From contig NZ_CP140155.1 in the NCBI RefSeq assembly GCF_034479375.1, positions 310,001-374,000 of the forward strand: a stretch of 64,000 bases of DNA, read 5' to 3'. The DNA comes from Rhodopseudomonas palustris (lineage in GTDB: Bacteria; Pseudomonadota; Alphaproteobacteria; Rhizobiales; Xanthobacteraceae). Below the pieces are notes generated by a model. It saw only the letters and a program-made list of their open reading frames with translations. It was not told the DNA's origin and made no database searches. The position numbers and the translations under genes are program-made. Positions 1-64,000 of this stretch are shown here, piece by piece (the first letter of the stretch is position 1; each line of letters begins with the position of its first letter).

Positions 1-106
1 CATGCACGATCATCGGCACGCCGCCGATGTCCAGCAGCGGCTTGCCGGGGAGCCTGGTCGCGGCCATCCGCGCGGGGATCAGGACGAGCGTGGGGTGTGC
101 TGTCAT
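1..106 (-). CDS. kdsB: 3-deoxy-manno-octulosonate cytidylyltransferase, N-terminal fragment
   Basis: Only the first 35 codons lie in the window; the gene continues past position 1. The reverse strand from 106 reads [20 protein letters not shown] followed by [15 protein letters not shown]. This is the nucleotide-binding N-terminus of KdsB ([16 protein letters not shown] motif). KdsB activates KDO as CMP-KDO for lipopolysaccharide core synthesis in the cytoplasm. It is divergent from cycM, and the 209-bp gap between them must hold both promoters. The start is the ATG at 106; another ATG lies a few codons upstream but would add no conserved residues. Identification rests on this motif alone. Confidence 0.85.
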
Positions 107-315
107 CAGGATGCGGGATAGGGCCCGTGCGGTGGAAAATGGGCCCACCGTGCCTCAATCAGGACGGTATCAGGCTGTTGGTACGTCGGGGTGTAAAGCA
201 CTTATACGGGTTGCAAGAGCAGGGGCAAACCGTTATCTCATCACAACTAAAGTCTATTTGCGAATGCCAACGATAAACAATCCAGACTCGGTCTGACGGG
301 AAACGCGAGCGCACC

Positions 316-864
316 ATGGATTCATTCGAGCTCAACAAAATTCTCGGCGCAGTTCTCGCCACCTGTCTCGTTCTGCTGCTGTCGAATTTCGCCGCGCAGG
401 CGATTTTTGCACCGGACAAGGTCGAGAAGCAGGGCTACGCCATTGCGGTGAAGGAAGCCGAGCCCGCCCCGAGCAAGGACGCTGCGCCCGTCGCCTCCGA
501 GCCGATCGAAAATTTGCTGCAGACCGCATCGATCGAGAAGGGCATTTCCGCCGCCAAGAAATGCGCCGCCTGCCACACCTTCGAGAAGGACGGCCCGAAC
601 CGCGTCGGCCCCAATCTCTACGGCATCGTCGGCGAGAAGCTTGGCGAAGGTCGCAATTTCAACTTCTCGGCCGCGATGAAGGCCAAGGGCGGCGAATGGA
701 CGTTCGAGGAACTCAACAAGTTCCTCGCCAGTCCGAAGGGCTATATCCCGGGCACCGCGATGAGCTTCGCCGGGATCTCGAACGAGAAGGAACGGGCGGA
801 TCTGATCGCCTATCTGAACAAGAATTCCGACACGCCCGAGGCGATTCCGACCGCCGCCAAATAG
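316..864 (+). CDS. cycM: membrane-anchored cytochrome c (CycM type)
   Basis: Protein of 182 aa. Residues 10-31 form one hydrophobic uncleaved helix, followed by an Ala/Pro-rich periplasmic linker to about residue 70 and a class I cytochrome c domain. The haem site is C83-A-A-C86-H87, with PNLYG after it and the likely distal ligand Met149 in GTAMSF. CycM-type cytochromes carry electrons from the bc1 complex to the aa3 oxidase in rhizobia and relatives. It is monocistronic: a strong terminator follows at 897-922. It is divergent from kdsB, an arrangement I recall from Bradyrhizobium-like genomes. Function is inferred from family resemblance. Confidence 0.9.
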   Translation: MDSFELNKILGAVLATCLVLLLSNFAAQAIFAPDKVEKQGYAIAVKEAEPAPSKDAAPVASEPIENLLQTASIEKGISAAKKCAACHTFEKDGPNRVGPNLYGIVGEKLGEGRNFNFSAAMKAKGGEWTFEELNKFLASPKGYIPGTAMSFAGISNEKERADLIAYLNKNSDTPEAIPTAAK

Positions 865-896
865 CGGTCCATCCCCAGCGCGATCGACGATCTCCA

Positions 897-922
897 ACGG
901 CCGGGTCTTTCCCGGCCGTTTT
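897..922 (+). terminator. Rho-independent terminator after cycM
   Basis: A perfect 9-bp stem ACGGCCGGG/CCCGGCCGT encloses the loop TCTTT and is followed by TTT, 33 bp after the cycM stop. The rest of the roughly 300-bp gap up to 1165 shows no further gene. Confidence 0.8.
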
Positions 923-1164
923 CGCGTGCGCGCCACAAGCCTTCACGCTGTCCTGATCGGGACGTTTCGCCGCAACGCTCCCTGCCGCGGGGTGCTATCT
1001 TGCCGGAAATCCGGCATAATCGGCCGAATCCTCGCCGCATATTGCGGCTTGAGTGCTGTCTTGATGTCCAAATCTTAAGAACCAGATCCCGAGATCATGT
1101 GCTGAGATCATGCCCTGACATCAGGTCCGAACTGCCAGTCCGACGCCAACAGGAATTCCAGACC

Positions 1165-3072
1165 GTGAATTTGACCCGACGACATCTTCTGCAAGCCGGC
1201 GTAGCGGCGGCCGCCACCCCGGCACTCGGTCTCGGCTCCGGCCTGCTGGCCGGCGGGCCCGCGATGGCCGAGGACGCGGCGGACAAGCTGACTTCCGGAC
1301 TGACCTGGCGGCACGGCCTGTCGCTGTTCGGCGAGCTCAAATATCCGCCCGGGTTCAAGCGGTTCGATTACGTCAATCCGGACGCGCCGAAGGGCGGCGC
1401 GGCGCGGCAGATCTCGCTCGGCACGTTCGATAATTTCAATCTCGCGGTGGCGGGCGTGAAGGGCAACATCGCCCCGGCGGTGGGCTATCTCTACGAGACG
1501 CTGATGACCCAGTCGCAGGACGAGGTCGGCACCGAATACGGCCTGCTCGCGGAGAGCGCGGCGCATCCCGACGATTTCTCCTGGGTGGTGTACCGGCTGC
1601 GCGCCGATGCGCGCTGGCACGACGGCAAGCCGGTGACCGCCGACGACGTGGTGTTCTCGTTCGACTCGCTGAAGAAATTCAGCCCGCGCTACGCCTCGTA
1701 TTATCGCCACGTCACCAAGGCCGAAAAGACCGGCGAACGCGACATCCGCTTCAGCTTCGACGGGCCCGGCAACCGCGAACTGCCGACCATCGTCGGCGAA
1801 CTGATGATCCTGCCGAAGCACTGGTGGGAAGGCACCGACGACCAGGGCCGCAAGCGCGACATCTCCGCCACCACGCTGGAGAAGCCGCTCGGCTCCGGCC
1901 CGTACCGGATCAAGGACTTCGTCGCCGGCCGCTCGATCGTGCTGGAGCGCGTCAAGGACTATTGGGGCGAGAAGCTGCCGGTCCGCGTCGGCCAGTACAA
2001 TTTCGACGAGTTGCGCTTCGAGTTCTTCCGCGACAACACCGTGGCGCTGGAAGCCTTCAAGGCCGACCAGGCCGACTGGATCGCCGAAAATTCCGCCAAG
2101 CAATGGGCGACGGCCTACGACTTCCCCGCCGTCACCGACAAGCGCGTGGTGAAGGAAGAATTCCCGATCAACGATTCCGGCCGGATGCAGGGCTTCGTGC
2201 TCAATCTGCGCCGCGACATGTTCAAGGACGCGCGGATCCGGCGCGCCTTCAACTACGCGTTCGATTTCGAGGAGATGAACAAGCAACTGTTCTACGGCCA
2301 GTACAAGCGGATCAACAGCTACTTCGAGGGCACCGAGCTCGCCTCCAGCGGCCTGCCGCAGGGCGAGGAACTGGCGATCCTCGACACCGTGCGCGACAAG
2401 GTGCCGGCCGAATTGTTCACCCAGGCCTACACCAATCCGGTCGGCGGCAATCCGGAAGCGGTTCGCGCCAATCTGCGCGAGGCGATGAAGCTGGTGAAGG
2501 AAGCCGGCTTCGACTTCAAGGATCGCAAGCTGGTCGATGGCTCCGGCAAGCCGGTCACGGTCGAGATTCTGGTGCAGGATCCTTCGTCGGAGCGGATCTC
2601 GCTGTTCTACAGGCCATCGCTGGAGCGGCTCGGCGTCACCGTGTCGATCCGCGTGGTCGACGACGCGCAATATCAGAACCGGATCCGCGCCTTCGATTTC
2701 GACGTCATCACCGATCTGTGGGGCCAGTCGCTGTCGCCCGGCAACGAGCAGCGCGACTTTTGGGGCTCGCAGGCGGCCGACCAGCAGGGCTCGCGCAACA
2801 CCATCGGCATCAAGAACCCGGCGGTCGACGCGCTGATCGACAAGGTGATCTTCGCCAAGGACCGGCCGACGCTGGTGGCCGCGACCCGCGCGCTCGACCG
2901 CGTGCTGCTGTGGAATTTCTACGTCGTGCCGCAGTTCACCTACGGCTTCTCGCGCTACGCGCGCTGGGACCGTTTCAGCCGTGCCGAGCTGCCGCAATAC
3001 GCGCGTTCCGGCCTGCCGGCGCTGTGGTGGTACGACGAAGCCAAGGCCGCCAAGATCGGCCGACGTTCTTGA
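1165..3072 (+). CDS. peptide ABC transporter substrate-binding protein, first copy (YejA type)
   Basis: Periplasmic family-5 solute-binding protein, 635 aa from a GTG start at 1165; AGGA at 1151-1154 is well placed. The frame is open back to about 1000, but the N-terminus from 1165 reads as a twin-arginine signal (TRRHLLQAG, Ala-rich h-region, cleavage near GPAMA). The mature part shows SBP_bac_5 features: ARWHDGKPVTADDVVFSFDS, PLGSGPYRI and WGQSLSPGNEQRDFW. It belongs to the YejA branch, whose members bind oligopeptides or microcin-C-like peptides. It is first in a five-gene transporter operon; the next gene is a paralogue 14 bp downstream. The exact ligand is unknown. Confidence 0.88.
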   Translation: MNLTRRHLLQAGVAAAATPALGLGSGLLAGGPAMAEDAADKLTSGLTWRHGLSLFGELKYPPGFKRFDYVNPDAPKGGAARQISLGTFDNFNLAVAGVKGNIAPAVGYLYETLMTQSQDEVGTEYGLLAESAAHPDDFSWVVYRLRADARWHDGKPVTADDVVFSFDSLKKFSPRYASYYRHVTKAEKTGERDIRFSFDGPGNRELPTIVGELMILPKHWWEGTDDQGRKRDISATTLEKPLGSGPYRIKDFVAGRSIVLERVKDYWGEKLPVRVGQYNFDELRFEFFRDNTVALEAFKADQADWIAENSAKQWATAYDFPAVTDKRVVKEEFPINDSGRMQGFVLNLRRDMFKDARIRRAFNYAFDFEEMNKQLFYGQYKRINSYFEGTELASSGLPQGEELAILDTVRDKVPAELFTQAYTNPVGGNPEAVRANLREAMKLVKEAGFDFKDRKLVDGSGKPVTVEILVQDPSSERISLFYRPSLERLGVTVSIRVVDDAQYQNRIRAFDFDVITDLWGQSLSPGNEQRDFWGSQAADQQGSRNTIGIKNPAVDALIDKVIFAKDRPTLVAATRALDRVLLWNFYVVPQFTYGFSRYARWDRFSRAELPQYARSGLPALWWYDEAKAAKIGRRS

Positions 3073-3086
3073 GGGAACGCCCGCTG

Positions 3087-4964
3087 ATGGCGAAGCTCGA
3101 TCGTCGCAATGTGCTCGTCCTCGGAATCGGCGCGCTGGCGGCGGCGCATCTTCGCCCCGCGGCCGCGGCCGAAGGTGAGACCATCGCCCACGGCATGTCG
3201 GCGTTCGGCGACCTGAAGTACAAGGCGGATTTCCCGCATTTCGACTACGTCAATCCGCAGGCGCCCAAGGGCGGCCTGTTCTCGACCATCCCGTCGGTCC
3301 GCGCCTTCAACCAGTCGTTCCTGACCTTCAACTCGCTCAACGCCTACATTCTGAAGGGCGACGGCGCGCAGGGCATGGGCCTGACCTTTGCGTCCTTGAT
3401 GGCGCGGGCCGGCGACGAGCCTGACGCAATGTACGGCCTCGCGGCCTCGTCGGTCGCGATCTCGGCCGACGGCCTGACCTATCGCTTCACGCTGCGTCCC
3501 GAAGCGCGCTTTCACGACGGCAGCAAGCTGACCGCCCGCGACGCGGCGTTCTCGCTGAACATCCTCAAGGCCAAGGGCCACCCGATCATCACCCAGCAGA
3601 TGCGCGATTTCATCGCCGCGAAAGCGACCGACGATGCGACGCTGGTGGTGACGTTCGCGCCGAAGCGCGGCCGCGACGTTCCGCTGTTCGTCGCCGGCCT
3701 GCCGATCTTCTCGGAGGCCTACTACGCCAAGCACGCGTTCGACGAGTCGACGATGGAGATCCCGCTCGGCAGCGGGCCCTACAAGGTCGGGCAACTCGAA
3801 TCCGGACGCTTCATCAGTTTCGACCGCGTCAAGGATTGGTGGGGCGCGAAGCTGCCGGTCAGCATCGGCGCCAACAATTTCGACACCGTGCGTTACGAAT
3901 TCTATCGCGACCGCGACGTCGCCTTCGAAGGCTTTTCGGGGCGCAGCTATCTGTATCGCGAGGAGTTCACCTCGCGGATCTGGAATACGCGCTACGATTT
4001 CCCGGCGATCCAGGACGGCCGGGTCAAGCGCGAGACGCTGCCCGACGAGACGCCGTCCGGCGCGCAGGGCTGGTTCATCAACACGCGGCGCGACAAGTTC
4101 AGGGACCCGCGGGTGCGCGAGGCGATCGGCTGCGCGTTCGACTTCGAATGGACCAACAAGACCATCATGTACGGCGCCTATCAGCGCACGGTGTCGCCGT
4201 TCCAGAACTCCGACATGATGGCGGTCGGGCCGCCGTCGCCGGATGAGCTAGCGCTGCTCGAGCCGTTCCGCGGCAAGGTGCCGGACGAAGTGTTCGGCGC
4301 GCCGTTCGCGCCGCCGACGTCGGACGGCTCGGGGCAGGACCGGGCGTTGCTGCGCCGGGGCGGCCAACTCCTCGCCGACGCCGGCTTCCTGGTCAAGGAT
4401 CGCAAGCGCCTGATGCCCAGTGGCGAACAGATGCGCGTCGAGTTTCTGCTCGACGAGCCGGCGTTCCAGGCCCACCACATGCCGTTCGTCAAGAACCTCG
4501 CCACGCTCGGCATCGAGGCGACGGTGCGGCTGGTGGATCCGGTGCAGTCGCGCGCCCGCCGCGACGATTTCGATTTCGACATGGCGATCGAGCGTTTCAG
4601 CTTCTCGACCGTGCCGGGCGAGGCGCTGCGCAACTTCTTCTCGTCGCAGGCCGCCGCCACCAAGGGCTCGAACAATCTCGCCGGCATCGCCGATCCGGCG
4701 ATCGACGCGCTGATGGATCAGGTGATCGCCGCCGACACCCGCGCCAAGCTGGTCGTCGCCGCGCGCGCGCTCGACCGGCTGGTCCGCGCCGGCCGCTATT
4801 GGGTGCCGCAATGGTACTCGTCCTCGCACCGGCTGGCCTATTGGGACGTGTTCGGTCATCCGCCGAACCTGCCGAAATACACCGGCGTCAACGCGCCGGA
4901 CCTGTGGTGGGCGAAAAGCAATCCCGCCGCCGAGCGAAGCGACCCGAAGGGCGAGGGGAAGTAG
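3087..4964 (+). CDS. peptide ABC transporter substrate-binding protein, second copy (YejA type)
   Basis: A paralogue of the preceding gene, 625 aa, starting at ATG 3087 with signal MAKLDRRNVLVLGIGALAAA and probable cleavage near AAAA-EGE. Both mature proteins begin with a similar block (HGMSAFGDLKYKADFPHFDY here, HGLSLFGELKYPPGFKRFDY in the first copy) and share VNPQAPKGG/VNPDAPKGG. They have then clearly diverged, so this is an old tandem duplication. The stop codon at 4962-4964 abuts the next ATG, so translation is probably coupled to the permease. Two binding proteins would widen the substrate range of one permease pair; this is an inference. Confidence 0.88.
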   Translation: MAKLDRRNVLVLGIGALAAAHLRPAAAAEGETIAHGMSAFGDLKYKADFPHFDYVNPQAPKGGLFSTIPSVRAFNQSFLTFNSLNAYILKGDGAQGMGLTFASLMARAGDEPDAMYGLAASSVAISADGLTYRFTLRPEARFHDGSKLTARDAAFSLNILKAKGHPIITQQMRDFIAAKATDDATLVVTFAPKRGRDVPLFVAGLPIFSEAYYAKHAFDESTMEIPLGSGPYKVGQLESGRFISFDRVKDWWGAKLPVSIGANNFDTVRYEFYRDRDVAFEGFSGRSYLYREEFTSRIWNTRYDFPAIQDGRVKRETLPDETPSGAQGWFINTRRDKFRDPRVREAIGCAFDFEWTNKTIMYGAYQRTVSPFQNSDMMAVGPPSPDELALLEPFRGKVPDEVFGAPFAPPTSDGSGQDRALLRRGGQLLADAGFLVKDRKRLMPSGEQMRVEFLLDEPAFQAHHMPFVKNLATLGIEATVRLVDPVQSRARRDDFDFDMAIERFSFSTVPGEALRNFFSSQAAATKGSNNLAGIADPAIDALMDQVIAADTRAKLVVAARALDRLVRAGRYWVPQWYSSSHRLAYWDVFGHPPNLPKYTGVNAPDLWWAKSNPAAERSDPKGEGK

Positions 4965-6074
4965 ATGTCCGCCTATATTCTCCGCCGCATCCTGCTGATG
5001 ATTCCGACGCTGCTCGGCATTCTGTTCGTGTCGTTCGTCGTGGTGCAGTTCGCCCCCGGCGGCCCGGTCGAGCGTGTGATCGCGCAGCTCTCCGGCGCCG
5101 ACACCGGTGCCGCCTCGCGCGTCTCCGGCTCGTCCGGCGGCGATTTCGGCGGCCGCCCGCAGGCCGGCGCCTCGTCGGACGCGGTCAATTCGAAATATCG
5201 CGGCGCGCAGGGGCTCGATCCGGATTTCGTCAAGAGCCTGGAGAAGCAGTTCGGCTTCGACAAGCCGGCGCCGGAACGCTTCGCCATCATGCTGTGGAAT
5301 TTCGCCCGGTTCGATTTCGGCAAGAGTTACTTCCGCGACGTCAGCGTGCTGCAACTGATCAAGGAGAAGCTGCCGGTCTCGATGTCGCTGGGCATCTGGA
5401 TGACGCTGCTGACCTATCTGATCTCGATCCCGCTCGGCATCCGCAAGGCGGTCAAGGACGGCTCGAAATTCGACACCTGGACCTCGGCGGTGATCATCAT
5501 CGGCTTTGCGATCCCGGGCTTCCTGTTCGCGATCCTGCTGATCATCCTGTTCGCCGGCGGCTCGTTCTTCAGCTGGTTCCCGCTGCGCGGCCTGACCTCC
5601 GACGGCTGGAGCGAGTTTCCCTGGTACTGGAAGATCCTGGATTATTTCTGGCACCTGACGCTGCCGCTGATCTCGATGGTGCTCGGTGCCTTCGCCACCA
5701 TGACGCTGCTGACCAAGAACTCGTTCCTCGACGAGATCCGCAAGCAATACGTCATGACCGCGCGCGCCAAGGGCTGCAGCCAGACCCAGGTGCTGTACGG
5801 CCACATCTTCCGCAACGCGATGCTGATCGTGATCGCCGGCTTCCCCGGCGCCTTCATCGGCGCGTTCTTCTCCGGCTCGCTGTTGATCGAGACCATCTTC
5901 TCGCTGGACGGGCTCGGCCTGCTCGGCTTCGAGAGCGTGCTGAACCGCGACTATCCGGTGGTGTTCGGCACGCTGTTCATTTTTTCGCTGGTCGGGCTGG
6001 TGGTGAATCTGGTGTCCGACCTGGCCTATATGTGGATCGATCCGCGGATCGATTTCGAGGCGCGGGAAGTCTGA
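4965..6074 (+). CDS. yejB: peptide ABC transporter permease (YejB)
   Basis: Inner-membrane permease of 369 aa. It starts MSAYILRRILLMIPTLLGILFVSF, the usual first helix of DppB/YejB proteins. Residues 30-95 form the long periplasmic loop typical of YejB (Gly/Ser-rich here). The BPD_transp_1 domain fills the C-terminal two thirds, and the EAA loop is recognisable as YVMTARAKGCSQTQVLYGHIFRNA. The start codon directly follows the binding-protein stop, and the TGA at 6072-6074 overlaps the next ATG by 1 nt. It should pair with the YejE-type permease to form the channel. Confidence 0.92.
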   Translation: MSAYILRRILLMIPTLLGILFVSFVVVQFAPGGPVERVIAQLSGADTGAASRVSGSSGGDFGGRPQAGASSDAVNSKYRGAQGLDPDFVKSLEKQFGFDKPAPERFAIMLWNFARFDFGKSYFRDVSVLQLIKEKLPVSMSLGIWMTLLTYLISIPLGIRKAVKDGSKFDTWTSAVIIIGFAIPGFLFAILLIILFAGGSFFSWFPLRGLTSDGWSEFPWYWKILDYFWHLTLPLISMVLGAFATMTLLTKNSFLDEIRKQYVMTARAKGCSQTQVLYGHIFRNAMLIVIAGFPGAFIGAFFSGSLLIETIFSLDGLGLLGFESVLNRDYPVVFGTLFIFSLVGLVVNLVSDLAYMWIDPRIDFEAREV

Positions 6075-7252
6075 TGACGCTGATCGCACGCGAGCCGATC
6101 GAAAGCACCACGCAGGCGCCGCTCGGCGAAGCGGTGCCGCCCGCCCGCCACCGCCTCAGCTTCTCGCCGCTGAACAAGCGGCGCTGGCAGAATTTCAAGG
6201 CCAACCGGCGCGGCTACTGGTCGTTCTGGATCTTCCTGGTGCTGTTCGGCGTGTCGCTGTTCGCCGAACTGATCGCCAACGACCGGCCGCTGCTGATCAA
6301 GTTCGACGGCCATTATTATTTCCCGGCGGCGGTGAGCTACGCCGAGACCACGTTCGGCGGCGATTTCGAAACCGCCGCCGACTATCGCGATCCCTACTTG
6401 CAGAAGCTGATCGCCGACAAGAACGGCACCGTGATCTGGGCGCCGATCCGCTATTCCTACGACACCCACAATCTCGATCTGCCGACGCCCGCGCCGTCGA
6501 AACCGACCTGGTTGCTGACCGAGGCGGAATGCAGGACGGTTGTCGAGAAGAAGGGTGTGCGGGGCTGCAGCGACCTCGAATACAACTGGCTCGGTACCGA
6601 CGATCAGGGCCGCGACGTCGTCGCGAGGCTGATCTACGGCTTCCGCATCTCGGTGCTGTTCGGCCTCAGCCTGACGATCATCTCCTCGGTGATCGGCGTC
6701 GCCGCCGGCGGCATTCAGGGCTATTTCGGCGGCTGGGTCGATCTCGGCTTCCAGCGCTTCATCGAGGTCTGGACCGCGATCCCGTCGCTGTATCTCTTGC
6801 TGATCCTGTCCTCGGTGCTGGTGCCCGGCTTCTTCGTGCTGCTCGGGATATTGCTGCTGTTCTCTTGGGTGTCGCTGGTCGGGCTGGTGCGCGCCGAGTT
6901 TCTGCGCGGCCGCAATTTCGAGTACATCATGGCGGCGCGCGCGCTCGGCGTCTCCAACGCGAAGATCATGGTCCGGCATCTGCTGCCGAACGCGATGGTC
7001 GCCACCATGACGTTCCTGCCGTTCATCGTCTCGTCCTCGGTGATGACGCTGACCGCTTTGGACTTCCTCGGCTTCGGCCTGCCGCCCGGCTCGCCCTCGC
7101 TCGGCGAATTGCTGGCGCAGGGCAAGGCCAACGTCCAGGCGCCGTGGCTCGGCTTCACCGGCTTCTTCGCGGTCGCGATCATGCTGTCGCTGCTGATCTT
7201 CGTCGGCGAAGCCGTCCGTGACGCCTTCGACCCGCGCAAGACGTTCAGGTGA
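6074..7252 (+). CDS. yejE: peptide ABC transporter permease (YejE)
   Basis: Permease of 392 aa. A cytoplasmic N-terminus (with LNKRRWQNFKANRRGYWSFW, the OppC_N signature) leads into TM1, then a large periplasmic loop (about residues 75-175) containing YNWLGTDDQGRDVVARLIYG. The BPD_transp_1 domain follows, with EAA loop EYIMAARALGVSNAKIMVRHLLPNA. The ending DAFDPRKTFR is typical of YejE/OppC. In enteric bacteria yejE is followed directly by yejF; here a toxin-antitoxin pair separates them. Confidence 0.92.
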   Translation: MTLIAREPIESTTQAPLGEAVPPARHRLSFSPLNKRRWQNFKANRRGYWSFWIFLVLFGVSLFAELIANDRPLLIKFDGHYYFPAAVSYAETTFGGDFETAADYRDPYLQKLIADKNGTVIWAPIRYSYDTHNLDLPTPAPSKPTWLLTEAECRTVVEKKGVRGCSDLEYNWLGTDDQGRDVVARLIYGFRISVLFGLSLTIISSVIGVAAGGIQGYFGGWVDLGFQRFIEVWTAIPSLYLLLILSSVLVPGFFVLLGILLLFSWVSLVGLVRAEFLRGRNFEYIMAARALGVSNAKIMVRHLLPNAMVATMTFLPFIVSSSVMTLTALDFLGFGLPPGSPSLGELLAQGKANVQAPWLGFTGFFAVAIMLSLLIFVGEAVRDAFDPRKTFR

Positions 7253-7284
7253 GGGTGTGGTAGGGTTCGCCAGGAGTGAGCGCT

Positions 7285-7506
7285 ATGAACAGAATCGTTA
7301 AAGAAAATTATCCTGTGTCGGCGTTGCCTGCCGATCTGCGCGAAGGTTTGGCTGGTCCCGTCGTTACCGTCACAATCGAAGAAGACGACCAGCCGCCGCA
7401 GCAGCGCCCCACGTTGGACGAAATCTTCGCACGTCGCAGGCCACCGTTTCGGAGCAAAGAAGAAATCGATGCCGAGTGGCGGCGGCAGAGAGACGAGTGG
7501 GAATGA
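7285..7506 (+). CDS. small antitoxin-like protein of a PIN toxin pair
   Basis: Small acidic-basic protein of 73 aa from ATG 7285; AGGAG at 7272-7276 supports this start over GTG 7276. The N-terminal half (VKENYPVSALPADLREGL) looks like a short DNA-binding/dimerisation segment. The C-terminal half (RPTLDEIFARRRPPFRSKEE) is a charged, probably toxin-wrapping tail as in VapB antitoxins. The antitoxin role comes from size, position and a 4-nt ATGA overlap with the PIN gene. I do not recognise a named antitoxin family, so the call depends on the neighbour. It lies 32 bp after yejE on the same strand. Confidence 0.6.
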   Translation: MNRIVKENYPVSALPADLREGLAGPVVTVTIEEDDQPPQQRPTLDEIFARRRPPFRSKEEIDAEWRRQRDEWE

Positions 7507-7955
7507 TCGCTGGTCCGCATCGTTCGCGCGTATATCTCGACTCGAATGTTTTCATCTATGCGGTCGAGGGGCGGACGGAGATCTCTGAACCGCTTCGTGG
7601 TCTGTTCAACGCGTTCCAGCGCCGGCCGGGATTCGCTGTGACCAGTGAGCTGACGATCGCGGAAGTCTTGGCAAAGGCGACTCCGACTCAACAACGCGAC
7701 TACATCGATCTCATCGTCGAAAGCGACCTGTTTGATCTTTGCACGGTGACCCGCGGCATTCTGATCGCAACCGCAAGTTACCGGCAGGCATTCGGAATGG
7801 CCAAACTCGCCGACGCAATTCATGTGATGACGGCTGTTCATAGCTCGTGCGGTACCATGCTTTCAGCGGATCGACGATTGAGGCCGCCGGAAGGTTTGCG
7901 AATGCTCGACTCGACTCGAGAGAATGTCTCCCGCCTGATCGAGGAGCTCGCCTGA
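7503..7955 (+). CDS. PIN-domain toxin (VapC-like ribonuclease)
   Basis: Protein of 150 aa. The PIN-domain acidic residues are all visible: Asp in VYLDSNVFIYA, Glu in SELTIAEVLAK, Asp in KLADAIHVMTA and Asp in MLSADRRL. VapC-type toxins are Mg-dependent RNases that inhibit translation. Its ATG overlaps the antitoxin stop (ATGA at 7503-7506), and its own TGA overlaps the ATG of the ABC ATPase gene at 7955. The toxin is thus translationally coupled on both sides inside a transporter operon. The frame is intact with no sign of decay. Confidence 0.8.
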   Translation: MIAGPHRSRVYLDSNVFIYAVEGRTEISEPLRGLFNAFQRRPGFAVTSELTIAEVLAKATPTQQRDYIDLIVESDLFDLCTVTRGILIATASYRQAFGMAKLADAIHVMTAVHSSCGTMLSADRRLRPPEGLRMLDSTRENVSRLIEELA

Positions 7956-9592
7956 TGGACGCCCTCAACCAGCCCTTGCTTGCCGTCGACGACCTCTCCG
8001 TCGCCTTCCATCAGCAGAGCGGCACGACGATCGCGGTCGATCGCATCTCGTATCAGATCAGGCGCGGCGAGTGCGTCGCGCTTGTCGGCGAGTCCGGGTC
8101 GGGCAAATCGGTCAGCGCGCTGTCGATCCTGAAGCTGCTGCCGTATCCGACCGCGTCGCATCCGACCGGTCAGATCCGGTTCAAGGGCCGCGAGCTGCTC
8201 GGCATGTCGGAGAACGACATCCGCGCCATCCGCGGCAACGAGATTTCGATCATCTTCCAGGAGCCGATGACCTCGCTCAATCCGCTGCACACGATCGAGG
8301 CGCAGATCGGCGAGATCCTGCAACTGCACGGCGGCCCGCGCGGCGCCAAGGCAAGGGCGCGCACGCTGGAGTTGCTCACCCAGGTCGGCATCCCCGAGCC
8401 GGAGACCCGGCTCGCCAGCTATCCGCATCAGCTCTCCGGCGGCCAGCGTCAGCGGGTGATGATCGCGATGGCGCTCGCCAACGAGCCTGATTTGCTGATC
8501 GCCGACGAGCCGACCACCGCGCTCGATGTCACCGTGCAGGCGCAGATCCTCGCGCTGCTCGCCGACATCCGCGCCCGGCTCGGCATGAGCCTGTTGTTCA
8601 TCACCCACGATCTCGGCATCGTGCGGCGCATCGCCGACGTCGTCTGCGTCATGAACAACGGCAAGATCGTCGAGCAGGGGCCGGTCGAGCAGGTATTCAC
8701 CGCGCCGACCCACGCTTACACCAAGGCGCTGCTCGCAGCCGAACCGAAGCCGGACCCGGCCCCGCCGCGGCCCGACGCGCCGGTGGTGATCTCCACCGAT
8801 GATCTCAAGGTCTGGTTTCCGATCAAGCGCGGCCTGATGCGCAAGACCGTCGGTCACATCAAGGCGGTCGACGGCGTCACGCTCGAAGTGCGCAAGGGCG
8901 AGACGCTCGGCGTGGTCGGTGAGTCCGGCTCCGGCAAGACCACCCTCGGTCTGGCGCTGCTGCGGCTGATCTCGTCCGAAGGCCCGATCGTGTTTCTCAG
9001 CAGCGACATCCAGGGCCTGAAATTCAAGGAGATGCTGCCGTTCCGCCGCGACATGCAGATCGTGTTTCAGGATCCGTTCGGCGCGCTCAGCCCGCGCATG
9101 GCGGTCGGCGATATCATCGCCGAGGGCCTCAGCGTGCATCAGCCGCATCTGTCGGAGGGCGAGCGCGAAGCGCGCGTGGTCAAGGCGCTGACCGACGTCG
9201 GCCTCGATCCGGCGACGCGCTTCCGCTATCCGCACGAATTCTCCGGCGGCCAGCGCCAGCGCATCTCGATCGCCCGCGCGGTGGTGCTGGAGCCGAATTT
9301 CGTCGTGCTCGACGAGCCGACCAGCGCGCTCGATATGTTGTTTCAGGCGCAGATGGTCGATCTGTTGCGCGAGCTGCAGCGCAAGCGCGATCTCACCTAC
9401 ATGTTCATCTCGCACGATCTGCGCGTGGTGGCGTCACTCGCCAGTCATCTGATCGTCATGAAGCAGGGCAAGGTGGTCGAGGAAGGCCCTGCGGCGGAGC
9501 TGTTCAAACACCCCAAGACCGACTATACGCGTGCGCTGTTTGCCGCCGCGTTCCGGCTTGAAGCCGCTCCGGGCGGCGCCGCCGCGCCATAG
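7955..9592 (+). CDS. yejF: peptide ABC transporter ATP-binding protein with two NBDs (YejF)
   Basis: Cytoplasmic ATPase of 545 aa made of two fused nucleotide-binding domains. NBD1 has Walker A GESGSGKS (45-52), signature [14 protein letters not shown] and Walker [16 protein letters not shown]2 has [22 protein letters not shown] and [12 protein letters not shown]. Both domains carry the oligopeptide-type H-loop (THDLGIV and SHDLRVV). The tandem layout is diagnostic of YejF/GsiA-type importers. It completes the set of two binding proteins and two permeases. ATG 7955 overlaps the toxin stop codon. Confidence 0.93.
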
Positions 9593-9599
9593 GTGTCTG

Positions 9600-10238
9600 A
9601 TGACGGAAATCGACCTTGCCGATGAACTCGCCGATCGCGAGGCCGATGTCACCGTGTCCGAGGCCGAGCTGATCGGCCGCGGCTTCATGAGCTACGAACG
9701 CTACGAGATCTCGCTGCGGCGCGACGGCGAACCGCCGCTGCTGCAACGGCGCGACGTGCTGCGCGCCAGCCGCGTCGCCGCGGTGGTGCCGATCGATCTC
9801 GCGCGCGACGCGCTGGTGCTGATCCGGCAGTTCAGGCTGCCCGCCCATTTCGCCACCGGCCGCGGCAATATGGTGGAGATCGTCGCAGGGCGTGTGGAAT
9901 CCGGTGAGGCGCCGGCCGCCGCCGCGCGGCGCGAATGCATCGAGGAAATCGGCGTCGCGCCGGACCGGCTGCTGGAGCTGTACAGCGTGCTGGCGACCCC
10001 GGGCTTCACCGATGAGCAGATCGTGTATTTCGCCGGGCTGGTGGATTCCACGGCGGTGCTGGAGCGCGGTGGCGTCGCCGACGAGGACGAGGACACCCAG
10101 CCCTTCGTGGTCTCGATCGACGAGGCGCTGGCGGCGCTCGAGCGCGGGCAGGTCGCCAACGCGCTGCTGGTCAGCGCGCTGCAATGGTTGGCGCTCAATC
10201 GCAGCCGGCTGCGGGATCTGTTCGGCCGAGCCGCCTGA
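9600..10238 (+). CDS. NUDIX hydrolase (ADP-ribose pyrophosphatase type)
   Basis: Protein of 212 aa. The Nudix box GX5EX7REUXEEXGU is complete at residues 97-119, in AGRVESGEAPAAAARRECIE followed by EIGV. The preceding beta-strand region (VLVLIRQFRLPA) and an acidic loop after the box are as in NudF/ADP-ribose or GDP-mannose pyrophosphatases, but substrate cannot be fixed from sequence. The start ATG 9600 lies 7 bp after yejF, so it could be read as the last gene of that operon. Its 3' end overlaps the oppositely oriented NlpC/P60 gene by 44 bp (10195-10238). Confidence 0.85.
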   Translation: MTEIDLADELADREADVTVSEAELIGRGFMSYERYEISLRRDGEPPLLQRRDVLRASRVAAVVPIDLARDALVLIRQFRLPAHFATGRGNMVEIVAGRVESGEAPAAAARRECIEEIGVAPDRLLELYSVLATPGFTDEQIVYFAGLVDSTAVLERGGVADEDEDTQPFVVSIDEALAALERGQVANALLVSALQWLALNRSRLRDLFGRAA

Positions 10239-11079
10239 TCGCGCTCAGTTCGCTGCCGCTCGCCGCGATCCGCGCGATCGCTTCCCGCGCGGGCTCGATC
10301 GCGGTCGCCATGGCATACGCATTGGCGTGGACGATGCTGTCTTCGTCGCGCACGATCGCGACGTGGCCCTTCCAGAACAACAGATCGCCGCGCCGCAGCC
10401 TGGTCTGCTCCGACAGCGGCAGCGGCTCGCCGAGCGCCGCCTCCTGCATGTCGCTGTCGCGCGGCGCTTCGATCCCGCAGGCCGCGAGTGCGGTCTGCAC
10501 CAGGCCGGAGCAGTCGATGCCGAGGCTGGTGCGGCCGCCCCACAGATACGGCGTGCCGACGAAGCGCTCGGCGACCGCGACGTAATCGGTCTCCACGACA
10601 TCGAGCGCCGCGACATGCCGGCGCGGCACGTACCAGCCCTCCTGCGTCACCGCGAAGGTCGCGTCCTCGCGCACCACCGCGAGCCGCGCGCCGAGCGGCA
10701 GCGTCTCCGCCGGCGGCAGTTTGATCGACGGGCCGTGGAATGCGAAAGTGCGCAGCGCCGTCACCTTGTGGGTCGGCTCCGCGCCGGGCCGGTACAAAGC
10801 AAGGTCCGGCAGCCAGCCGACATAGCTGTCGGTCATGAGTTGGCCCCAGGCCCAGCCTTCTTCGGTGCGGTCGTAGATCGTGACGCGCTCGCCCTTCAGC
10901 GCCTCGGTCTGCAGCGTCGCGCCGGAAAACGGCTCGCACCGCACCGGCGCCACGCCGTAACTGATCTCGAAGATTTCGCCGTCGACGAAACGGTCCGCGC
11001 TCACCCGGCCTTCGAGATGTTTCGCCGCTAGGTCCGGCCGCGCCGGCGTCAGCCGTGGATCGGTCGTTGTCTCAGCCAT
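10195..11079 (-). CDS. NlpC/P60 family cell-wall peptidase
   Basis: Protein of 294 aa. An SH3-like N-terminal half (WGQLMTDSYVGWLPDLALY, GWYVPRRHV) is followed by an NlpC/P60 domain with catalytic Cys190 (GIDCSGLVQ), His239 (WKGHVAIV) and a third polar residue near His251 (VHANAYAMA). Such enzymes cleave gamma-D-glutamyl-diaminopimelate bonds in peptidoglycan peptides. No signal peptide is visible, which suggests cytoplasmic recycling of murein peptides, consistent with coupling to an aminopeptidase. Its start overlaps the end of the M17 aminopeptidase gene by 8 bp, so the two are one minus-strand operon. Confidence 0.87.
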   Translation of the reverse strand: MAETTTDPRLTPARPDLAAKHLEGRVSADRFVDGEIFEISYGVAPVRCEPFSGATLQTEALKGERVTIYDRTEEGWAWGQLMTDSYVGWLPDLALYRPGAEPTHKVTALRTFAFHGPSIKLPPAETLPLGARLAVVREDATFAVTQEGWYVPRRHVAALDVVETDYVAVAERFVGTPYLWGGRTSLGIDCSGLVQTALAACGIEAPRDSDMQEAALGEPLPLSEQTRLRRGDLLFWKGHVAIVRDEDSIVHANAYAMATAIEPAREAIARIAASGSELSAIRRLGRTDPAAGCD

Positions 11080-12454
11080 AGCGTTCGCTCAGCAGCGCGA
11101 AGATCGCGCGCGCGGCCTGGCATTCGCCGCCTTCGGGCCGTGCCGGCTTGGCCTTCGGCGTCCAGCCGTAGATGTCGACATGCAGCCAGCTCTTCGCCGT
11201 CTCGACGAAGCGCTGCAGGAATAGTGCGCAGGTGATCGAGCCGGCGAAGCCGCCCGACGGCGCGTTGTTGATGTCGGCGACCTTGGAGTCGAGCCAGGAA
11301 TCGTACGGCCCCCACAGCGGCAGCCGCCACAGCGGATCGTTCTCGGCTTTGGCGCAGCGCGCCAGGTCGAGCGCCAGCGTCTCGTCATCCGTGTAGTAGG
11401 GCGGCAGATCCGGCCCGAGCGCCACGCGCGCGGCGCCGGTCAGCGTGCCGAGATCGATCAGCAGATCGGGCGCCTCCTCGTCGGCCAGCGCCAGCGCGTC
11501 GGCGAGCACCAGCCGGCCCTCGGCGTCGGTGTTGCCGATCTCGACCGTCGGGCCCTTGCGCGACGGGAAGATGTCGAGCGGCCGCATCGCATTGCCGGCG
11601 ACCGCGTTCTCGACCGCCGGGATCAGCACGCGCAACCGCAGTTTCAGCTTCACAGCCATGACCATCGAGGCCAGCGCCAGCACGTTGGCGGCGCCGCCCA
11701 TGTCCTTCTTCATGATCAGCATCGCGCTCGACGGCTTCAGGTCGAGGCCGCCGGTGTCGAAGCAGACGCCCTTGCCGACCAGCGTCACCTTCGGATGCGC
11801 AGGATCGCCCCAGGTGAAATCGATCAGCCGCGGCGCGCGTGTCGCCGCCATGCCGACCGCGTGGATCAGCGGGAAGTTGTGCGTCACCAAATCGTCGCCG
11901 ACCACGCAGGTGAAATCCGCGCCGAAGCGTTGCGCCAGCGCCTGCGCGGCGTCGGCGAGCTCCGCCGGCCCCATGTCGTTCGACGGCGTGTTGATCAGGT
12001 CGCGCGCCAGCGTCGCAGCCTCGACCGCGCGCTCGATCGCGGCGACGTCGATGCCGTCGGGCGGCACCAGCCGGACGGCCGGCGGCTCTGCGTTGCGATA
12101 GCGGCCGAATTTGTAGGCGCCGAGCGCGAACGCCAGCACCGCGAGCCTGGTGTCGTGCGGCGCGTTGGCGAAGCGATAGGTGCCGGCCGGCAGCAGGCCC
12201 GGCAATTGTCCGGCGCGGAATGGGTCGGGCGCACGCGCGTCCGCCTCGTCGAGCCCGAACAGGACGTGGCCGATGTCGCCCTCCGGCGTCGGCAGCGCCA
12301 GCAACTGCCCCGGCTTGCCGCGATAGCCATGCGCGCGCGCGAAACGCTGCGCCGCCTCCGGCAACGTAGCGGCCAGCGCCTCCCAGCCGGATCGGGTGAC
12401 GAAGGAAATCGGAATGGCGGTCGGTTCCGGAGCGGTGGCGAACAGCGAGGACAT
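11072..12454 (-). CDS. M17 leucyl aminopeptidase family protein
   Basis: Cytoplasmic metallo-aminopeptidase of 460 aa. The M17 signature NTDAEGRL is at 308-315. Metal ligands are recognisable as D233 (CFDTGGLDLK), D251 (MKKDMGGA), D310 and E312, and Arg314 is the catalytic arginine. Length and the short N-terminal domain fit the PepB-like/alphaproteobacterial subgroup rather than classical PepA (about 500 aa). It probably trims peptides released by the NlpC/P60 protein encoded downstream. It is divergent from the TPR lipoprotein gene at 12577. Confidence 0.9.
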   Translation of the reverse strand: MSSLFATAPEPTAIPISFVTRSGWEALAATLPEAAQRFARAHGYRGKPGQLLALPTPEGDIGHVLFGLDEADARAPDPFRAGQLPGLLPAGTYRFANAPHDTRLAVLAFALGAYKFGRYRNAEPPAVRLVPPDGIDVAAIERAVEAATLARDLINTPSNDMGPAELADAAQALAQRFGADFTCVVGDDLVTHNFPLIHAVGMAATRAPRLIDFTWGDPAHPKVTLVGKGVCFDTGGLDLKPSSAMLIMKKDMGGAANVLALASMVMAVKLKLRLRVLIPAVENAVAGNAMRPLDIFPSRKGPTVEIGNTDAEGRLVLADALALADEEAPDLLIDLGTLTGAARVALGPDLPPYYTDDETLALDLARCAKAENDPLWRLPLWGPYDSWLDSKVADINNAPSGGFAGSITCALFLQRFVETAKSWLHVDIYGWTPKAKPARPEGGECQAARAIFALLSERYG

Positions 12455-12497
12455 GCAGGGGCTTTCGAATCGAGGCGAGGGGACGAGGCTGGCGTGA

Positions 12498-12518
12498 TTA
12501 ACCGGACATTAGGGTTAA
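12498..12518. promoter_or_regulatory. possible CtrA-type box between M17 peptidase and tad TPR gene
   Basis: TTAA-CCGGACA-TTAG at 12498-12512 is one base off the CtrA consensus TTAA-N7-TTAA, and GGTTAA follows at 12513-12518, giving also a TTAACC/GGTTAA inverted pair. It is 59 bp upstream of the TPR lipoprotein gene. CtrA controls pilus genes in Caulobacter; the assignment here is inference from motif and position. Confidence 0.35.
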
Positions 12519-12576
12519 CGCTCTATTGCTGGGCTCGTGTCCGAATTGTCCAGTCGGCTTCGTGAGTAAAGTTGCC

Positions 12577-13371
12577 ATGCGCAAGCTGTCTTGTCTCGCC
12601 CGGTTTCTCGCATCCGCGGCCTTGACCACGGCCATGGCGACGGCGCTCGCCGGCTGCCAGACCGCAGGCATGTCCGGGATCACCGGCGCGCTCGGCGCGC
12701 GCGCGGAGGCCCCGGCCGATCCCAACCGCGCCGCCGAGGTCGCGGGCGAGCGTTATCGATCCCGTCCGAAGGATGCCGCCGCCGCGCTGGCCTATGGCCA
12801 GGCGTTGCGCGCGATCGGCCAGCGCTCCCAGGCGGTCGCGGTGCTGGAGAAGGCGTCGCTCGCCAATCCCGGCAACAAGGCCGTGCTCGCCGGCTACGGC
12901 CGCGCGCTCGCCGACAACGGCAATCTGAGTGCGGCGTTCGAGGCGCTGTCGAACGCCCACAGTGCGGACAATCCGGACTGGCGGATTCTGTCGGTGCAGG
13001 GGACCGTGCTCGACCAGATGGGGCGCAGCGACGAGGCGCGGCGCTACTACGCGAGCGCGCTCAGACTGTCGCCGGGCGAGCCGTCGGTGCTGTCCAATCT
13101 CGGCCTGTCCTACGTGCTGACCAAGGACCTGCCGAAGGCCGAGACGACGCTGCGCCAGGCCTATGCCAGCGGCCGGGCCGATGCGCGGGTGCGGCAGAAT
13201 CTGGCGCTCGTCGTCGGATTGCAGGGCCGCTTCGCCGAAGCCGAAACCATCGTGCAGGCCGATCTGCCGCCCGAGGAAGCCGCCGCCAACGTCGCCTATC
13301 TCAAGCAGATGCTGGACGGCAAGGCCGATCCGCGCGGCCGCGGTCGCGGCGTGCTGGCGTCCGGCGACTGA
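12577..13371 (+). CDS. tadD: TPR lipoprotein, TadD-like pilus assembly protein
   Basis: Protein of 264 aa from ATG 12577 (GTG 12562 is an alternative). It has a lipoprotein signal ending LAGC, so it is probably a periplasm-facing lipoprotein. TPR-type helices run from about residue 55 to 240 (RSQAVAVLEKASLANPGNKA, DEARRYYASALRLSPGEPSV, KAETTLRQAYASGRADARVR). TadD is required for assembly or localisation of the Flp-pilus secretin in other bacteria. It faces the convergent tadC gene of the same locus across a 244-bp gap. Name assigned from architecture and context. Confidence 0.75.
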   Translation: MRKLSCLARFLASAALTTAMATALAGCQTAGMSGITGALGARAEAPADPNRAAEVAGERYRSRPKDAAAALAYGQALRAIGQRSQAVAVLEKASLANPGNKAVLAGYGRALADNGNLSAAFEALSNAHSADNPDWRILSVQGTVLDQMGRSDEARRYYASALRLSPGEPSVLSNLGLSYVLTKDLPKAETTLRQAYASGRADARVRQNLALVVGLQGRFAEAETIVQADLPPEEAAANVAYLKQMLDGKADPRGRGRGVLASGD

Positions 13372-13490
13372 TCACGCCCACCAGCGATCCGCGCCGGCAC
13401 GACCATCGCGCTCATGTCGTCGCGCGCGCCGCAGGGCGAAATGCGCTCCTGCTGGTGTCGATAAGCGGTTCGCAGTGTGCCTATCCGCAT

Positions 13491-13517
13491 GTCGTCCCCG
13501 CCTGCGCGGGGGACGAC
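13491..13517. repeat. palindromic element between tadD and tadC
   Basis: GTCGTCCCC (13491-13499) and GGGGACGAC (13509-13517) form a strong stem between two convergent genes. It could act as a two-way terminator, though T-runs are lacking, or be a short REP-like element. A CCCGCCG/CCCGTCG-rich simple stretch follows at about 13571-13600. Nothing else is seen in 13372-13615. Confidence 0.5.
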
Positions 13518-13615
13518 TCGTTGTCGGCGCAGCGGCGGAGCATTGCGGCTGAATGTTCAATGATATGCGATCGCCCGCCGCCCGCCGCCCGTCGCCCGTC
13601 GCGCGACGCGGCCGC

Positions 13616-14590
13616 TCACTGCATCGCCGCGACCCTGATCCCGGTCGGCCCGAGGATCACCACGAACAGCACCGGCAGGAAGAACAGGATCATCGGCACC
13701 GTCAGCTTCGGCGGCAGGGCGGCCGCCTTCTTCTCGGCGTCGTTCATCCGCATGTCGCGATTTTCCTGCGCCATCACCCGCAGGCTCTGGCTGAGCGGCG
13801 TGCCGTAGCGTTCCGACTGCTGCAGGGCGAGGCAGACCGACTTGACGCCGTCCAGCCCGGTGCGGGTCGCGAGGTTTTCATAGGCCTGCTTGCGGTCGGG
13901 CAGATAGGAAAGCTCCGCCGTCGTCAGCGTGAATTCTTCCGCCAGCGGGATCGACTGGGTGCCGATCTCGACCGCCACCTTGCGGAACGCCGCCTCGATC
14001 GACATGCCGGATTCGATGCAGATCAGCAGCAGGTCGAGCGCGTCGGGAAACGCGCGCCGGATCGAGAGCTGGCGCTTGGTGATGGCGTTCTTCAGGAACA
14101 GCATCGGCGCCTGCATGCCGAGAAACACGGCGGCGATGCAGAGGCCGACCTTGATCGGCGTCGACTGCTCCATGTTCGACAGCACGAATACGTAGACCGC
14201 CGCCGCGAGGCCGAACGCGATCGGCATCACCATGCGGAAGAACAGGAAGGTGATGTAGGGCGCCTGGCCGCGATAGCCCGCCATCACCAGCTTTTCGCGC
14301 GCGCTCTCCTGAGCGACCCATTTGCCGAGATTGAGGTCGTCGACGATCTTGGCGACGACCTGCTTGGGCGCCTGCCGCAGCGACACCCGCTCGGCCTTGG
14401 CGAGCCGGTCGCGCTCGCGCTGGCGGATGCGTTCGCGCTCGCTGCCGACCGCCTTCATCCGCTTGGTCAGCGTCTCGCCGACGAACAGCGGCATCACCAG
14501 CGTGTAGACCGTGGCGCTGACGGCGATCGACGCCAGCAGCATCGTCATGAAGCGGGCGTCGTGAATCTTCTCGATCAGGAACTCGATCAT
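13616..14590 (-). CDS. tadC: Flp pilus inner-membrane platform protein TadC
   Basis: Protein of 324 aa starting at ATG 14590 (MIEFLIEKIHDARFMTMLLA); the frame is open further upstream but that part lies inside tadB. It has an N-terminal TM helix, a basic cytoplasmic segment, paired TM helices about residues 125-175, a T2SSF domain (AFPDALDLLLICIESGMSIE, LTTAELSYLPDRKQAYENLA) and a C-terminal TM (PMILFFLPVLFVVILGP). TadC pairs with TadB as the inner-membrane platform on which the TadA ATPase acts. It starts 12 bp after the tadB stop in a run of minus-strand cpa/tad genes. Confidence 0.9.
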   Translation of the reverse strand: MIEFLIEKIHDARFMTMLLASIAVSATVYTLVMPLFVGETLTKRMKAVGSERERIRQRERDRLAKAERVSLRQAPKQVVAKIVDDLNLGKWVAQESAREKLVMAGYRGQAPYITFLFFRMVMPIAFGLAAAVYVFVLSNMEQSTPIKVGLCIAAVFLGMQAPMLFLKNAITKRQLSIRRAFPDALDLLLICIESGMSIEAAFRKVAVEIGTQSIPLAEEFTLTTAELSYLPDRKQAYENLATRTGLDGVKSVCLALQQSERYGTPLSQSLRVMAQENRDMRMNDAEKKAAALPPKLTVPMILFFLPVLFVVILGPTGIRVAAMQ

Positions 14591-14601
14591 CGCGGCCGCC
14601 T

Positions 14602-15864
14602 TCAGAAATCGAAGTTGATCATCTTCTTCATCACCAGGATGCCCGCGGACATCCACAGCACGCAGCCGGCCAGCATCAGCCGGCCGGTCGGGTGGGTCCA
14701 CAGCAGCGCGATGTAGTCCGGCGTCGACAGATAGACCAGCAGCATCACGATCGGCGGCAGCGAGCCGATGATCGCCGCCGAGGCCTTGGCCTCCATCGAC
14801 ATCGCCTGGATCTTCTCGGCCATCTTCTTGCGGTCGCGCAGCACCTTGGACAGGTTGCCGAGCGCTTCAGACAGATTGCCGCCGGACTTCTGCTGGATCG
14901 AGATCACGATGCCGAAGAAATTGGCTTCCGGCACCGGCATCCGGTCGTACAGCCGGGCGCAGGCGTCGCCGAGCGGCATGCCGATCGCCTGGGTCTCGAT
15001 GATGGCGTTGAACTCGCTCTTCAGCGGCTCCGGCGAATCCGCCGCGACCACCTTGAGCGAGTCGAACAGCGGCAGGCCGGCCTTGATGCCGCGCACGATC
15101 ACGTCGACGGCGTCCGGCAGCGCGTTCAGGAATTTCCGTTCGCGGCGCTTCTTGAGGAAGCCCAGCATCCAGCGCGGCAGACCGAAACCGGCGGCGAAAG
15201 CCAGTCCGACGGCTGCGATCAACCCGCCATAGCCGTCGCGCTCGACGGAAACGTCGTATGTGGCGATGGGCTGCCCATCGACGCCGATCACCGTCACACT
15301 CGTCCGGCCGACGGTGGCGGCCGCGATGAAGATTTGCTGGTTCGAGCGCACGATCGCATTCGCAACCGCCGAATTCGAGACCCGCACGCCCCTGACCTCG
15401 CGCTGGAGATCGACGACGATCGAACGGTCGGGGCCGAGATCGATGGTGCGGGTTTTCGATTGCGGGTCGCTCAGCACCGGCGCGGTCGCGGGATCTCTGC
15501 CGCCGCTGGGGCCGAGCGTCGCGAAGAATGCGACCGCGAAGACCACCGCCGCCAGCCCCGCCGATACGCCGATGAACTTGTTCGGTGTCCAGTCGAGCCC
15601 TGCCTGGGTCAGTTTGGTGCCGAGCGCGACGTTCTTCCGCTTCTGGTTGCGCGCCTCGATCTCGCGCAGCGATCCTTCGACCTGCTCGCGGCGCGAGCGC
15701 TGCGATTTCTCGATCTGGCGCACCGCCGGCGTCGTGCGCGCGACCGATGTGCGGCGTTGCTCGGCCTGCTTCTCGCCGGACAGCAGCGGATAGATGAAGA
15801 CCCAGGCCAGCCCGCCGACGGAGACGGCGGCGAGGAAACCGAGGGCGAGCGATTGCATCTGCAT
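14602..15864 (-). CDS. tadB: Flp pilus inner-membrane platform protein TadB with inserted secretin-N-like domain
   Basis: Protein of 420 aa, about 100 aa longer than usual TadB. Layout: TM1 (5-28); a basic, probably cytoplasmic segment (31-95); TM2 (97-117); an extra domain (about 138-210); TM3 (213-230); a T2SSF domain (FLNALPDAVDVIVRGIKAGL onward); two C-terminal TM helices. The extra part (RSIVVDLQREVRGVRVSNSA, AVANAIVRSNQQIFIAAATV, GQPIATYDVSVERD) matches residues 61-125 of the CpaC secretin of the same locus without gaps. The positive-inside rule places it in the periplasm. TadB otherwise forms the inner-membrane platform with TadC. The fusion is in frame and flanked by intact helices, so it is not an assembly error in any obvious way. 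Confidence 0.88.
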   Translation of the reverse strand: MQMQSLALGFLAAVSVGGLAWVFIYPLLSGEKQAEQRRTSVARTTPAVRQIEKSQRSRREQVEGSLREIEARNQKRKNVALGTKLTQAGLDWTPNKFIGVSAGLAAVVFAVAFFATLGPSGGRDPATAPVLSDPQSKTRTIDLGPDRSIVVDLQREVRGVRVSNSAVANAIVRSNQQIFIAAATVGRTSVTVIGVDGQPIATYDVSVERDGYGGLIAAVGLAFAAGFGLPRWMLGFLKKRRERKFLNALPDAVDVIVRGIKAGLPLFDSLKVVAADSPEPLKSEFNAIIETQAIGMPLGDACARLYDRMPVPEANFFGIVISIQQKSGGNLSEALGNLSKVLRDRKKMAEKIQAMSMEAKASAAIIGSLPPIVMLLVYLSTPDYIALLWTHPTGRLMLAGCVLWMSAGILVMKKMINFDF

Positions 15865-15877
15865 GGATCGCTTCCCC

Positions 15878-17329
15878 TCAGGTGACGACTGCGACTTCGG
15901 CGGCGTCGAGCGCCGCGGCGAGCCGCTTCTCCTCGCCGTAATAGCGCGCGCGTTCCCAGAAACGCGGTCGGCCGATCCCGGTCGAGCGATGCCGGCCGAC
16001 GATGTGGCCGTTGGCGTCCTCGCCGATGATGTCGTAGATGAACAGATCCTGGGTGATGATGGTGTCGCCTTCCATCCCCATCACCTCGGTGATGTGGGTG
16101 ATCCGGCGCGAGCCGTCGCGCAGCCGCGCGGCCTGGATGATGACGTCGATCGAGGCGCAGATCATCTCGCGGATGGTGCGCGACGGCAGCGAGAAACCGC
16201 CCATGGTGATCATCGATTCGCAGCGCGACAGCGCCTCGCGCGGGTTGTTGGCGTGCAGCGTGCCCATCGAGCCGTCGTGGCCGGTGTTCATCGCCTGCAA
16301 CAGGTCGAACGCCTCGGGTCCGCGGACTTCGCCGACGATGATCCGCTCCGGCCGCATACGCAGGCAGTTGCGCACCAGTTCGCGCATCGTCACCTGGCCT
16401 TCGCCCTCGATGTTCGGCGGCCTGGTTTCGAGGCGCACCACGTGCGGCTGCTGCAATTGCAGTTCGGCGGCGTCTTCGCAGGTGATGATGCGCTCGTCGT
16501 CGTCGATGTAGTTAGTCAGGCAGTTCAGCAGCGTGGTCTTGCCGGAGCCGGTGCCGCCGGAGATCAGCACGTTGCAGCGGGTGCGGCCGATGATCTGCAG
16601 GATCTGCGCGCCCTCCGGCGTGATCGCGCCGAATTTGACGAGCTGGTCGAGCGTCAGCTTGTCCTTCTTGAATTTGCGGATAGTGAGCGCGGGGCCGTCG
16701 ATCGCCAGCGGCGGCACGATGGCGTTGACGCGGCTGCCGTCGGCGAGGCGGGCGTCGCAGATCGGCGAGGATTCGTCGACGCGCCGGCCGACCTGGCTGA
16801 CGATGCGCTGGCAGATGTTCAGGAGCTGCTGGTTGTCGCGGAATCGGATGCCGGTGCGCTGGATCCGCCCGGCGACTTCGATGAACACCGTGCCGGCGCC
16901 GTTGACCATGATGTCGGAGATGTCGTCGCGCGACAGCAGCGGCTCCAGCGGACCGTAGCCGAGCACGTCGTTGCAGATGTCGTCGAGCAGCTCTTCCTGC
17001 TCGGCGATCGACATCACGATGTTCTTGATCGCGATGATCTCGTTGACGATGTCGCGGATTTCCTCGCGCGCGGATTCGGCGTCGAGCTTGGCGAGCTGCG
17101 CCAGGTCGATCGCCTCGATCAGCGCGCCGAAGATCGTCGCCTTGACCTGGTAGTAGGTGTCGGAGCGGCGGCTCTCGACCTGCGGCGGCGGCGCGCTGCG
17201 GGCCGGCGCCAGCGGCGGCGAGGCGATCGCTGCGGGCGCGTCGGACGCGCGCGACATCGGCTCCGGAGCCGGGCTCACCGGCTTCGAAGCACGAACCTCT
17301 TGATCTGCACCGCTACGCTTACCGAACAC
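15878..17329 (-). CDS. cpaF: Flp pilus secretion ATPase TadA/CpaF
   Basis: Hexameric type II/IV secretion ATPase of 483 aa, starting with GTG at 17329. A Pro/Ala-rich N-terminal tail (to about 55) precedes the N-domain. Walker A is GGTGSGKT (258-265), followed by the Asp box (ITCEDAAELQLQQPHVVRLE), Walker B region (RPERIIVGEVRGPEAFDLLQ) and His box (GHDGSMGTLHANNPREAL). It powers polymerisation, and possibly retraction, of Flp pili at the TadBC platform. It sits between cpaE and tadB with short gaps, in one operon. Confidence 0.95.
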   Translation of the reverse strand: MFGKRSGADQEVRASKPVSPAPEPMSRASDAPAAIASPPLAPARSAPPPQVESRRSDTYYQVKATIFGALIEAIDLAQLAKLDAESAREEIRDIVNEIIAIKNIVMSIAEQEELLDDICNDVLGYGPLEPLLSRDDISDIMVNGAGTVFIEVAGRIQRTGIRFRDNQQLLNICQRIVSQVGRRVDESSPICDARLADGSRVNAIVPPLAIDGPALTIRKFKKDKLTLDQLVKFGAITPEGAQILQIIGRTRCNVLISGGTGSGKTTLLNCLTNYIDDDERIITCEDAAELQLQQPHVVRLETRPPNIEGEGQVTMRELVRNCLRMRPERIIVGEVRGPEAFDLLQAMNTGHDGSMGTLHANNPREALSRCESMITMGGFSLPSRTIREMICASIDVIIQAARLRDGSRRITHITEVMGMEGDTIITQDLFIYDIIGEDANGHIVGRHRSTGIGRPRFWERARYYGEEKRLAAALDAAEVAVVT

Positions 17330-17350
17330 GACGATACTCCGATGGGCGAC

Positions 17351-18628
17351 TTATTTGGCCCGCAGCTTCTCCAGGATCGGCGACAGGAATCCGCCCTTCG
17401 GCTTCTTGGCTTCGCCGCGTCCGGTCAGCCGCTGGGCGATCTGCAGGAACATATCCGTGGTCTTGTGGCTCGCCGCGATCTCGGCGATCATCTGGCCGTT
17501 GTTGGCGGCGGCGCCGAACATCTGCGGGTCGAACGGGATGCTGACGATCGGCGAGCTTTCGATCGCCTTGGCGAATTCGCCGGAATTGATCTCCGGCCGC
17601 TTCGGCACGCCGACCTGGTTGAGGCAGTACAGCGGCGGCCGGTCGTTCGGGCGCGACGCCTTCAGCAGGTCGTAGAGGTTCTTGGTGTTGCGCAGATTGG
17701 CGAGGTCCGGCGTCGCGACGATCAGGATGTCGTCGGCGTTGATCAGCGCCCGCTTGGTCCAGCCGGTCCATTGATGCGGCACGTCGAGCACGATGCAGGG
17801 CATCGTCGAGCGCAGCGTATCGAAGATCGTGTCGAACGCTTCGGTGCCGAAATCGTAGACCCGGTCCAGCGTCGCCGGCGCGGCCAGCAGGCTGAGATGG
17901 TCGGTGCATTTCGACAGCAGGCGGTCGACGAAGGCGGTGTCGACGCGGTCCGGCGAGAACACCGCCTCGGCGATGCCCTGCGGCGGGTCCTGGTTGTAGT
18001 CGAGGCCGGCGGTGCCGAACGCCAGATCGAGATCCGCGACCACGGCATCCAGCGCCAGGTCGCGCGCGATCGCCCAGGCGACGTTGTGCGCGATGGTCGA
18101 GGCGCCGACGCCGCCCTTGGCGCCGACCACCGCGATGATGCGGCCGACCGCCTTGGCTTCCGGCGCGGAGAACAGGTTGCAGATCGAACGCACGACGTCG
18201 ATCGGCTCCAGCGGCGTGATGGCGTAGTCGCTGACGCCGCGGCGGACCAGTTCGCGATACAGCGTGACGTCATTGACCTTGCCGATCACGATGACGCGGG
18301 TGCCGGGATCGCACACGGTGGCGAGCTGATCGAGGCCGGCGAGCACGTCGCTGCGCGGGTCGGTCTCCAGGATGATGACGTTGGGCGTCGGCGCCGAGCG
18401 ATAGGCCTCGATCGCCGCGGCCATGCCGCCCATCTGGATCTTGAGATGCGCTTTGGCGAGGCGGCGGTCTTCGCCGGCGGCCTGCACCGCCGCGGCGGTG
18501 TCGACCGACTCGCAGAAGGCCTGGACCGATACGCGCGGCGCCGGCGCGATGTGCTCGTCCGGCGTCGCGGCGCCCGTCGGCGCGCCGTCCGCGGGCTCGT
18601 CCTGGTTCTGGCGTCCGTAGCTGATCAT
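17351..18628 (-). CDS. cpaE: Flp pilus localisation ATPase CpaE/TadZ
   Basis: Protein of 425 aa with an N-terminal receiver-like domain (about 60-155, lacking obvious phospho-acceptor chemistry) and a MinD/ParA ATPase domain with deviant Walker A KGGVGAS (171-177). In Caulobacter, CpaE directs the pilus machine to the cell pole. ATG 18628 overlaps the cpaD stop (ATGA), so the two are translationally coupled. The cpaF start is 21 bp downstream. Confidence 0.92.
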   Translation of the reverse strand: MISYGRQNQDEPADGAPTGAATPDEHIAPAPRVSVQAFCESVDTAAAVQAAGEDRRLAKAHLKIQMGGMAAAIEAYRSAPTPNVIILETDPRSDVLAGLDQLATVCDPGTRVIVIGKVNDVTLYRELVRRGVSDYAITPLEPIDVVRSICNLFSAPEAKAVGRIIAVVGAKGGVGASTIAHNVAWAIARDLALDAVVADLDLAFGTAGLDYNQDPPQGIAEAVFSPDRVDTAFVDRLLSKCTDHLSLLAAPATLDRVYDFGTEAFDTIFDTLRSTMPCIVLDVPHQWTGWTKRALINADDILIVATPDLANLRNTKNLYDLLKASRPNDRPPLYCLNQVGVPKRPEINSGEFAKAIESSPIVSIPFDPQMFGAAANNGQMIAEIAASHKTTDMFLQIAQRLTGRGEAKKPKGGFLSPILEKLRAK

Positions 18629-19353
18629 GGTCCGACGTTGCTCACTTGGGCCTTCGCGGTGGCTTCGGGCTTGGTGGTCCGGTAGGTCTCGAAGGTGACG
18701 CCGCGGCGCGCCGTGTAGGCCGGCGTCTCCGGCCGCGGCTGCACCAGATCCGACGGATTATCCACCATGGCGGCGAGGTTGCGCTGGTTGGCGCAGCCGA
18801 AATTCCAGTACGGCTTGTTGTCCAGATAGCCCTTGTTCTTGATCGACGGGCCGATGTCCTCGGGCCACAGCCCGCACGGGCCGGCGACCGCGGCGACCTT
18901 CGGATAGAGCATGCGGATCGCCGCGAAGGCGCGCTGATCGGCGGGGTGGTAGGGCTTCACGACGACGCCGCGCGCCGGCACGCCGCCGGCGACCAGCAGC
19001 GACTGGATCTCGCGCATCGTCTCGCCCGCGGCGCGGGCGTTCGGCGTGCCGGAGGGCACTTCGGCGATGATCGAGCCGGTGCCTTCGCGCAGCCAGTCGC
19101 GGCCGAACGCGACGACGTCGGCGCGCTGCGTCGCGGTCAGGCCGCCGCGGCCGTTGCCGACGAACACCACGACGCTGCGATCCGCTTCCTGGATCGCGAT
19201 CGGGTGGCGCTGCCGGTAGTCGTTGGGAATGCTCGCGGTGACCTCGTCGTTGGCGCTGGTGTGGGTGCATGCGCCCATCGACAGCGATACGGCGATCAGA
19301 GCGGCCCCACAGGTGAGGCCGCGAATGGCACGGGCGGGTGTCCTGGATGTCAT
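18625..19353 (-). CDS. cpaD: pilus assembly lipoprotein CpaD
   Basis: Protein of 242 aa from ATG 19353 (MTSRTPARAIRGL); the frame is open for 64 more codons, but these overlap the end of cpaC. The signal peptide ends SMGAC, a lipobox. The body contains the CpaD-family pattern VVVFVGNGRGGLTATQRADV and a Cys pair region (AGPCGLWPEDIGPS, NFGCANQRNLAAMVDNPSDL). CpaD is thought to assist the secretin in the outer membrane/periplasm. The cpaC stop lies 19 bp upstream. Confidence 0.9.
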   Translation of the reverse strand: MTSRTPARAIRGLTCGAALIAVSLSMGACTHTSANDEVTASIPNDYRQRHPIAIQEADRSVVVFVGNGRGGLTATQRADVVAFGRDWLREGTGSIIAEVPSGTPNARAAGETMREIQSLLVAGGVPARGVVVKPYHPADQRAFAAIRMLYPKVAAVAGPCGLWPEDIGPSIKNKGYLDNKPYWNFGCANQRNLAAMVDNPSDLVQPRPETPAYTARRGVTFETYRTTKPEATAKAQVSNVGP

Positions 19354-19372
19354 CGTCCTGTCCTCGTCCCGC

Positions 19373-20812
19373 TCAGTCGGTGATGAAGCCGAACCGGCCC
19401 CGGTAGGTCCGGCTCTGGCCGGTGCGGCCGGGGACGCCGTAGATCCTGTTGATGCTGCCGAGCAGATCCGACTGCGGATCGGAGGCGTCGGCGAAGCCGT
19501 CGTCGGGCCGCGACAGATCCTTCGGCGCCACCGCGCGCACCACATAGGGCGTCACCAGAACCATCAGTTCGGTCTGGCGGTTGATGTAGTCGCGGCTGCG
19601 GAACAGCGTGCCGAGGATCGGCAGTTGGGTCATGCCGGGCAGGCCGTTGATCGCCTGCTTGGTCTGTTCCTGGATCAGGCCGGCCATCGCCAGCGAGCCG
19701 CCGGAGGGAATTTCCACCGTGCTGTCGACCCGGCGGGTCTTGATCGAGGGCACCGACAGGCCGCTGATGGTGATCGAATTGTCGCTCGAGACCTCGGAGA
19801 CCTCGGTCGCGACTTTCAGGCTGATCCGGCCTTCGGTCAGCACCACGGGTGTGAAGTTGAGCAGCACGCCGAACTTCTTGAAGGTCACCGAGGGCGTGCA
19901 GAGGCTGTTGGTACAGGTCACGCCGCTCGGCACCGGAAATTCGCCGCCGGCGAGGAAGCTCGCCGGTTCGCCGGAAATCGCGGTCAGGTTCGGCTCGGCC
20001 AGCGTCCGCACCACGCCGGCGCTCTCCATCGCCTTCAGCGTCGCCGTGATCGACGGCCCGTTGCCGAACGACGTCGTCAGCGCGTTGCCCGAAACCAGCG
20101 CGGCGCCGGACTGGGTGAACGGGTTGGTGTTGGTGAATTTCACCACCGAGGTGCCGTAGCTCAAATTGGCGGTCAGATCGACGCCGAGTTGCTTGATGAC
20201 GTCGCGCTGCACTTCGGCCACGGTGATCTTCAGCATCACCTGGTCGCGGCCGCGGATCGCGATGTTGTTGACCACCTTGCTGGCGTCGCCGGCCAGCCGC
20301 GCGGCGAGATCGGCCGCCTGTTGCGACTCGATCGGCGTCGCCACCGAGCCCATGAGAATCACGCCGTCGCCGAGACCCTCGACATGGATGTCGCCGTTCG
20401 GGATCGACTGCCGCAGCGCGGTGCGGATGCCGTTGAGATCGCGGGTCACCGCGATGTCGTAGGCGGCGATCTGCTGGCCGGTCGAGTCGAAGAACACGAT
20501 GTTGGTCTGGCCGACGGCGGCGCCGATGATGTAGGCGCGCTGCGCCGACCGCACCACGGCGTTGGCGATCTTCGGATCGGCGACCAGAACGTCCTTGATG
20601 TCGCGCGGCAGGTCGATCACCACCGATTTGCCGATGCCGAGCGCGAGCGGCTGTGCGTTCATCCCGCCGCCCGTCTGCGCCGCGGTCGCCCGATAGTCGC
20701 TGGCCTTCACCGGCGTCCAGGTCGGCAGCAGCGTCAGCGCGACGACGGCGGTGAACGCCATCGCCGTGCCTTTCAGCGTCCGGATGAATCGGTGATTGGT
20801 GCCGCAGCTCAT
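19373..20812 (-). CDS. cpaC: Flp pilus secretin CpaC/RcpA
   Basis: Outer-membrane secretin of 479 aa. It has a signal peptide (to about 37), a pilus-assembly N-terminal domain (56-125, GKSVVIDLPRDIKDVLVADP), a BON-like segment (about 127-185, IRTALRQSIPNGDIHVEGLG) and the secretin core (VRTLAEPNLTAISGEPASFL, AGGEFPVP, PSGGSLAMAGLI, LPILGTLFRSRDYINRQTEL, VTPYVV). It forms the outer-membrane channel for the pilus. It lies between cpaB (14 bp upstream) and cpaD. Its N-terminal domain is the one found again inside TadB and in the stand-alone protein at 23152. Confidence 0.95.
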   Translation of the reverse strand: MSCGTNHRFIRTLKGTAMAFTAVVALTLLPTWTPVKASDYRATAAQTGGGMNAQPLALGIGKSVVIDLPRDIKDVLVADPKIANAVVRSAQRAYIIGAAVGQTNIVFFDSTGQQIAAYDIAVTRDLNGIRTALRQSIPNGDIHVEGLGDGVILMGSVATPIESQQAADLAARLAGDASKVVNNIAIRGRDQVMLKITVAEVQRDVIKQLGVDLTANLSYGTSVVKFTNTNPFTQSGAALVSGNALTTSFGNGPSITATLKAMESAGVVRTLAEPNLTAISGEPASFLAGGEFPVPSGVTCTNSLCTPSVTFKKFGVLLNFTPVVLTEGRISLKVATEVSEVSSDNSITISGLSVPSIKTRRVDSTVEIPSGGSLAMAGLIQEQTKQAINGLPGMTQLPILGTLFRSRDYINRQTELMVLVTPYVVRAVAPKDLSRPDDGFADASDPQSDLLGSINRIYGVPGRTGQSRTYRGRFGFITD

Positions 20813-20825
20813 ATCCGTCCCCTGA

Positions 20826-21623
20826 TCACTTCGGCGTCGTCGTCGGCGTGGAGACGCCGAACCGCACGACGTTGATGCTGTCCCGCTTGCCGCCGATCTC
20901 TTCGGTCCGGGCCGGGGCGTTGGCGTCGGCGAGGCTGCGCAGCGCCAGCGACAGCGTGCCGCTCTGCCGCGCGCGCGCCAGGAATTCCGCCTGATCGGGC
21001 TTCAGTTCGAGCGTCGCGGTCTTGCCGACCACGACCTTCTGGCCGTTCTTTTCCTCGACGGTCTGGTCGATCGCGAGAATCCGCACGTTGCTGAGGATGA
21101 TCTCGGAGTTGACGACGTCGCCGCTCTGGCCCCGATCGGGATTCTGGTCGCGCTTCGACAGGATGACGTCGACCCGATCGTTCGGCAGGATGAAGCCGCC
21201 GGCGCCGGTCTCCGGCGAGATTTCCGTCGAGATCGCGCGCATCCCGGTCGGCAGGATCGCGGCCATGAATCCGGAGCCGTTGGCTTTCACCAGCTTCTGT
21301 TCGCGGATCGGTTCGCCGGCGATGAAGGGCGAGCGCGCGATCGAGCCGGCGAGCTGCGTGCTGGCGTCGGGGCGCTCGCTGCGGAGGATGAAATTGGAGC
21401 TGGCGGTGGCGGCCGGCCAGGTCTGCCACTGCACGTCCGCGGGCCCGACCGGCTGGCCGAGCGGAATGTCGGACTTGGCGACAAGTACGTCGACCGTCGC
21501 CAGTTGCGCGACGGGCGCGGCCGGGCCGGCGGTCTCCTGTCCGCCGATGCCGCTCGCCAGATAGGCGGCGACGGCGCCGGCGCCGACAGCGATGACAAGA
21601 ACGACGATGCGCGCGGTATTCAT
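20826..21623 (-). CDS. cpaB: Flp pilus assembly protein CpaB/RcpC
   Basis: Protein of 265 aa from ATG 21623 (MNTARIVVLVIAVGAGAVAA), preceded by a GGAAG ribosome site; upstream codons in the same frame are intergenic. There is one N-terminal TM/signal, then a SAF domain (about 43-105, VDVLVAKSDIPLGQPVGPAD) and a RcpC-type periplasmic domain (GGFILPNDRVDVILSKRDQN). CpaB is a periplasmic partner of the secretin. First gene of the cpaBCDEF-tadBC run. Confidence 0.9.
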   Translation of the reverse strand: MNTARIVVLVIAVGAGAVAAYLASGIGGQETAGPAAPVAQLATVDVLVAKSDIPLGQPVGPADVQWQTWPAATASSNFILRSERPDASTQLAGSIARSPFIAGEPIREQKLVKANGSGFMAAILPTGMRAISTEISPETGAGGFILPNDRVDVILSKRDQNPDRGQSGDVVNSEIILSNVRILAIDQTVEEKNGQKVVVGKTATLELKPDQAEFLARARQSGTLSLALRSLADANAPARTEEIGGKRDSINVVRFGVSTPTTTPK

Positions 21624-21699
21624 ACGCTTTACTTCCCGGGGTAACTCGGCGACGGACCACGCCGCAGTACCGGGAGTTGACCAGCTAATCGTCAAGGCA

Positions 21700-21707
21700 T
21701 GGTTAAT
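21700..21707 (-). promoter_or_regulatory. TTAACCAT octamer (CtrA half-site-like) upstream of cpaB
   Basis: Read on the minus strand, TTAACCAT lies 77 bp upstream of the cpaB start, in the gap between cpaA and cpaB. The octamer is a known half-site of CtrA binding in Caulobacter. A single half-site is weak evidence. Confidence 0.3.
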
Positions 21708-21748
21708 GAGGCGTATCTAAATCGCGTTAACGAGAACTTCCTGCGTCG

Positions 21749-22273
21749 TCAGGGCAGCGCGAACCGGGTGAGATCCACCGCCCGGATCCAGTCGGTCTGC
21801 GGATACACCGCGAGGGCGCCGATCGCGAGCGCGATGCCGTAGGGGATGCCGGTCTCCTTGGCGTGGAGTCGCAGCAGCCAGCTCTGGCCGGCGAGCGGAT
21901 AGGGTAGCGGCCACTGCCGGAAGCTCAGCAGCAGCAGCGTCAGCGCGCCGCCGAACAGCGAGGCGTAGAGCAGAAAATCCATCAGATGGCCGAAGCCGAA
22001 CCACAGCGCCGCCGCCGCCGCGACCTTGGCGTCGCCGCCGCCGATCCAGCCCATCGCGAAGCATCCGAACGCGACCGCCAGCACGGTCATGCCGGCGCCG
22101 AGATGCAGGCCGAACGCAGCGAGGCTCATGCCCGACATCGGCGCGAGCACGAGGAAGCCCGCCACCAGCAGCAGCGAGACGCGATTGGAGATCGTCATCG
22201 TGAACAGGTCGCTGGCCGCAGCGAACGCCATCAGCGCGGGGAACAGCAACAGGCGGAGAAGGTCAGCGATCAT
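21749..22273 (-). CDS. cpaA: prepilin peptidase CpaA/TadV (A24 family)
   Basis: Membrane aspartic protease of 174 aa that cleaves and may N-methylate the Flp prepilin. The two catalytic aspartates are Asp22 (AASDLFTMTISNR) and Asp81 in the GGGDAK motif (78-83). About five TM helices are visible. It stands apart from cpaB by a 125-bp gap containing a TTAACCAT motif, so cpaA may have its own transcript or follow the pilin gene. Confidence 0.92.
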   Translation of the reverse strand: MIADLLRLLLFPALMAFAAASDLFTMTISNRVSLLLVAGFLVLAPMSGMSLAAFGLHLGAGMTVLAVAFGCFAMGWIGGGDAKVAAAAALWFGFGHLMDFLLYASLFGGALTLLLLSFRQWPLPYPLAGQSWLLRLHAKETGIPYGIALAIGALAVYPQTDWIRAVDLTRFALP

Positions 22274-22379
22274 GATCGGGTCTCGCCGAAAGGCCGGGGC
22301 AAAGGCGGCCGCAACCGCCGCGAAACGCGCGGGTCAGCCTAGCGCGCAGAAGTGAACGATCGGAAAACGGCGGCGCGGC

Positions 22380-22514
22380 TCACCAGACCGCGGCGATCCG
22401 CACCGCGATCGCGAGGATGCCGAGCGCGAGCGCCGCGCACACCGTCTGTCGGGCCGCGATGTCGCGGATCGCGGGGCGGGCCTGGTCGGCTGCGGCCGGA
22501 TCGAACCGATTCAT
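22380..22514 (-). CDS. small hypothetical membrane protein
   Basis: A 44-aa ORF (MNRFDPAAADQARPAIRDIA, then one hydrophobic helix TVCAALALGILAIAVRIAAV) between the pilin and cpaA genes on the same strand. The frame stays open 16 codons further upstream. There is only a weak GAG ribosome site. A single TM peptide of this kind could be a real accessory product of the pilus locus, but I recognise no family and the evidence is only hydrophobicity and position. Confidence 0.4.
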   Translation of the reverse strand: MNRFDPAAADQARPAIRDIAARQTVCAALALGILAIAVRIAAVW

Positions 22515-22560
22515 GTCACGCGAACTCGATCGCCGGAGACCGGCGGAAAAATCGGGAAAC

Positions 22561-22586
22561 AAAAAAGGCTCCGGCGCACCGGAGCC
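22561..22586 (-). terminator. terminator after the Flp pilin gene
   Basis: An 8-bp perfect stem GGCTCCGG/CCGGAGCC (22567-22574 with 22579-22586) with loop CGCA and six A on the plus strand, giving T6 on the minus strand. It lies 25 bp after the pilin stop and would let pilin mRNA accumulate separately from cpaA. Confidence 0.85.
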
Positions 22587-22610
22587 TTTCTTGAAGTGGC
22601 CGGCGGCCGC

Positions 22611-22775
22611 TTACTTGAGCGCGGTGTTGATGCTCGTGAAGGCGGTGTTCAGCTTGGTGCCCATGCCGTTGATCACGGCGATGATGGCCAGCGCGATGCC
22701 GGCGGCGATCAGGCCGTATTCGATCGCGGTGGCGCCGGATTCGTCCTTAACGAAACGAGCGAGAATGGTCTTCAT
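22611..22775 (-). CDS. flp: Flp/Fap pilin (major pilus subunit)
   Basis: Prepilin of 54 aa: MKTILARFVKDESG, cleavage expected after Gly14, then ATAIEYGLIAAGIALAIIAV. Glu and Tyr at mature positions +5 and +6 (Glu19, Tyr20) are the hallmark of Flp pilins. A GGAG ribosome site precedes the ATG at 22775. Cleaved by CpaA, it is polymerised by TadA/TadB/TadC. It is the only pilin gene seen here and has its own terminator. Confidence 0.95.
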   Translation of the reverse strand: MKTILARFVKDESGATAIEYGLIAAGIALAIIAVINGMGTKLNTAFTSINTALK

Positions 22776-23151
22776 CGTGGAGCTCCATGTACAACGTGGC
22801 TGTCGAACTAACTTTGGTCTTTCCGGCGTTCTCAGCACCGCGACCATGACGTCAACCTAGGATCTGGAAATTGCAGCGCAGTTAATTCGATTGCAGAAAC
22901 ATGCGTTTTACGGCCACTTCTCGGGTACGGTAAATGCCGGATTAAACTGGTGAAAAGTCGATCGAATGCGGCAACGGACTACCCATCCTGATTGCATTCG
23001 CGCAGCCGTTGCGTCGTATTCGGACAGAGTGTCGCGAATTCGATGCATCGCGTTTGCGGTTCGTTCATCAATTAACGGCACCTTCGCCATGTCGGGCGCC
23101 GGCCCGCTGCGTATCTGCTTTAGCCGGCTTGTTGATGTCCCGGAGTACAGT
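22776..23151. other. 376-bp divergent intergenic region of the pilus locus
   Basis: It separates the pilin gene (minus) from the secretin-N-domain gene (plus). A minus-strand frame of 119 codons runs through 22908-23267, but it overlaps the start of the plus-strand gene and has no recognisable domain. The sequence is richer in A/T than its surroundings, as expected of two promoters. No convincing -35/-10 pair or protein-binding dyad could be assigned by eye. Confidence 0.4.
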
Positions 23152-23643
23152 ATGTCGACCAGCTCCTCGCGCCGGATGCGCGCAGCGCTCGTGGTGTCTT
23201 CTTTCATATGCGGCCTGATGCCGTTGTCCGCCGTGTCGGCGGGCACAGAAGAGACCGTTTCCGTCAATGTCGATCAGGCCAAGCTGATCAGGCTCCCGCA
23301 GAACATCTCGACGCTGGTGGTCGGCAATCCGCTCATCGCCGACGTCGCGATGCAGCCCGGCGGCATGGTCGTCGTCACCGGCAAAGGCTATGGCGCCACC
23401 AATGTGATCGCGATGGACCGCAAGGGGACGGTGATCGCCGATCGTCTGATCCAGGTCGAGGGTCCCGACAAGGTGGTGACGGTGTATCGCGGGGTCGATC
23501 GCGAGTCCTATAGCTGCACGCCGGTGTGCCAGCGCCGGATCACGCTCGGCGATTCCGAGGGCTACTTCAAATCCACCATCGACCAGGCCGGCAATCTCAA
23601 CGCCCAGGCGACCGGCGCAGCGACGGGCCCCAAGGGCAACTGA
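23152..23643 (+). CDS. secreted stand-alone secretin-N-type domain protein of the pilus locus
   Basis: Protein of 163 aa from ATG 23152 with CGGAG at 23141-23145. The signal peptide (to about 30, ending SAVSA) is followed by a pilus-assembly N-terminal domain (36-104: ISTLVVGNPLIADVAMQPGG, YGATNVIAMDRKGTVIADRL) like the one in CpaC, but with no secretin core. The tail carries two cysteines (YSCTPVCQRR), which could form a disulphide. The role is unknown; it could cap or tether the secretin in the periplasm. It is the third copy of this domain in the locus. Confidence 0.85.
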   Translation: MSTSSSRRMRAALVVSSFICGLMPLSAVSAGTEETVSVNVDQAKLIRLPQNISTLVVGNPLIADVAMQPGGMVVVTGKGYGATNVIAMDRKGTVIADRLIQVEGPDKVVTVYRGVDRESYSCTPVCQRRITLGDSEGYFKSTIDQAGNLNAQATGAATGPKGN

Positions 23644-23710
23644 GGCGAGCGGAGCAGACGAGTCGGGTCGCACCGCCGTTCGCGCGACCCGGTCGACCCG
23701 GCGATCGCCC

Positions 23711-23748
23711 ACTATAGAGAGCCTCTCACTATAGAGACACTATAGAGA
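23711..23748. repeat. three direct copies of ACTATAGAGA
   Basis: Exact ACTATAGAGA copies begin at 23711, 23728 and 23739, in the 282-bp gap upstream of the tadE-like genes. This A/T-rich decamer contrasts with its surroundings. Spacing of 17 and 11 bp does not match one helical face exactly (11 bp does). It may be a regulator-binding array or a slipped-strand duplication. Confidence 0.7.
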
Positions 23749-23810
23749 GTCGACAGCCGGCCACGACTGCGCCGGCCGCCTTCGTTCCGCGCTGCTCGTT
23801 GCGCGCGTGG

Positions 23811-23825
23811 TTAATCCCGCCCTAA
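23811..23825. promoter_or_regulatory. CtrA-like box upstream of tadE-type genes
   Basis: TTAA-TCCCGCC-CTAA is one mismatch from TTAA-N7-TTAA and lies 101 bp before the first TadE-like start. Weak on its own; listed because similar boxes sit at other pilus promoters here. Confidence 0.3.
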
Positions 23826-23925
23826 CGGTGCGGTCGATTTTGTTCCGATCCGGCGAAACACTTCCACAATCAGTTTCGACTAGCCTCCGGTACAGTCCAA
23901 TCCGTCTGATGCCGAGAGTCCGTCG

Positions 23926-24474
23926 ATGATGTCGTTATTGGTTTCGCGCGCAATGGCGCGGGCGCGGCGGTTCGGTCGCAATCGCCGTGGATCGGCGGCG
24001 ATCGAATTCGCCATGGTCGCGCCGATCTTCATCGGACTGCTGTTCGCGATCATCGAAACCGCCTTCGTGTTCCTCGCGGGCCAGTCGCTCGAGACCGCGG
24101 TGCAGGACTCGGCGCGCTTGATCCTCACCGGCCAGGCGCAGACGGCGTCCTATTCCCAGGGAAAATTCAAGACCGAGGTCTGCAACCGTCTCAAGGCGCT
24201 GTTCACCTGCGACGGCATCCATGTCGACGTGCAGAGCTACGGCAGCGACTTCTCGACGGTGAAGATCACAACGCCGATCGATCCCAAAACCAAGGCCTTC
24301 GTCGACAACATGCAGTACGATCCCGGCAAAGCCGGCGACATCGTGGTGGTACGGGCATTCTACGAGTGGCCTCTGTTCGTCACCGGGCTCGGCTGGAACA
24401 GCGCCAATCTCAGCGGCAGCAAGCGGCTGTTGAGCGCGACCGCGGCGTTCCGCAACGAGCCGTACAGCAATTAG
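23926..24474 (+). CDS. tadE: TadE-like pseudopilin, first
   Basis: Protein of 182 aa. A basic N-terminus (ARARRFGRNRRGS) is followed by AAIEFAMVAPIFIGLLFAII, a TadE signature with Glu at +5 of a prepilin-like cleavage site. The rest is predicted periplasmic, with two Cys (EVCNRLKALFTC). TadE-like proteins are minor pilins or tip components processed by the TadV peptidase. Followed after 9 bp by a second protein of the same type. Confidence 0.85.
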   Translation: MMSLLVSRAMARARRFGRNRRGSAAIEFAMVAPIFIGLLFAIIETAFVFLAGQSLETAVQDSARLILTGQAQTASYSQGKFKTEVCNRLKALFTCDGIHVDVQSYGSDFSTVKITTPIDPKTKAFVDNMQYDPGKAGDIVVVRAFYEWPLFVTGLGWNSANLSGSKRLLSATAAFRNEPYSN

Positions 24475-24483
24475 GATCGACCG

Positions 24484-25098
24484 ATGAAAGCGCTGGTGAA
24501 ATTCTGGGTCGATGCGCGCCGCTGCAGCGTGCGGCTGGCGAAGGACCGCAGCGGACTCGCAGCGACCGAATTCGCCTTCATCGTCCCGCTGATGCTGCTG
24601 ATGTTCTTCGCCACCGTCGAACTATCCGCGGGGATCGCGATCGACCGCAAGGTGACGCTGGTGTCGCGGACGCTGTCGGATCTGGTGTCGCAGGCCACCA
24701 AGGTGACCGACAGCGACCTCGAGAATGTGTTCGCCGCGAGCTACGGCGTGCTGACGCCGTACCCGACCAACACCGTGACCGCGACGATCTCCGAGATCTA
24801 CGTCAACAATGCCGGCGTCGCCAAGGTGCAGTGGAGCAAGGCCGCGACTGTCGCGCAGGACGGCAACACCGCCACCGCGACGCTCACCGCGTCGAGCCGC
24901 AAGAAAGGCGACACGATCACCATCCGCAACGGGCTCAAGGTCCCGAACACTTATCTGATCCTGAGCGAGGTCACCTACAAATACGAGCCGGGCGTCGGTT
25001 ACTTCGTCGCGAAGATCGACCTCGACGATGAGTCCTACACGCGGCCGCGGCAATCGACCTGCGTGCTGTACGACACTTCGAGCTGCCCGACGTTCTGA
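24484..25098 (+). CDS. TadE/TadG-like pseudopilin, second
   Basis: Protein of 204 aa with N-terminal RSGLAATEFAFIVPLMLLMF, the same Glu-containing pseudopilin helix as the preceding gene. The extended periplasmic part ends with two Cys (STCVLYDTSSCPTF). It is too short for full-length TadG with a VWA domain, so TadF-like or a second TadE is the safer call. It forms a two-gene operon with the preceding gene. Confidence 0.82.
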   Translation: MKALVKFWVDARRCSVRLAKDRSGLAATEFAFIVPLMLLMFFATVELSAGIAIDRKVTLVSRTLSDLVSQATKVTDSDLENVFAASYGVLTPYPTNTVTATISEIYVNNAGVAKVQWSKAATVAQDGNTATATLTASSRKKGDTITIRNGLKVPNTYLILSEVTYKYEPGVGYFVAKIDLDDESYTRPRQSTCVLYDTSSCPTF

Positions 25099-25180
25099 TC
25101 GTTCGAAGCGGCCGGAATCGAACCGGAGCAGTTCTGTTTCCGGTGCAATCAGCACGGGCGCTCCGAGAGGCCCGCCACAC

Positions 25181-25293
25181 GCACAACCTCATGGTGAGGA
25201 GGCGCGAAGCGCCGTCTCGAACCATGCGCCGCCGGCCCTGCGTCGCCGCATCCTTCGAGACGCCCGGCTTCGCCGGGCTCCTCAGGATGAGGA
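25181..25293. repeat. 113-bp interspersed repeat, copy 1
   Basis: It matches 51099-51211 in the same orientation with 2 mismatches in 113 bp. Ends are CCTCATGGTGAGG and CCTCAGGATGAGG-like, and the inside holds GCCCGGCTTCGCCGGGC, so it can fold into a branched hairpin. This is a REP/RPE-like family I associate with Rhodopseudomonas and Bradyrhizobium. It starts 83 bp after the second TadE-like gene. Confidence 0.85.
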
Positions 25294-25352
25294 TCGGTGC
25301 ATTTGGCGAGGGCTGGTTCGATTCAATCAATCGATCAAACGCTTAAATTGAC

Positions 25353-25412
25353 GCTACTGAAATTCAAGCTACTCAGATTCGGGCTCCTGAAATTCGGGCC
25401 CTCAAATTGAAA
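25353..25412. repeat. four degenerate 15-bp tandem units
   Basis: Units at 25353, 25368, 25383 and 25398 read GCTACTGAAATTCAA, GCTACTCAGATTCGG, GCTCCTGAAATTCGG and GCCCTCAAATTGAAA. The period is exact at 15 bp and the sequence degenerates along the array. It is noncoding, just beyond the cspA terminators. Confidence 0.75.
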
Positions 25413-25485
25413 AGGCCGCACTGGGGTGCGGCCGTCACACAAATTGAAGTCGCTGCAATTGAAAAGGCCGCGCTGTGGCGCGGCC
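25410..25485 (-). terminator. two tandem terminators after cspA
   Basis: On the minus strand GGCCGCG-CCACAG-CGCGGCC-TTTT (25485 to 25462) and then GGCCGCA-CCCCAG-TGCGGCC-TTTT (25433 to 25410) lie downstream of the cspA stop at 25512. The two hairpins share flanking AATTG and repeat at 52 bp, so one probably arose by duplication. Confidence 0.85.
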
Positions 25486-25511
25486 TCGGTATCCTCGTCC
25501 GGACGTTCTGC

Positions 25512-25724
25512 TTAGCTCGCAGCGCGCAGATTGTCGGCCGACGACTTGCCAGAACGGCGATCGGCGACGATTTCGTAGCTGATCTTCTGGCCTTCACGCA
25601 GCGTGCCGAGGCCCGCGCGCTCGACGGCGCTGATGTGTACGAACACGTCGTTGCCGCCATCGTCCGGCTGGATGAAGCCGTAGCCCTTGGTCGCGTTGAA
25701 CCACTTCACGGTTCCCATGCTCAC
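25512..25724 (-). CDS. cspA: cold-shock protein (CspA family)
   Basis: OB-fold RNA chaperone of 70 aa with RNP1 KGYGFIQ and RNP2 VFVHIS. Start GTG 25724 gives [13 protein letters not shown] 25718 is a close alternative. A GAAGGGA ribosome site lies about 10 nt before the GTG. Csp proteins melt mRNA structure in cold or stress. It is followed by a double terminator and is the nearest neighbour of an IF-1 and a DEAD-box helicase gene on the same strand. Confidence 0.95.
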
Positions 25725-26001
25725 GGGGGTAGTCCCTTCTCAATATAGACAGTCGGAGCCCATCTGATGACCAGGCGGGCTGGTGAGATCGAATTTTGGA
25801 AGGGTCGTCAGCGTCTGAACCGGCTATACCGGTAGTAGCTAATGTCGTCCGGCCGAAAATCGATTAACGGATATTATGCGAAGCCTGCGCTCAAAACAAT
25901 CCTGACATGCGCGATTTTTTGGTGCGGCAGTTTATCATCGTCGGTGGATGCGCTTTGCCGGAGCCGGCAAAGCGCCTGTCGTGGGAGCTGCGGGCCGCGA
26001 C

Positions 26002-26286
26002 CTAGCGGCGCCGGAACTGACCACGCGGCGGGCCGCCGCGCGGCGCGCCGGTGCCGCCCGGACGCTCGTCCTTGTGGCGGAAGATCAGCCGGCCCTTCTC
26101 CAGATCGTAGGGCGACATCTCGATCGTGACCCGGTCGCCGGCCAGCGTCTTGATGCGGTTCTTCTTCATTTTGCCTGCGGTGTAGGCAACGATCTCGTGT
26201 CCGGCGTCCAGTTGGACACGATACCGCGCGTCGGGAAGGATTTCGGTCACCAGTCCTTCGAACTGGATCAGCTCTTCTTTAGCCAT
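26002..26286 (-). CDS. infA: translation initiation factor IF-1 paralogue with basic tail
   Basis: Protein of 94 aa. Residues 1-71 are a normal S1-like IF-1 ([56 protein letters not shown] end). Typical IF-1 stops at about 72 residues, but here a Gly/Arg/Pro tail ([20 protein letters not shown]) follows, like an RNA-binding RGG tail. It lies 23 bp downstream of the helicase gene, so the two are probably co-transcribed. Whether this is the main IF-1 or a second, stress-linked copy cannot be told from the window. Confidence 0.9.
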
Positions 26287-26309
26287 TGTGATCTCCAGAT
26301 CGGTCTTGA

Positions 26310-27776
26310 TCAGCGTTGCGGGCGTTGATTGGTGGTCTTCGCGGGGCGATCATTTTTGCGCTGCAAAAACGCGACGCCCTGCAGGCCTTCGGCCTGTCCG
26401 CCGCCGTGCTGGGGCCGAGCTGCCGGTTCGTGCCGGGAAGCGTCCGGATGGCGTCCGGCGTTCGGTCCGCTGGCGCGCCGCGGGCGGCGCGGATCCTTCG
26501 ATCCGGGAGCAGCGTCGCCGCCGCGGGCGCCATGCGGCGCCGCGCCGTTGCGCTGGCCGCCGCTGCGCTGCTGGCCGTTGCGCTGTCCGCCGCGCTGCGG
26601 CGCGGTGGACGGGGCGGGCTTCGCGCCCGGGGTGCGATGGTCTTCCTTCGGCAGCGCGATCCGGATCAGCTTCTCGATGTCGCGCAGATAGCCCGTCTCT
26701 TCGCCGCCGGCGCACAGCGAGATCGCGGTGCCCTCGGCGCCGGCGCGCGCGGTGCGGCCGATGCGATGCACGTAGGTCTCGGGGATGTTCGGCAGGTCGA
26801 AATTGACGACGTGGCTGACGCCGTCGACGTCGATGCCGCGGGCGGCGATATCGGTGGCGACCAGCGTACGCAGTTCGCCGGTGCGGAACGCCGCGAGCAC
26901 GCGCTCACGATAGTTCTGCGATTTGTTGCCGTGGATCGCGTCGGCGGCGATGCCGGCGCGCTGCAGGCCCTTCACCACCTTGTCGGCGCCGTGCTTGGTG
27001 CGCGTGAACACCAGCGCCTGGTTGACGCCGTCCTGCTGCAGGATGGTGGCGAGCATCGCCGGCTTGGCGGAATGATCGAGATGGATCACGCGCTGGTTGA
27101 TGCGCTCGACCGTGGAGGCCACCGGCGTCACCGCGACGCGGGCCGGATCGCGCAGCATCTGCTCGGCGAGATCGGCGATGTCCTTCGGCATGGTGGCCGA
27201 GAAGAACAGCGTCTGGCGCTTGATCGGCAGCTTGGCGACGATCTTCCGGATGTCGTTGATGAAGCCCATGTCGAGCATGCGGTCGGCTTCGTCGAGCACC
27301 AGGAATTCGACCTGGCCGAGACGCAGCGCGTTGCTCTGCACGAGGTCGAGCAGGCGGCCCGGGGTTGCGACCAGCACTTCCACGCCCTGCATCAGGGAGC
27401 GGACCTGGCGGCCCATCGGCACGCCGCCGATCGCCAGCGTCGCGCTGAGGCGGATGTGGCGGCCATAGGCGTTGAAGCTGTCGAGGATCTGCCCGGAGAG
27501 TTCGCGGGTCGGGCTCAGCACCAGGACGCGGCAGTTCTTCGGCTGCGGCTTGATGCGGTCGGCGAGGATGCGGTGCAAAATCGGCAGCGCGAACGAGGCG
27601 GTCTTGCCGGTGCCGGTCTGGGCGATGCCGACGACGTCGCGGCCGGCGAGTGCGAGAGGAATGGTCTGCGCCTGGATCGGCGTCGGGACGGTGTAATTTT
27701 CTTCCTGAAGCGCACGGGAGATGGGATCGGCGAGGCCGAAATCCTGAAACGAGGTCAAAAGATTGGTTCTTTCCAT
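26310..27776 (-). CDS. DEAD-box RNA helicase (RhlE/CsdA-like)
   Basis: ATP-dependent RNA helicase of 488 aa from ATG 27776 ([15 protein letters not shown]). Q motif at 10-36, motif I AQTGTGKT (52-59), PTREL (89-93), DEAD (162-165), SAT (193-195) and [10 protein letters not shown]. After about residue 395 comes a low-complexity basic tail rich in Gly/Gln/Arg ([18 protein letters not shown]), typical of RhlE-type helicases. The frame is open to 27917, but the DEAD domain begins at 27776. It is upstream of infA in a probable operon for RNA remodelling. Confidence 0.92.
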
Positions 27777-28061
27777 GGTGAAAGCAAGCGCCCGACGGCT
27801 TTGGTCGGGTGCGCGCACAAACCGGGACGCTCGCGTGTTTGGAGCGTCGGCTCTAATCGGCTGAAAGACGAGCCAGAAGCCGATATCCGATATCGAACGG
27901 TTCGATATCGAGAACACGGGGATCAGAACACGCGGCTCGCGGCGACCTGATGATTCTCAAGGTCTTGCAAAACATATGGAACATCAAAGCGGCGCTTTCA
28001 AGGTCGAATCGTATGGCGGGCCGTGCAGTTGCCGAGCAGAATTTAGTCACGCCGATTCGCG
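27777..28061. other. noncoding region between the helicase and the urea-transport promoter
   Basis: Divergent region for the helicase (minus) and urtA (plus). Short frames in 27853-28180 have no recognisable content. The helicase leader may include the palindromic ATATCGAACGGTTCGATAT (27889-27907). No gene is seen. Confidence 0.4.
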
Positions 28062-28078
28062 TGCACACCAAATGTGCT
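28062..28078 (+). promoter_or_regulatory. NtrC-like enhancer site
   Basis: TGCAC-ACCAAAT-GTGCT contains GCAC-N7-GTGC, the core of the NtrC dyad. It is about 130 bp upstream of a sigma54 promoter, a usual enhancer distance. Binding by NtrC is inferred. Confidence 0.6.
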
Positions 28079-28195
28079 GATTGTCCAATGCGCCGGCAGA
28101 TTCTCAGCCTAATATATAGGCGATGTGATCCGGGCAGTTTTCGGCCAAGGCACTTTTCAGAAGTCTTATCAATTTCTTAACAGCGCCCCGGGGCA

Positions 28196-28210
28196 TGGCA
28201 CGCTTCTTGC
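28196..28210 (+). promoter_or_regulatory. sigma54 promoter of urtA
   Basis: TGGCACGCTTCTTGC fits TGGCAC-N5-TTGC with GG at 28197-28198 and GC at 28209-28210, exactly 10 bp apart. It is 67 bp before the urtA ATG. Together with the NtrC-like dyad upstream it predicts nitrogen control of urea uptake. Confidence 0.85.
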
Positions 28211-28277
28211 GATTCTCTGGCTGCAGACGGCCGTGGGGCCGGGGCACAACCATTCTGCGTCAGGGAGATAATACCGC

Positions 28278-29600
28278 ATGCGTATTGGATCAAAGCTTCA
28301 TCAGGCGACGCCGATCAGCCGGCGCACCTGGCTGGCGGCCGCCGCCGGTCTGGCTGTCGGCCTGTCGACCTTCGCGCCCGCGAAGGCTGCCGACGACACC
28401 ATCAAGGTCGGCGTATTGCACTCTCTGTCCGGCACCATGGCGATCAGCGAAACCACGCTGAAGGACACCGTGCTGTTCCTGATCGACGAGCAGAACAAGA
28501 AGGGCGGCGTGCTCGGCAAGAAGCTCGAAGCGGTGGTGGTCGATCCGGCGTCGAACTGGCCGCTGTTCGCCGAGAAGGCCCGCGAGCTGATCACCAAGGA
28601 CAAGGTCTCGGTGGTGTTCGGCTGCTGGACCTCGGTGTCGCGCAAATCGGTGCTGCCGGTGTTCAAGGAGCTGAATTCGATCCTGTTCTATCCGGTGCAG
28701 TACGAAGGCGAGGAGAGCGAGCGCAACGTGTTCTACACCGGCGCCGCGCCGAACCAGCAGGCGATCCCGGCGGTCGACTATCTCGCCAAGGAAGAGAAGG
28801 TGCAGCGCTGGGTGCTGGCCGGCACCGACTACGTCTATCCGCGCACCACGAATAAGATTCTGGAAGCCTACTTGAAGTCGAAAGGCGTCAAGCAGGAAGA
28901 CATCATGATCAACTACACGCCGTTCGGTCATTCGGACTGGCAGACCATCGTGGCCGACATCAAGAAGTTCGGCTCGGCCGGCAAGAAGACCGCCGTGGTT
29001 TCGACCATCAACGGCGACGCCAACGTGCCGTTCTACAAGGAGCTCGGCAACCAGGGCATCAAGGCCACCGACATTCCGGTGGTGGCGTTCTCGGTCGGCG
29101 AAGAAGAGCTCGCGGGCATCGACACCAAGCCGCTGCTCGGCCATCTCGCCGCCTGGAACTACTTCCAGTCGATCAAGGACCCGGAGAACGAGAAGTTCAT
29201 CAAGGCCTGGCAGGCCTACACCAAGAACCCGAAGCGCGTGACCAACGACCCGATGGAAGCCACCGTGATCGGCTTCAACATGTGGGTGAAGGCGGTCGAG
29301 AAGGCCGGCACCGTCGACGCCGACAAGGTGATCGACACGCTGCCCGGCACCAAGGCGCCGAACCTCACCGGCGGCACCTCGGAAATGCTGCCGAACCACC
29401 ACATCACCAAGCCGGTGTTCATCGGCGAGATCAAGGGCGACGGCCAGTTCGACGTGGTCTGGAAGACCCCCGGCCTGGTGCCCGGCGACGCCTGGTCGAA
29501 GGAGCTCGACGGCTCCAAGGACCTGATCGGCGACTGGGTGACGCTGAAATGCGGCAACTACAACACCGTGACCAAGAAGTGCGGCGGCCAAGGCACCTGA
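28278..29600 (+). CDS. urtA: urea ABC transporter substrate-binding protein
   Basis: Periplasmic binding protein of 440 aa. A twin-arginine signal (ISRRTWLAAAAGLAVGLSTF, cleavage after AKA) is followed by a type-1 fold characteristic of UrtA: IKVGVLHSLSGTMAISETTL, VVFGCWTSVSRKSVLPVFKE, LFYPVQYEGEE, NYFQSI. These stretches separate UrtA from Liv-type proteins. AGGGAG at 28262-28267 is the ribosome site. First gene of urtABCDE, behind a sigma54 promoter; it delivers urea to the UrtB/UrtC channel ahead of urease. Confidence 0.96.
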   Translation: MRIGSKLHQATPISRRTWLAAAAGLAVGLSTFAPAKAADDTIKVGVLHSLSGTMAISETTLKDTVLFLIDEQNKKGGVLGKKLEAVVVDPASNWPLFAEKARELITKDKVSVVFGCWTSVSRKSVLPVFKELNSILFYPVQYEGEESERNVFYTGAAPNQQAIPAVDYLAKEEKVQRWVLAGTDYVYPRTTNKILEAYLKSKGVKQEDIMINYTPFGHSDWQTIVADIKKFGSAGKKTAVVSTINGDANVPFYKELGNQGIKATDIPVVAFSVGEEELAGIDTKPLLGHLAAWNYFQSIKDPENEKFIKAWQAYTKNPKRVTNDPMEATVIGFNMWVKAVEKAGTVDADKVIDTLPGTKAPNLTGGTSEMLPNHHITKPVFIGEIKGDGQFDVVWKTPGLVPGDAWSKELDGSKDLIGDWVTLKCGNYNTVTKKCGGQGT

Positions 29601-29746
29601 GAAGGCACTTGATCAGGCACCCGATCATCCGCTGACGTACTCACCAACAGAGAGGGCGGCGACGCCGGTTGCGCGCCGCCCTCTCACCTCTGACGCTCCC
29701 GATCCTGTCCGACGCTCCGCACCTTCATCCTTGCCGGGACATTTCA

Positions 29747-31375
29747 GTGCCGCTGATTCATTTGCTGCGCCCCTTGCTGTCGCGCCTGTTATTCGCCGCC
29801 GTCGCGCTCGTTGTTCTTCATGTCGCGCCCCAGCCGGCGCTGGCCGGTCCCTACGAGGATGCCGTCGCGCAGTTTGCCGCGGGCTCGTTCTCCGACACCG
29901 AGGAAGCGATCGGCAGACTGGTCGCCAGCGGCAATCCGCGCGCCGCCACCATCATCGTCGCGTTGCAGGACGGCCGGCTGTTCGCCGATCCCGACGCCAA
30001 GACCGTCTTCATCAAGGCCGAGGACGGCGCGATCAGCAATGCGGTGACCGGCGAGGCCGTCGCCGCGCTGCCGGACAAGGCCGAGGCGGTCCGCCTCAAC
30101 AACAAGCTTCGCCGCGCCGTTTCCGGCGCGATGGCCGGGCTGACGTTGATGTCGCCGGACCTCGGCAAGCGCATTCAGGCGGCGCAGTCGGTGTTCAAGA
30201 CCCATGACGAGACCATGCTGGCGACGGTCGAGACGGCGCTGAAGGCGGAGAAGAACGCCGCCGCCCGGCAGGCCTTCGCCGAGGCCCGCGCGTCGATCCT
30301 GCTGTTCAAGACCGATGCCTCCGACGTCGACAAGCTCGACGCCATCGCCACCCTCAAGGCGCGCGGCGATCAGGAGGCGATGGCGCTCCTGACCGGCGTG
30401 CCGGGCGAGCAGAGTGCCGCGGTGGCGAGCGGCATCGCATCCGCCAAGGCCGCGATCGAGCGCAATCTGGCGCTGTGGTCGATGGTGCAGAACGCCTGGT
30501 ACGGGCTGTCGCTCGGCTCGGTGCTGCTGCTGGCGGCGATCGGCCTCGCCATCACCTTCGGGGTGATGGGCGTCATCAACATGGCGCATGGCGAGATGGT
30601 GATGCTCGGCGCCTACACCACCTTCGTGGTGCAGGAGACCATCCGCACCTCCTATCCGGCGCTGTTCGACTATTCGCTGCTGATCGCGGTGCCGCTGGCC
30701 TTCCTGGTTGCGGGGGCGATCGGCGTGCTGATCGAGCGCAGCGTGATCCGCTTCCTTTACGGCCGGCCGCTGGAGACGCTGCTCGCGACCTGGGGCCTGT
30801 CGCTGATCCTGCAGCAGGCGGTGCGCACCATCTTCGGCCCGACCAACCGCGAGGTCGGCAATCCGAGCTGGATGAGCGGCGCGTTCGAACTCGGCCAGAT
30901 CACCATCACCTACAACCGGCTGTGGATCCTGTGCTTCACGCTCGCCGTGTTCGTGATCCTGCTGGCGATGCTGCGCTACACCGCGCTCGGCCTGGAGATG
31001 CGCGCGGTGACGCAGAACCGCCGGATGGCGGCGTCGATGGGCATCGCCACCTCGCGGGTCGACGCGCTGACCTTCGGCCTCGGCTCCGGCATCGCCGGCA
31101 TCGCCGGCGTGGCGCTGTCGCAGATCGACAATGTGTCGCCCAATCTCGGCCAGAGCTACATCATCGACTCTTTCATGGTCGTGGTGTTCGGCGGCGTCGG
31201 CAATCTGTGGGGCACGCTGGTCGGCGCCTTCACGCTCGGCATCGCCAACAAATTCCTCGAGCCGGTCGCCGGCGCGGTGCTGGCCAAGATCGCGATCCTG
31301 GTGCTGATCATCCTGTTCATCCAGAAACGCCCCCGCGGCCTGTTCGCGCTGAAGGGCAGGGCGGTGGAGGCATGA
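29747..31375 (+). CDS. urtB: urea ABC transporter permease UrtB
   Basis: Permease of 542 aa from GTG 29747 (GGGA 9 nt before); the frame is open back to 29669, so the start is not certain. A signal-like helix (LLFAAVALVVLHVAPQPALA) precedes a helical extracytoplasmic extension of about 220 residues, the normal UrtB feature. The LivH-type permease domain follows (ITFGVMGVINMAHGEMVMLG, LGQSYIIDSFMVVVFGGVGN). It pairs with UrtC. A repeat-rich 367-bp gap separates it from urtC. Confidence 0.93.
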   Translation: MPLIHLLRPLLSRLLFAAVALVVLHVAPQPALAGPYEDAVAQFAAGSFSDTEEAIGRLVASGNPRAATIIVALQDGRLFADPDAKTVFIKAEDGAISNAVTGEAVAALPDKAEAVRLNNKLRRAVSGAMAGLTLMSPDLGKRIQAAQSVFKTHDETMLATVETALKAEKNAAARQAFAEARASILLFKTDASDVDKLDAIATLKARGDQEAMALLTGVPGEQSAAVASGIASAKAAIERNLALWSMVQNAWYGLSLGSVLLLAAIGLAITFGVMGVINMAHGEMVMLGAYTTFVVQETIRTSYPALFDYSLLIAVPLAFLVAGAIGVLIERSVIRFLYGRPLETLLATWGLSLILQQAVRTIFGPTNREVGNPSWMSGAFELGQITITYNRLWILCFTLAVFVILLAMLRYTALGLEMRAVTQNRRMAASMGIATSRVDALTFGLGSGIAGIAGVALSQIDNVSPNLGQSYIIDSFMVVVFGGVGNLWGTLVGAFTLGIANKFLEPVAGAVLAKIAILVLIILFIQKRPRGLFALKGRAVEA

Positions 31376-31742
31376 GGATGGTTAGTTCTGTGCCGTCGCC
31401 CTTCCGCGAGTCGCAGCCTGACTCCCTCTCCCGCTGGCGGGAGAGGGCTGGGGTGAGGGCACTTGCCACGCGCTCACTGCCCGCGGCCGAGGATCACCCT
31501 CCCCTGGAGGGGGAGGGTCGCTCGCGCAGCGAGCGGGGTGGGGTGGCGAAGAGTTCATCCGCCGTGCCCGCGGCTCACCCCACCCCGGCGTGCACCGCGC
31601 TTCGCGCGCTACCCGCCGACCCTCCCCCTCCAGGGGAGGGTGAAGGCAGCTCCGTTGCAATGGCTTTCGAAACTCCCGATGCGATCGCTTTGCCCTTATG
31701 GGTGAGGGACGCGCGCGGCGTCGCGGTGAGGGGGAGGTGCCA
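31376..31742. repeat. palindromic repeat cluster between urtB and urtC
   Basis: Noncoding 367 bp. Elements: a CTCTCCCGCTGGCGGGAGAG hairpin at about 31426-31446, and a long inverted pair made of CCCTCCCCTGGAGGGGGAGG near 31498 and the matching CCTCCCCCTCCAGGGGAGGG near 31621, each joined to CACCCCACCCC/GGGGTGGGGTG. It forms large secondary structure inside the urt operon and may attenuate or stabilise the mRNA. Confidence 0.7.
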
Positions 31743-32948
31743 ATGACCCCGCACATCCTCACCCGCTCGCTCAATCGCAGCGCGACGATCTTCCTGCTGG
31801 TGCTCGCCGCGGTCGGCGTGCTGCTGCCGCTGTCGAACCTGCTGCTGCCGGAAGGCTCGGCGCTGCACGTGCCGACCTATCTGATCTCGCTGTTCGGCAA
31901 ATACGTCTGCTACGCCATCCTCGCGCTCTCGATCGACCTGATCTGGGGCTATTGCGGCATTCTCTCGCTCGGCCACGGCGCGTTCTTCGCGCTCGGCGGC
32001 TACGCGATGGGGATGTATCTGATGCGCCAGATCGGCGACCGCGGCGTCTATGCCAATCCGGTGCTGCCGGATTTCATGGTGTTCCTGAACTACAAGGAAC
32101 TGCCGTGGTACTGGTACGGCTTCGACATGTTCTGGTTCGCCGCGCTGATGGTGCTGGTGGTGCCGGGCCTGCTCGCGTTCTGCTTCGGCTGGCTAGCGTT
32201 CCGCTCGCGCGTCACCGGCGTGTATCTGTCGATCATCACGCAGGCGATGACCTACGCGCTGCTGCTCGCCTTCTTCCGCAACGATTTCGGCTTCGGCGGC
32301 AACAACGGGCTCACCGACTTCAAGGACATTCTCGGCTTCAACGTCCAGGCCGACGGCACCCGCGCCGCGCTGTTCGTGCTGAGTTGTCTCGCGCTCGGCA
32401 TCGGCTTCCTGATCTGCCGCGCGGTGGTGACCTCGAAGCTCGGCAAGGTGCTGATCGCGATCCGCGACGCGGAATCGCGCACCCGGTTCCTCGGCTACCG
32501 CGTCGAATCCTACAAGCTGTTCGTGTTCACGCTGTCGGCCTGCATGGCCGGCGTCGCCGGCGCGCTGTATGTGCCGCAAGTGGGCATCATCAATCCGGGC
32601 GAATTCGCCCCCGCCAATTCGATCGAGGCGGTGATCTGGGTCGCGGTCGGCGGCCGCGGCACGCTGGTCGGCGCGGCGCTCGGCGCCATCGTGGTCAACT
32701 ACGCCAAGACCGTGTTCACCTCCGGGCCGCTGGCGCCGTACTGGCTGTTCATGCTCGGCGCGCTGTTCGTGCTGGTGACGCTGCTGCTGCCGAAGGGCAT
32801 CATCGGCACCTTCAATGCCTGGTGGGAGAGCCGCAAGGAGGAGGGCGCGGAGAGAGACAAGGCGCAGCGCGACAGCGCAACCGCCGCCGCGGCCGAAAGT
32901 GCCGCGCGCGAGGACGGCGTGATCGAACCGAATCTGGTGAAGCGATGA
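31743..32948 (+). CDS. urtC: urea ABC transporter permease UrtC
   Basis: LivM-type permease of 401 aa from ATG 31743; upstream in-frame codons belong to the repeat cluster. Multiple TM helices, with IDLIWGYCGILSLGHGAFFA and the EAA-like IRDAESRTRFLGYRVESYKL region. VTLLLPKGIIGTFNAWW near the end is typical of UrtC. The charged Ala/Glu tail is cytoplasmic. The ATGA at 32945-32948 couples it to urtD. Confidence 0.95.
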   Translation: MTPHILTRSLNRSATIFLLVLAAVGVLLPLSNLLLPEGSALHVPTYLISLFGKYVCYAILALSIDLIWGYCGILSLGHGAFFALGGYAMGMYLMRQIGDRGVYANPVLPDFMVFLNYKELPWYWYGFDMFWFAALMVLVVPGLLAFCFGWLAFRSRVTGVYLSIITQAMTYALLLAFFRNDFGFGGNNGLTDFKDILGFNVQADGTRAALFVLSCLALGIGFLICRAVVTSKLGKVLIAIRDAESRTRFLGYRVESYKLFVFTLSACMAGVAGALYVPQVGIINPGEFAPANSIEAVIWVAVGGRGTLVGAALGAIVVNYAKTVFTSGPLAPYWLFMLGALFVLVTLLLPKGIIGTFNAWWESRKEEGAERDKAQRDSATAAAAESAAREDGVIEPNLVKR

Positions 32949-33709
32949 GCCTGCTGGAAACCCGCACCACCTCGGCGATGCTGTATCTCGACGGCGTCCA
33001 CGTCTCGTTCGACGGCTTCCACGCCATCAACAATCTGTCGCTGACGCTCGAGCCCGGCGAGATGCGCGCCATCATCGGCCCGAACGGCGCCGGCAAGACC
33101 ACGATGATGGACATCATCACCGGCAAGACCAAGCCGGACAAAGGCGAGGTGGTGTTCGACGGCACCACCGACCTCACCAGGCTCGACGAGACGGAAATCG
33201 CGACGCTCGGCATCGGCCGCAAATTCCAAAAGCCGACGGTGTTCGAGAGCCAGACTATCGAGGACAATCTCTTGCTGGCGCTGAACGTCGATCACCGCGT
33301 CCGCGGCACGCTGTTCTGGCGGCGCAGCGAGCCGGAGAGCAAGCGGATCGACCGCGTGCTGGAGATCATCCGGCTCGGCGACGCGCGTGACCGCCTCGCC
33401 GGCAGCCTATCGCACGGCCAGAAGCAATGGCTCGAAATCGGCATGCTGCTGGCGCAGGACCCCAAGCTCTTGTTGGTTGACGAGCCGGTCGCCGGCATGA
33501 CCGACGTCGAAACCCATCAGACCGCCGAACTGCTGAAAGAGATCAACAGCCACGACAAGACCGTCGTGGTGGTCGAGCACGACATGACCTTCGTCCGCGA
33601 ACTCGGCGTCAAGGTGACGTGCCTGCACGAAGGCACCGTGCTGGCGGAAGGAAGCATCGACGACGTCTCGGCGAACGAGCGCGTGGTCGAAGTGTATCTG
33701 GGGCGGTGA
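32945..33709 (+). CDS. urtD: urea ABC transporter ATPase UrtD
   Basis: ATPase of 254 aa. Walker A GPNGAGKT, Q-loop GRKFQKPTVFESQTIEDNLL, a UrtD-type signature LSHGQKQWLEIGMLL (instead of LSGGQ), Walker B LLLVDEPVAGM and H-loop EHDMTFV. LSHGQKQ is the normal variant in UrtD. Energises urea import together with UrtE. Confidence 0.95.
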   Translation: MSLLETRTTSAMLYLDGVHVSFDGFHAINNLSLTLEPGEMRAIIGPNGAGKTTMMDIITGKTKPDKGEVVFDGTTDLTRLDETEIATLGIGRKFQKPTVFESQTIEDNLLLALNVDHRVRGTLFWRRSEPESKRIDRVLEIIRLGDARDRLAGSLSHGQKQWLEIGMLLAQDPKLLLVDEPVAGMTDVETHQTAELLKEINSHDKTVVVVEHDMTFVRELGVKVTCLHEGTVLAEGSIDDVSANERVVEVYLGR

Positions 33710-33740
33710 AGATGGCGGCCGTTCTCTCGGTACTCTCCGC

Positions 33741-33823
33741 CGTCATGCCCGGCCTTGTGCCGGGCATCCACGTCTTGCCGCGCTGTCAAGACGTGGATGG
33801 CCGGGACAAGCCCGGCCATGACG
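33741..33823. repeat. 83-bp palindromic element between urtD and urtE
   Basis: CGTCATGCCCGGCCTTGTGC at the left and the inverse-like GACAAGCCCGGCCATGACG at the right, with ATCCACGTCTT/AAGACGTGGAT forming an inner stem. It is a hairpin of REP/RPE type. It fills almost all of the gap between the two ATPase genes. Confidence 0.8.
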
Positions 33824-33854
33824 AAACAGAAATTCGATTGCCTGGGACTTGCCA

Positions 33855-34550
33855 ATGCTGAACGTCGACAACATCAGCCTCTACTACGGCGCGGCGCAGG
33901 CACTCCGCGGGGTGTCGATCGCGGCCGAACCCGGCAAGGTCACCTGCGTGCTCGGCCGCAACGGCGTCGGCAAGACGAGTCTCTTGCGCGCCATGGTCGG
34001 CCAGCAGCCGATCGCGTCCGGGTCGATCACCTTCGACGGCGCCGACATCTCGCATCTGAAGCCCTATGAGCGGGCGCGGCGCGGCATCTCGCTGGTGCCG
34101 CAGGGCCGCGAGATCTTTCCGCTGCTCACCGTCGAGGAAAATCTCAAGACCGGCTACGCGCCGCTGAAGCGCGCCGACAAGTCGATCCCCGACGACGTGT
34201 TCTCGCTGTTTCCGGTGCTGAACTCGATGCTCGGCCGGCGCGGCGGCGACCTCTCCGGCGGCCAGCAGCAGCAGCTCGCGATCGGCCGCGCGCTGGTGAT
34301 GCGGCCGAAACTGCTGCTGCTCGACGAGCCGACCGAAGGCATCCAGCCCTCGATCATCAAGGACATCGGCCGTGCGATTTCCTATTTGCGCAGCCTCGGC
34401 AACATCGCCATTGTGCTGGTCGAGCAATATCTCGATTTCGCCTGCGAGCTCGGCGACAGCTTTGCGGTGATGGACCGCGGCGCAGTGAAATACACCTGCG
34501 ACCGCGCCACGCTGGACCCCGCCGAGATCAGCCGGCAGATGGCGCTGTAG
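33855..34550 (+). CDS. urtE: urea ABC transporter ATPase UrtE
   Basis: LivF-type ATPase of 231 aa from ATG 33855, with GGGA at 33844-33847; TTG 33849 is possible. Walker A GRNGVGKTS, signature LSGGQQQQLAIGRAL, Walker B LLLLDEPTEGIQPSI and H-loop VEQYLDFA. GRNGVGKT and EPTEGIQP are UrtE hallmarks. Last of the urt genes; a repeat region and ureD follow. Confidence 0.95.
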   Translation: MLNVDNISLYYGAAQALRGVSIAAEPGKVTCVLGRNGVGKTSLLRAMVGQQPIASGSITFDGADISHLKPYERARRGISLVPQGREIFPLLTVEENLKTGYAPLKRADKSIPDDVFSLFPVLNSMLGRRGGDLSGGQQQQLAIGRALVMRPKLLLLDEPTEGIQPSIIKDIGRAISYLRSLGNIAIVLVEQYLDFACELGDSFAVMDRGAVKYTCDRATLDPAEISRQMAL

Positions 34551-34595
34551 GACGGCTTTGACTCATCAGCTCCGGCATAACCACGCGCGCCCCTC

Positions 34596-34976
34596 TTCAC
34601 CTCTCCCCGCGCGCGGGGAGAGGTCGATCGGCGTCGCGCAGCGATGCCGATCGGGTGAGGGGGCGTCTCCGCATAGCCGAGAGTCCGTGACGCGCGTCGC
34701 CCCTCACCCCACCCCTCTCCCCGCAAGAGCGGGGCGAGGGAGCGCGCCGTGCGTGGGGCGAACTCATCGATCGATCGGAAGCGCCGCGTTCACCTCTCCC
34801 CGCGCGCGGGGAGAGGTCGGATCGTCGCGCAGCGATGATCCGGGTGAGGGGGCGTTTCGCCGAAGCCGAGCTTTGGTGATCTGCTTCGTCCGCAGGCCAT
34901 GCGGCCGAGAGTCAGCGACTCGCGTCGCCCCCACCCCAACCCTCCCCCGCAAGAGCGGGAGAGGGAGCGCGCTGCC
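34596..34976. repeat. two related palindromic repeat units between urtE and ureD
   Basis: Unit A (34596-34749) and unit B (34789-34976) both begin TTCACCTCTCCCCGCGCGCG, pass a CGCGCAGCGATG block and GGGTGAGGGGGCG, and end with a CTCTCCCCGCAAGAGCGGGG-like hairpin and GAGGGAGCGCG. Together with flanks they fill the 453-bp gap 34551-35003. No ORF of note. Confidence 0.8.
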
Positions 34977-35003
34977 GTTGGCGCTATTCTGCGGCCAACA
35001 AGC

Positions 35004-35843
35004 ATGATCGCAACCGACACCAACGCGGTTCAGTCGGCGGTGTTCGCTGCCAACCGCGCCCAGGGCGAGGTGGCGTTCGACGTCCGCGCCGTCGACGGCG
35101 CGACGCGGCGCGGGCGATTGCACGAAGCCGGCTCGCTGCGCGTGCGCTTTCCGTCGCCCGAGCAGCAGGGGCTCTCGGCCGTGCTGGTCAACACCGCCGG
35201 CGGCGTCGCCGGCGGCGATCGCTTCGGCGTCGACATCGCGGTGGGCGAGGGGGCGCGGCTGACGCTGACCACCGCCGCCGCCGAGAAGGTCTATCGCTCG
35301 CACGGCCCGGCGGCGCAGCTCGACATCGCATTGCAAGTCGCCAGCGGCGGTCATCTCGCCTGGCTGCCGCAGGAAACCATCCTGTTCGATCAGGCCCGGG
35401 TCGAGCGCCGGATCGACATCGATCTCGCCGCCGGCGCCTCGCTGCTGCTGTGCGAATCCGTGATCTTCGGCCGCGCGGCGATGGGCGAGACGATGCAGAC
35501 CGGCCGCTTCACCGACCGCTGGCGGCTGCGCGTCGGCGGCAAGCTCGTCTACGCCGAAACCGTGCGGCTCGACGGCGACATCGGCGCGCTGCTGGCGCGG
35601 CCGGCGGTGGCGAAAGGCGGCGTCGCCATCGGCACCGCGCTGATCGCGCCCGGCGATGCCGCGCTGGTCGAACGATTGCGCGAGGACGCGGACTCCTTCG
35701 GTGCGGAGGTCGGCATCACCGCATGGAATGGAATTGCAATGGCGCGGTTCTGTGCTCAAGATGCGGCCAGGCTGCGCGCCGACATGATGGCCGTGCTGCG
35801 CCGCGCCGCCGGCCGCGCGCTGCCGCGGCTGTGGCTGAGTTAG
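35004..35843 (+). CDS. ureD: urease accessory protein UreD
   Basis: Accessory protein of 279 aa from ATG 35004; the frame is open upstream only through repeat DNA. UreD family blocks: AVLVNTAGGVAGGDRFGVDI, LTTAAAEKVYRS, LAWLPQETILFDQARVERRI, ESVIFGRAAMGE. UreD is the scaffold that binds apo-urease and with UreF/UreG delivers nickel. First urease gene here, 48 bp before ureA. Confidence 0.93.
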   Translation: MIATDTNAVQSAVFAANRAQGEVAFDVRAVDGATRRGRLHEAGSLRVRFPSPEQQGLSAVLVNTAGGVAGGDRFGVDIAVGEGARLTLTTAAAEKVYRSHGPAAQLDIALQVASGGHLAWLPQETILFDQARVERRIDIDLAAGASLLLCESVIFGRAAMGETMQTGRFTDRWRLRVGGKLVYAETVRLDGDIGALLARPAVAKGGVAIGTALIAPGDAALVERLREDADSFGAEVGITAWNGIAMARFCAQDAARLRADMMAVLRRAAGRALPRLWLS

Positions 35844-35891
35844 TATCGTTCGCTTCGCTCTGAAGACCTCCGCAATCGATCGAGTGCCTGC

Positions 35892-36194
35892 ATGAATCTC
35901 TCCCCCCGCGAAAAGGACAAGCTGCTGGTCTCGATGGCGGCGATGGTGGCGCGCCGACGGCTGGAGCGCGGCGTCAAGCTCAACCACCCCGAGGCGATCG
36001 CGCTGATTTCTGATTTCATCGTCGAGGGCGCCCGCGACGGCCGCACCGTCGCCGAGCTGATGAAGGCGGGCGCCGAGGTGCTGACCCGCGAGCAGTGCAT
36101 GGACGGCATCGCCGAGATGATCCACGACATCCAGGTCGAGGCGACCTTCCCCGACGGCACCAAGCTCGTCACCGTGCACCAGCCGATCCGGTGA
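35892..36194 (+). CDS. ureA: urease gamma subunit
   Basis: Protein of 100 aa, the usual length for Ure[76 protein letters not shown]. Structural subunit of the urease complex. In most bacteria it is followed at once by ureB; here an unrelated gene begins 6 bp downstream. Confidence 0.97.
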
Positions 36195-36200
36195 CGGGCC

Positions 36201-36686
36201 GTGGCGATCGACGCATCATCGGCCGGACATTGCCTCGCCGAGCTGCATGGAGAGTATCTGTACGACTCGGGGCTGGAGCCTGACCTTCAGGGCGCCCAGC
36301 GCATCTTCGTCATGCTGTGGCGATTTCAGGCAGAGCTCTACAATGGTGGTGTCTGGCAGTTCTTCACCAACTCGACCGGCGAATATACGCCCTACATTTG
36401 CGACGCATTGAGAGAGGTCGGCGCGATCGAGTTGGCCGAGACCATGGATGACGCAATCGCTGCATCACGTCCGGGCACGGCGTGGCATTCTGCGGCGACG
36501 CAATCCGGGATTTTGAGCCGTGCGCCGGCCGAGGTGCGCGATCAGGTTTACGCCTTCGACGATCCGCTGAATCCGAACCTCGATGAACTCTCGGTGAAGC
36601 TCTACGAGTACGTCGACCGGCATCGCGATCAGTTCGATGTCAACGAGCAATTCTGGGAAAAGGGAAGTCGCAATGATCCCCGGTGA
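36201..36686 (+). CDS. DUF4375/DMP19-like protein inside the urease operon
   Basis: Protein of 161 aa from GTG 36201. It contains [20 protein letters not shown], the core pattern of the DUF4375 (DMP19-like) family, followed by an all-alpha stretch ([20 protein letters not shown]) and an acidic C-terminus. Function is unknown; some DMP19 relatives are DNA-mimic proteins, but that is not shown here. It begins 6 bp after ureA and its last 14 nt overlap the start of ureB, whose ribosome site lies inside it. Not part of standard urease operons. Confidence 0.75.
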
Positions 36687-36987
36687 ACTGTTGATCGAAG
36701 ACGGCGAGATCGAGCTCAATGCCGGCCGCGCCACGGTGACGCTCAGCGTCGCCAACACCGGCGACCGGCCGATCCAGGTCGGCTCGCATTATCATTTCTT
36801 CGAAACCAACCCGGCGCTGCGCTTCGACCGCGACAAAGCCCGCGGCATGCGGCTCGACATCGCCGCCGGCACCGCGGTGCGTTTCGAGCCCGGCCAGACC
36901 CGCGACGTGCAGCTCGTGGCGCTCGCCGGCAAGCGCGTCGTTTACGGCTTCCGCGGCGACGTGATGGGCAGACTGGACAAGGCTTGA
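36673..36987 (+). CDS. ureB: urease beta subunit
   Basis: Protein of 104 aa from ATG 36673 with AGGGAAG at 36661-36667. UreB blocks: [80 protein letters not shown]. Structural urease subunit. Overlaps the DUF4375-like gene by 14 nt; a toxin-antitoxin pair follows after 45 bp. Confidence 0.96.
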
Positions 36988-36996
36988 TGGCCCGCT

Positions 36997-37023
36997 ATGT
37001 AAGGACTACCTTGAATGTAAGGA
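36997..37023 (+). promoter_or_regulatory. direct repeat upstream of vapB (candidate operator)
   Basis: ATGTAAGGA occurs at 36997-37005 and again at 37015-37023, 18 bp apart, with AAGG-ACTA-CCTT between them as a short dyad. It ends 9 bp before the antitoxin start and includes its ribosome site. AbrB-type antitoxins usually repress at such sites; binding is inference. Confidence 0.45.
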
Positions 37024-37032
37024 GTTCGAGCG

Positions 37033-37317
37033 ATGTCCTACAAAGCGTCCGCGACCCTCACCTCGAAAGGGCAGGTGACCTTGCCGGCCCCGATCCGCGA
37101 GCGGCTCGGGGTCACGGCCGGCGATCGGCTCGACTTCGACCTGTCGGCGTCCGGCAAGCTCACCGTCACGGCGGTGAAGCGGCGCAGCATTTTCGAGAAT
37201 TTCGACGAGGTGCGGCTGCCGCCGCGCGGCCGCGCGCGCACGCGGAAGGACATCGACGAGGCGATCGCCGCGACCATCGTCGAGAAATTTCCCCGACCGG
37301 GCAGGCGGCGGGGATGA
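37033..37317 (+). CDS. AbrB/SpoVT-type antitoxin (VapB-like)
   Basis: Protein of 94 aa. An N-terminal swapped-hairpin AbrB domain (SATLTSKGQVTLPAPIRERL, GVTAGDRLDFDLSASGKLTV) is followed by a basic C-terminal tail expected to wrap the toxin. GGAG at 37021-37024. ATGA overlap with the PIN gene (37314-37317). It lies between ureB and ureC. Confidence 0.88.
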   Translation: MSYKASATLTSKGQVTLPAPIRERLGVTAGDRLDFDLSASGKLTVTAVKRRSIFENFDEVRLPPRGRARTRKDIDEAIAATIVEKFPRPGRRRG

Positions 37318-37706
37318 TCGCGGTCGACACCAACGTGCTGCTGCGGTTCTTCGAGGCGGACGACAACGCCGCCCAGACCGCGGCGGCGCGGGACATGGTG
37401 CGGTCTCAGGGCAGCGTCTTCATCAATCCGGTGGTGCTGGTGGAGTTCGTCTGGGCGTTGCGCGCCTCGTTCGGGCTGGATCGCAAGGCGATCCATGCCC
37501 GATTGCAGCGCATCGTCGCGGCTCCTGAATTCGTGCTGCCGTTCGCAGCATCGATCGAGCGCGCGGTGGAGCAATATGGCATGGGGCTGGCCGATTTCGC
37601 CGACTGCATGATCGGTGAACTCAACCTCGCCTTCGGCTGCGATGCGACCATGACGTTCGACAAGAAGGCCGCCAGAACCCTCTCGTTCCGGTCTTTGAAG
37701 ATTTAG
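37314..37706 (+). CDS. PIN-domain toxin (VapC)
   Basis: Protein of 130 aa. PIN acidic set visible: Asp in IAVDTNVLLRFF, Glu in VVLVEFVWAL, Asp pair in GLADFADCMI, Asp in TMTFDKKA. Predicted RNase toxin of a type II pair with the AbrB-type antitoxin. It differs clearly from the PIN protein at 7503, so the two pairs are not a recent duplication. Confidence 0.88.
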   Translation: MIAVDTNVLLRFFEADDNAAQTAAARDMVRSQGSVFINPVVLVEFVWALRASFGLDRKAIHARLQRIVAAPEFVLPFAASIERAVEQYGMGLADFADCMIGELNLAFGCDATMTFDKKAARTLSFRSLKI

Positions 37707-37763
37707 CACGGGGCGAGCCATGTCCGGGACAGTCGCTCGAAGTGAAGTGATGGGATGTTGTAG

Positions 37764-38296
37764 ATGACCGACCTCGTGCTCGTCTCCCGCGCCGCGGATT
37801 TCGCCGCGCGGTGCCATGCCGGACAGCGGCGCAAGGGGGCGGCGAAGGAGCCCTATGTCAATCACCTCGCCGAAGTCGCCGAGCTGCTGGCGGTGGCGAC
37901 CGACGGCTCCGACGCGGCGCTGGTCGCGGCCGGCTGGCTGCACGACACCATCGAGGATTCCGGCACGACGCGCGACGAACTGATCGAGCAGTTCGGCGAC
38001 GACGTCGCCGCGCTGGTGATCGAATGCACCGACGACAAGACGCTGCCGAAGGCCGAGCGCAAGCGGCTGCAGGTCGAGCACGCGCCGCATCTGAGTGGTC
38101 GCGCCCGGATGGTCAAGGTCGCCGACAAGATCAGCAATCTGCGCTCGCTGATCTTTTCGCCGCCCGACGATTGGGAGCGCGAGCGGCTGGTCGACTATCT
38201 CGATTGGGCCGACCAGGTGGTCGCCGGCTGCCGCGGCGTCAATGTCTGGCTCGAACGCATCTATGACGAAACCGCCTCGTCCGGGAGGGCCGTGCT

Positions 38297-38300
<4 letters not shown>
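37764..38300 (+). CDS. MESH1-like HD phosphohydrolase (putative small alarmone hydrolase)
   Basis: Protein of 178 aa with the HD domain of RelA/SpoT hydrolases: [10 protein letters not shown] (His34), WLHDTIEDS (His60-Asp61), [10 protein letters not shown] (Asp121). The stretch [20 protein letters not shown] is very close to the animal MESH1/HDDC3 sequence as I remember it, and the length matches (MESH1 is 179 aa). There is no synthetase, TGS or ACT domain. Family members hydrolyse (p)ppGpp, and MESH1 also NADPH. Its TGA overlaps the ureC GTG start (38297-38300), so it is translationally linked to urease. Confidence 0.82.
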
Positions 38301-40009
<1,709 letters not shown>

Positions 40010-40142
40010 CGCGCAGCCGCAACCCGGTTCCGAGGCGTCGCCGCCCGCCGGCGCGATGACCCGGCAAGTAATTTCACAACGATTGTCGGCGCGGCACGCT
40101 GCGGTTCGTCCAAGGATCATACGATCCACAGGGGAGCCGACC

Positions 40143-40553
40143 ATGCGATTCATGATGCTGATGATCCCGAAGGGCTACGAGAGCGCGGCGCCGGGCGAGA
40201 TGCCCGAGGCCGATGCGGTCGCGGCGATGATGAAATACAACGAGGCGCTGCAGCAGGCCGGCGTGCTGATCACCTGCGAAGGCCTGCACCCGCCGTCGAT
40301 GGGCGCCCGCGTCAGCTTCGCCGGCGGTAAGCCGCTGGTCACCGACGGGCCGTTCGCCGAGGTCAAGGAAGTGCTCGGCGGCTACTGGATGATCGACGTC
40401 GCCTCGCGCGACGAGGTGATCGCCTGGGCCAGCCGCTGCCCGGCCGGCCCGAACGAGATCATCGAGATCCGGCAGGTGCAGGAGATGGAGGATTTCTCGG
40501 CCGACGTGCAGGCGGCGGCGAGAGGATTCGAGGCCATGCAGGGCCGCGCCTGA
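40143..40553 (+). CDS. YCII-related domain protein
   Basis: Protein of 136 aa from ATG 40143. It has MRFMMLMIPKG at the N-terminus, then FAGGKPLVTDGPFAEVKEVL (the DGPF motif of YCII/DGPFAETKE proteins), GGYWMIDVASRDEVIAWASR and CPAGPNEIIEIRQV. Many such proteins are encoded next to ECF sigma factors, and one lies 2.2 kb downstream. Catalytic role unknown. A GGGGAG ribosome site precedes the start. Confidence 0.88.
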   Translation: MRFMMLMIPKGYESAAPGEMPEADAVAAMMKYNEALQQAGVLITCEGLHPPSMGARVSFAGGKPLVTDGPFAEVKEVLGGYWMIDVASRDEVIAWASRCPAGPNEIIEIRQVQEMEDFSADVQAAARGFEAMQGRA

Positions 40554-40580
40554 GCATCTGCCGAAGTTCGACGGCTTCGT

Positions 40581-40641
40581 GCCCCGGATGCAGCGCAGCG
40601 CGCCGCCGCTTTGCGGCGTGGTGCGCTGCTGATCCGGGGCC
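40581..40641. repeat. palindromic element after the YCII gene
   Basis: GCCCCGGATGCAGCGCAGCGC and its near inverse GTGCGCTGCTGATCCGGGGC enclose a GCCGCCGC/GCGGCG inner stem. A REP-like hairpin in the 291-bp gap 40554-40844; the rest of that gap has no gene. Confidence 0.7.
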
Positions 40642-40827
40642 CCGGTGACGTCGGCGCCGGACCGGGGTTCCGGTTCAGCGGAGCGGCCTGTGTGCCGCAC
40701 CGCGCCCGGGACAGGGTTGTCCACTTTCATCTTTGCCTGAAGTGCGCCGCAAGCAGTTCCGGTGCTTGGCGCGCGTCGGAGCCGGCGCCGGCCCGCCGTC
40801 GAAATCCGTGACCTTTGCATCTCCCTC

Positions 40828-40846
40828 ATGTAAAAGCCCTTCACAT
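40828..40846. promoter_or_regulatory. 19-bp dyad at the tetR start (candidate autoregulatory operator)
   Basis: ATGTAAAAGCCCTTCACAT fits ATGTNAA-N5-TTNACAT and extends to CTCATGT/ACATGAG (40825-40849). It overlaps the tetR start codon. The same dyad occurs at 41643-41661. Confidence 0.65.
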
Positions 40847-41549
40847 GAGTTGGCGCAAGGAAGAGCGCCGCGCCGAGCGCGGCTATCATCACGGCAATCT
40901 GAAGGAGGCGCTGCTGCAGGCGGCGCTCGGGCTGATCGCGGAGAAGGGGCCGGCCGGCTTCACCTTCGCCGACGCCGCGCGGATGGCCGGCGTCAGCCCG
41001 GCCGCGCCGTATCGGCACTTCCGCGACCGTGAGGAGTTGCTGTCGAACATCGCCCAGCGCGGCTTCGAGCTGTTCGAACAGGTGCTCGCCAAGGCCTGGG
41101 ACGACGGCCGTCCCGACACGCTCACCGCCTTCATGCGGGTCGGGCCGGCCTATCTGGCCTTTGCCCGCAACGAGCCGGCCTACTACTCGGCGATGTTCGA
41201 ATCCGGCGTGCCGGTCGACGCCAATCCGCTGCTGATGACGGCGTCGGAACGCGCCTTCAACGTCATCCGCGCCGCCGCCGAACGGCTCGCCGCGCTGACG
41301 CCGCCGGGAGTCGCAAGGCCGCCGGCGCTGATGATGGCGCTGCACATCTGGTCGATGTCGCACGGCATTGCGTCGCTGTTCGGCCGCGGCGACGCGGCCC
41401 GGCGCAAATTGCCGATGGCCTCGGAAGAGCTGCTGGAAGCCGGCGTGCTGATCTATCTGCGCGGTCTCGGGTTCTCGGCCGACCTTCGCGCTCCGCCGGA
41501 AAAGCCTGCAGAACCAAAGCGTTCCGGTCCGTGGGGCAGCGTCCCATAG
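40845..41549 (+). CDS. TetR/AcrR family regulator
   Basis: Repressor-type regulator of 234 aa from ATG 40845. The N-terminal HTH is clear (GYHHGNLKEALLQAALGLIA, FTFADAARMAGVSPAAPYRH, FRDREELLSNIAQRGF). The C-terminal ligand domain is of the WHG/TetR_C_13 kind (MMALHIWSMSHGIASLFGRG). An operator-like dyad overlaps its start codon and a second copy lies in the promoter of the next gene, so it probably represses itself and that gene. Confidence 0.88.
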   Translation: MSWRKEERRAERGYHHGNLKEALLQAALGLIAEKGPAGFTFADAARMAGVSPAAPYRHFRDREELLSNIAQRGFELFEQVLAKAWDDGRPDTLTAFMRVGPAYLAFARNEPAYYSAMFESGVPVDANPLLMTASERAFNVIRAAAERLAALTPPGVARPPALMMALHIWSMSHGIASLFGRGDAARRKLPMASEELLEAGVLIYLRGLGFSADLRAPPEKPAEPKRSGPWGSVP

Positions 41550-41615
41550 GCGATGTCGCTCACCACGATGTGAGCGCCGCGCGAAATTGTCGCCCCGTCC
41601 AGAATCCGGTCTCGC

Positions 41616-41661
41616 TTGACAAAACCAGGGATTGGCTTACGTATGTAAATGTTATTTACAT
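41616..41661 (+). promoter_or_regulatory. promoter and 19-bp perfect dyad upstream of the DUF2852 gene
   Basis: TTGACA at 41616-41621 and TACGTA at 41638-41643 (16-bp spacing) form a plausible sigma70-type promoter. The perfect palindrome ATGTAAATGTTATTTACAT (41643-41661) overlaps the -10 end and would block RNA polymerase. It matches the dyad at the tetR start. Confidence 0.75.
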
Positions 41662-41694
41662 TCACACCGGCGGTTGCCGGTCATGGAGAGGCAT

Positions 41695-42165
41695 ATGGCG
41701 AACGCCGCTGACTACAATCGATGGGGCCCGACCCAACAGCGCTATCAGCCCGCGCCGCGGTCGTCCTGGAGCCCGGGCTGGATCCTGCTGACGGTGGCCG
41801 GCTTCATCGTCTGGTGGCCGATCGGATTGGCACTTCTCTTCTACACACTCTGGAGCAGAAACATGGGTTGCTGGGATCGCGGTGATCGCTTCTCCAACAA
41901 GATGGAGCGGATGCAGTACAAGATGGAGCGGATGCGCGAGCGCATGGACCGCAGCGGTTTCGGCTTCGGCCCGCCGTCGAGCGGCAACCGCGCCTTCGAC
42001 GAGTATCGCAGCGAGACGCTGCGCCGGCTCGAGGAAGAGCAGGTCCAGTTCAAGGACTTCCTCGATCGTCTGCGCCACGCCAAGGACAAGGAAGAGTTCG
42101 ACGCCTTCATGGCGCAGCACCGCACCAAGCCGGCGCCGTCCCCCGACGCGCCGCAGCAGGGCTGA
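41695..42165 (+). CDS. DUF2852 membrane protein
   Basis: Protein of 156 aa from ATG 41695 with GGAGAG at 41685-41690. One TM region (WILLTVAGFIVWWPIGLALL) is followed by a Met/Arg/Glu-rich helical, probably coiled-coil part (FSNKMERMQYKMERMRERMD, LRRLEEEQVQFKDFLDRLRH). This layout is that of DUF2852 proteins of alphaproteobacteria; function unknown. The operator in its promoter suggests control by the adjacent TetR. A strong terminator follows. Confidence 0.85.
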   Translation: MANAADYNRWGPTQQRYQPAPRSSWSPGWILLTVAGFIVWWPIGLALLFYTLWSRNMGCWDRGDRFSNKMERMQYKMERMRERMDRSGFGFGPPSSGNRAFDEYRSETLRRLEEEQVQFKDFLDRLRHAKDKEEFDAFMAQHRTKPAPSPDAPQQG

Positions 42166-42200
42166 TCGTCCCGTCGAATCAGTGACTTCCATCGTCATCG

Positions 42201-42231
42201 CCGCCCGCCTGTGACCCAGGCGGGCGGTTTT
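42201..42231 (+). terminator. terminator after the DUF2852 gene
   Basis: 11-bp perfect stem CCGCCCGCCTG/CAGGCGGGCGG (42201-42211 with 42217-42227), loop TGACC, then TTTT. Confidence 0.9.
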
Positions 42232-42262
42232 GTTTCGGGAGCTGATTTTTCGCTCGCGGCAA

Positions 42263-42289
42263 TGTCACACCCGGCCGCGCCGTCTCGTC
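42263..42289 (+). promoter_or_regulatory. ECF41-type promoter
   Basis: TGTCACA (42263-42269) and CGTC (42286-42289) are 16 bp apart, matching the published ECF41 promoter pattern TGTCACA-N16-CGTC as I recall it. It lies 30 bp before the AhpD-like gene that is co-transcribed with the ECF41 sigma gene. Confidence 0.78.
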
Positions 42290-42318
42290 CTATCCTCAGT
42301 GAACCGCAGGAGACGACG

Positions 42319-42786
42319 ATGAAGCCCCGTTTGAACCCCGCCGCCGCCGCGCCCGACGCCTACAAGGCGATGGTCGCGCTCGAGACCACCATCAAGGCCA
42401 GCGGCCTCGAACCGAGCCTGATCGAACTGGTGAAGATGCGCGCCTCGCAGATCAACGGCTGCGCGTTCTGTCTCGACATGCACAGCAAGGACGCCCGCGC
42501 CCATGGCGAGACCGAGCAGCGGCTGTATCTGCTCGACGCCTGGCGGGAATCGCCGGTCTACAGCGATCGCGAACGCGCCGCGCTGGCGTGGACCGAGGCG
42601 CTGACACTGGTCGCGCAGACCCACGCGCCGGACGCGGACTACGCGCTGCTGACGCAGCACTTCAACGCGGCCGAACAGGCCAATCTCACCATGCTGATCG
42701 GCGCGATCAACACCTGGAATCGGATCGCGATCGGCTTCCGCCTGATCCATCCGGTCGCGGCCGCCGTCCATGCCAGGGCCTCCTGA
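42319..42786 (+). CDS. carboxymuconolactone decarboxylase/AhpD family protein
   Basis: Protein of 155 aa. The redox motif is Cys48-x-x-Cys51-x3-His55 (NGCAFCLDMHSKDARAHGE), the signature of AhpD-like alkylhydroperoxidases. A CAGGAG ribosome site precedes ATG 42319. Such genes are the typical genomic partner of ECF41 sigma factors. Its end overlaps the sigma gene start by 17 nt. Substrate unknown; a peroxide or thiol role is inferred. Confidence 0.9.
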   Translation: MKPRLNPAAAAPDAYKAMVALETTIKASGLEPSLIELVKMRASQINGCAFCLDMHSKDARAHGETEQRLYLLDAWRESPVYSDRERAALAWTEALTLVAQTHAPDADYALLTQHFNAAEQANLTMLIGAINTWNRIAIGFRLIHPVAAAVHARAS

Positions 42787-43675
42787 GCCCACGATCAGCG
42801 ACGACGCCGCAGCGAGCTTCGCGCCGCTGCGCGCGCGGCTGATCCGGGTCGCCTATCGCATGCTCGGCTCGGTCGCCGAGGCCGAAGACGTGGTGCAGGA
42901 CGCTTACTTGCGCTGGCACCGGACCGATCGCGCCGAGGTGCGCGATCCCGCGGGGTTTCTCACGCGCGTCGTCACTCGGCTGTGCCTCGACGTGCTGAAA
43001 TCGGCGCGGCTCAGGCGAGAGACCTATATCGGACCGTGGCTGCCCGAGCCGCTGATCGCCGATCCGTGCGAGGACGAGGGCGACGACATCACGCTCACCT
43101 TGATGCTGGCGCTGGAGCGGCTGTCGCCGCTGGAGCGCGCGGCGTTCCTGCTGCACGATGTGTTCGGCCTCGGCTTCGACGAGATCGCCCGCACGCTCGA
43201 CCGCGACGCCGCCGCCTGCCGCCAGCTCGCCGCCCGCGCCCGCGGCCATGTCCGCGCCGAGCGGCCGCGCTTTCCGGTGTCGGAGGAGCGCGGCCAGGCG
43301 ATCGCCGGGGCGTTCTTCGAGGCGTCGCGCAGCGGCGATCTGAAGGCGCTCACCGCGCTGCTCGCCGACGACGTGGTGTTCTACGGCGACGGCGGCGGCA
43401 AGCGGCCGGCGACGTTGAACCCGATCTTCGGCCTCGCCAAGGTGGCCCGGCTGTTCGAAGGCCTCGCGCGCAAGCATGCGCCCGGCGCCTCGGCCGTGAT
43501 CTCGGCCGGGCGGATCGACGGGCTGCCCGGCTTCGTCACCACCGAGCCCGACGGGCTGATCCAGACCACGGCGCTCGCCGTCGAAAACGACCGCATCGTT
43601 GCGATCTACGTCGTCCGCAATCCCGACAAGCTGCGCCATCTTCTGGCGCTCTCGGCCGGTGCTGCGCGGCCCTGA
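42770..43675 (+). CDS. ECF41-type sigma factor with fused SnoaL-like domain
   Basis: Protein of 301 aa. Sigma region 2 (RLIRVAYRMLGSVAEAEDVV) and region 4 (LSPLERAAFLLHDVFGLGFD) are followed by a SnoaL-like C-terminal domain (about 170-295). The three ECF41 marks are present: WLPEP linker (90-94), DGGGK (207-211) and NPDK (284-287). In this group the C-terminal domain acts in place of an anti-sigma factor. It overlaps the AhpD-like gene and is probably autoregulated through the promoter at 42263. Confidence 0.93.
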   Translation: MPGPPEPTISDDAAASFAPLRARLIRVAYRMLGSVAEAEDVVQDAYLRWHRTDRAEVRDPAGFLTRVVTRLCLDVLKSARLRRETYIGPWLPEPLIADPCEDEGDDITLTLMLALERLSPLERAAFLLHDVFGLGFDEIARTLDRDAAACRQLAARARGHVRAERPRFPVSEERGQAIAGAFFEASRSGDLKALTALLADDVVFYGDGGGKRPATLNPIFGLAKVARLFEGLARKHAPGASAVISAGRIDGLPGFVTTEPDGLIQTTALAVENDRIVAIYVVRNPDKLRHLLALSAGAARP

Positions 43676-43975
43676 GCCGCGACGGGGCGCGCGCGCGGGC
43701 CGTCCGCTCGGGCGATCACGGGTATTTTCCCGGCCATCGTAACCCCTTCTTAACCCTGATTAGCGTTTGGTTAGGGCCGTCAAGATGCGCCTTCAGCCCT
43801 CGTTTTGACACGTTGGCAGGGGATTGAGGGCCCGGCTTCGGACGGGCCGTCCCCAACTGACAACGCAAATCTTGGCGGTGGCGCTTCTGGCCAGAATGCG
43901 GCGCGTGGCTGCGGGAACCGGGGCGCGCGCCAGGCCTGCTGCGGCCGAACCCCTTGCGCGAGAGGATATGCGATC

Positions 43976-44689
43976 ATGAACCCGGCCGAGGTTGCCCAAT
44001 CAGCGATGCCGCTGGTGTCCGCCGACGTGTCGCTGATCGCACTGTTCTGGCAGGCCCACTGGATCGTCAAATCGGTGATGCTCGGGCTGATCGGCTGTTC
44101 GGTCTGGGTCTGGGCGATCGCGATCGACAAGCTGATCCTCTATTCCCGCACCAAGCGCGCGATGGACCGCTTCGAGCAGGCGTTCTGGTCGGGGGAATCG
44201 ATCGACGACCTGTACCGCACGCTGTCGGCCAAGCCGACGCATTCGATGGCGGCCTGCTTCGTCGCGGCGATGCGCGAGTGGAAGCGCTCGTTCGAAAGCC
44301 ATTCGCGCTCCTTCGCCGGCCTGCAGATGCGGATCGAGAAGGTGATGAACGTCTCGATCGCCCGCGAGGTCGAGCGGCTGGAGCGGCGGCTGCTGGTGCT
44401 GGCGACGGTCGGCTCCGCCGGTCCGTTCGTCGGCCTGTTCGGCACCGTCTGGGGCATCATGTCGAGCTTCCAATCGATCGCCGCGTCCAAGAACACCTCG
44501 CTGGCGGTGGTCGCCCCCGGCATCGCCGAGGCGCTGTTCGCCACCGCGGTCGGCCTGATCGCCGCAATTCCGGCGACAATTTTCTATAATAAATTCACGT
44601 CGGAGGTGAACCGGCAGACCCAGCGGCTGGAGGGTTTCGCGGACGAGTTCTCGGCCATCCTGTCGCGGCAGATCGACGAGCGCGCATGA
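43976..44689 (+). CDS. tolQ: Tol-Pal system protein TolQ
   Basis: Inner-membrane protein of 237 aa from ATG 43976; GAGAGG about 10 nt upstream. Three TM helices: about 38-58 (SVMLGLIGCSVWVWAIAIDK), then VGSAGPFVGLFGTVWGIMSS and GIAEALFATAVGLIAAIPAT. The MotA/ExbB-like proton channel forms with TolR. Starts the tolQRAB run; pal and cpoB lie 4 kb on. Confidence 0.95.
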   Translation: MNPAEVAQSAMPLVSADVSLIALFWQAHWIVKSVMLGLIGCSVWVWAIAIDKLILYSRTKRAMDRFEQAFWSGESIDDLYRTLSAKPTHSMAACFVAAMREWKRSFESHSRSFAGLQMRIEKVMNVSIAREVERLERRLLVLATVGSAGPFVGLFGTVWGIMSSFQSIAASKNTSLAVVAPGIAEALFATAVGLIAAIPATIFYNKFTSEVNRQTQRLEGFADEFSAILSRQIDERA

Positions 44690-44725
44690 GTCGGATGAAG
44701 GCGAGCGCAAGGTGAGCACCAGATC

Positions 44726-45199
44726 ATGTCGATGAACATGGCGGCAGGCGGCGGAGGCGGCGGCAGACGTCGCCGGGGCAAGCGCCCGGTGATGGCGGAG
44801 ATCAACGTCACGCCGATGGTCGACGTGATGCTGGTGCTGCTGATCATCTTCATGGTGGCGGCGCCGCTGCTCACCACGTCGATCGACATCGACCTGCCGG
44901 TCGCCCGCGGCGGCGCGCAGATCCAGTCCAATACGCCGCCGCTGACGCTGTCGGTGAAACGGACCGGCGGCGGCTGCAACTCGCAGGTCGAGCTCTATGT
45001 CGGCGACAGCCCGGTCGCCCCGGCCGAGATGGAAGCCAAGATCAAGGCGATCCGGACGACGCGGTCGGACACCGACAACGTGGTCTATCTTCGGGGCGAC
45101 AAGGACGTCTGCTATACGGACATGATGAAGCTGCTCGGCCAGATCCGCACCGCCGGCTTCAAGGCGAATATCGTGATCGTGCCGGAGCAGGGCTCCTGA
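44726..45199 (+). CDS. tolR: Tol-Pal system protein TolR
   Basis: ExbD/TolR protein of 157 aa. Gly/Arg-rich N-terminus, one TM helix with the essential Asp in NVTPMVDVMLVLLIIFMVAA, and a periplasmic domain. Two extra cysteines (GGGCNSQVE, DKDVCYTD) could form a disulphide. It couples proton flow through TolQR to TolA. Confidence 0.95.
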   Translation: MSMNMAAGGGGGGRRRRGKRPVMAEINVTPMVDVMLVLLIIFMVAAPLLTTSIDIDLPVARGGAQIQSNTPPLTLSVKRTGGGCNSQVELYVGDSPVAPAEMEAKIKAIRTTRSDTDNVVYLRGDKDVCYTDMMKLLGQIRTAGFKANIVIVPEQGS

Positions 45200-45248
45200 G
45201 CGGGGAAGCAGCGGGCGCCGTCGTGAGGATGGAGCAGGATTTCTGAAG

Positions 45249-46226
45249 GTGAAGATCGACAAGACATTGGCGGCGTCCGTGGCGTTGCACGTTCTCGTGC
45301 TCGGCTGGGCCATGCTGTCGTTCTCGTCGAAGGCCTTCGAGCTCGAGCCGCAAGATACGGTCGCGGTCGACACCATCTCGGAGGATCAGCTCGCCAAGGT
45401 GATGGCCGGCATGCGCTCCGGCAAGAAGGAAAATCCCAAGCCGCTGGTCGAGAAGGTCGCCGAGGCCAAGCCGGTCGAGGACACCGTCGGCAAGATCAGC
45501 GAGAAGGCGCCGGTGATCACCGACACCTCGCCGCCGCCGCAGCCGAAGACCGAGGAAAAACCGGTCGAGAAGAAGCCCGATCCGCCGAAGCCGGTGGTGA
45601 AGGAAGAGCCGAAGAAAGAAGAGCCGAAGAAGGCCGAGAAGAAGCCGGAGCCGGCGAAGGAAGAAGCCAAGGAAGCCGAGAAGAAGCCGGAGCCGAAGGT
45701 CGATCCGATCGCCGAGGCGCTGAAGAAGGAAGAGAAGAAAAAGCCGCCGCCGAAGCCGGCCGAGGCCGCCGCCAAGCCACCGGAGCCGGTCAAGCCCAAG
45801 GCCGAGCGGGTGTTCGACCAGTCGAAGATCGCCGCCCTGCTCGACAAGCGCGATCCGACCCGGCAGGCGGTCGCCGGCGACGCGCTGAACTCGAACGCGG
45901 CGCTGGGGTTGTCGAAGGGCAGCGCGGCGAACAATTCCGCCACCTGGGGCGCGATGTTCCAGTCGCAGGTCGAGCGCTGCTGGAAAAAGCCCTATGGCGG
46001 CATCGAGGCGCAGCGCGCCGAAGCCGCCTTCGTGATCCGGCTGAAGCGCGACGGCACGCTGGAGTCGATGCCGCAGCCGGAGGGCCATCCGGCGACGCCC
46101 TATTTGCGCGTGTATCAGGAGAGCGCGCTGCGGGCGATCATCGAGTGCCAGCCCTACAAGCTGCCGCCGGCGTTCTTCGAGGAATGGAAATACTTCGCGC
46201 CCGTGTTCACCGACCGGCGGACCTGA
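45249..46226 (+). CDS. tolA: Tol-Pal system protein TolA
   Basis: Protein of 325 aa with GTG start 45249. One N-terminal TM helix (LAASVALHVLVLGWAMLSFS) is followed by a long Lys/Glu/Pro-rich domain (about 90-195) spanning the periplasm, richer in Pro than the Ala/Lys helix of enteric TolA, and a C-terminal domain (NSATWGAMFQSQVERCWKKP). Links TolQR to Pal and TolB. Confidence 0.92.
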   Translation: MKIDKTLAASVALHVLVLGWAMLSFSSKAFELEPQDTVAVDTISEDQLAKVMAGMRSGKKENPKPLVEKVAEAKPVEDTVGKISEKAPVITDTSPPPQPKTEEKPVEKKPDPPKPVVKEEPKKEEPKKAEKKPEPAKEEAKEAEKKPEPKVDPIAEALKKEEKKKPPPKPAEAAAKPPEPVKPKAERVFDQSKIAALLDKRDPTRQAVAGDALNSNAALGLSKGSAANNSATWGAMFQSQVERCWKKPYGGIEAQRAEAAFVIRLKRDGTLESMPQPEGHPATPYLRVYQESALRAIIECQPYKLPPAFFEEWKYFAPVFTDRRT

Positions 46227-46282
46227 TGCGAAGCTTGCTGACGATCGCCGGCGTTCCGCCACGCGCGACATCCGACTGACCG

Positions 46283-47632
46283 ATGGATTGCCCGAACATG
46301 CCGCTCAACTTGAACCGCAGACAGATCCTCCTCTCAGCCGCGACTGCCGCGGGCGCGCTGGCGCTCGGACCGGCGCGCGACGCGTTCGGCCAGGCCCGGG
46401 TGCAGATCACCGAGGGCAACGTCGCCCCGCTGCCGATCGCGATTCCGAATTTCGTCGCCGGCACGCCGTCGGACAACGAGGTCGGCAGCGGCGTCAGCCA
46501 GGTGATCACCAACAACCTCAAGCGCAGCGGCCTGTTCGCGCCGATCGACCAGGCCGCCTATGTCGAGAAGATCACCAACATCGACGTGCCGCCGCAGTTC
46601 AAGAGCTGGACCAGCATCAACGCCCAGGCGCTGGTCACCGGCCGGATGACGCGCCAGCCCGACGGGCGGCTCAAGGCCGAATTCCGGCTGTGGGACGTCG
46701 CCACCGGCCAGCAGCTCGCCGGCCAGCAATACTTCACCTCGCCGGAATATTGGCGCCGGATCGCCCACATCATCTCCGACCAGATCTACGAACGGCTCAC
46801 CGGCGAGAAGGGTTACTTCGACAGCCGCGTCGTGTTCATCGACGAGAGCGGTCCGGCGGACCGCCGCATCAAGCGGCTGGCGCTGATGGACCAGGACGGC
46901 GCCAATGTCCGCTATCTGACGCGCGGCAGCGATCTGGTGCTGACGCCGCGGTTCTCGCCGTCGACCCAGGAAATCACCTATATGGAGTTCGGGCAGGGCG
47001 ATCCGAAGGTGTACCTGTTCAACATCGAGACCGGGCAGCGCGAGACCGTCGGCAACTTCCCCGGCATGTCGTTTGCCCCGAGATTCTCGCCGGACGGCCA
47101 GCGCATCATCATGAGCCTGCAGCAGGGCGGCAATTCGAACCTGTTCGTCATGGACCTGCGCTCCAAGTCGACGACGCGGCTGACCGACACTCCGGCGATC
47201 GACACCTCGCCGTCCTATTCGCCGGACGCCGCCCGGATCTGCTTCGAATCCGATCGTGGCGGCAAGCCGCAGATCTACGTGATGCCGGCCAGCGGCGGCC
47301 AGGCGCAGCGGATCTCGTTCGGCGAGGGCAGCTACTCGACGCCTGTGTGGTCGCCGCGCGGCGACTACATCGCCTTCACCAAGCAGGGCGGCGGCCAGTT
47401 CGCGATCGGCATCATGAAGCCGGACGGCTCCGGCGAGCGGATTCTGACCTCGGGCTTCCACAACGAGGGGCCGACCTTCGCGCCGAACGGCCGGGTGCTG
47501 ATGTTCTTCCGCGATCCCGGCGGCAATGCCGGTCCGTCGCTGTTCACCGTCGACGTCTCCGGCCGCAACGAATTGCGGGTCCCGACGCCCGGCTACGCCT
47601 CCGACCCCGCCTGGTCGCCGCTGTTGTCGTAA
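46283..47632 (+). CDS. tolB: Tol-Pal system protein TolB
   Basis: Periplasmic protein of 449 aa. A Tat-like signal ([20 protein letters not shown]) leads into the TolB N-domain ([20 protein letters not shown]) and a beta-propeller with repeated PRFSP/PSYSPD-type blades ([60 protein letters not shown]). ATG 46298 (MPLNLNRRQ) is an equally good start. Binds Pal and outer-membrane partners. Confidence 0.95.
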
Positions 47633-47810
47633 ATCGTTAAGTTTCTCTTGGCGATCTGCCGGCGGCCGTTTCGGTCGCAGGCAGCCTGCGCGTAACGCGC
47701 TAAGAAGCCGAAGATATTTCCGGTCTCGACGAGTCCGGTAACGACTCGCTAATCATCTTCACTCAGAAAGAGTTCATCTGCTCGGGATATAACGGGGCTG
47801 AAAGGACCGC

Positions 47811-50153
47811 TTGCGCCTGATGCAGCTCGCCAATCAAAAACGAGACGCCGATCACGAGATGTCGCCGGCGATTCACGCCGGGCTGGTCGACTCGCTGTTC
47901 ATGAATCCGGCGCCGATGATCATCGGCGCGTTCGGGCCCGGAATCGCGGCCTCCGTGATCGGCTTCGTCACCGGCAATATCTGGAACTGGCTCTTCGTTC
48001 CCCTGTTCGTTCTGGTCGGCATCGCGCGCGCATGGCAGATGCACCGCTACCGAAAGCGGAACGCACCCCTTTCTCAGCACGATGCCGATGTCTGGGAGCA
48101 GCGATATCGCCTGGGCGCGATCAGCCACGGCATTGCGCTCGGCCTGTGGTCGTTGGTCGTCCTGTTGGACATCCACGACACCGGCGCGCACATGCTCTGC
48201 ATCACCACCGTCGTGGCCTACACGTCGGCGGGCGTCGGCCGTACCTTCGGACGGCCCAAGATATTTCATCTGCAGGTCTTGTTGAGCTGCGGACCGTTGA
48301 TCCTGGCGATGATCACGGTGGGCGGCATCTATTATCTGGCGCTGGCTCTGCTCAGCACGGTGTTCTTCATCGCCATCAGGCATGTGACGTCGAGCCTGCA
48401 GCGGATCTATCTCGACGCCTGGATCGGGCGGGAGCGCGAGGCGGCGCTGGCTCACCAGTTCGATACGGCGCTGAACAACATGCCGCACGGCCTGTGCATG
48501 TTCCAGGCGGACGGGCGGCTCGCCGTCATGAACAACCGCTTCGCCGAGATGATGAGACTCGGCAAGGCGCTCGCCGACGGCTCGCCGAGCGCGACCGAGA
48601 TCGTCGCGTCCTGCGTGACGGTGGGCGCCATCTCGGCCTCGAGCGGCCGCCTGATCCTGTCCGAGATCGACAACTCGCTGGCCGGCGAGATCGTCACCGT
48701 CGGCGACGAGCCCGCGCCGCGCTCGTTGTCCTGGACGTTCCAGCCGATGCCCGGCGGCGGCACCGTGGTGCTGGTCGAGGACATCACCGAACGCCGCAAC
48801 GCCGAAGCGCGCATCGTGCATCTGGCGCGCTACGACGAACTCACCACTTTGCCGAACAGGGTGCAGTTCCGCGACGAAATCGAACGGATTCTCTCGATCG
48901 AGCACGGCCACGGCAAGACCCGGCTGTCGGCTCTGTTGTTCATCGACCTCGATCAGTTCAAGCAGGTCAACGACACCCTCGGCCACCCGCTCGGAGACCG
49001 GCTGCTGTGCGCGGTCGCCGACCGGCTGCGCGACATGCTTCGTCCCGAAGATTTCGTGGCGCGGTTCGGCGGCGACGAGTTCGTGGTGTTCCAGCAGAAC
49101 ATCCGGTCCAACGAGGACGCCGCGGTGCTGGCGCGGCGGATCGTCGATCGTCTCAGCGACCGCTATCTGATCGACCATCACGTCGTCGAGATCGGCGCCT
49201 CGATCGGCATCGCGACGACGTCGCCGGGCATTCGCGCCGACATCCTGCTGAAGAACGCCGACATGGCGCTGTATCGCGCCAAGGCCGACGGCCGCGGCAC
49301 CTTCTGCTTCTTCCGCGAAGAGATGGCGCACACCGTCGAGGCGCGCCGTATCCTCGAGCTCGATCTGCGCAAGGCGCTCGCCAACGAGGAATTCGAGCTC
49401 TACTACCAGCCGCTGGTCAATCTGAAGACCGGCCGGATCACGACGTGCGAAGCGCTGCTGCGCTGGAATCATCCGGTGCGCGGCACCGTGTCGCCGATCG
49501 ACATCATTCCGGTGGCGGAAGATATGGGCCTGATCGTCGATCTCGGCCGCTGGATCCTGCGCAAGGCCTGCATGGAGTGCATGATGTGGCCGCAGCAGGT
49601 CAGCGTGGCCGTCAACTTCTCGTCGCAGCAATTCCATCAGCGCGACATTCTCAACGAGGTGCGCTACGCGCTCGAGGTGTCCGGCCTGCCGGCCAGCCGA
49701 CTCGAAATCGAGATCACCGAATCGTCGTTGCTGCGCAATACGCAGTTCACCCACGACGCGCTCGCGCAGTTGCATGCCGAGGGCGTGCGGATCGCGCTCG
49801 ACGACTTCGGCACGGGCTATTCGAGCCTGAGCTATCTGCACACGTTCCCATTGCAGAAGGTCAAGATCGACCGATCCTTCCTCGAGGGAATCGATAGCGA
49901 CCGGCCGCTCACGCTGCTGCGTGGCGTGGCGCGGCTGAGCGCCGACCTCGGAATGTCCGTGGTCGTCGAGGGCATCGAGACCAACGAACAACTCGAACTG
50001 ATCAGCGCCGACGGGACGGTCACCGAAGCGCAGGGCTATTTGTTCAGCCGGCCGGTTCCTGCAGCGCGCGTCCGGAAACTTCTGACGGCCTCGCATGGCC
50101 AGCGTCAGAAGGACGGCAAGGTCCTCTCAATTCCTCTCCGCTCCATCGCCTGA
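47811..50153 (+). CDS. membrane GGDEF-EAL c-di-GMP signalling protein
   Basis: Protein of 780 aa from TTG 47811 (AAAGGA just upstream); ATG 47820 is an alternative. Order: about six TM helices (35-190), a PAS-like sensor (about 213-330, FDTALNNMPHGLCMFQADGR), GGDEF domain with intact GGDEF (420-424) and an RxxD I-site (R411-D414) five residues before it, and EAL domain with E547-A-L and DDFGTGYSS (from 664). Both active sites look intact, so it may make and degrade c-di-GMP. It lies between tolB and the acyl-synthase gene. Confidence 0.92.
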   Translation: MRLMQLANQKRDADHEMSPAIHAGLVDSLFMNPAPMIIGAFGPGIAASVIGFVTGNIWNWLFVPLFVLVGIARAWQMHRYRKRNAPLSQHDADVWEQRYRLGAISHGIALGLWSLVVLLDIHDTGAHMLCITTVVAYTSAGVGRTFGRPKIFHLQVLLSCGPLILAMITVGGIYYLALALLSTVFFIAIRHVTSSLQRIYLDAWIGREREAALAHQFDTALNNMPHGLCMFQADGRLAVMNNRFAEMMRLGKALADGSPSATEIVASCVTVGAISASSGRLILSEIDNSLAGEIVTVGDEPAPRSLSWTFQPMPGGGTVVLVEDITERRNAEARIVHLARYDELTTLPNRVQFRDEIERILSIEHGHGKTRLSALLFIDLDQFKQVNDTLGHPLGDRLLCAVADRLRDMLRPEDFVARFGGDEFVVFQQNIRSNEDAAVLARRIVDRLSDRYLIDHHVVEIGASIGIATTSPGIRADILLKNADMALYRAKADGRGTFCFFREEMAHTVEARRILELDLRKALANEEFELYYQPLVNLKTGRITTCEALLRWNHPVRGTVSPIDIIPVAEDMGLIVDLGRWILRKACMECMMWPQQVSVAVNFSSQQFHQRDILNEVRYALEVSGLPASRLEIEITESSLLRNTQFTHDALAQLHAEGVRIALDDFGTGYSSLSYLHTFPLQKVKIDRSFLEGIDSDRPLTLLRGVARLSADLGMSVVVEGIETNEQLELISADGTVTEAQGYLFSRPVPAARVRKLLTASHGQRQKDGKVLSIPLRSIA

Positions 50154-50240
50154 CCACAGCCGCGGCGCGCTCTGCCTCAATACAACCTCAGATTTCGCAG
50201 AGATGATTAACCCTAACGTTTCAAATGCTTTGCTTCATCG

Positions 50241-50255
50241 TTAAGGGTTCGTTAA
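50241..50255 (+). promoter_or_regulatory. CtrA-type box TTAA-N7-TTAA
   Basis: TTAA-GGGTTCG-TTAA matches the full CtrA consensus exactly, 48 bp before the FeeM-like start at 50304. Best of the CtrA-like sites in this window. Confidence 0.6.
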
Positions 50256-50303
50256 CGTTCGCTTATACGATCTTGCGTGCGGTTTTGGGGTAGGGGAACA
50301 GAC

Positions 50304-51044
50304 ATGGATGCCGCCCGGCAGGAACAGCAGGAGGGCCGCGTTGCCGTCCGCCGACGTGAACTGCTCGACAAGGTCGAGTACCGGCTCGCCGAGACGGAAG
50401 CCGAGCGAGCCGCGATCTACCGGCTGCGTTACCGCGCCTATCTGAAAGAGGGGGCGATCGAGCCCAATCCCCTCGGCATCGTCTCCGACCGTTACGACAA
50501 CTTGCCGAACTCGTGGATATTCGGGATTTTCTTCGAGGGAGAACTGACCAGTTCTCTGAGAATCACCGTGGCTTCGCTGGAGAATCAGGATTGCCCGTCG
50601 ATGGACGTGTTTCCGGATCTGCTCGAGCCGTGGCTGGCGAGTGGCAAGGTGATCGTCGATCCGACCCGGTTCGTGTCGGATCCTGACCGAACCAATCGTG
50701 TGCCTGAACTCGCTTATCTGACGTTGCGTCTGGCCTACGTGGCCTGCGAGCACTTTCATGCCGACATCGGTCTGGCATCGGTGCGCGCCGAGCATCAGGC
50801 GTTCTATCGCCGTGTCTTCATGAACGCGGTCTGCCCGCCGCGGGTGTATCCGGGCCTGAAGAAGCCGATCGGGCTGATGGAGATCGATTTCCCCGCCAAG
50901 CATATGAAAGTGTTCGCGCGCTATCCTTTTTTGCGCTCGACAGCGTTCGAACGGCACAAGCTGTTCACGCGGACGACGGCCCGACCGGCGTCGCTCCGGC
51001 TCGCAGAGCCTTCGCTCGCAACCAGCGACCACGAGCACATCTAG
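50304..51044 (+). CDS. FeeM-like N-acyl amino acid synthase / GNAT-fold protein
   Basis: Protein of 246 aa from ATG 50304 with GGGGA upstream. The pattern IYRLRYRAYLKEGAIEPNPL, SWIFGIFFEGELTSSLRITV, VIVDPTRFVSDPDRTNRVPE and LRLAYVACEHFHADIGLASV fits the N-acyl amino acid synthase (FeeM) / autoinducer-synthase-like branch of the GNAT fold. Members transfer acyl chains from acyl-ACP to an amino group. The product is unknown. A perfect CtrA-type box precedes it, and a GGDEF-EAL gene lies just upstream. Confidence 0.72.
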   Translation: MDAARQEQQEGRVAVRRRELLDKVEYRLAETEAERAAIYRLRYRAYLKEGAIEPNPLGIVSDRYDNLPNSWIFGIFFEGELTSSLRITVASLENQDCPSMDVFPDLLEPWLASGKVIVDPTRFVSDPDRTNRVPELAYLTLRLAYVACEHFHADIGLASVRAEHQAFYRRVFMNAVCPPRVYPGLKKPIGLMEIDFPAKHMKVFARYPFLRSTAFERHKLFTRTTARPASLRLAEPSLATSDHEHI

Positions 51045-51098
51045 AACCGTTCTGTCCCTGATGGAATCCGCACTGGCGTTCCGGGGCACTCACCACAG

Positions 51099-51211
51099 GC
51101 ACAACCTCATGGTGAGGAGGCGCGAAGCGCCGTCTCGAACCATGCGCCACGGGCCCTGCGTCGCCGCATCCTTCGAGACGCCCGGCTTCGCCGGGCTCCT
51201 CAGGATGAGGA
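51099..51211. repeat. 113-bp interspersed repeat, copy 2
   Basis: Same orientation as 25181-25293, with 2 mismatches over 113 bp. It lies 54 bp after the FeeM-like gene in a 518-bp noncoding gap (51045-51562). The rest of the gap holds two TTAACCAT octamers and no credible gene. Confidence 0.85.
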
Positions 51212-51419
51212 GTCCGTGCATCTGGCAACGGCCATATCGCTTCAACAATCGATGAAGTGCTCTAGAACCTGTTTCGGTCGCCCGGAGCTCGTTCTGCCGG
51301 TCCGGCGCGGAAGGGGCCGGCCGGTGCGGGATGTAAGTCGGTCCAGTGATGCGCCGAGCTGTCGCGCGCTCCCGATCTGCGGACGCCGCCCTTCACCGTC
51401 ACGCCACATTTACACCCCA

Positions 51420-51510
51420 TTAACCATTGCGATTGCTTTTCGCCGATCGGGGGCTTTTGATCGGAGCCGGCAAGGTCTCGTCAAGGTTGACGGAACGTTC
51501 GCTTAACCAT
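51420..51510 (+). promoter_or_regulatory. two TTAACCAT octamers upstream of pal
   Basis: TTAACCAT occurs exactly at 51420-51427 and 51503-51510, 143 and 60 bp before the pal start. It is the CtrA half-site motif known from Caulobacter and is improbable twice by chance in such GC-rich DNA. Function is inferred. Confidence 0.4.
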
Positions 51511-51562
51511 CGCCCTGTAGACCGGATGACAGTCCGAATATCGCGAGCGTGGAGGCTCCGGA

Positions 51563-52060
51563 ATGAAACATCAGAAGCGAATCCTCCAGGGATTGAAGCT
51601 GGCCGCGGTGCTCGCGGTGGCCCTGTCGATGGGGGCTTGCGCCAATAACAAGACCGGTCTCGGTGCCGACGGCGCGATGGCCAACGCGGCGACCCCGGGC
51701 AGCCAGCAGGATTTCGTGGTCAATGTCGGCGATCGCGTGTTCTTCGAAAGCGATCAGACCGAACTGTCGCCGCAGGCGGTGGCAACGCTCGAAAAGCAGG
51801 CGCAGTGGCTGCAGAGCTACAACCGTTACTCGTTCACCATCGAGGGCCATGCCGACGAGCGTGGCACCCGCGAATACAACATCGCGCTGGGCGCGCGCCG
51901 TGCGCAGTCGGTCCGCAACTATCTCGCCTCGCGGGGGATCGATCCGTCGCGCATGCGGACCATCTCCTACGGCAAGGAACGTCCGGTCGCGGTCTGCAAC
52001 GACATCTCGTGCTGGTCGCAGAATCGCCGCGCGGTCACCGTGCTGAACGCCGGCGCCTGA
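51563..52060 (+). CDS. pal: peptidoglycan-associated lipoprotein Pal
   Basis: Outer-membrane lipoprotein of 165 aa. The lipobox is LSMGAC. The OmpA-type domain binds meso-DAP peptidoglycan (VFFESDQTELSPQAVATLEK, FTIEGHADERGTREYNIALG, RAQSVRNYLASRGIDPSRMR, SYGKERPVAVC). Two Cys (AVCNDISCW) near the end are as in many alphaproteobacterial Pal proteins. Works with TolB in cell constriction. Separated from tolQRAB by 3.9 kb. Confidence 0.96.
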   Translation: MKHQKRILQGLKLAAVLAVALSMGACANNKTGLGADGAMANAATPGSQQDFVVNVGDRVFFESDQTELSPQAVATLEKQAQWLQSYNRYSFTIEGHADERGTREYNIALGARRAQSVRNYLASRGIDPSRMRTISYGKERPVAVCNDISCWSQNRRAVTVLNAGA

Positions 52061-52086
52061 ACGCGCTCCGGTTCGATGTGAGGGAG

Positions 52087-52104
52087 CGGCGCCTTCGGGC
52101 GCCG
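52087..52104 (+). terminator. hairpin between pal and cpoB
   Basis: CGGCGCC-TTCG-GGCGCCG with a stable UUCG-type loop, followed by a weak T-rich stretch (TTGCTGTTT). It may be a partial terminator or an mRNA-stabilising stem that sets the pal to cpoB ratio. Confidence 0.45.
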
Positions 52105-52228
52105 TTGCTGTTTGGATCCCTTGGCCGGCTGCGACCGTCGGCCATCGCTCCAGTCACATTTTTGGCGTAGTCCGGCGATCAATCCGGCGCTACTAATCTG
52201 GCGCGCCATCCCCAACCGTCGGGCCCCC

Positions 52229-53221
52229 ATGTCGAGCATTCCTGCCCTCTCTGCGCGCAGCCTCGCGATCGTCGCGATGCTCGCTTTCGCCGCTCCCGCG
52301 CTGGCCCAGCAATATGGCGGCGAGGTCGACCCGGAAATCCGCGTCCAGCAGCTCGAGGAGCGGCTGCGAACGCTGACCGGGCAGAACGAGGAACTGCAAT
52401 ACCGCAACCGTCGGCTCGAAGAGCAGGTCCGGCAATTGCAGGGCAACGCCGGCGCGCAGCCGGGCGGGCCGGGCAACGTCGCCCCTCCGGCGGCCGCCGC
52501 GCAGCAACCGCCGGTCTACGGCCAGCCGCCGCAGCAGGCGCCGGTCTATGGTCAGCAGCCGCAGGCGCCGATCGTGCAGGACCAGGCGGTGGCGCCTCCG
52601 GCGACAGGCCGCCGCCGTGGCGATGCGTTCGATCCGAGCCAGAATCCGGCGGCGCCCGGCGTCCCGCGTGCGCTCGGTGGCGGACAATTGCCGATCCCGG
52701 CCGAGCAGGGTGGGGTGGCGGGCGCGCCGCTCGACCTGTCGAACAATCCCGGCGGTCGCTATCCCGACGCCGGCGCGCCGCCGCAGCAGGCGCCGCGCGC
52801 GACGGGCGGGGCGGGATTGACCACGCTGCCGCCGTCGGCCAGCCCACGCGACGAGTTCGATCTCGGCATCGGCTACATGCAGCGCCGCGACTACGCGCTC
52901 GCCGAGGAGACGATGCGCAACTTCGCGAGCAAATATCCCAACGACGCGCTGACGCCGGATTCGCAATACTGGCTGGGCGAGAGCTTCTTCCAGCGCCAGA
53001 TGTATCGCGACGCGGCGGAAGCCTTCCTTGCGGTCACCAGCAAATACGAGAAGTCGGCGAAGGCGCCCGATGCGCTGCTGCGGCTCGGCCAGTCGCTGTC
53101 GGCGCTGAAGGAAAAGGAAGCCGCCTGCGCCGCGCTGGGCGAGATCGGCCGCAAATATCCGAAGGCGTCGGCCGGCGTGAAGAAGGCAGTCGACGCCGAG
53201 CAGAAGAAGCTCAAGTGCTAG
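52229..53221 (+). CDS. cpoB: Tol-Pal coordinator CpoB (YbgF)
   Basis: Periplasmic protein of 330 aa from ATG 52229. Signal peptide ending APALA; coiled coil about 30-72 (RVQQLEERLRTLTGQNEELQ, YRNRRLEEQVRQLQ); a Pro/Gln/Gly-rich linker (about 75-205); C-terminal TPR repeats (DEFDLGIGYMQRRDYALAEE, QYWLGESFFQRQMYRDAAEA). This is the standard CpoB layout with an extended linker. It links Tol function to peptidoglycan synthesis at division. Confidence 0.92.
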   Translation: MSSIPALSARSLAIVAMLAFAAPALAQQYGGEVDPEIRVQQLEERLRTLTGQNEELQYRNRRLEEQVRQLQGNAGAQPGGPGNVAPPAAAAQQPPVYGQPPQQAPVYGQQPQAPIVQDQAVAPPATGRRRGDAFDPSQNPAAPGVPRALGGGQLPIPAEQGGVAGAPLDLSNNPGGRYPDAGAPPQQAPRATGGAGLTTLPPSASPRDEFDLGIGYMQRRDYALAEETMRNFASKYPNDALTPDSQYWLGESFFQRQMYRDAAEAFLAVTSKYEKSAKAPDALLRLGQSLSALKEKEAACAALGEIGRKYPKASAGVKKAVDAEQKKLKC

Positions 53222-53274
53222 GCTGACGAGAGCCCCGGCCGAGCCGGTGCCAATCGCCAGGGATCGAGCCGCTG

Positions 53275-54315
53275 ATGTCCGGCAATGACGAAGCGCCGAT
53301 TTCGGCGCGCGAGGCTTCTGATCTGTTCGCCGACTGGAAGGCGGTCCCCGCGATCGTGCTCGCGGTGTCCGGCGGTCCGGATTCGCTGGCGCTGATGTGG
53401 CTCGCCGCGCGCTGGCGCAAGGCGCGTAAGCGCGGGCCCGCGCTGTTCGTCGTCACCATCGACCACGGCCTGCGGCCGGAAGCGGCCCGCGAGGCGCGGT
53501 CGGTCAAGCAGCTCGCCCGCAAGCTCGATCTGCCGCACCGGACGCTGCGCTGGACCGGCGACAAGCCGAACACGGGATTGCCGGCGGCCGCGCGCGCGGC
53601 GCGCTATCGGCTGCTGGCCAAGGTGGCGAAGGCGGTCGGCGCCGCGCATATCATGACCGCGCACACCCGCGACGATCAGGCCGAGACCGTGCTGATGCGG
53701 CTGTCCCGCGGCAGCGGCATCGCCGGCCTGGCCGCGATGCCGCGCGAGACGGTGCGCGACGGTGCGGTGCTGGTCCGTCCGTTGCTGGACGTGCCGAAAC
53801 GGCGCCTCGTTGCGACGCTCGACAGGGCGAAGATCGGATTTGCGATCGACCCGAGCAATGCCGATCCCCGGTTCACCCGCCCCCGTCTGCGCGAACTGAT
53901 GCCGCTGCTGGCCGCCGAGGGATGCGATTCGCGCAATCTGGCGCGGCTGGCCGCCCGCGCCGCCCGCGCCGAGGCCGCGCTGGAGCTGCTGGTCGATGGC
54001 GCGGAGCGGTTCCTGGCGATGCGCAGCGCGGATCACCCGCCGCAGAGCTTCGACGCCTCGGTATTTTACGCACTCGCCGCGGAAATCCGGATTCGGTTGT
54101 TGCTACGTGCGATCGGCCGCGCCGGCCGGGAAGGCCGGCCTGAACTCGGCAAGGTCGAGGCATTGGCCGCTGCGCTTCAATCGGCCGCCGCCAGGCCGGC
54201 CCCGAAACCGGGGCAAATCAAGCTGAAACAAACGCTTGCCGGGGCCGTAATCACTTTGACACCAGTTTGCCTGAAGTTTGCCGCAGCGCCGATGCGGCGG
54301 CGGAAGACGGGCTGA
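53275..54315 (+). CDS. tilS: tRNA(Ile)-lysidine synthetase
   Basis: Protein of 346 aa. PP-loop SGGPDS at 32-37, then DHGLRPEAAREA, AHTRDDQAETVLMRLSRGSG and FTRPRLRELMPLL. TilS attaches lysine to C34 of tRNA-Ile(CAU), changing its codon from AUG to AUA. It has a short C-terminal region typical of alphaproteobacteria. The order cpoB-tilS-ftsH is common in this group. Confidence 0.95.
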   Translation: MSGNDEAPISAREASDLFADWKAVPAIVLAVSGGPDSLALMWLAARWRKARKRGPALFVVTIDHGLRPEAAREARSVKQLARKLDLPHRTLRWTGDKPNTGLPAAARAARYRLLAKVAKAVGAAHIMTAHTRDDQAETVLMRLSRGSGIAGLAAMPRETVRDGAVLVRPLLDVPKRRLVATLDRAKIGFAIDPSNADPRFTRPRLRELMPLLAAEGCDSRNLARLAARAARAEAALELLVDGAERFLAMRSADHPPQSFDASVFYALAAEIRIRLLLRAIGRAGREGRPELGKVEALAAALQSAAARPAPKPGQIKLKQTLAGAVITLTPVCLKFAAAPMRRRKTG

Positions 54316-54525
54316 CCCGCTCGCATCCGCGTTCCGACGGCTCCGACAGCGGCCGAACTCTCCGTGATTTGAGCCTTCGGAAGGCCGAAATGCGCTAAAT
54401 AGTCCTGAACGGTTCTCTTGGCAGGCGGCCGTGTGACACCTAGATTGTGGATTGGCCGGTCCGAGGACAGTCTCGCGGCACCCGGGCTAAAGGATCGCGA
54501 TCCGCGCGACCGATAAGGAAGATCG

Positions 54526-56442
<1,917 letters not shown>

Positions 56443-56468
56443 TCGCCGGGCGACTGGTCGAGTTGAAA

Positions 56469-56492
56469 CGCGGCCCTGACGGGCCGCGTTTT
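56469..56492 (+). terminator. terminator after ftsH
   Basis: CGCGGCCC-TGAC-GGGCCGCG (8-bp perfect stem) followed by TTTT, 27 bp after the ftsH stop. Confidence 0.88.
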
Positions 56493-56569
56493 CGTATCGA
56501 CGTGTTGACAAAGGACAATTCCGCCCGGATAGGGCTGTGCTGTTGTGCAGACCCAGCGCGGAGCACGCG

Positions 56570-57667
56570 ATGAACCGCCGGTCGATCGTGATAGGGGGCG
56601 CTGCAACTGTTGCAGCCGCTGCCACTGGCGCCGTGCTGTGGTCGAGGCAGGGCGTCGGTCAATGGCGCGAGGCCGCAGCCGGGATTCGGCGGCCGCTGAA
56701 CGTGGACCTCTCCGGCTCGGCTGCGCTTTCCGAACTGGTGCGCTGCGCCACGCTCGCGGCGAGCAGCCACAACACCCAGCCGTGGCGCTTCGTACTCGGC
56801 GACTCCGCGCTCGCCATCGTTCCGGATTTTTCCCGTCGCTGTCCGGTGGTTGATCCGGACGACCATCATCTGTTCGCCAGCCTCGGCGCCGCCACCGAGA
56901 ACATCGTGCAGGCAGCGCCGGTGTTCGGTCTGTCCGCGACCGTGCGGCCTGTCGACGAAGACGGACGGGTGAGGATCGATCTCCCGCGGGGTGCCTCCGC
57001 GCCCTCAGTATTGGCGGCAGCGATCGTCGGACGCCAATGCAGCCGCGGCCTGTACGACGGGCGTAATATCGCCCCGGCCGATCTGGATTTGCTCGCCGCG
57101 GCCGGGCGTGGCGACGGCGTCGATATCGTGCTGTTGACCGAGCGTCCGGCGATCAATGCCGTTGCTTCGCTGATAATTGCCGGCAACACGGCACAATTCG
57201 CCGATCCGACGTTCCTTGCCGAACTGAAGCACTGGCTTCGCTTCGGCTATGCCGACGCGGTCGCGACCGGCGACGGGCTGTTTTCCCTGACGTCAGGCAA
57301 TCCGGCGTTGCCTGCGCCGGTCGGTCGCGCGCTGTTCGACTATATCGTTTCGGCGGCATCCGAGAACGCCAAATGTCGCGCTCAGATCGCCAGTTCGGCA
57401 GGCCTTGCGGTGTTTGTCTCGGAGCGCGACGATCGCCGGCATTGGCTCTCGGCCGGACGCGCCTACCAGCGCTTCGCGCTGCGCGCCACTGCGCTTGGTA
57501 TCAAGCAGGCGTTCCTGAACCAGGCTGTCGAAGTGCTGCCGCAGCGCCGGCACCTGGCCGAACTTCTCGGTCTCGGCGCGCGACGTCCGGATTTCGTCGT
57601 GCGCTTCGGCTACGGAGCCGATATGCCCTGGTCGCTGCGGCGACCCGTTGCCGAGGTAATTGCGTAG
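56570..57667 (+). CDS. nitroreductase-like protein with twin-arginine signal
   Basis: Protein of 365 aa from ATG 56570. N-terminus MNRRSIVIGGAATVAAAATG has a Tat-like RR and hydrophobic run. The body holds the Acg-type nitroreductase pattern (LVRCATLAASSHNTQPWRFV, LFASLGAATENIVQAAPVFG, SERDDRRHWLSAGRAYQRFA, RRPDFVVRFGYG). Expected to bind FMN, but Acg-type members often lack enzyme activity. It stands alone between ftsH and azlC. Moderate certainty on function, good on family. Confidence 0.78.
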   Translation: MNRRSIVIGGAATVAAAATGAVLWSRQGVGQWREAAAGIRRPLNVDLSGSAALSELVRCATLAASSHNTQPWRFVLGDSALAIVPDFSRRCPVVDPDDHHLFASLGAATENIVQAAPVFGLSATVRPVDEDGRVRIDLPRGASAPSVLAAAIVGRQCSRGLYDGRNIAPADLDLLAAAGRGDGVDIVLLTERPAINAVASLIIAGNTAQFADPTFLAELKHWLRFGYADAVATGDGLFSLTSGNPALPAPVGRALFDYIVSAASENAKCRAQIASSAGLAVFVSERDDRRHWLSAGRAYQRFALRATALGIKQAFLNQAVEVLPQRRHLAELLGLGARRPDFVVRFGYGADMPWSLRRPVAEVIA

Positions 57668-57774
57668 CGTGTAGCGCTTGCCGACCGTCGCGCAACCGCA
57701 TAGCCCCATGAGGGCCGATGACTTGACGTGGACGCGCGCAGCCATCAGGCAGGGCTCGCAAGGCGGACCCCATC

Positions 57775-58515
57775 ATGACGACTCATCTTCCCAAGGCGCC
57801 GGCCTATTGGTCGCGTGACGCGATCTGGCCCGGCATCGTCGCGATCGGGCCGATGCTGCCGGGCACGCTGGCATTCGGCATGGCGTTCGGCGCGCTGTGC
57901 GCGCAGAAGAACTTCACGCTGGCCGAAGTCGAAGTGATGATGGCGACGGTCTATGGAGGGCTGTCGCAGTTCGTCGCCGTGCAGTCCTGGCCGGCGACGC
58001 TGACGCCGTCGACCATCGCGACGCTGGCGCTGCTGACCACGACCGTCAACATCCGCTTCTTCCTGATGACCGCATCGATGCGGCCGTGGTTCGGTACGCT
58101 GCCGGCGTGGCAGGCCTATCCGGCGATGCTGCTGGTGACCGACGGCGGCTGGCTCGCCGCGATGCGCTATCGCGAGCACGGCGGCGCGAACGCCTGGTTC
58201 TACGTCGCCGGCGGCATCGTTCTGTATTTCGTCTGGCTGGTCTCCGCGATACCCGGCTATCTGCTCGCCGAACAATTGTCCGATCCGAAGAAGTTCGGGG
58301 TCGATCTGGCGATGCCGGCGTTCTTCGCCGCGATGCTGGTGCCGGCCTGGAAGGGACCTCGACGAGCGATCCCTTGGGCGGTCTCCGGTGTGGTCGCGCT
58401 GACCGTGCACTGGCTGATTCCGGGCTACTGGTTCATCATCGCCGGCGCGCTCTGCGGTGCGCTGAGCGCCGGTCTGATGGACGAGCCGCCGCCACGGCCC
58501 GAGCGGGCGGCATGA
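57775..58515 (+). CDS. azlC: AzlC family branched-chain amino acid exporter subunit
   Basis: Inner-membrane protein of 246 aa. AzlC blocks PMLPGTLAFGMAFGALCAQK, YGGLSQFVAVQSWP, NIRFFLMTASMRPW; about seven TM helices. With AzlD it forms a two-subunit exporter (LIV-E family). It overlaps azlD by 4 nt (ATGA at 58512). Confidence 0.92.
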   Translation: MTTHLPKAPAYWSRDAIWPGIVAIGPMLPGTLAFGMAFGALCAQKNFTLAEVEVMMATVYGGLSQFVAVQSWPATLTPSTIATLALLTTTVNIRFFLMTASMRPWFGTLPAWQAYPAMLLVTDGGWLAAMRYREHGGANAWFYVAGGIVLYFVWLVSAIPGYLLAEQLSDPKKFGVDLAMPAFFAAMLVPAWKGPRRAIPWAVSGVVALTVHWLIPGYWFIIAGALCGALSAGLMDEPPPRPERAA

Positions 58516-58829
58516 GCGAGTTCTTGCGCAGCGACGTGATGATGGCGTTCGCCGTGATGACTGCGGTCACGGTCGCTTCGCGGCTCGGCGGCTTCTGGCT
58601 GATGCGCTATGTCGACGTCACGCCGCGGGTGAGGCGGATGCTCGACGCGCTGCCCGGGTCGATCATCGTCGCCGCGGCGCTGCCGGTCGCGGTCAATGGC
58701 GGACCCATCGTGATGTTTGCACTCGCCGCGGCGATGGCGGTCAGCATCATCCGCCGCAACGACTTCATCGCGGTGATTACCGGTATGACCGTAGCGGCAC
58801 TGGCAAGAGCGCTCGGCTTCGGCGGGTAG
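58512..58829 (+). CDS. azlD: AzlD family branched-chain amino acid exporter subunit
   Basis: Small membrane protein of 105 aa with three to four TM helices (MMAFAVMTAVTVASRLGGFW, ALPGSIIVAAALPVAVNGGP). AzlD-like size and position directly after azlC. Partner of the exporter. TGTTCACTT occurs twice just downstream (58842 and 58901) ahead of the tetR gene. Confidence 0.9.
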   Translation: MSEFLRSDVMMAFAVMTAVTVASRLGGFWLMRYVDVTPRVRRMLDALPGSIIVAAALPVAVNGGPIVMFALAAAMAVSIIRRNDFIAVITGMTVAALARALGFGG

Positions 58830-59024
58830 TTGCGGTCTCGCTGTTCACTTCATTGCGCAAAGCGCTCGGCTGTAAGGGCTTGCCTTCGTCTCTGAATAGG
58901 TGTTCACTTTTTTCACTGATTTGGGGCCGGCGGTTTCGCCGTGCCTTTGCCCCAAGATCTTGATGAGCGACCACTTTCCGATCCCGTCCGGAATCGGAAC
59001 GCTCGATCCCGAGACGAGAGCGCC

Positions 59025-59699
59025 ATGGTTTATCGGCGGACCAATCAGGTCGTGAAGCGGCTGGCTGCACGTCGCAGCGCCATTCTTGCTGCCGCGCGCG
59101 AGACCGCAGTCGAAGGCGGGATGGCGGCGGTTCAGATCGCGCCTGTCGCGAACCGCGCCAGCGTCGCGGCTGGAACCGTTTACCGGTACTTCCCCTCCAA
59201 GGCCGATTTGATTTCCGAACTGATCGCGGACGTGTCCCGCGACGAACTCGCAGCGATCCGCCGCGCCGCAGACGCTGCACCCGGTCCGTCCTCGGCGCTT
59301 GCCGCCGCGGTGACGACGGTCGCGGTGCATGTGCTGTCGCATCGCAAGCTCGCCTGGGGGATTCTCGCCGAGCCGGTCGATGTCGACGTCTCTGCGTCGC
59401 GGCTCGCCAGTCGGCAAGAGATCGCGGGCGAGATCGAATCCCGGATCAGCGCCGCGGTGCGCGCGGGCCATCTGCCGGCGCAGGACACGGCGCTCGCCGC
59501 GACTGCTCTGCTTGGTGCGGTGCATGAATCGCTGGTCGGGCCGCTGGCGCCCGACAATCTCGATGACCCGGCCAAATTGCGCGATGCGGTGCAAACCGTG
59601 ACGCTGCTGGCGCTCCGCGCCGTCGGTGTGATGGATGCCCGAGCCCGCGGACTCGTGGTGCAGGCGGTGGTGCCGTCGCGCACGCTGGTCGGCGCCTGA
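59025..59699 (+). CDS. TetR/AcrR family regulator
   Basis: Regulator of 224 aa from ATG 59025 (MVYRRTNQVVKRLAARRSAI). The HTH is clear (LAAARETAVEGGMAAVQIAP, VANRASVAAGTVYRYFPSKA, DLISELIADVSRDELAAI). It lies between azlCD and glcDEF on the same strand; it could control either, or itself. Two TGTTCACTT copies upstream may be relevant. Ligand unknown. Confidence 0.87.
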   Translation: MVYRRTNQVVKRLAARRSAILAAARETAVEGGMAAVQIAPVANRASVAAGTVYRYFPSKADLISELIADVSRDELAAIRRAADAAPGPSSALAAAVTTVAVHVLSHRKLAWGILAEPVDVDVSASRLASRQEIAGEIESRISAAVRAGHLPAQDTALAATALLGAVHESLVGPLAPDNLDDPAKLRDAVQTVTLLALRAVGVMDARARGLVVQAVVPSRTLVGA

Positions 59700-59848
59700 G
59701 ACTTTCCGACGCCCGAATCCGTTTGCCGAATGGAATTGCTCTCAGTAAGGGTTGAGAGCGTATCCCGAACCCAGAACCGTTGTTCCGCAGTTGCGGGATA
59801 CGCGCCAGCCACGCCCGATCTCGGCGGGCCGCGCAGGAGTATCTCGCC

Positions 59849-61342
59849 ATGACGATTCTGATGCCGGAGCCGGACCAGGCCGTGCTGGCGCGCCGCGACG
59901 AGATCGTCGCGAGCCTGCGCAGGATCGTGCCGGGCGAGGGCGTGATCTCCAGCGCAGCCGAGATGAAGCCCTATGAGTCCGACGGGCTGATGGCATATCG
60001 CCAGCCGCCGATGGTGGTGGTGTTGCCGAGCACGACCAAACAAGTTTCCGAGGTGCTGCGCTATTGCTATCAGCACGGCATCAAGGTGGTGCCGCGCGGT
60101 TCCGGCACGTCGCTTTCGGGCGGCGCGCTGCCGCTTGCGGATGCGGTTCTGCTCGGGCTCGGCAAGTTCAAGCGCATTCGCGAGATCGATTTCGACAACC
60201 GCGCCGTCGTGGTCGAGCCCGGCGTCACCAATCTGGCGATCAGCCAGGCGGTCGATCACATGGGTTTCTACTACGCGCCCGATCCGTCGTCGCAGATCGC
60301 CTGCTCGATCGGCGGCAACATCGCCGAGAATTCCGGCGGCGTGCATTGCCTGAAATACGGCATGACCACCAACAACGTGCTCGGCTGCGAGATCGTGCTG
60401 ATGACCGGCGAGATCCTGCGGATCGGCGGCAAATGCGCGGAAAACGCCGGCTACGATCTGATGGGCGTGATCACGGGCTCCGAGGGGCTGCTCGGCGTGA
60501 TCACCGAGGTCACCGTGCGCATCCTGCGCAAGCCGGAGACGGCGCGGGCGCTGATGGTCGGCTTCACCGACGTCGAGGCCGCCGGCAAATGCGTTGCCGA
60601 CGTCATCAGCGCCGGCATCATTCCGGGCGGCATGGAGATGATGGACCGGCCCGCGATCCACGCCGCCGAGGCTTTCGTCCATGCCGGCTATCCTCTCGAC
60701 GTCGAAGCCCTGCTGATCATCGAACTCGACGGCCCGCAGGTCGAGGTCGACGAACTGATCCAGCGCGTCGAGGCGATCGCGCTCGGCTGCGGCTCGACCA
60801 CCTGCCAGATCTCGACGTCGGAGCAGGAGCGTCTGCTGTTCTGGTCCGGCCGCAAGGCGGCGTTCCCGGCAGTCGGCCGGATCTCGCCGGACTATCTGTG
60901 CATGGACGGCACCATCCCGCGCGCGCAACTGCCGCTGGTGCTGCGGCGGATGACGCAGATGTCGGAGAAGTACGGGCTGCGCGTCGCCAACGTGTTCCAC
61001 GCCGGCGACGGCAATCTGCATCCGCTGATCCTGTACGATGCCAACAAGCCCGGGGAGCAGGACCGGGCGGAGGCGTTCGGCGCCGACATCCTGCGGCTGT
61101 GCGTCGAGGTCGGCGGGGTGCTGACCGGCGAGCACGGCGTCGGCATCGAGAAGCGCGACCTGATGCCGGAGATGTTCTCCGACATCGATCTCAATCAGCA
61201 GCAGCGGCTGAAATGCGCGTTCGATTCCGAAGGCCTGCTCAACCCCGGCAAAGTGTTTCCGACGCTACATCGCTGCGCCGAACTCGGCCGCATGCATGTG
61301 CACGGCGGCAAATTGCCGTTCCCGGATATTCCGCGGTTTTGA
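59849..61342 (+). CDS. glcD: glycolate oxidase FAD subunit GlcD
   Basis: FAD-binding flavoprotein of 497 aa from ATG 59849 with CAGGAG upstream. FAD motif VVPRGSGTSLSGGALPL, IACSIGGNIAENSGGVHCLK, MGVITGSEGLLGVITEVTVR, and the FAD-oxidase C domain (VFHAGDGNLHPLILYD, GVLTGEHGVGIEKRDLM). It oxidises glycolate to glyoxylate with GlcE and GlcF at the membrane. First gene of glcDEF. Confidence 0.96.
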   Translation: MTILMPEPDQAVLARRDEIVASLRRIVPGEGVISSAAEMKPYESDGLMAYRQPPMVVVLPSTTKQVSEVLRYCYQHGIKVVPRGSGTSLSGGALPLADAVLLGLGKFKRIREIDFDNRAVVVEPGVTNLAISQAVDHMGFYYAPDPSSQIACSIGGNIAENSGGVHCLKYGMTTNNVLGCEIVLMTGEILRIGGKCAENAGYDLMGVITGSEGLLGVITEVTVRILRKPETARALMVGFTDVEAAGKCVADVISAGIIPGGMEMMDRPAIHAAEAFVHAGYPLDVEALLIIELDGPQVEVDELIQRVEAIALGCGSTTCQISTSEQERLLFWSGRKAAFPAVGRISPDYLCMDGTIPRAQLPLVLRRMTQMSEKYGLRVANVFHAGDGNLHPLILYDANKPGEQDRAEAFGADILRLCVEVGGVLTGEHGVGIEKRDLMPEMFSDIDLNQQQRLKCAFDSEGLLNPGKVFPTLHRCAELGRMHVHGGKLPFPDIPRF

Positions 61343-61381
61343 ACCTGGTAGTTGCTTTCGATATGTTGCGCATCACCCCGA

Positions 61382-61467
61382 CGTCATTGCGAGCGAAGCG
61401 AAGCAATCCAGCAACGCAGTGCGCGGCGCTCCTGGATTGCTTCGTCGCTTCGCTCCTCGCAATGACG
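61382..61467. repeat. 86-bp palindromic element between glcD and glcE
   Basis: CGTCATTGCGAGCGAAGCGAAGCAATCCA (61382-61410, given in two joined pieces here: CGTCATTGCGAG and CGAAGCGAAGCAATCCA) pairs with TGGATTGCTTCG and CGCTTCGCTCCTCGCAATGACG at 61433-61467. A typical alphaproteobacterial REP-like hairpin. It fills half of the 172-bp gap. Confidence 0.8.
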
Positions 61468-61514
61468 GTTCGGGGCCGGATCGTTGAACACCGACTGAAG
61501 GACGAGATCCGCCC

Positions 61515-62756
61515 GTGGATACGCTGAAAGTACGCGACGCGCAGGAGGTCGAGGACGCCGTGCGCGCCGCGATCGCCAACGAGCAGCCGCTCGAGATCAT
61601 CGGGCACGGCACCAAGCGGCGGGTCGGCCAGCCGATGGCGACCAACGCCGTGCTGGACCTGTCGGCGCTCAATGCGGTCGTCGCTTACGAGCCGAACGAA
61701 CTGATCATCACCGTGCAGGCCGGTGCGCCGGTCGCCGATGTGCTGTCGCTGATCGATTCGAAGAATCAGCAATTCGCCTTCGAGCCGATGAACACATCGC
61801 TGCTACTCGGCACGGTCGAGACCGAAGGCACGATCGGCGGCATGATCGCCGCCGGCCTCGCAGGTCCCCGCCGGATCAAGTCCGGCGGCGCACGCGACCA
61901 TTTGCTCGGCGCGCACGCGGTGTCCGGCTTCGGCGAGAGCTTCAAGGCCGGCGGCAAGGTGGTGAAGAACGTCACCGGCTACGATCTCTGCAAGCTCCTG
62001 GCTGGCTCCTGGGGCACGCTGGCGGTGATGACCGAAGTGACGCTGAAGGTTACGCCGCGGCCGGAGAGCGAACGCACGCTGGTGCTGCGCGGGCTGGATG
62101 ACGTCACCGCCAACAGAGCGATGACGCAGGCGGTCGGCTCGCCCTACGACGTCAGCGGCGCGGCGCATCTGCCCGGCTCGGCGCTGCGCACCACCGGCGG
62201 CGCGCTGGCCGAACTCGCGCAGCCGGATCAGGCGCTGACGCTGCTGCGGCTGGAGGGCATCACCTCGTCGGCAAGTCATCGCGCCCAATCGTTGCGCGAG
62301 GCGCTGAAGAGTTTTGGCGCGACCGAGTTGATCGAGGACGAAGACTCGGCCGCGCTGTGGCGCGCGGTGCGCGACGTCGAGCCGTTCGCGGCCTCGGGGC
62401 CGCGAGCATTGTGGCCGGTTTGGCGGATCGTCTGTCCGCCGGCGTCGGGCGGCGCGTTCGGGCAGGCGCTGCAGCGCGAGAGCGGCGGCGAGGTGATCTA
62501 CGACTGGGGCGGCGGATTGATCTGGGCGGCGCTGCCGCCGGCCGCAGATGCGCAGGCGAGGGCGCTGCGCCAGCGCGTCGACAAGATCGACGGCCACGCC
62601 TCATTGATCCGCGGCAGCGACGAGGTTCGCGCGAGTATCGACGTGTTCCATCCGCAGCCCGGCGGATTGGCCGCGCTCGGGCAGCGGGTCAAGAGCAGCT
62701 TCGATCCCCGGAACGTTCTCAATCGCGGCCGGTTGTCGCGAGGACCCGCAGCATGA
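61515..62756 (+). CDS. glcE: glycolate oxidase FAD-binding subunit GlcE
   Basis: Protein of 413 aa with GTG start 61515. FAD_binding_4 domain: PLEIIGHGTKRRVGQPMATN, PNELIITVQAGAPVADVLSL, GGMIAAGLAGPRRIKSGGAR, DHLLGAHAVSGFGESFKAGG, VVKNVTGYDLCKLLAGSWGT. The short C-terminus is typical of GlcE. TGA overlaps the glcF ATG (62753-62756). Confidence 0.94.
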   Translation: MDTLKVRDAQEVEDAVRAAIANEQPLEIIGHGTKRRVGQPMATNAVLDLSALNAVVAYEPNELIITVQAGAPVADVLSLIDSKNQQFAFEPMNTSLLLGTVETEGTIGGMIAAGLAGPRRIKSGGARDHLLGAHAVSGFGESFKAGGKVVKNVTGYDLCKLLAGSWGTLAVMTEVTLKVTPRPESERTLVLRGLDDVTANRAMTQAVGSPYDVSGAAHLPGSALRTTGGALAELAQPDQALTLLRLEGITSSASHRAQSLREALKSFGATELIEDEDSAALWRAVRDVEPFAASGPRALWPVWRIVCPPASGGAFGQALQRESGGEVIYDWGGGLIWAALPPAADAQARALRQRVDKIDGHASLIRGSDEVRASIDVFHPQPGGLAALGQRVKSSFDPRNVLNRGRLSRGPAA

Positions 62757-64000
62757 AAACCGAATTCAGTCTCGCCCAGCTCGCCGATCCGGACATCGCC
62801 GAGGCCGACAAAATCCTGCGTGCCTGCGTGCATTGCGGCTTCTGCACGGCGACGTGCCCGACCTATGTGCTGCTCGGCGACGAACTCGACAGCCCGCGCG
62901 GCCGCATCTACCTGATCAAGGAGATGCTGGAAAGCAACGCGCCGCCGACGGCGGACGTGGTCAAGCATATCGACCGCTGCCTGTCGTGCCTCGCCTGCAT
63001 GACCACCTGTCCGTCCGGCGTGAACTACATGCATCTGGTTGACCAGGCACGGGCTCGGATCGAGAAGGATTACACTAGGCCGTTCTGGGACCGGATCGTC
63101 CGGGAGGCGCTGTCGTGGATGATGCCGCACCCCGGCATGTTCCGGCTCGGCATGCGGGCGGCGCGGATCGTGCGCCCGTTCGCCAAGCTGCTGCCGGGCT
63201 CGCACGATCTTGCCCACCCGACGTTCTTGAGCCGGGTCAAGGCGATGCTGGCGCTGGCGCCAAAACACCTGCCGGCGCCCGGGCCGGACTCCGGGACCAC
63301 GTTCCCCGCGGTTGGACCGAAGCGCGGCCGGGTCGCGCTGCTGCACGGCTGCGCCCAGCAGGTGCTGGCGCCGCGCATCAACCGCGCCGCGATCAATCTC
63401 TTGACCCGCCACGGCATCGAAGTCGTGCTGGCGGCTGATGAGGCCTGCTGCGGTGCCCTGATCCATCACCTCGGCCGCGATACGCGCACGCTGGAATACG
63501 CCCGCACCAACATCAAGGCCTGGCTCGCCGAGATCGACCGCGGGGGGCTCGACGCGATTTTGGTGACGACGTCGGGCTGCGGCACGGTGATCAAGGACTA
63601 CGGTTTCATGCTCCGCGAGGATCCGCAATTCGCGGCATCGGCCGCGAAGGTCTCGGCGCTCGCGAAGGATATCAGCGAGTATGTCGGCGAGCTGGAGCTG
63701 TCGGCGCCGCAATCGCACAGCGATATCGTCGTCGCTTATCACTCCGCATGTTCGCTGCAGCACGGTCAGAAAATCACACGGCTGCCCAAAGAATTGCTTT
63801 CCAAGAGCGGATTCGTGGTGAAAGATATCCCCGAGAGTCATTTGTGTTGTGGTTCGGCGGGCACGTACAACATTCTCCAGCCTGACATCGCGACCAGATT
63901 GCGTGACCGCAAGGTCGCCAACATCGCTTCCGTCAAGCCGGACATGATTGCCGCGGGCAACATCGGCTGCATGGTGCAGATCGCCAGCGGAACGGAAGTC
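62753..64000 (+). CDS. glcF: glycolate oxidase iron-sulfur subunit GlcF, cut by window end
   Basis: 416 codons visible, open at the right edge. Two 4Fe-4S motifs: Cys25-x2-Cys28-x2-Cys31-x3-Cys35-Pro and Cys76-x2-Cys79-x2-Cys82-x3-Cys86-Pro. Two CCG domains follow (HGCAQQVLAPRINRAAINLL, DEACCGALIHHLGRD; YHSACSLQHGQKI, SHLCCGSAGTYN). It passes electrons from GlcDE to the quinone pool. Only the last few codons are missing. Confidence 0.96.
   Translation, partial: MKTEFSLAQLADPDIAEADKILRACVHCGFCTATCPTYVLLGDELDSPRGRIYLIKEMLESNAPPTADVVKHIDRCLSCLACMTTCPSGVNYMHLVDQARARIEKDYTRPFWDRIVREALSWMMPHPGMFRLGMRAARIVRPFAKLLPGSHDLAHPTFLSRVKAMLALAPKHLPAPGPDSGTTFPAVGPKRGRVALLHGCAQQVLAPRINRAAINLLTRHGIEVVLAADEACCGALIHHLGRDTRTLEYARTNIKAWLAEIDRGGLDAILVTTSGCGTVIKDYGFMLREDPQFAASAAKVSALAKDISEYVGELELSAPQSHSDIVVAYHSACSLQHGQKITRLPKELLSKSGFVVKDIPESHLCCGSAGTYNILQPDIATRLRDRKVANIASVKPDMIAAGNIGCMVQIASGTEV

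Follow-up and report, generated by a model that had tools for sequence, protein, structure and literature searches.

Profile and sequence comparisons confirm that TadB, which serves the Tad pilus as a platform protein in the inner membrane and is encoded in a window of 64,000 nucleotides of Rhodopseudomonas palustris DNA, carries in its TM2-TM3 loop a PF13629 domain of the secretin-N type that is akin to CpaC-N and is predicted to be periplasmic. A first-pass annotation of the same DNA had proposed an insert of this type, and the PF13629 match bears it out, scoring 49.6 bits with the whole of TadB and 53.7 bits with segment 119-212 alone against a cut-off of 23, which places the insert in the family. 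The features of the gene, all on the minus strand, are as follows.

14602..15864, minus strand: tadB, 420 aa, Tad pilus platform protein of the inner membrane, with a T2SSF domain at residues 254-378
15229..15510, minus strand: inserted stretch of TadB, residues 119-212, between TM2 and TM3, supported by the link survey and the structure model
15241..15453, minus strand: PF13629 (T2SS-T3SS_pil_N) match, TadB residues 138-208, E 3.3e-13

BLASTP aligns TadB 143-210 with CpaC 58-125 of the same locus in a single ungapped block (30/68 identical, 47/68 positive, E 3e-15), in agreement with the 28 identities in 65 positions that had been counted by hand over CpaC 61-125. The hydropathy maxima of TadB lie at residues 6-24, 97-115, 211-229, 361-379, and 394-412, and the net charge is +7 over residues 28-95, 0 over the insert, and +5 over residues 233-361, so that by the positive-inside rule, which the first-pass annotation had also invoked, the insert would be periplasmic. 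A search of the insert segment against the NCBIfam profiles gave no match. The protein itself has a single T2SSF domain, flanked by membrane segments, and lies in a tad locus between tadA/cpaF and tadC, as is defining for TadB/CpaG; the short TM2-TM3 link, which is usual and not definitional, is replaced by about 100 residues. We therefore treat it as a variant TadB, because the T2SSF domain and the backbone remain those of TadB. The insert sits within TadB with no secretin domain attached, and judged by its sequence it is a domain relative of the RcpA/CpaC N-domain and no secretin itself; being flanked by membrane segments, it is also not a stand-alone periplasmic protein of the CpaI kind. 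PF13629 occurs at three places in the genome, all of them within the tad locus. A sequencing accident is an unlikely source of the insert, given one open frame, a one-contig genome, and PF13629 matches in 115 of the 120 listed TadB protein clusters (a list biased by the query). The literature searched, which consisted of open-licence PMC articles, yielded no description of PF13629 or of any other domain inside TadB, in keeping with the statement in the first-pass annotation that no such fusion was known, and the articles covered include PMC13170226, PMC12307814, PMC11300603, PMC12019362, PMC10499894, PMC10191384, PMC6668835, and PMC12918737.

A structure model of the insert alone depicts an eight-stranded sandwich with a mean pLDDT of 85.6, and its best Foldseek match among the matches listed is a VirB9 N-terminal domain. 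A VirB9-like fold is also what has been published for the Tad secretin N-domain, and by prediction the insert may be a VirB9-like sandwich. In the model the last strand stops at residue 207, and 3-5 residues separate it from TM3, whose start lies at about 211-212. The model of whole-length TadB (mean pLDDT 57.9, pTM 0.33) was set aside for topology; the sole use made of it was to note that the start of its TM3 helix agrees with hydropathy. When the PDB sequences were searched with the insert profile, the sole match up to E 1 was a cyclodextrin glucanotransferase at E 0.29.

Distribution and descent of the insert

The insert is rare, patchy among relatives, and absent from the nearest ones. Its rarity, the diverged bases beside it, and a FlgD-type alternative at the same site, all described below, go beyond the first-pass annotation. 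TadB of close relatives is 322-324 aa long, as expected from the earlier statement that the usual protein is about 100 aa shorter, and across 141 TadB loci, duplicates included, the length of the TM2-TM3 link is bimodal: 4 residues in 123 loci, -1 to 5 in 6, 99-100 in 9, and 127 in 3. The first-pass annotation had named two outcomes against itself, the lack of a profile match or the same segment in most TadBs; what we found is the PF13629 match and the 4-residue link in 123/141. The 80 loci kept from 449 named relatives include five with a 99-residue insert of PF13629 size and one with a 127-residue insert. In the genus sample only the window's own genome carries the insert (1/16), and in the other 15 congeners the link is 4-5 residues long. 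A first family search with the insert alone listed mostly matches that were CpaC-like by open-frame length and was replaced by a profile of insert plus TM3, which may miss distant fusions; 3 of 391 family genomes match it end to end at E 1e-27 (G000, G195, and G583, the last being Bradyrhizobium lablabi SZCCT0009), and the two further genomes above threshold match only over positions 2-93 and 2-94, these matches being CpaC. Among the matches listed for the order (297 genomes), class (337), and phylum (398), samples that overlap and whose denominators include genomes lacking a tad locus, the window's own is the only one to cover the profile from end to end. Four genomes of the genus coded g25 (G039, G078, G099, and G148) have two CpaC-like PF13629 places each, with open frames of about 513-526 aa, and probably two tad loci each; no fused TadB is among the matches listed for them.

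Two trees bear on descent. The domain tree sampled 27 inserts (of 120), 26 CpaC loci (of 93), and 10 CpaI-like loci (of 38), the last two groups each being joined by the window's own member, and the FlgD-type row described below was omitted. Inserts and CpaC N-domains are jointly split from the 11 CpaI-like rows at 100/100, and by this comparison the insert belongs with CpaC-N and not with CpaI. A single group of the 27 inserts is neither shown nor rejected (AU p 0.157; few columns, bootstrap not settled), and the insert branches are long. The backbone tree holds 116 of 209 different TadB rows, 23 selected protein matches among them, with 28 insert rows when the FlgD-type row is counted as fused; presence of the insert changes 10 times on it, at least 4 of the changes being forced by starred branches. 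The window TadB backbone groups with three insert-less rows (SH-aLRT 96). Further alignments comprised sets A2 (56 of 120 protein matches plus the window), A3 (9 of 13 stretches), and A4, which combined 6 TadB inserts with the window's CpaC N-domain and 50 of the 66 distinct ones from named loci.

Transfer of the whole gene into the window lineage was rejected because the backbone is 98% identical to P0065 and groups within the genus. Strain HaA2 (G008), whose TadB is identical to P0079, has a TadB 94% identical to that of the window over shared positions, and between the two, 31/129 bases differ in the codons on either side of the insert, as against 32/828 in the rest of tadB (odds ratio 7.9, p 9e-13). 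Three insert-less control pairs give 2.2-2.5, so this region is fast in any case and the window shows an excess over it. The short loops of the nearest relatives and the unusually diverged flanks together suggest that the insert was acquired in the window lineage, and import of the insert with its flanks by recombination would fit such divergence. The flanks of the window differ at 35-41 of 129 bases from those of six insert-bearing tadBs and at 29 of 126 from HaA2 in the same alignment. They are thus no nearer to these tadBs than to HaA2, and import from a sampled insert-bearing lineage is unsupported; these distances and the fast region in other pairs count against import. An unsampled donor, fast divergence after insertion, or repeated loss in relatives are possible accounts.

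In six comparisons among four Bradyrhizobium MAG sequences the dN/dS of the insert is 0.08-0.39 and that of the C-terminal part 0.02-0.09, which argues that in this group the insert is kept, but loosely; values reach 1.06 in distant pairs, where dS is about 0.7-1.1. That the insert is a functionless, tolerated accident would suit its absence from 15 sampled congeners and its presence in 3/391 genomes of the family sample, but the dN/dS range within the Bradyrhizobium MAG group and the PF13629 match kept in 115/120 listed clusters speak against it, and we consider it improbable. In the tadB of L129, L130, L132, and L133, the dS of the insert exceeds that of both flanking parts in 6/6 mutual comparisons, as would fit local recombination. 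CpaC-N has 54 columns that are invariant (≥95%) across 93 sequences; 21 of these are kept (≥80%) among the 113 TadB inserts that form the larger group, and 33 are not.

A second domain type at the same site

The TM2-TM3 loop can also hold a different domain. In a Tardiphaga MAG (G217), the 127-residue TadB insert matches FlgD_ig (PF13860) at 21.9 bits, or 25.3 in another scan, against a cut-off of 27. A search with this 127-residue stretch returned six proteins, the query's own kind included and two of them short pieces; the four that were scanned all match PF13860 at 19.7-31.8 bits, one of them (31.8) above the cut-off. FlgD-Ig-like TadBs with the domain in the same TM2-TM3 loop are L099:1069-2409 (minus strand), L138 (Tardiphaga sp. 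RYN_497 MAG), and P0121-P0126.

A second kind of domain at this position shows that the loop accepts domains, and it weakens the case for the secretin-N insert having one obligatory partner. Two readings build on this. The loop may be merely permissive: β-sandwich domains would be gained and lost there as decoration, possibly driven by pilus phages or by other contacts of the machine, and would have no set partner in the Tad bridge. The FlgD-Ig-like domain, the patchy spread (10 label changes, at least 4 forced, with the FlgD-type row counted as fused), the long insert branches, and the raised insert dS seen in all six close comparisons would suit such a reading; the dN/dS of 0.08-0.39 in those same six comparisons and the PF13629 matches in 115/120 of the query-biased list do not, and we judge it somewhat unlikely. 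Alternatively, the loop would be a swappable docking port, at which domains taken from the outer-membrane channel (secretin-N) or similar to the flagellar hook cap (FlgD-Ig type) are exchanged among Nitrobacteraceae, rewiring the coupling of the motor platform to the envelope, an idea that we likewise think unlikely.

Possible partners in the envelope bridge

The remaining genes of the tad locus that enter the argument are as follows.

13616..14701, minus strand: tadC, second platform protein, with T2SSF and no PF13629 match
15878..17329, minus strand: tadA/cpaF, the motor ATPase gene immediately upstream of tadB, identified by eye
18625..19545, minus strand: cpaD (PF09476), start codon uncertain
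19373..20812, minus strand: cpaC, Tad secretin, 479 aa
20444..20656, minus strand: PF13629 domain of CpaC, residues 53-123, closest paralogue group of the TadB insert
20826..21695, minus strand: cpaB (RcpC), alignment-complex protein (PF16976)
22966..23643, plus strand: stand-alone PF13629 protein, CpaI-like, start codon uncertain, with PF13629 at 23248-23460

The name CpaI follows the description given in PMC13170226 rather than a comparison with Caulobacter CpaI itself, and the conserved C-terminal stretch of the window CpaB is taken as the published β-hairpin. Between the window and HaA2 there is no gross change in CpaB (95.6%, 270 residues), CpaC-N (97.6%, 83), or CpaI-N (94.8%, 77). By eye, the tail of the CpaI-like protein (23461-23643, plus strand) resembles the C-terminal part of CpaB, and it also resembles the tail that a CpaB-like ORF has in the Afipia loci L150 and L154; these likenesses would fit a common donor motif. 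In two congener loci, L043 (G006) and L044 (G004), the CpaI-like ORF is absent from the stretch fetched, each genome has one PF13629 place, and the CpaB open frame is 209 and 207 aa, respectively, as against 296 in the window, with the core missing and the C-terminal stretch retained, by eye.

Published models give several cases in which a β-hairpin or sheet packs onto a domain of this type. A C-terminal hairpin of RcpC, needed for function, is modeled as completing the sheet of the RcpA N-domain (PMC12307814), and in Caulobacter the CpaB hairpin is modeled as packing on CpaI and the C-terminal sheet of CpaI on the CpaC N-domain (PMC13170226). By extension from these contacts, the TadB insert may be a further, optional acceptor near the inner membrane for the β-hairpin donors, CpaB or CpaI, of the Tad envelope bridge. 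This is our best explanation, offered tentatively and with rather less than even confidence. The insert may then possibly share the partner or partners of the secretin, which was the other option named in the first-pass annotation. CpaG/CpaH is modeled as a trimer of heterodimers (PMC13170226), and the platform would bear three copies of the insert if such a trimer of TadB-TadC pairs holds here. Each would take hold of CpaB or CpaI close to the inner membrane and so tie the platform to the alignment cage, or hold the donors until the secretin takes over; the insert would tune assembly or retraction rather than being essential. Several observations count against an acceptor role: hairpin-less RcpC still co-purified with RcpA-N (PMC12307814), only 21/54 of the CpaC-N-invariant columns are kept in the inserts, 15 sampled congeners do without the insert, and by eye the C-terminus of CpaB looks alike in insert-bearing Bradyrhizobium and in relatives without the insert. 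In the published models, moreover, the hairpin of CpaB faces away from the inner membrane, and contact would therefore require unassembled CpaB, or CpaI.

The distance between the membranes weighs on a different proposal, that of the first-pass annotation, in which the insert docks directly, like with like, to the outer-membrane ring of CpaC N-domains. Domain family and compartment are the same, and the RcpA N-domain has been proposed to form a VirB9-like ring once stabilized. With its last strand at residue 207 and TM3 at about 211, however, the insert would be tied close to the inner membrane, and against a periplasm of about 29-33 nm in the Caulobacter Tad machine (PMC13170226), with CpaB and CpaI modeled in between, a link of 3-5 residues is unlikely to let it reach the outer-membrane channel; for RcpA:RcpC the periplasmic portion has been modeled at 21 nm (PMC12307814). 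RcpA-N alone is monomeric (PMC12307814), and 33/54 of the CpaC-invariant columns are not kept in the inserts. This part of the annotation is unsupported, and we regard direct docking as very improbable. The same short C-terminal link to TM3 would suit an insert whose action is confined to the mouth of the platform, where it would engage pilins, minor pilins, or TadC and steer subunits as they enter or leave the shaft, and minor pilins are modeled atop the CpaG/CpaH trimer in Caulobacter (PMC13170226). Against this stands the literature searched, in which the domain type was not found placed on pilins, and such local action seems to us quite unlikely.

Comparison with known systems

How the inner-membrane platform of type IV pili is coupled to the outer-membrane channel is an open question, and the models of the Tad bridge drawn on here date from 2025 and 2026. 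The window TadB, with its domain of the bridge docking type, and the insert-less, 94% identical TadB of HaA2 form a natural pair for the effect of this domain on assembly, retraction, and phage entry, and the insert may add a docking point inside the pilus machine.

The closest known counterpart is the Tad secretin N-domain (RcpA/CpaC), which the insert resembles in profile, sequence (30/68 to its own CpaC), predicted periplasmic location, and perhaps predicted fold; it differs in being embedded in an inner-membrane platform protein, where the counterpart forms the N-terminal part of a secretin, and in not keeping 33/54 of the CpaC-invariant columns. With CpaI, the small periplasmic bridge protein, it has in common the occurrence of this domain type outside a secretin, whereas CpaI is stand-alone, has been modeled with a donor sheet at its C-terminus, and falls, by its CpaI-like rows, in a separate tree group, and the insert is by eye without such a tail. 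As a TadB/CpaG protein (T2SSF, PF00482), the window TadB is ordinary in its T2SSF domain, its membrane segments, and its place between tadA and tadC, and unusual in having about 100 predicted periplasmic residues where a link of about 4 is the rule. The Tardiphaga-type TadB shares the insertion site, but its 127-residue FlgD-Ig-like insert belongs to a different family, PF13860, with no PF13629 match listed.
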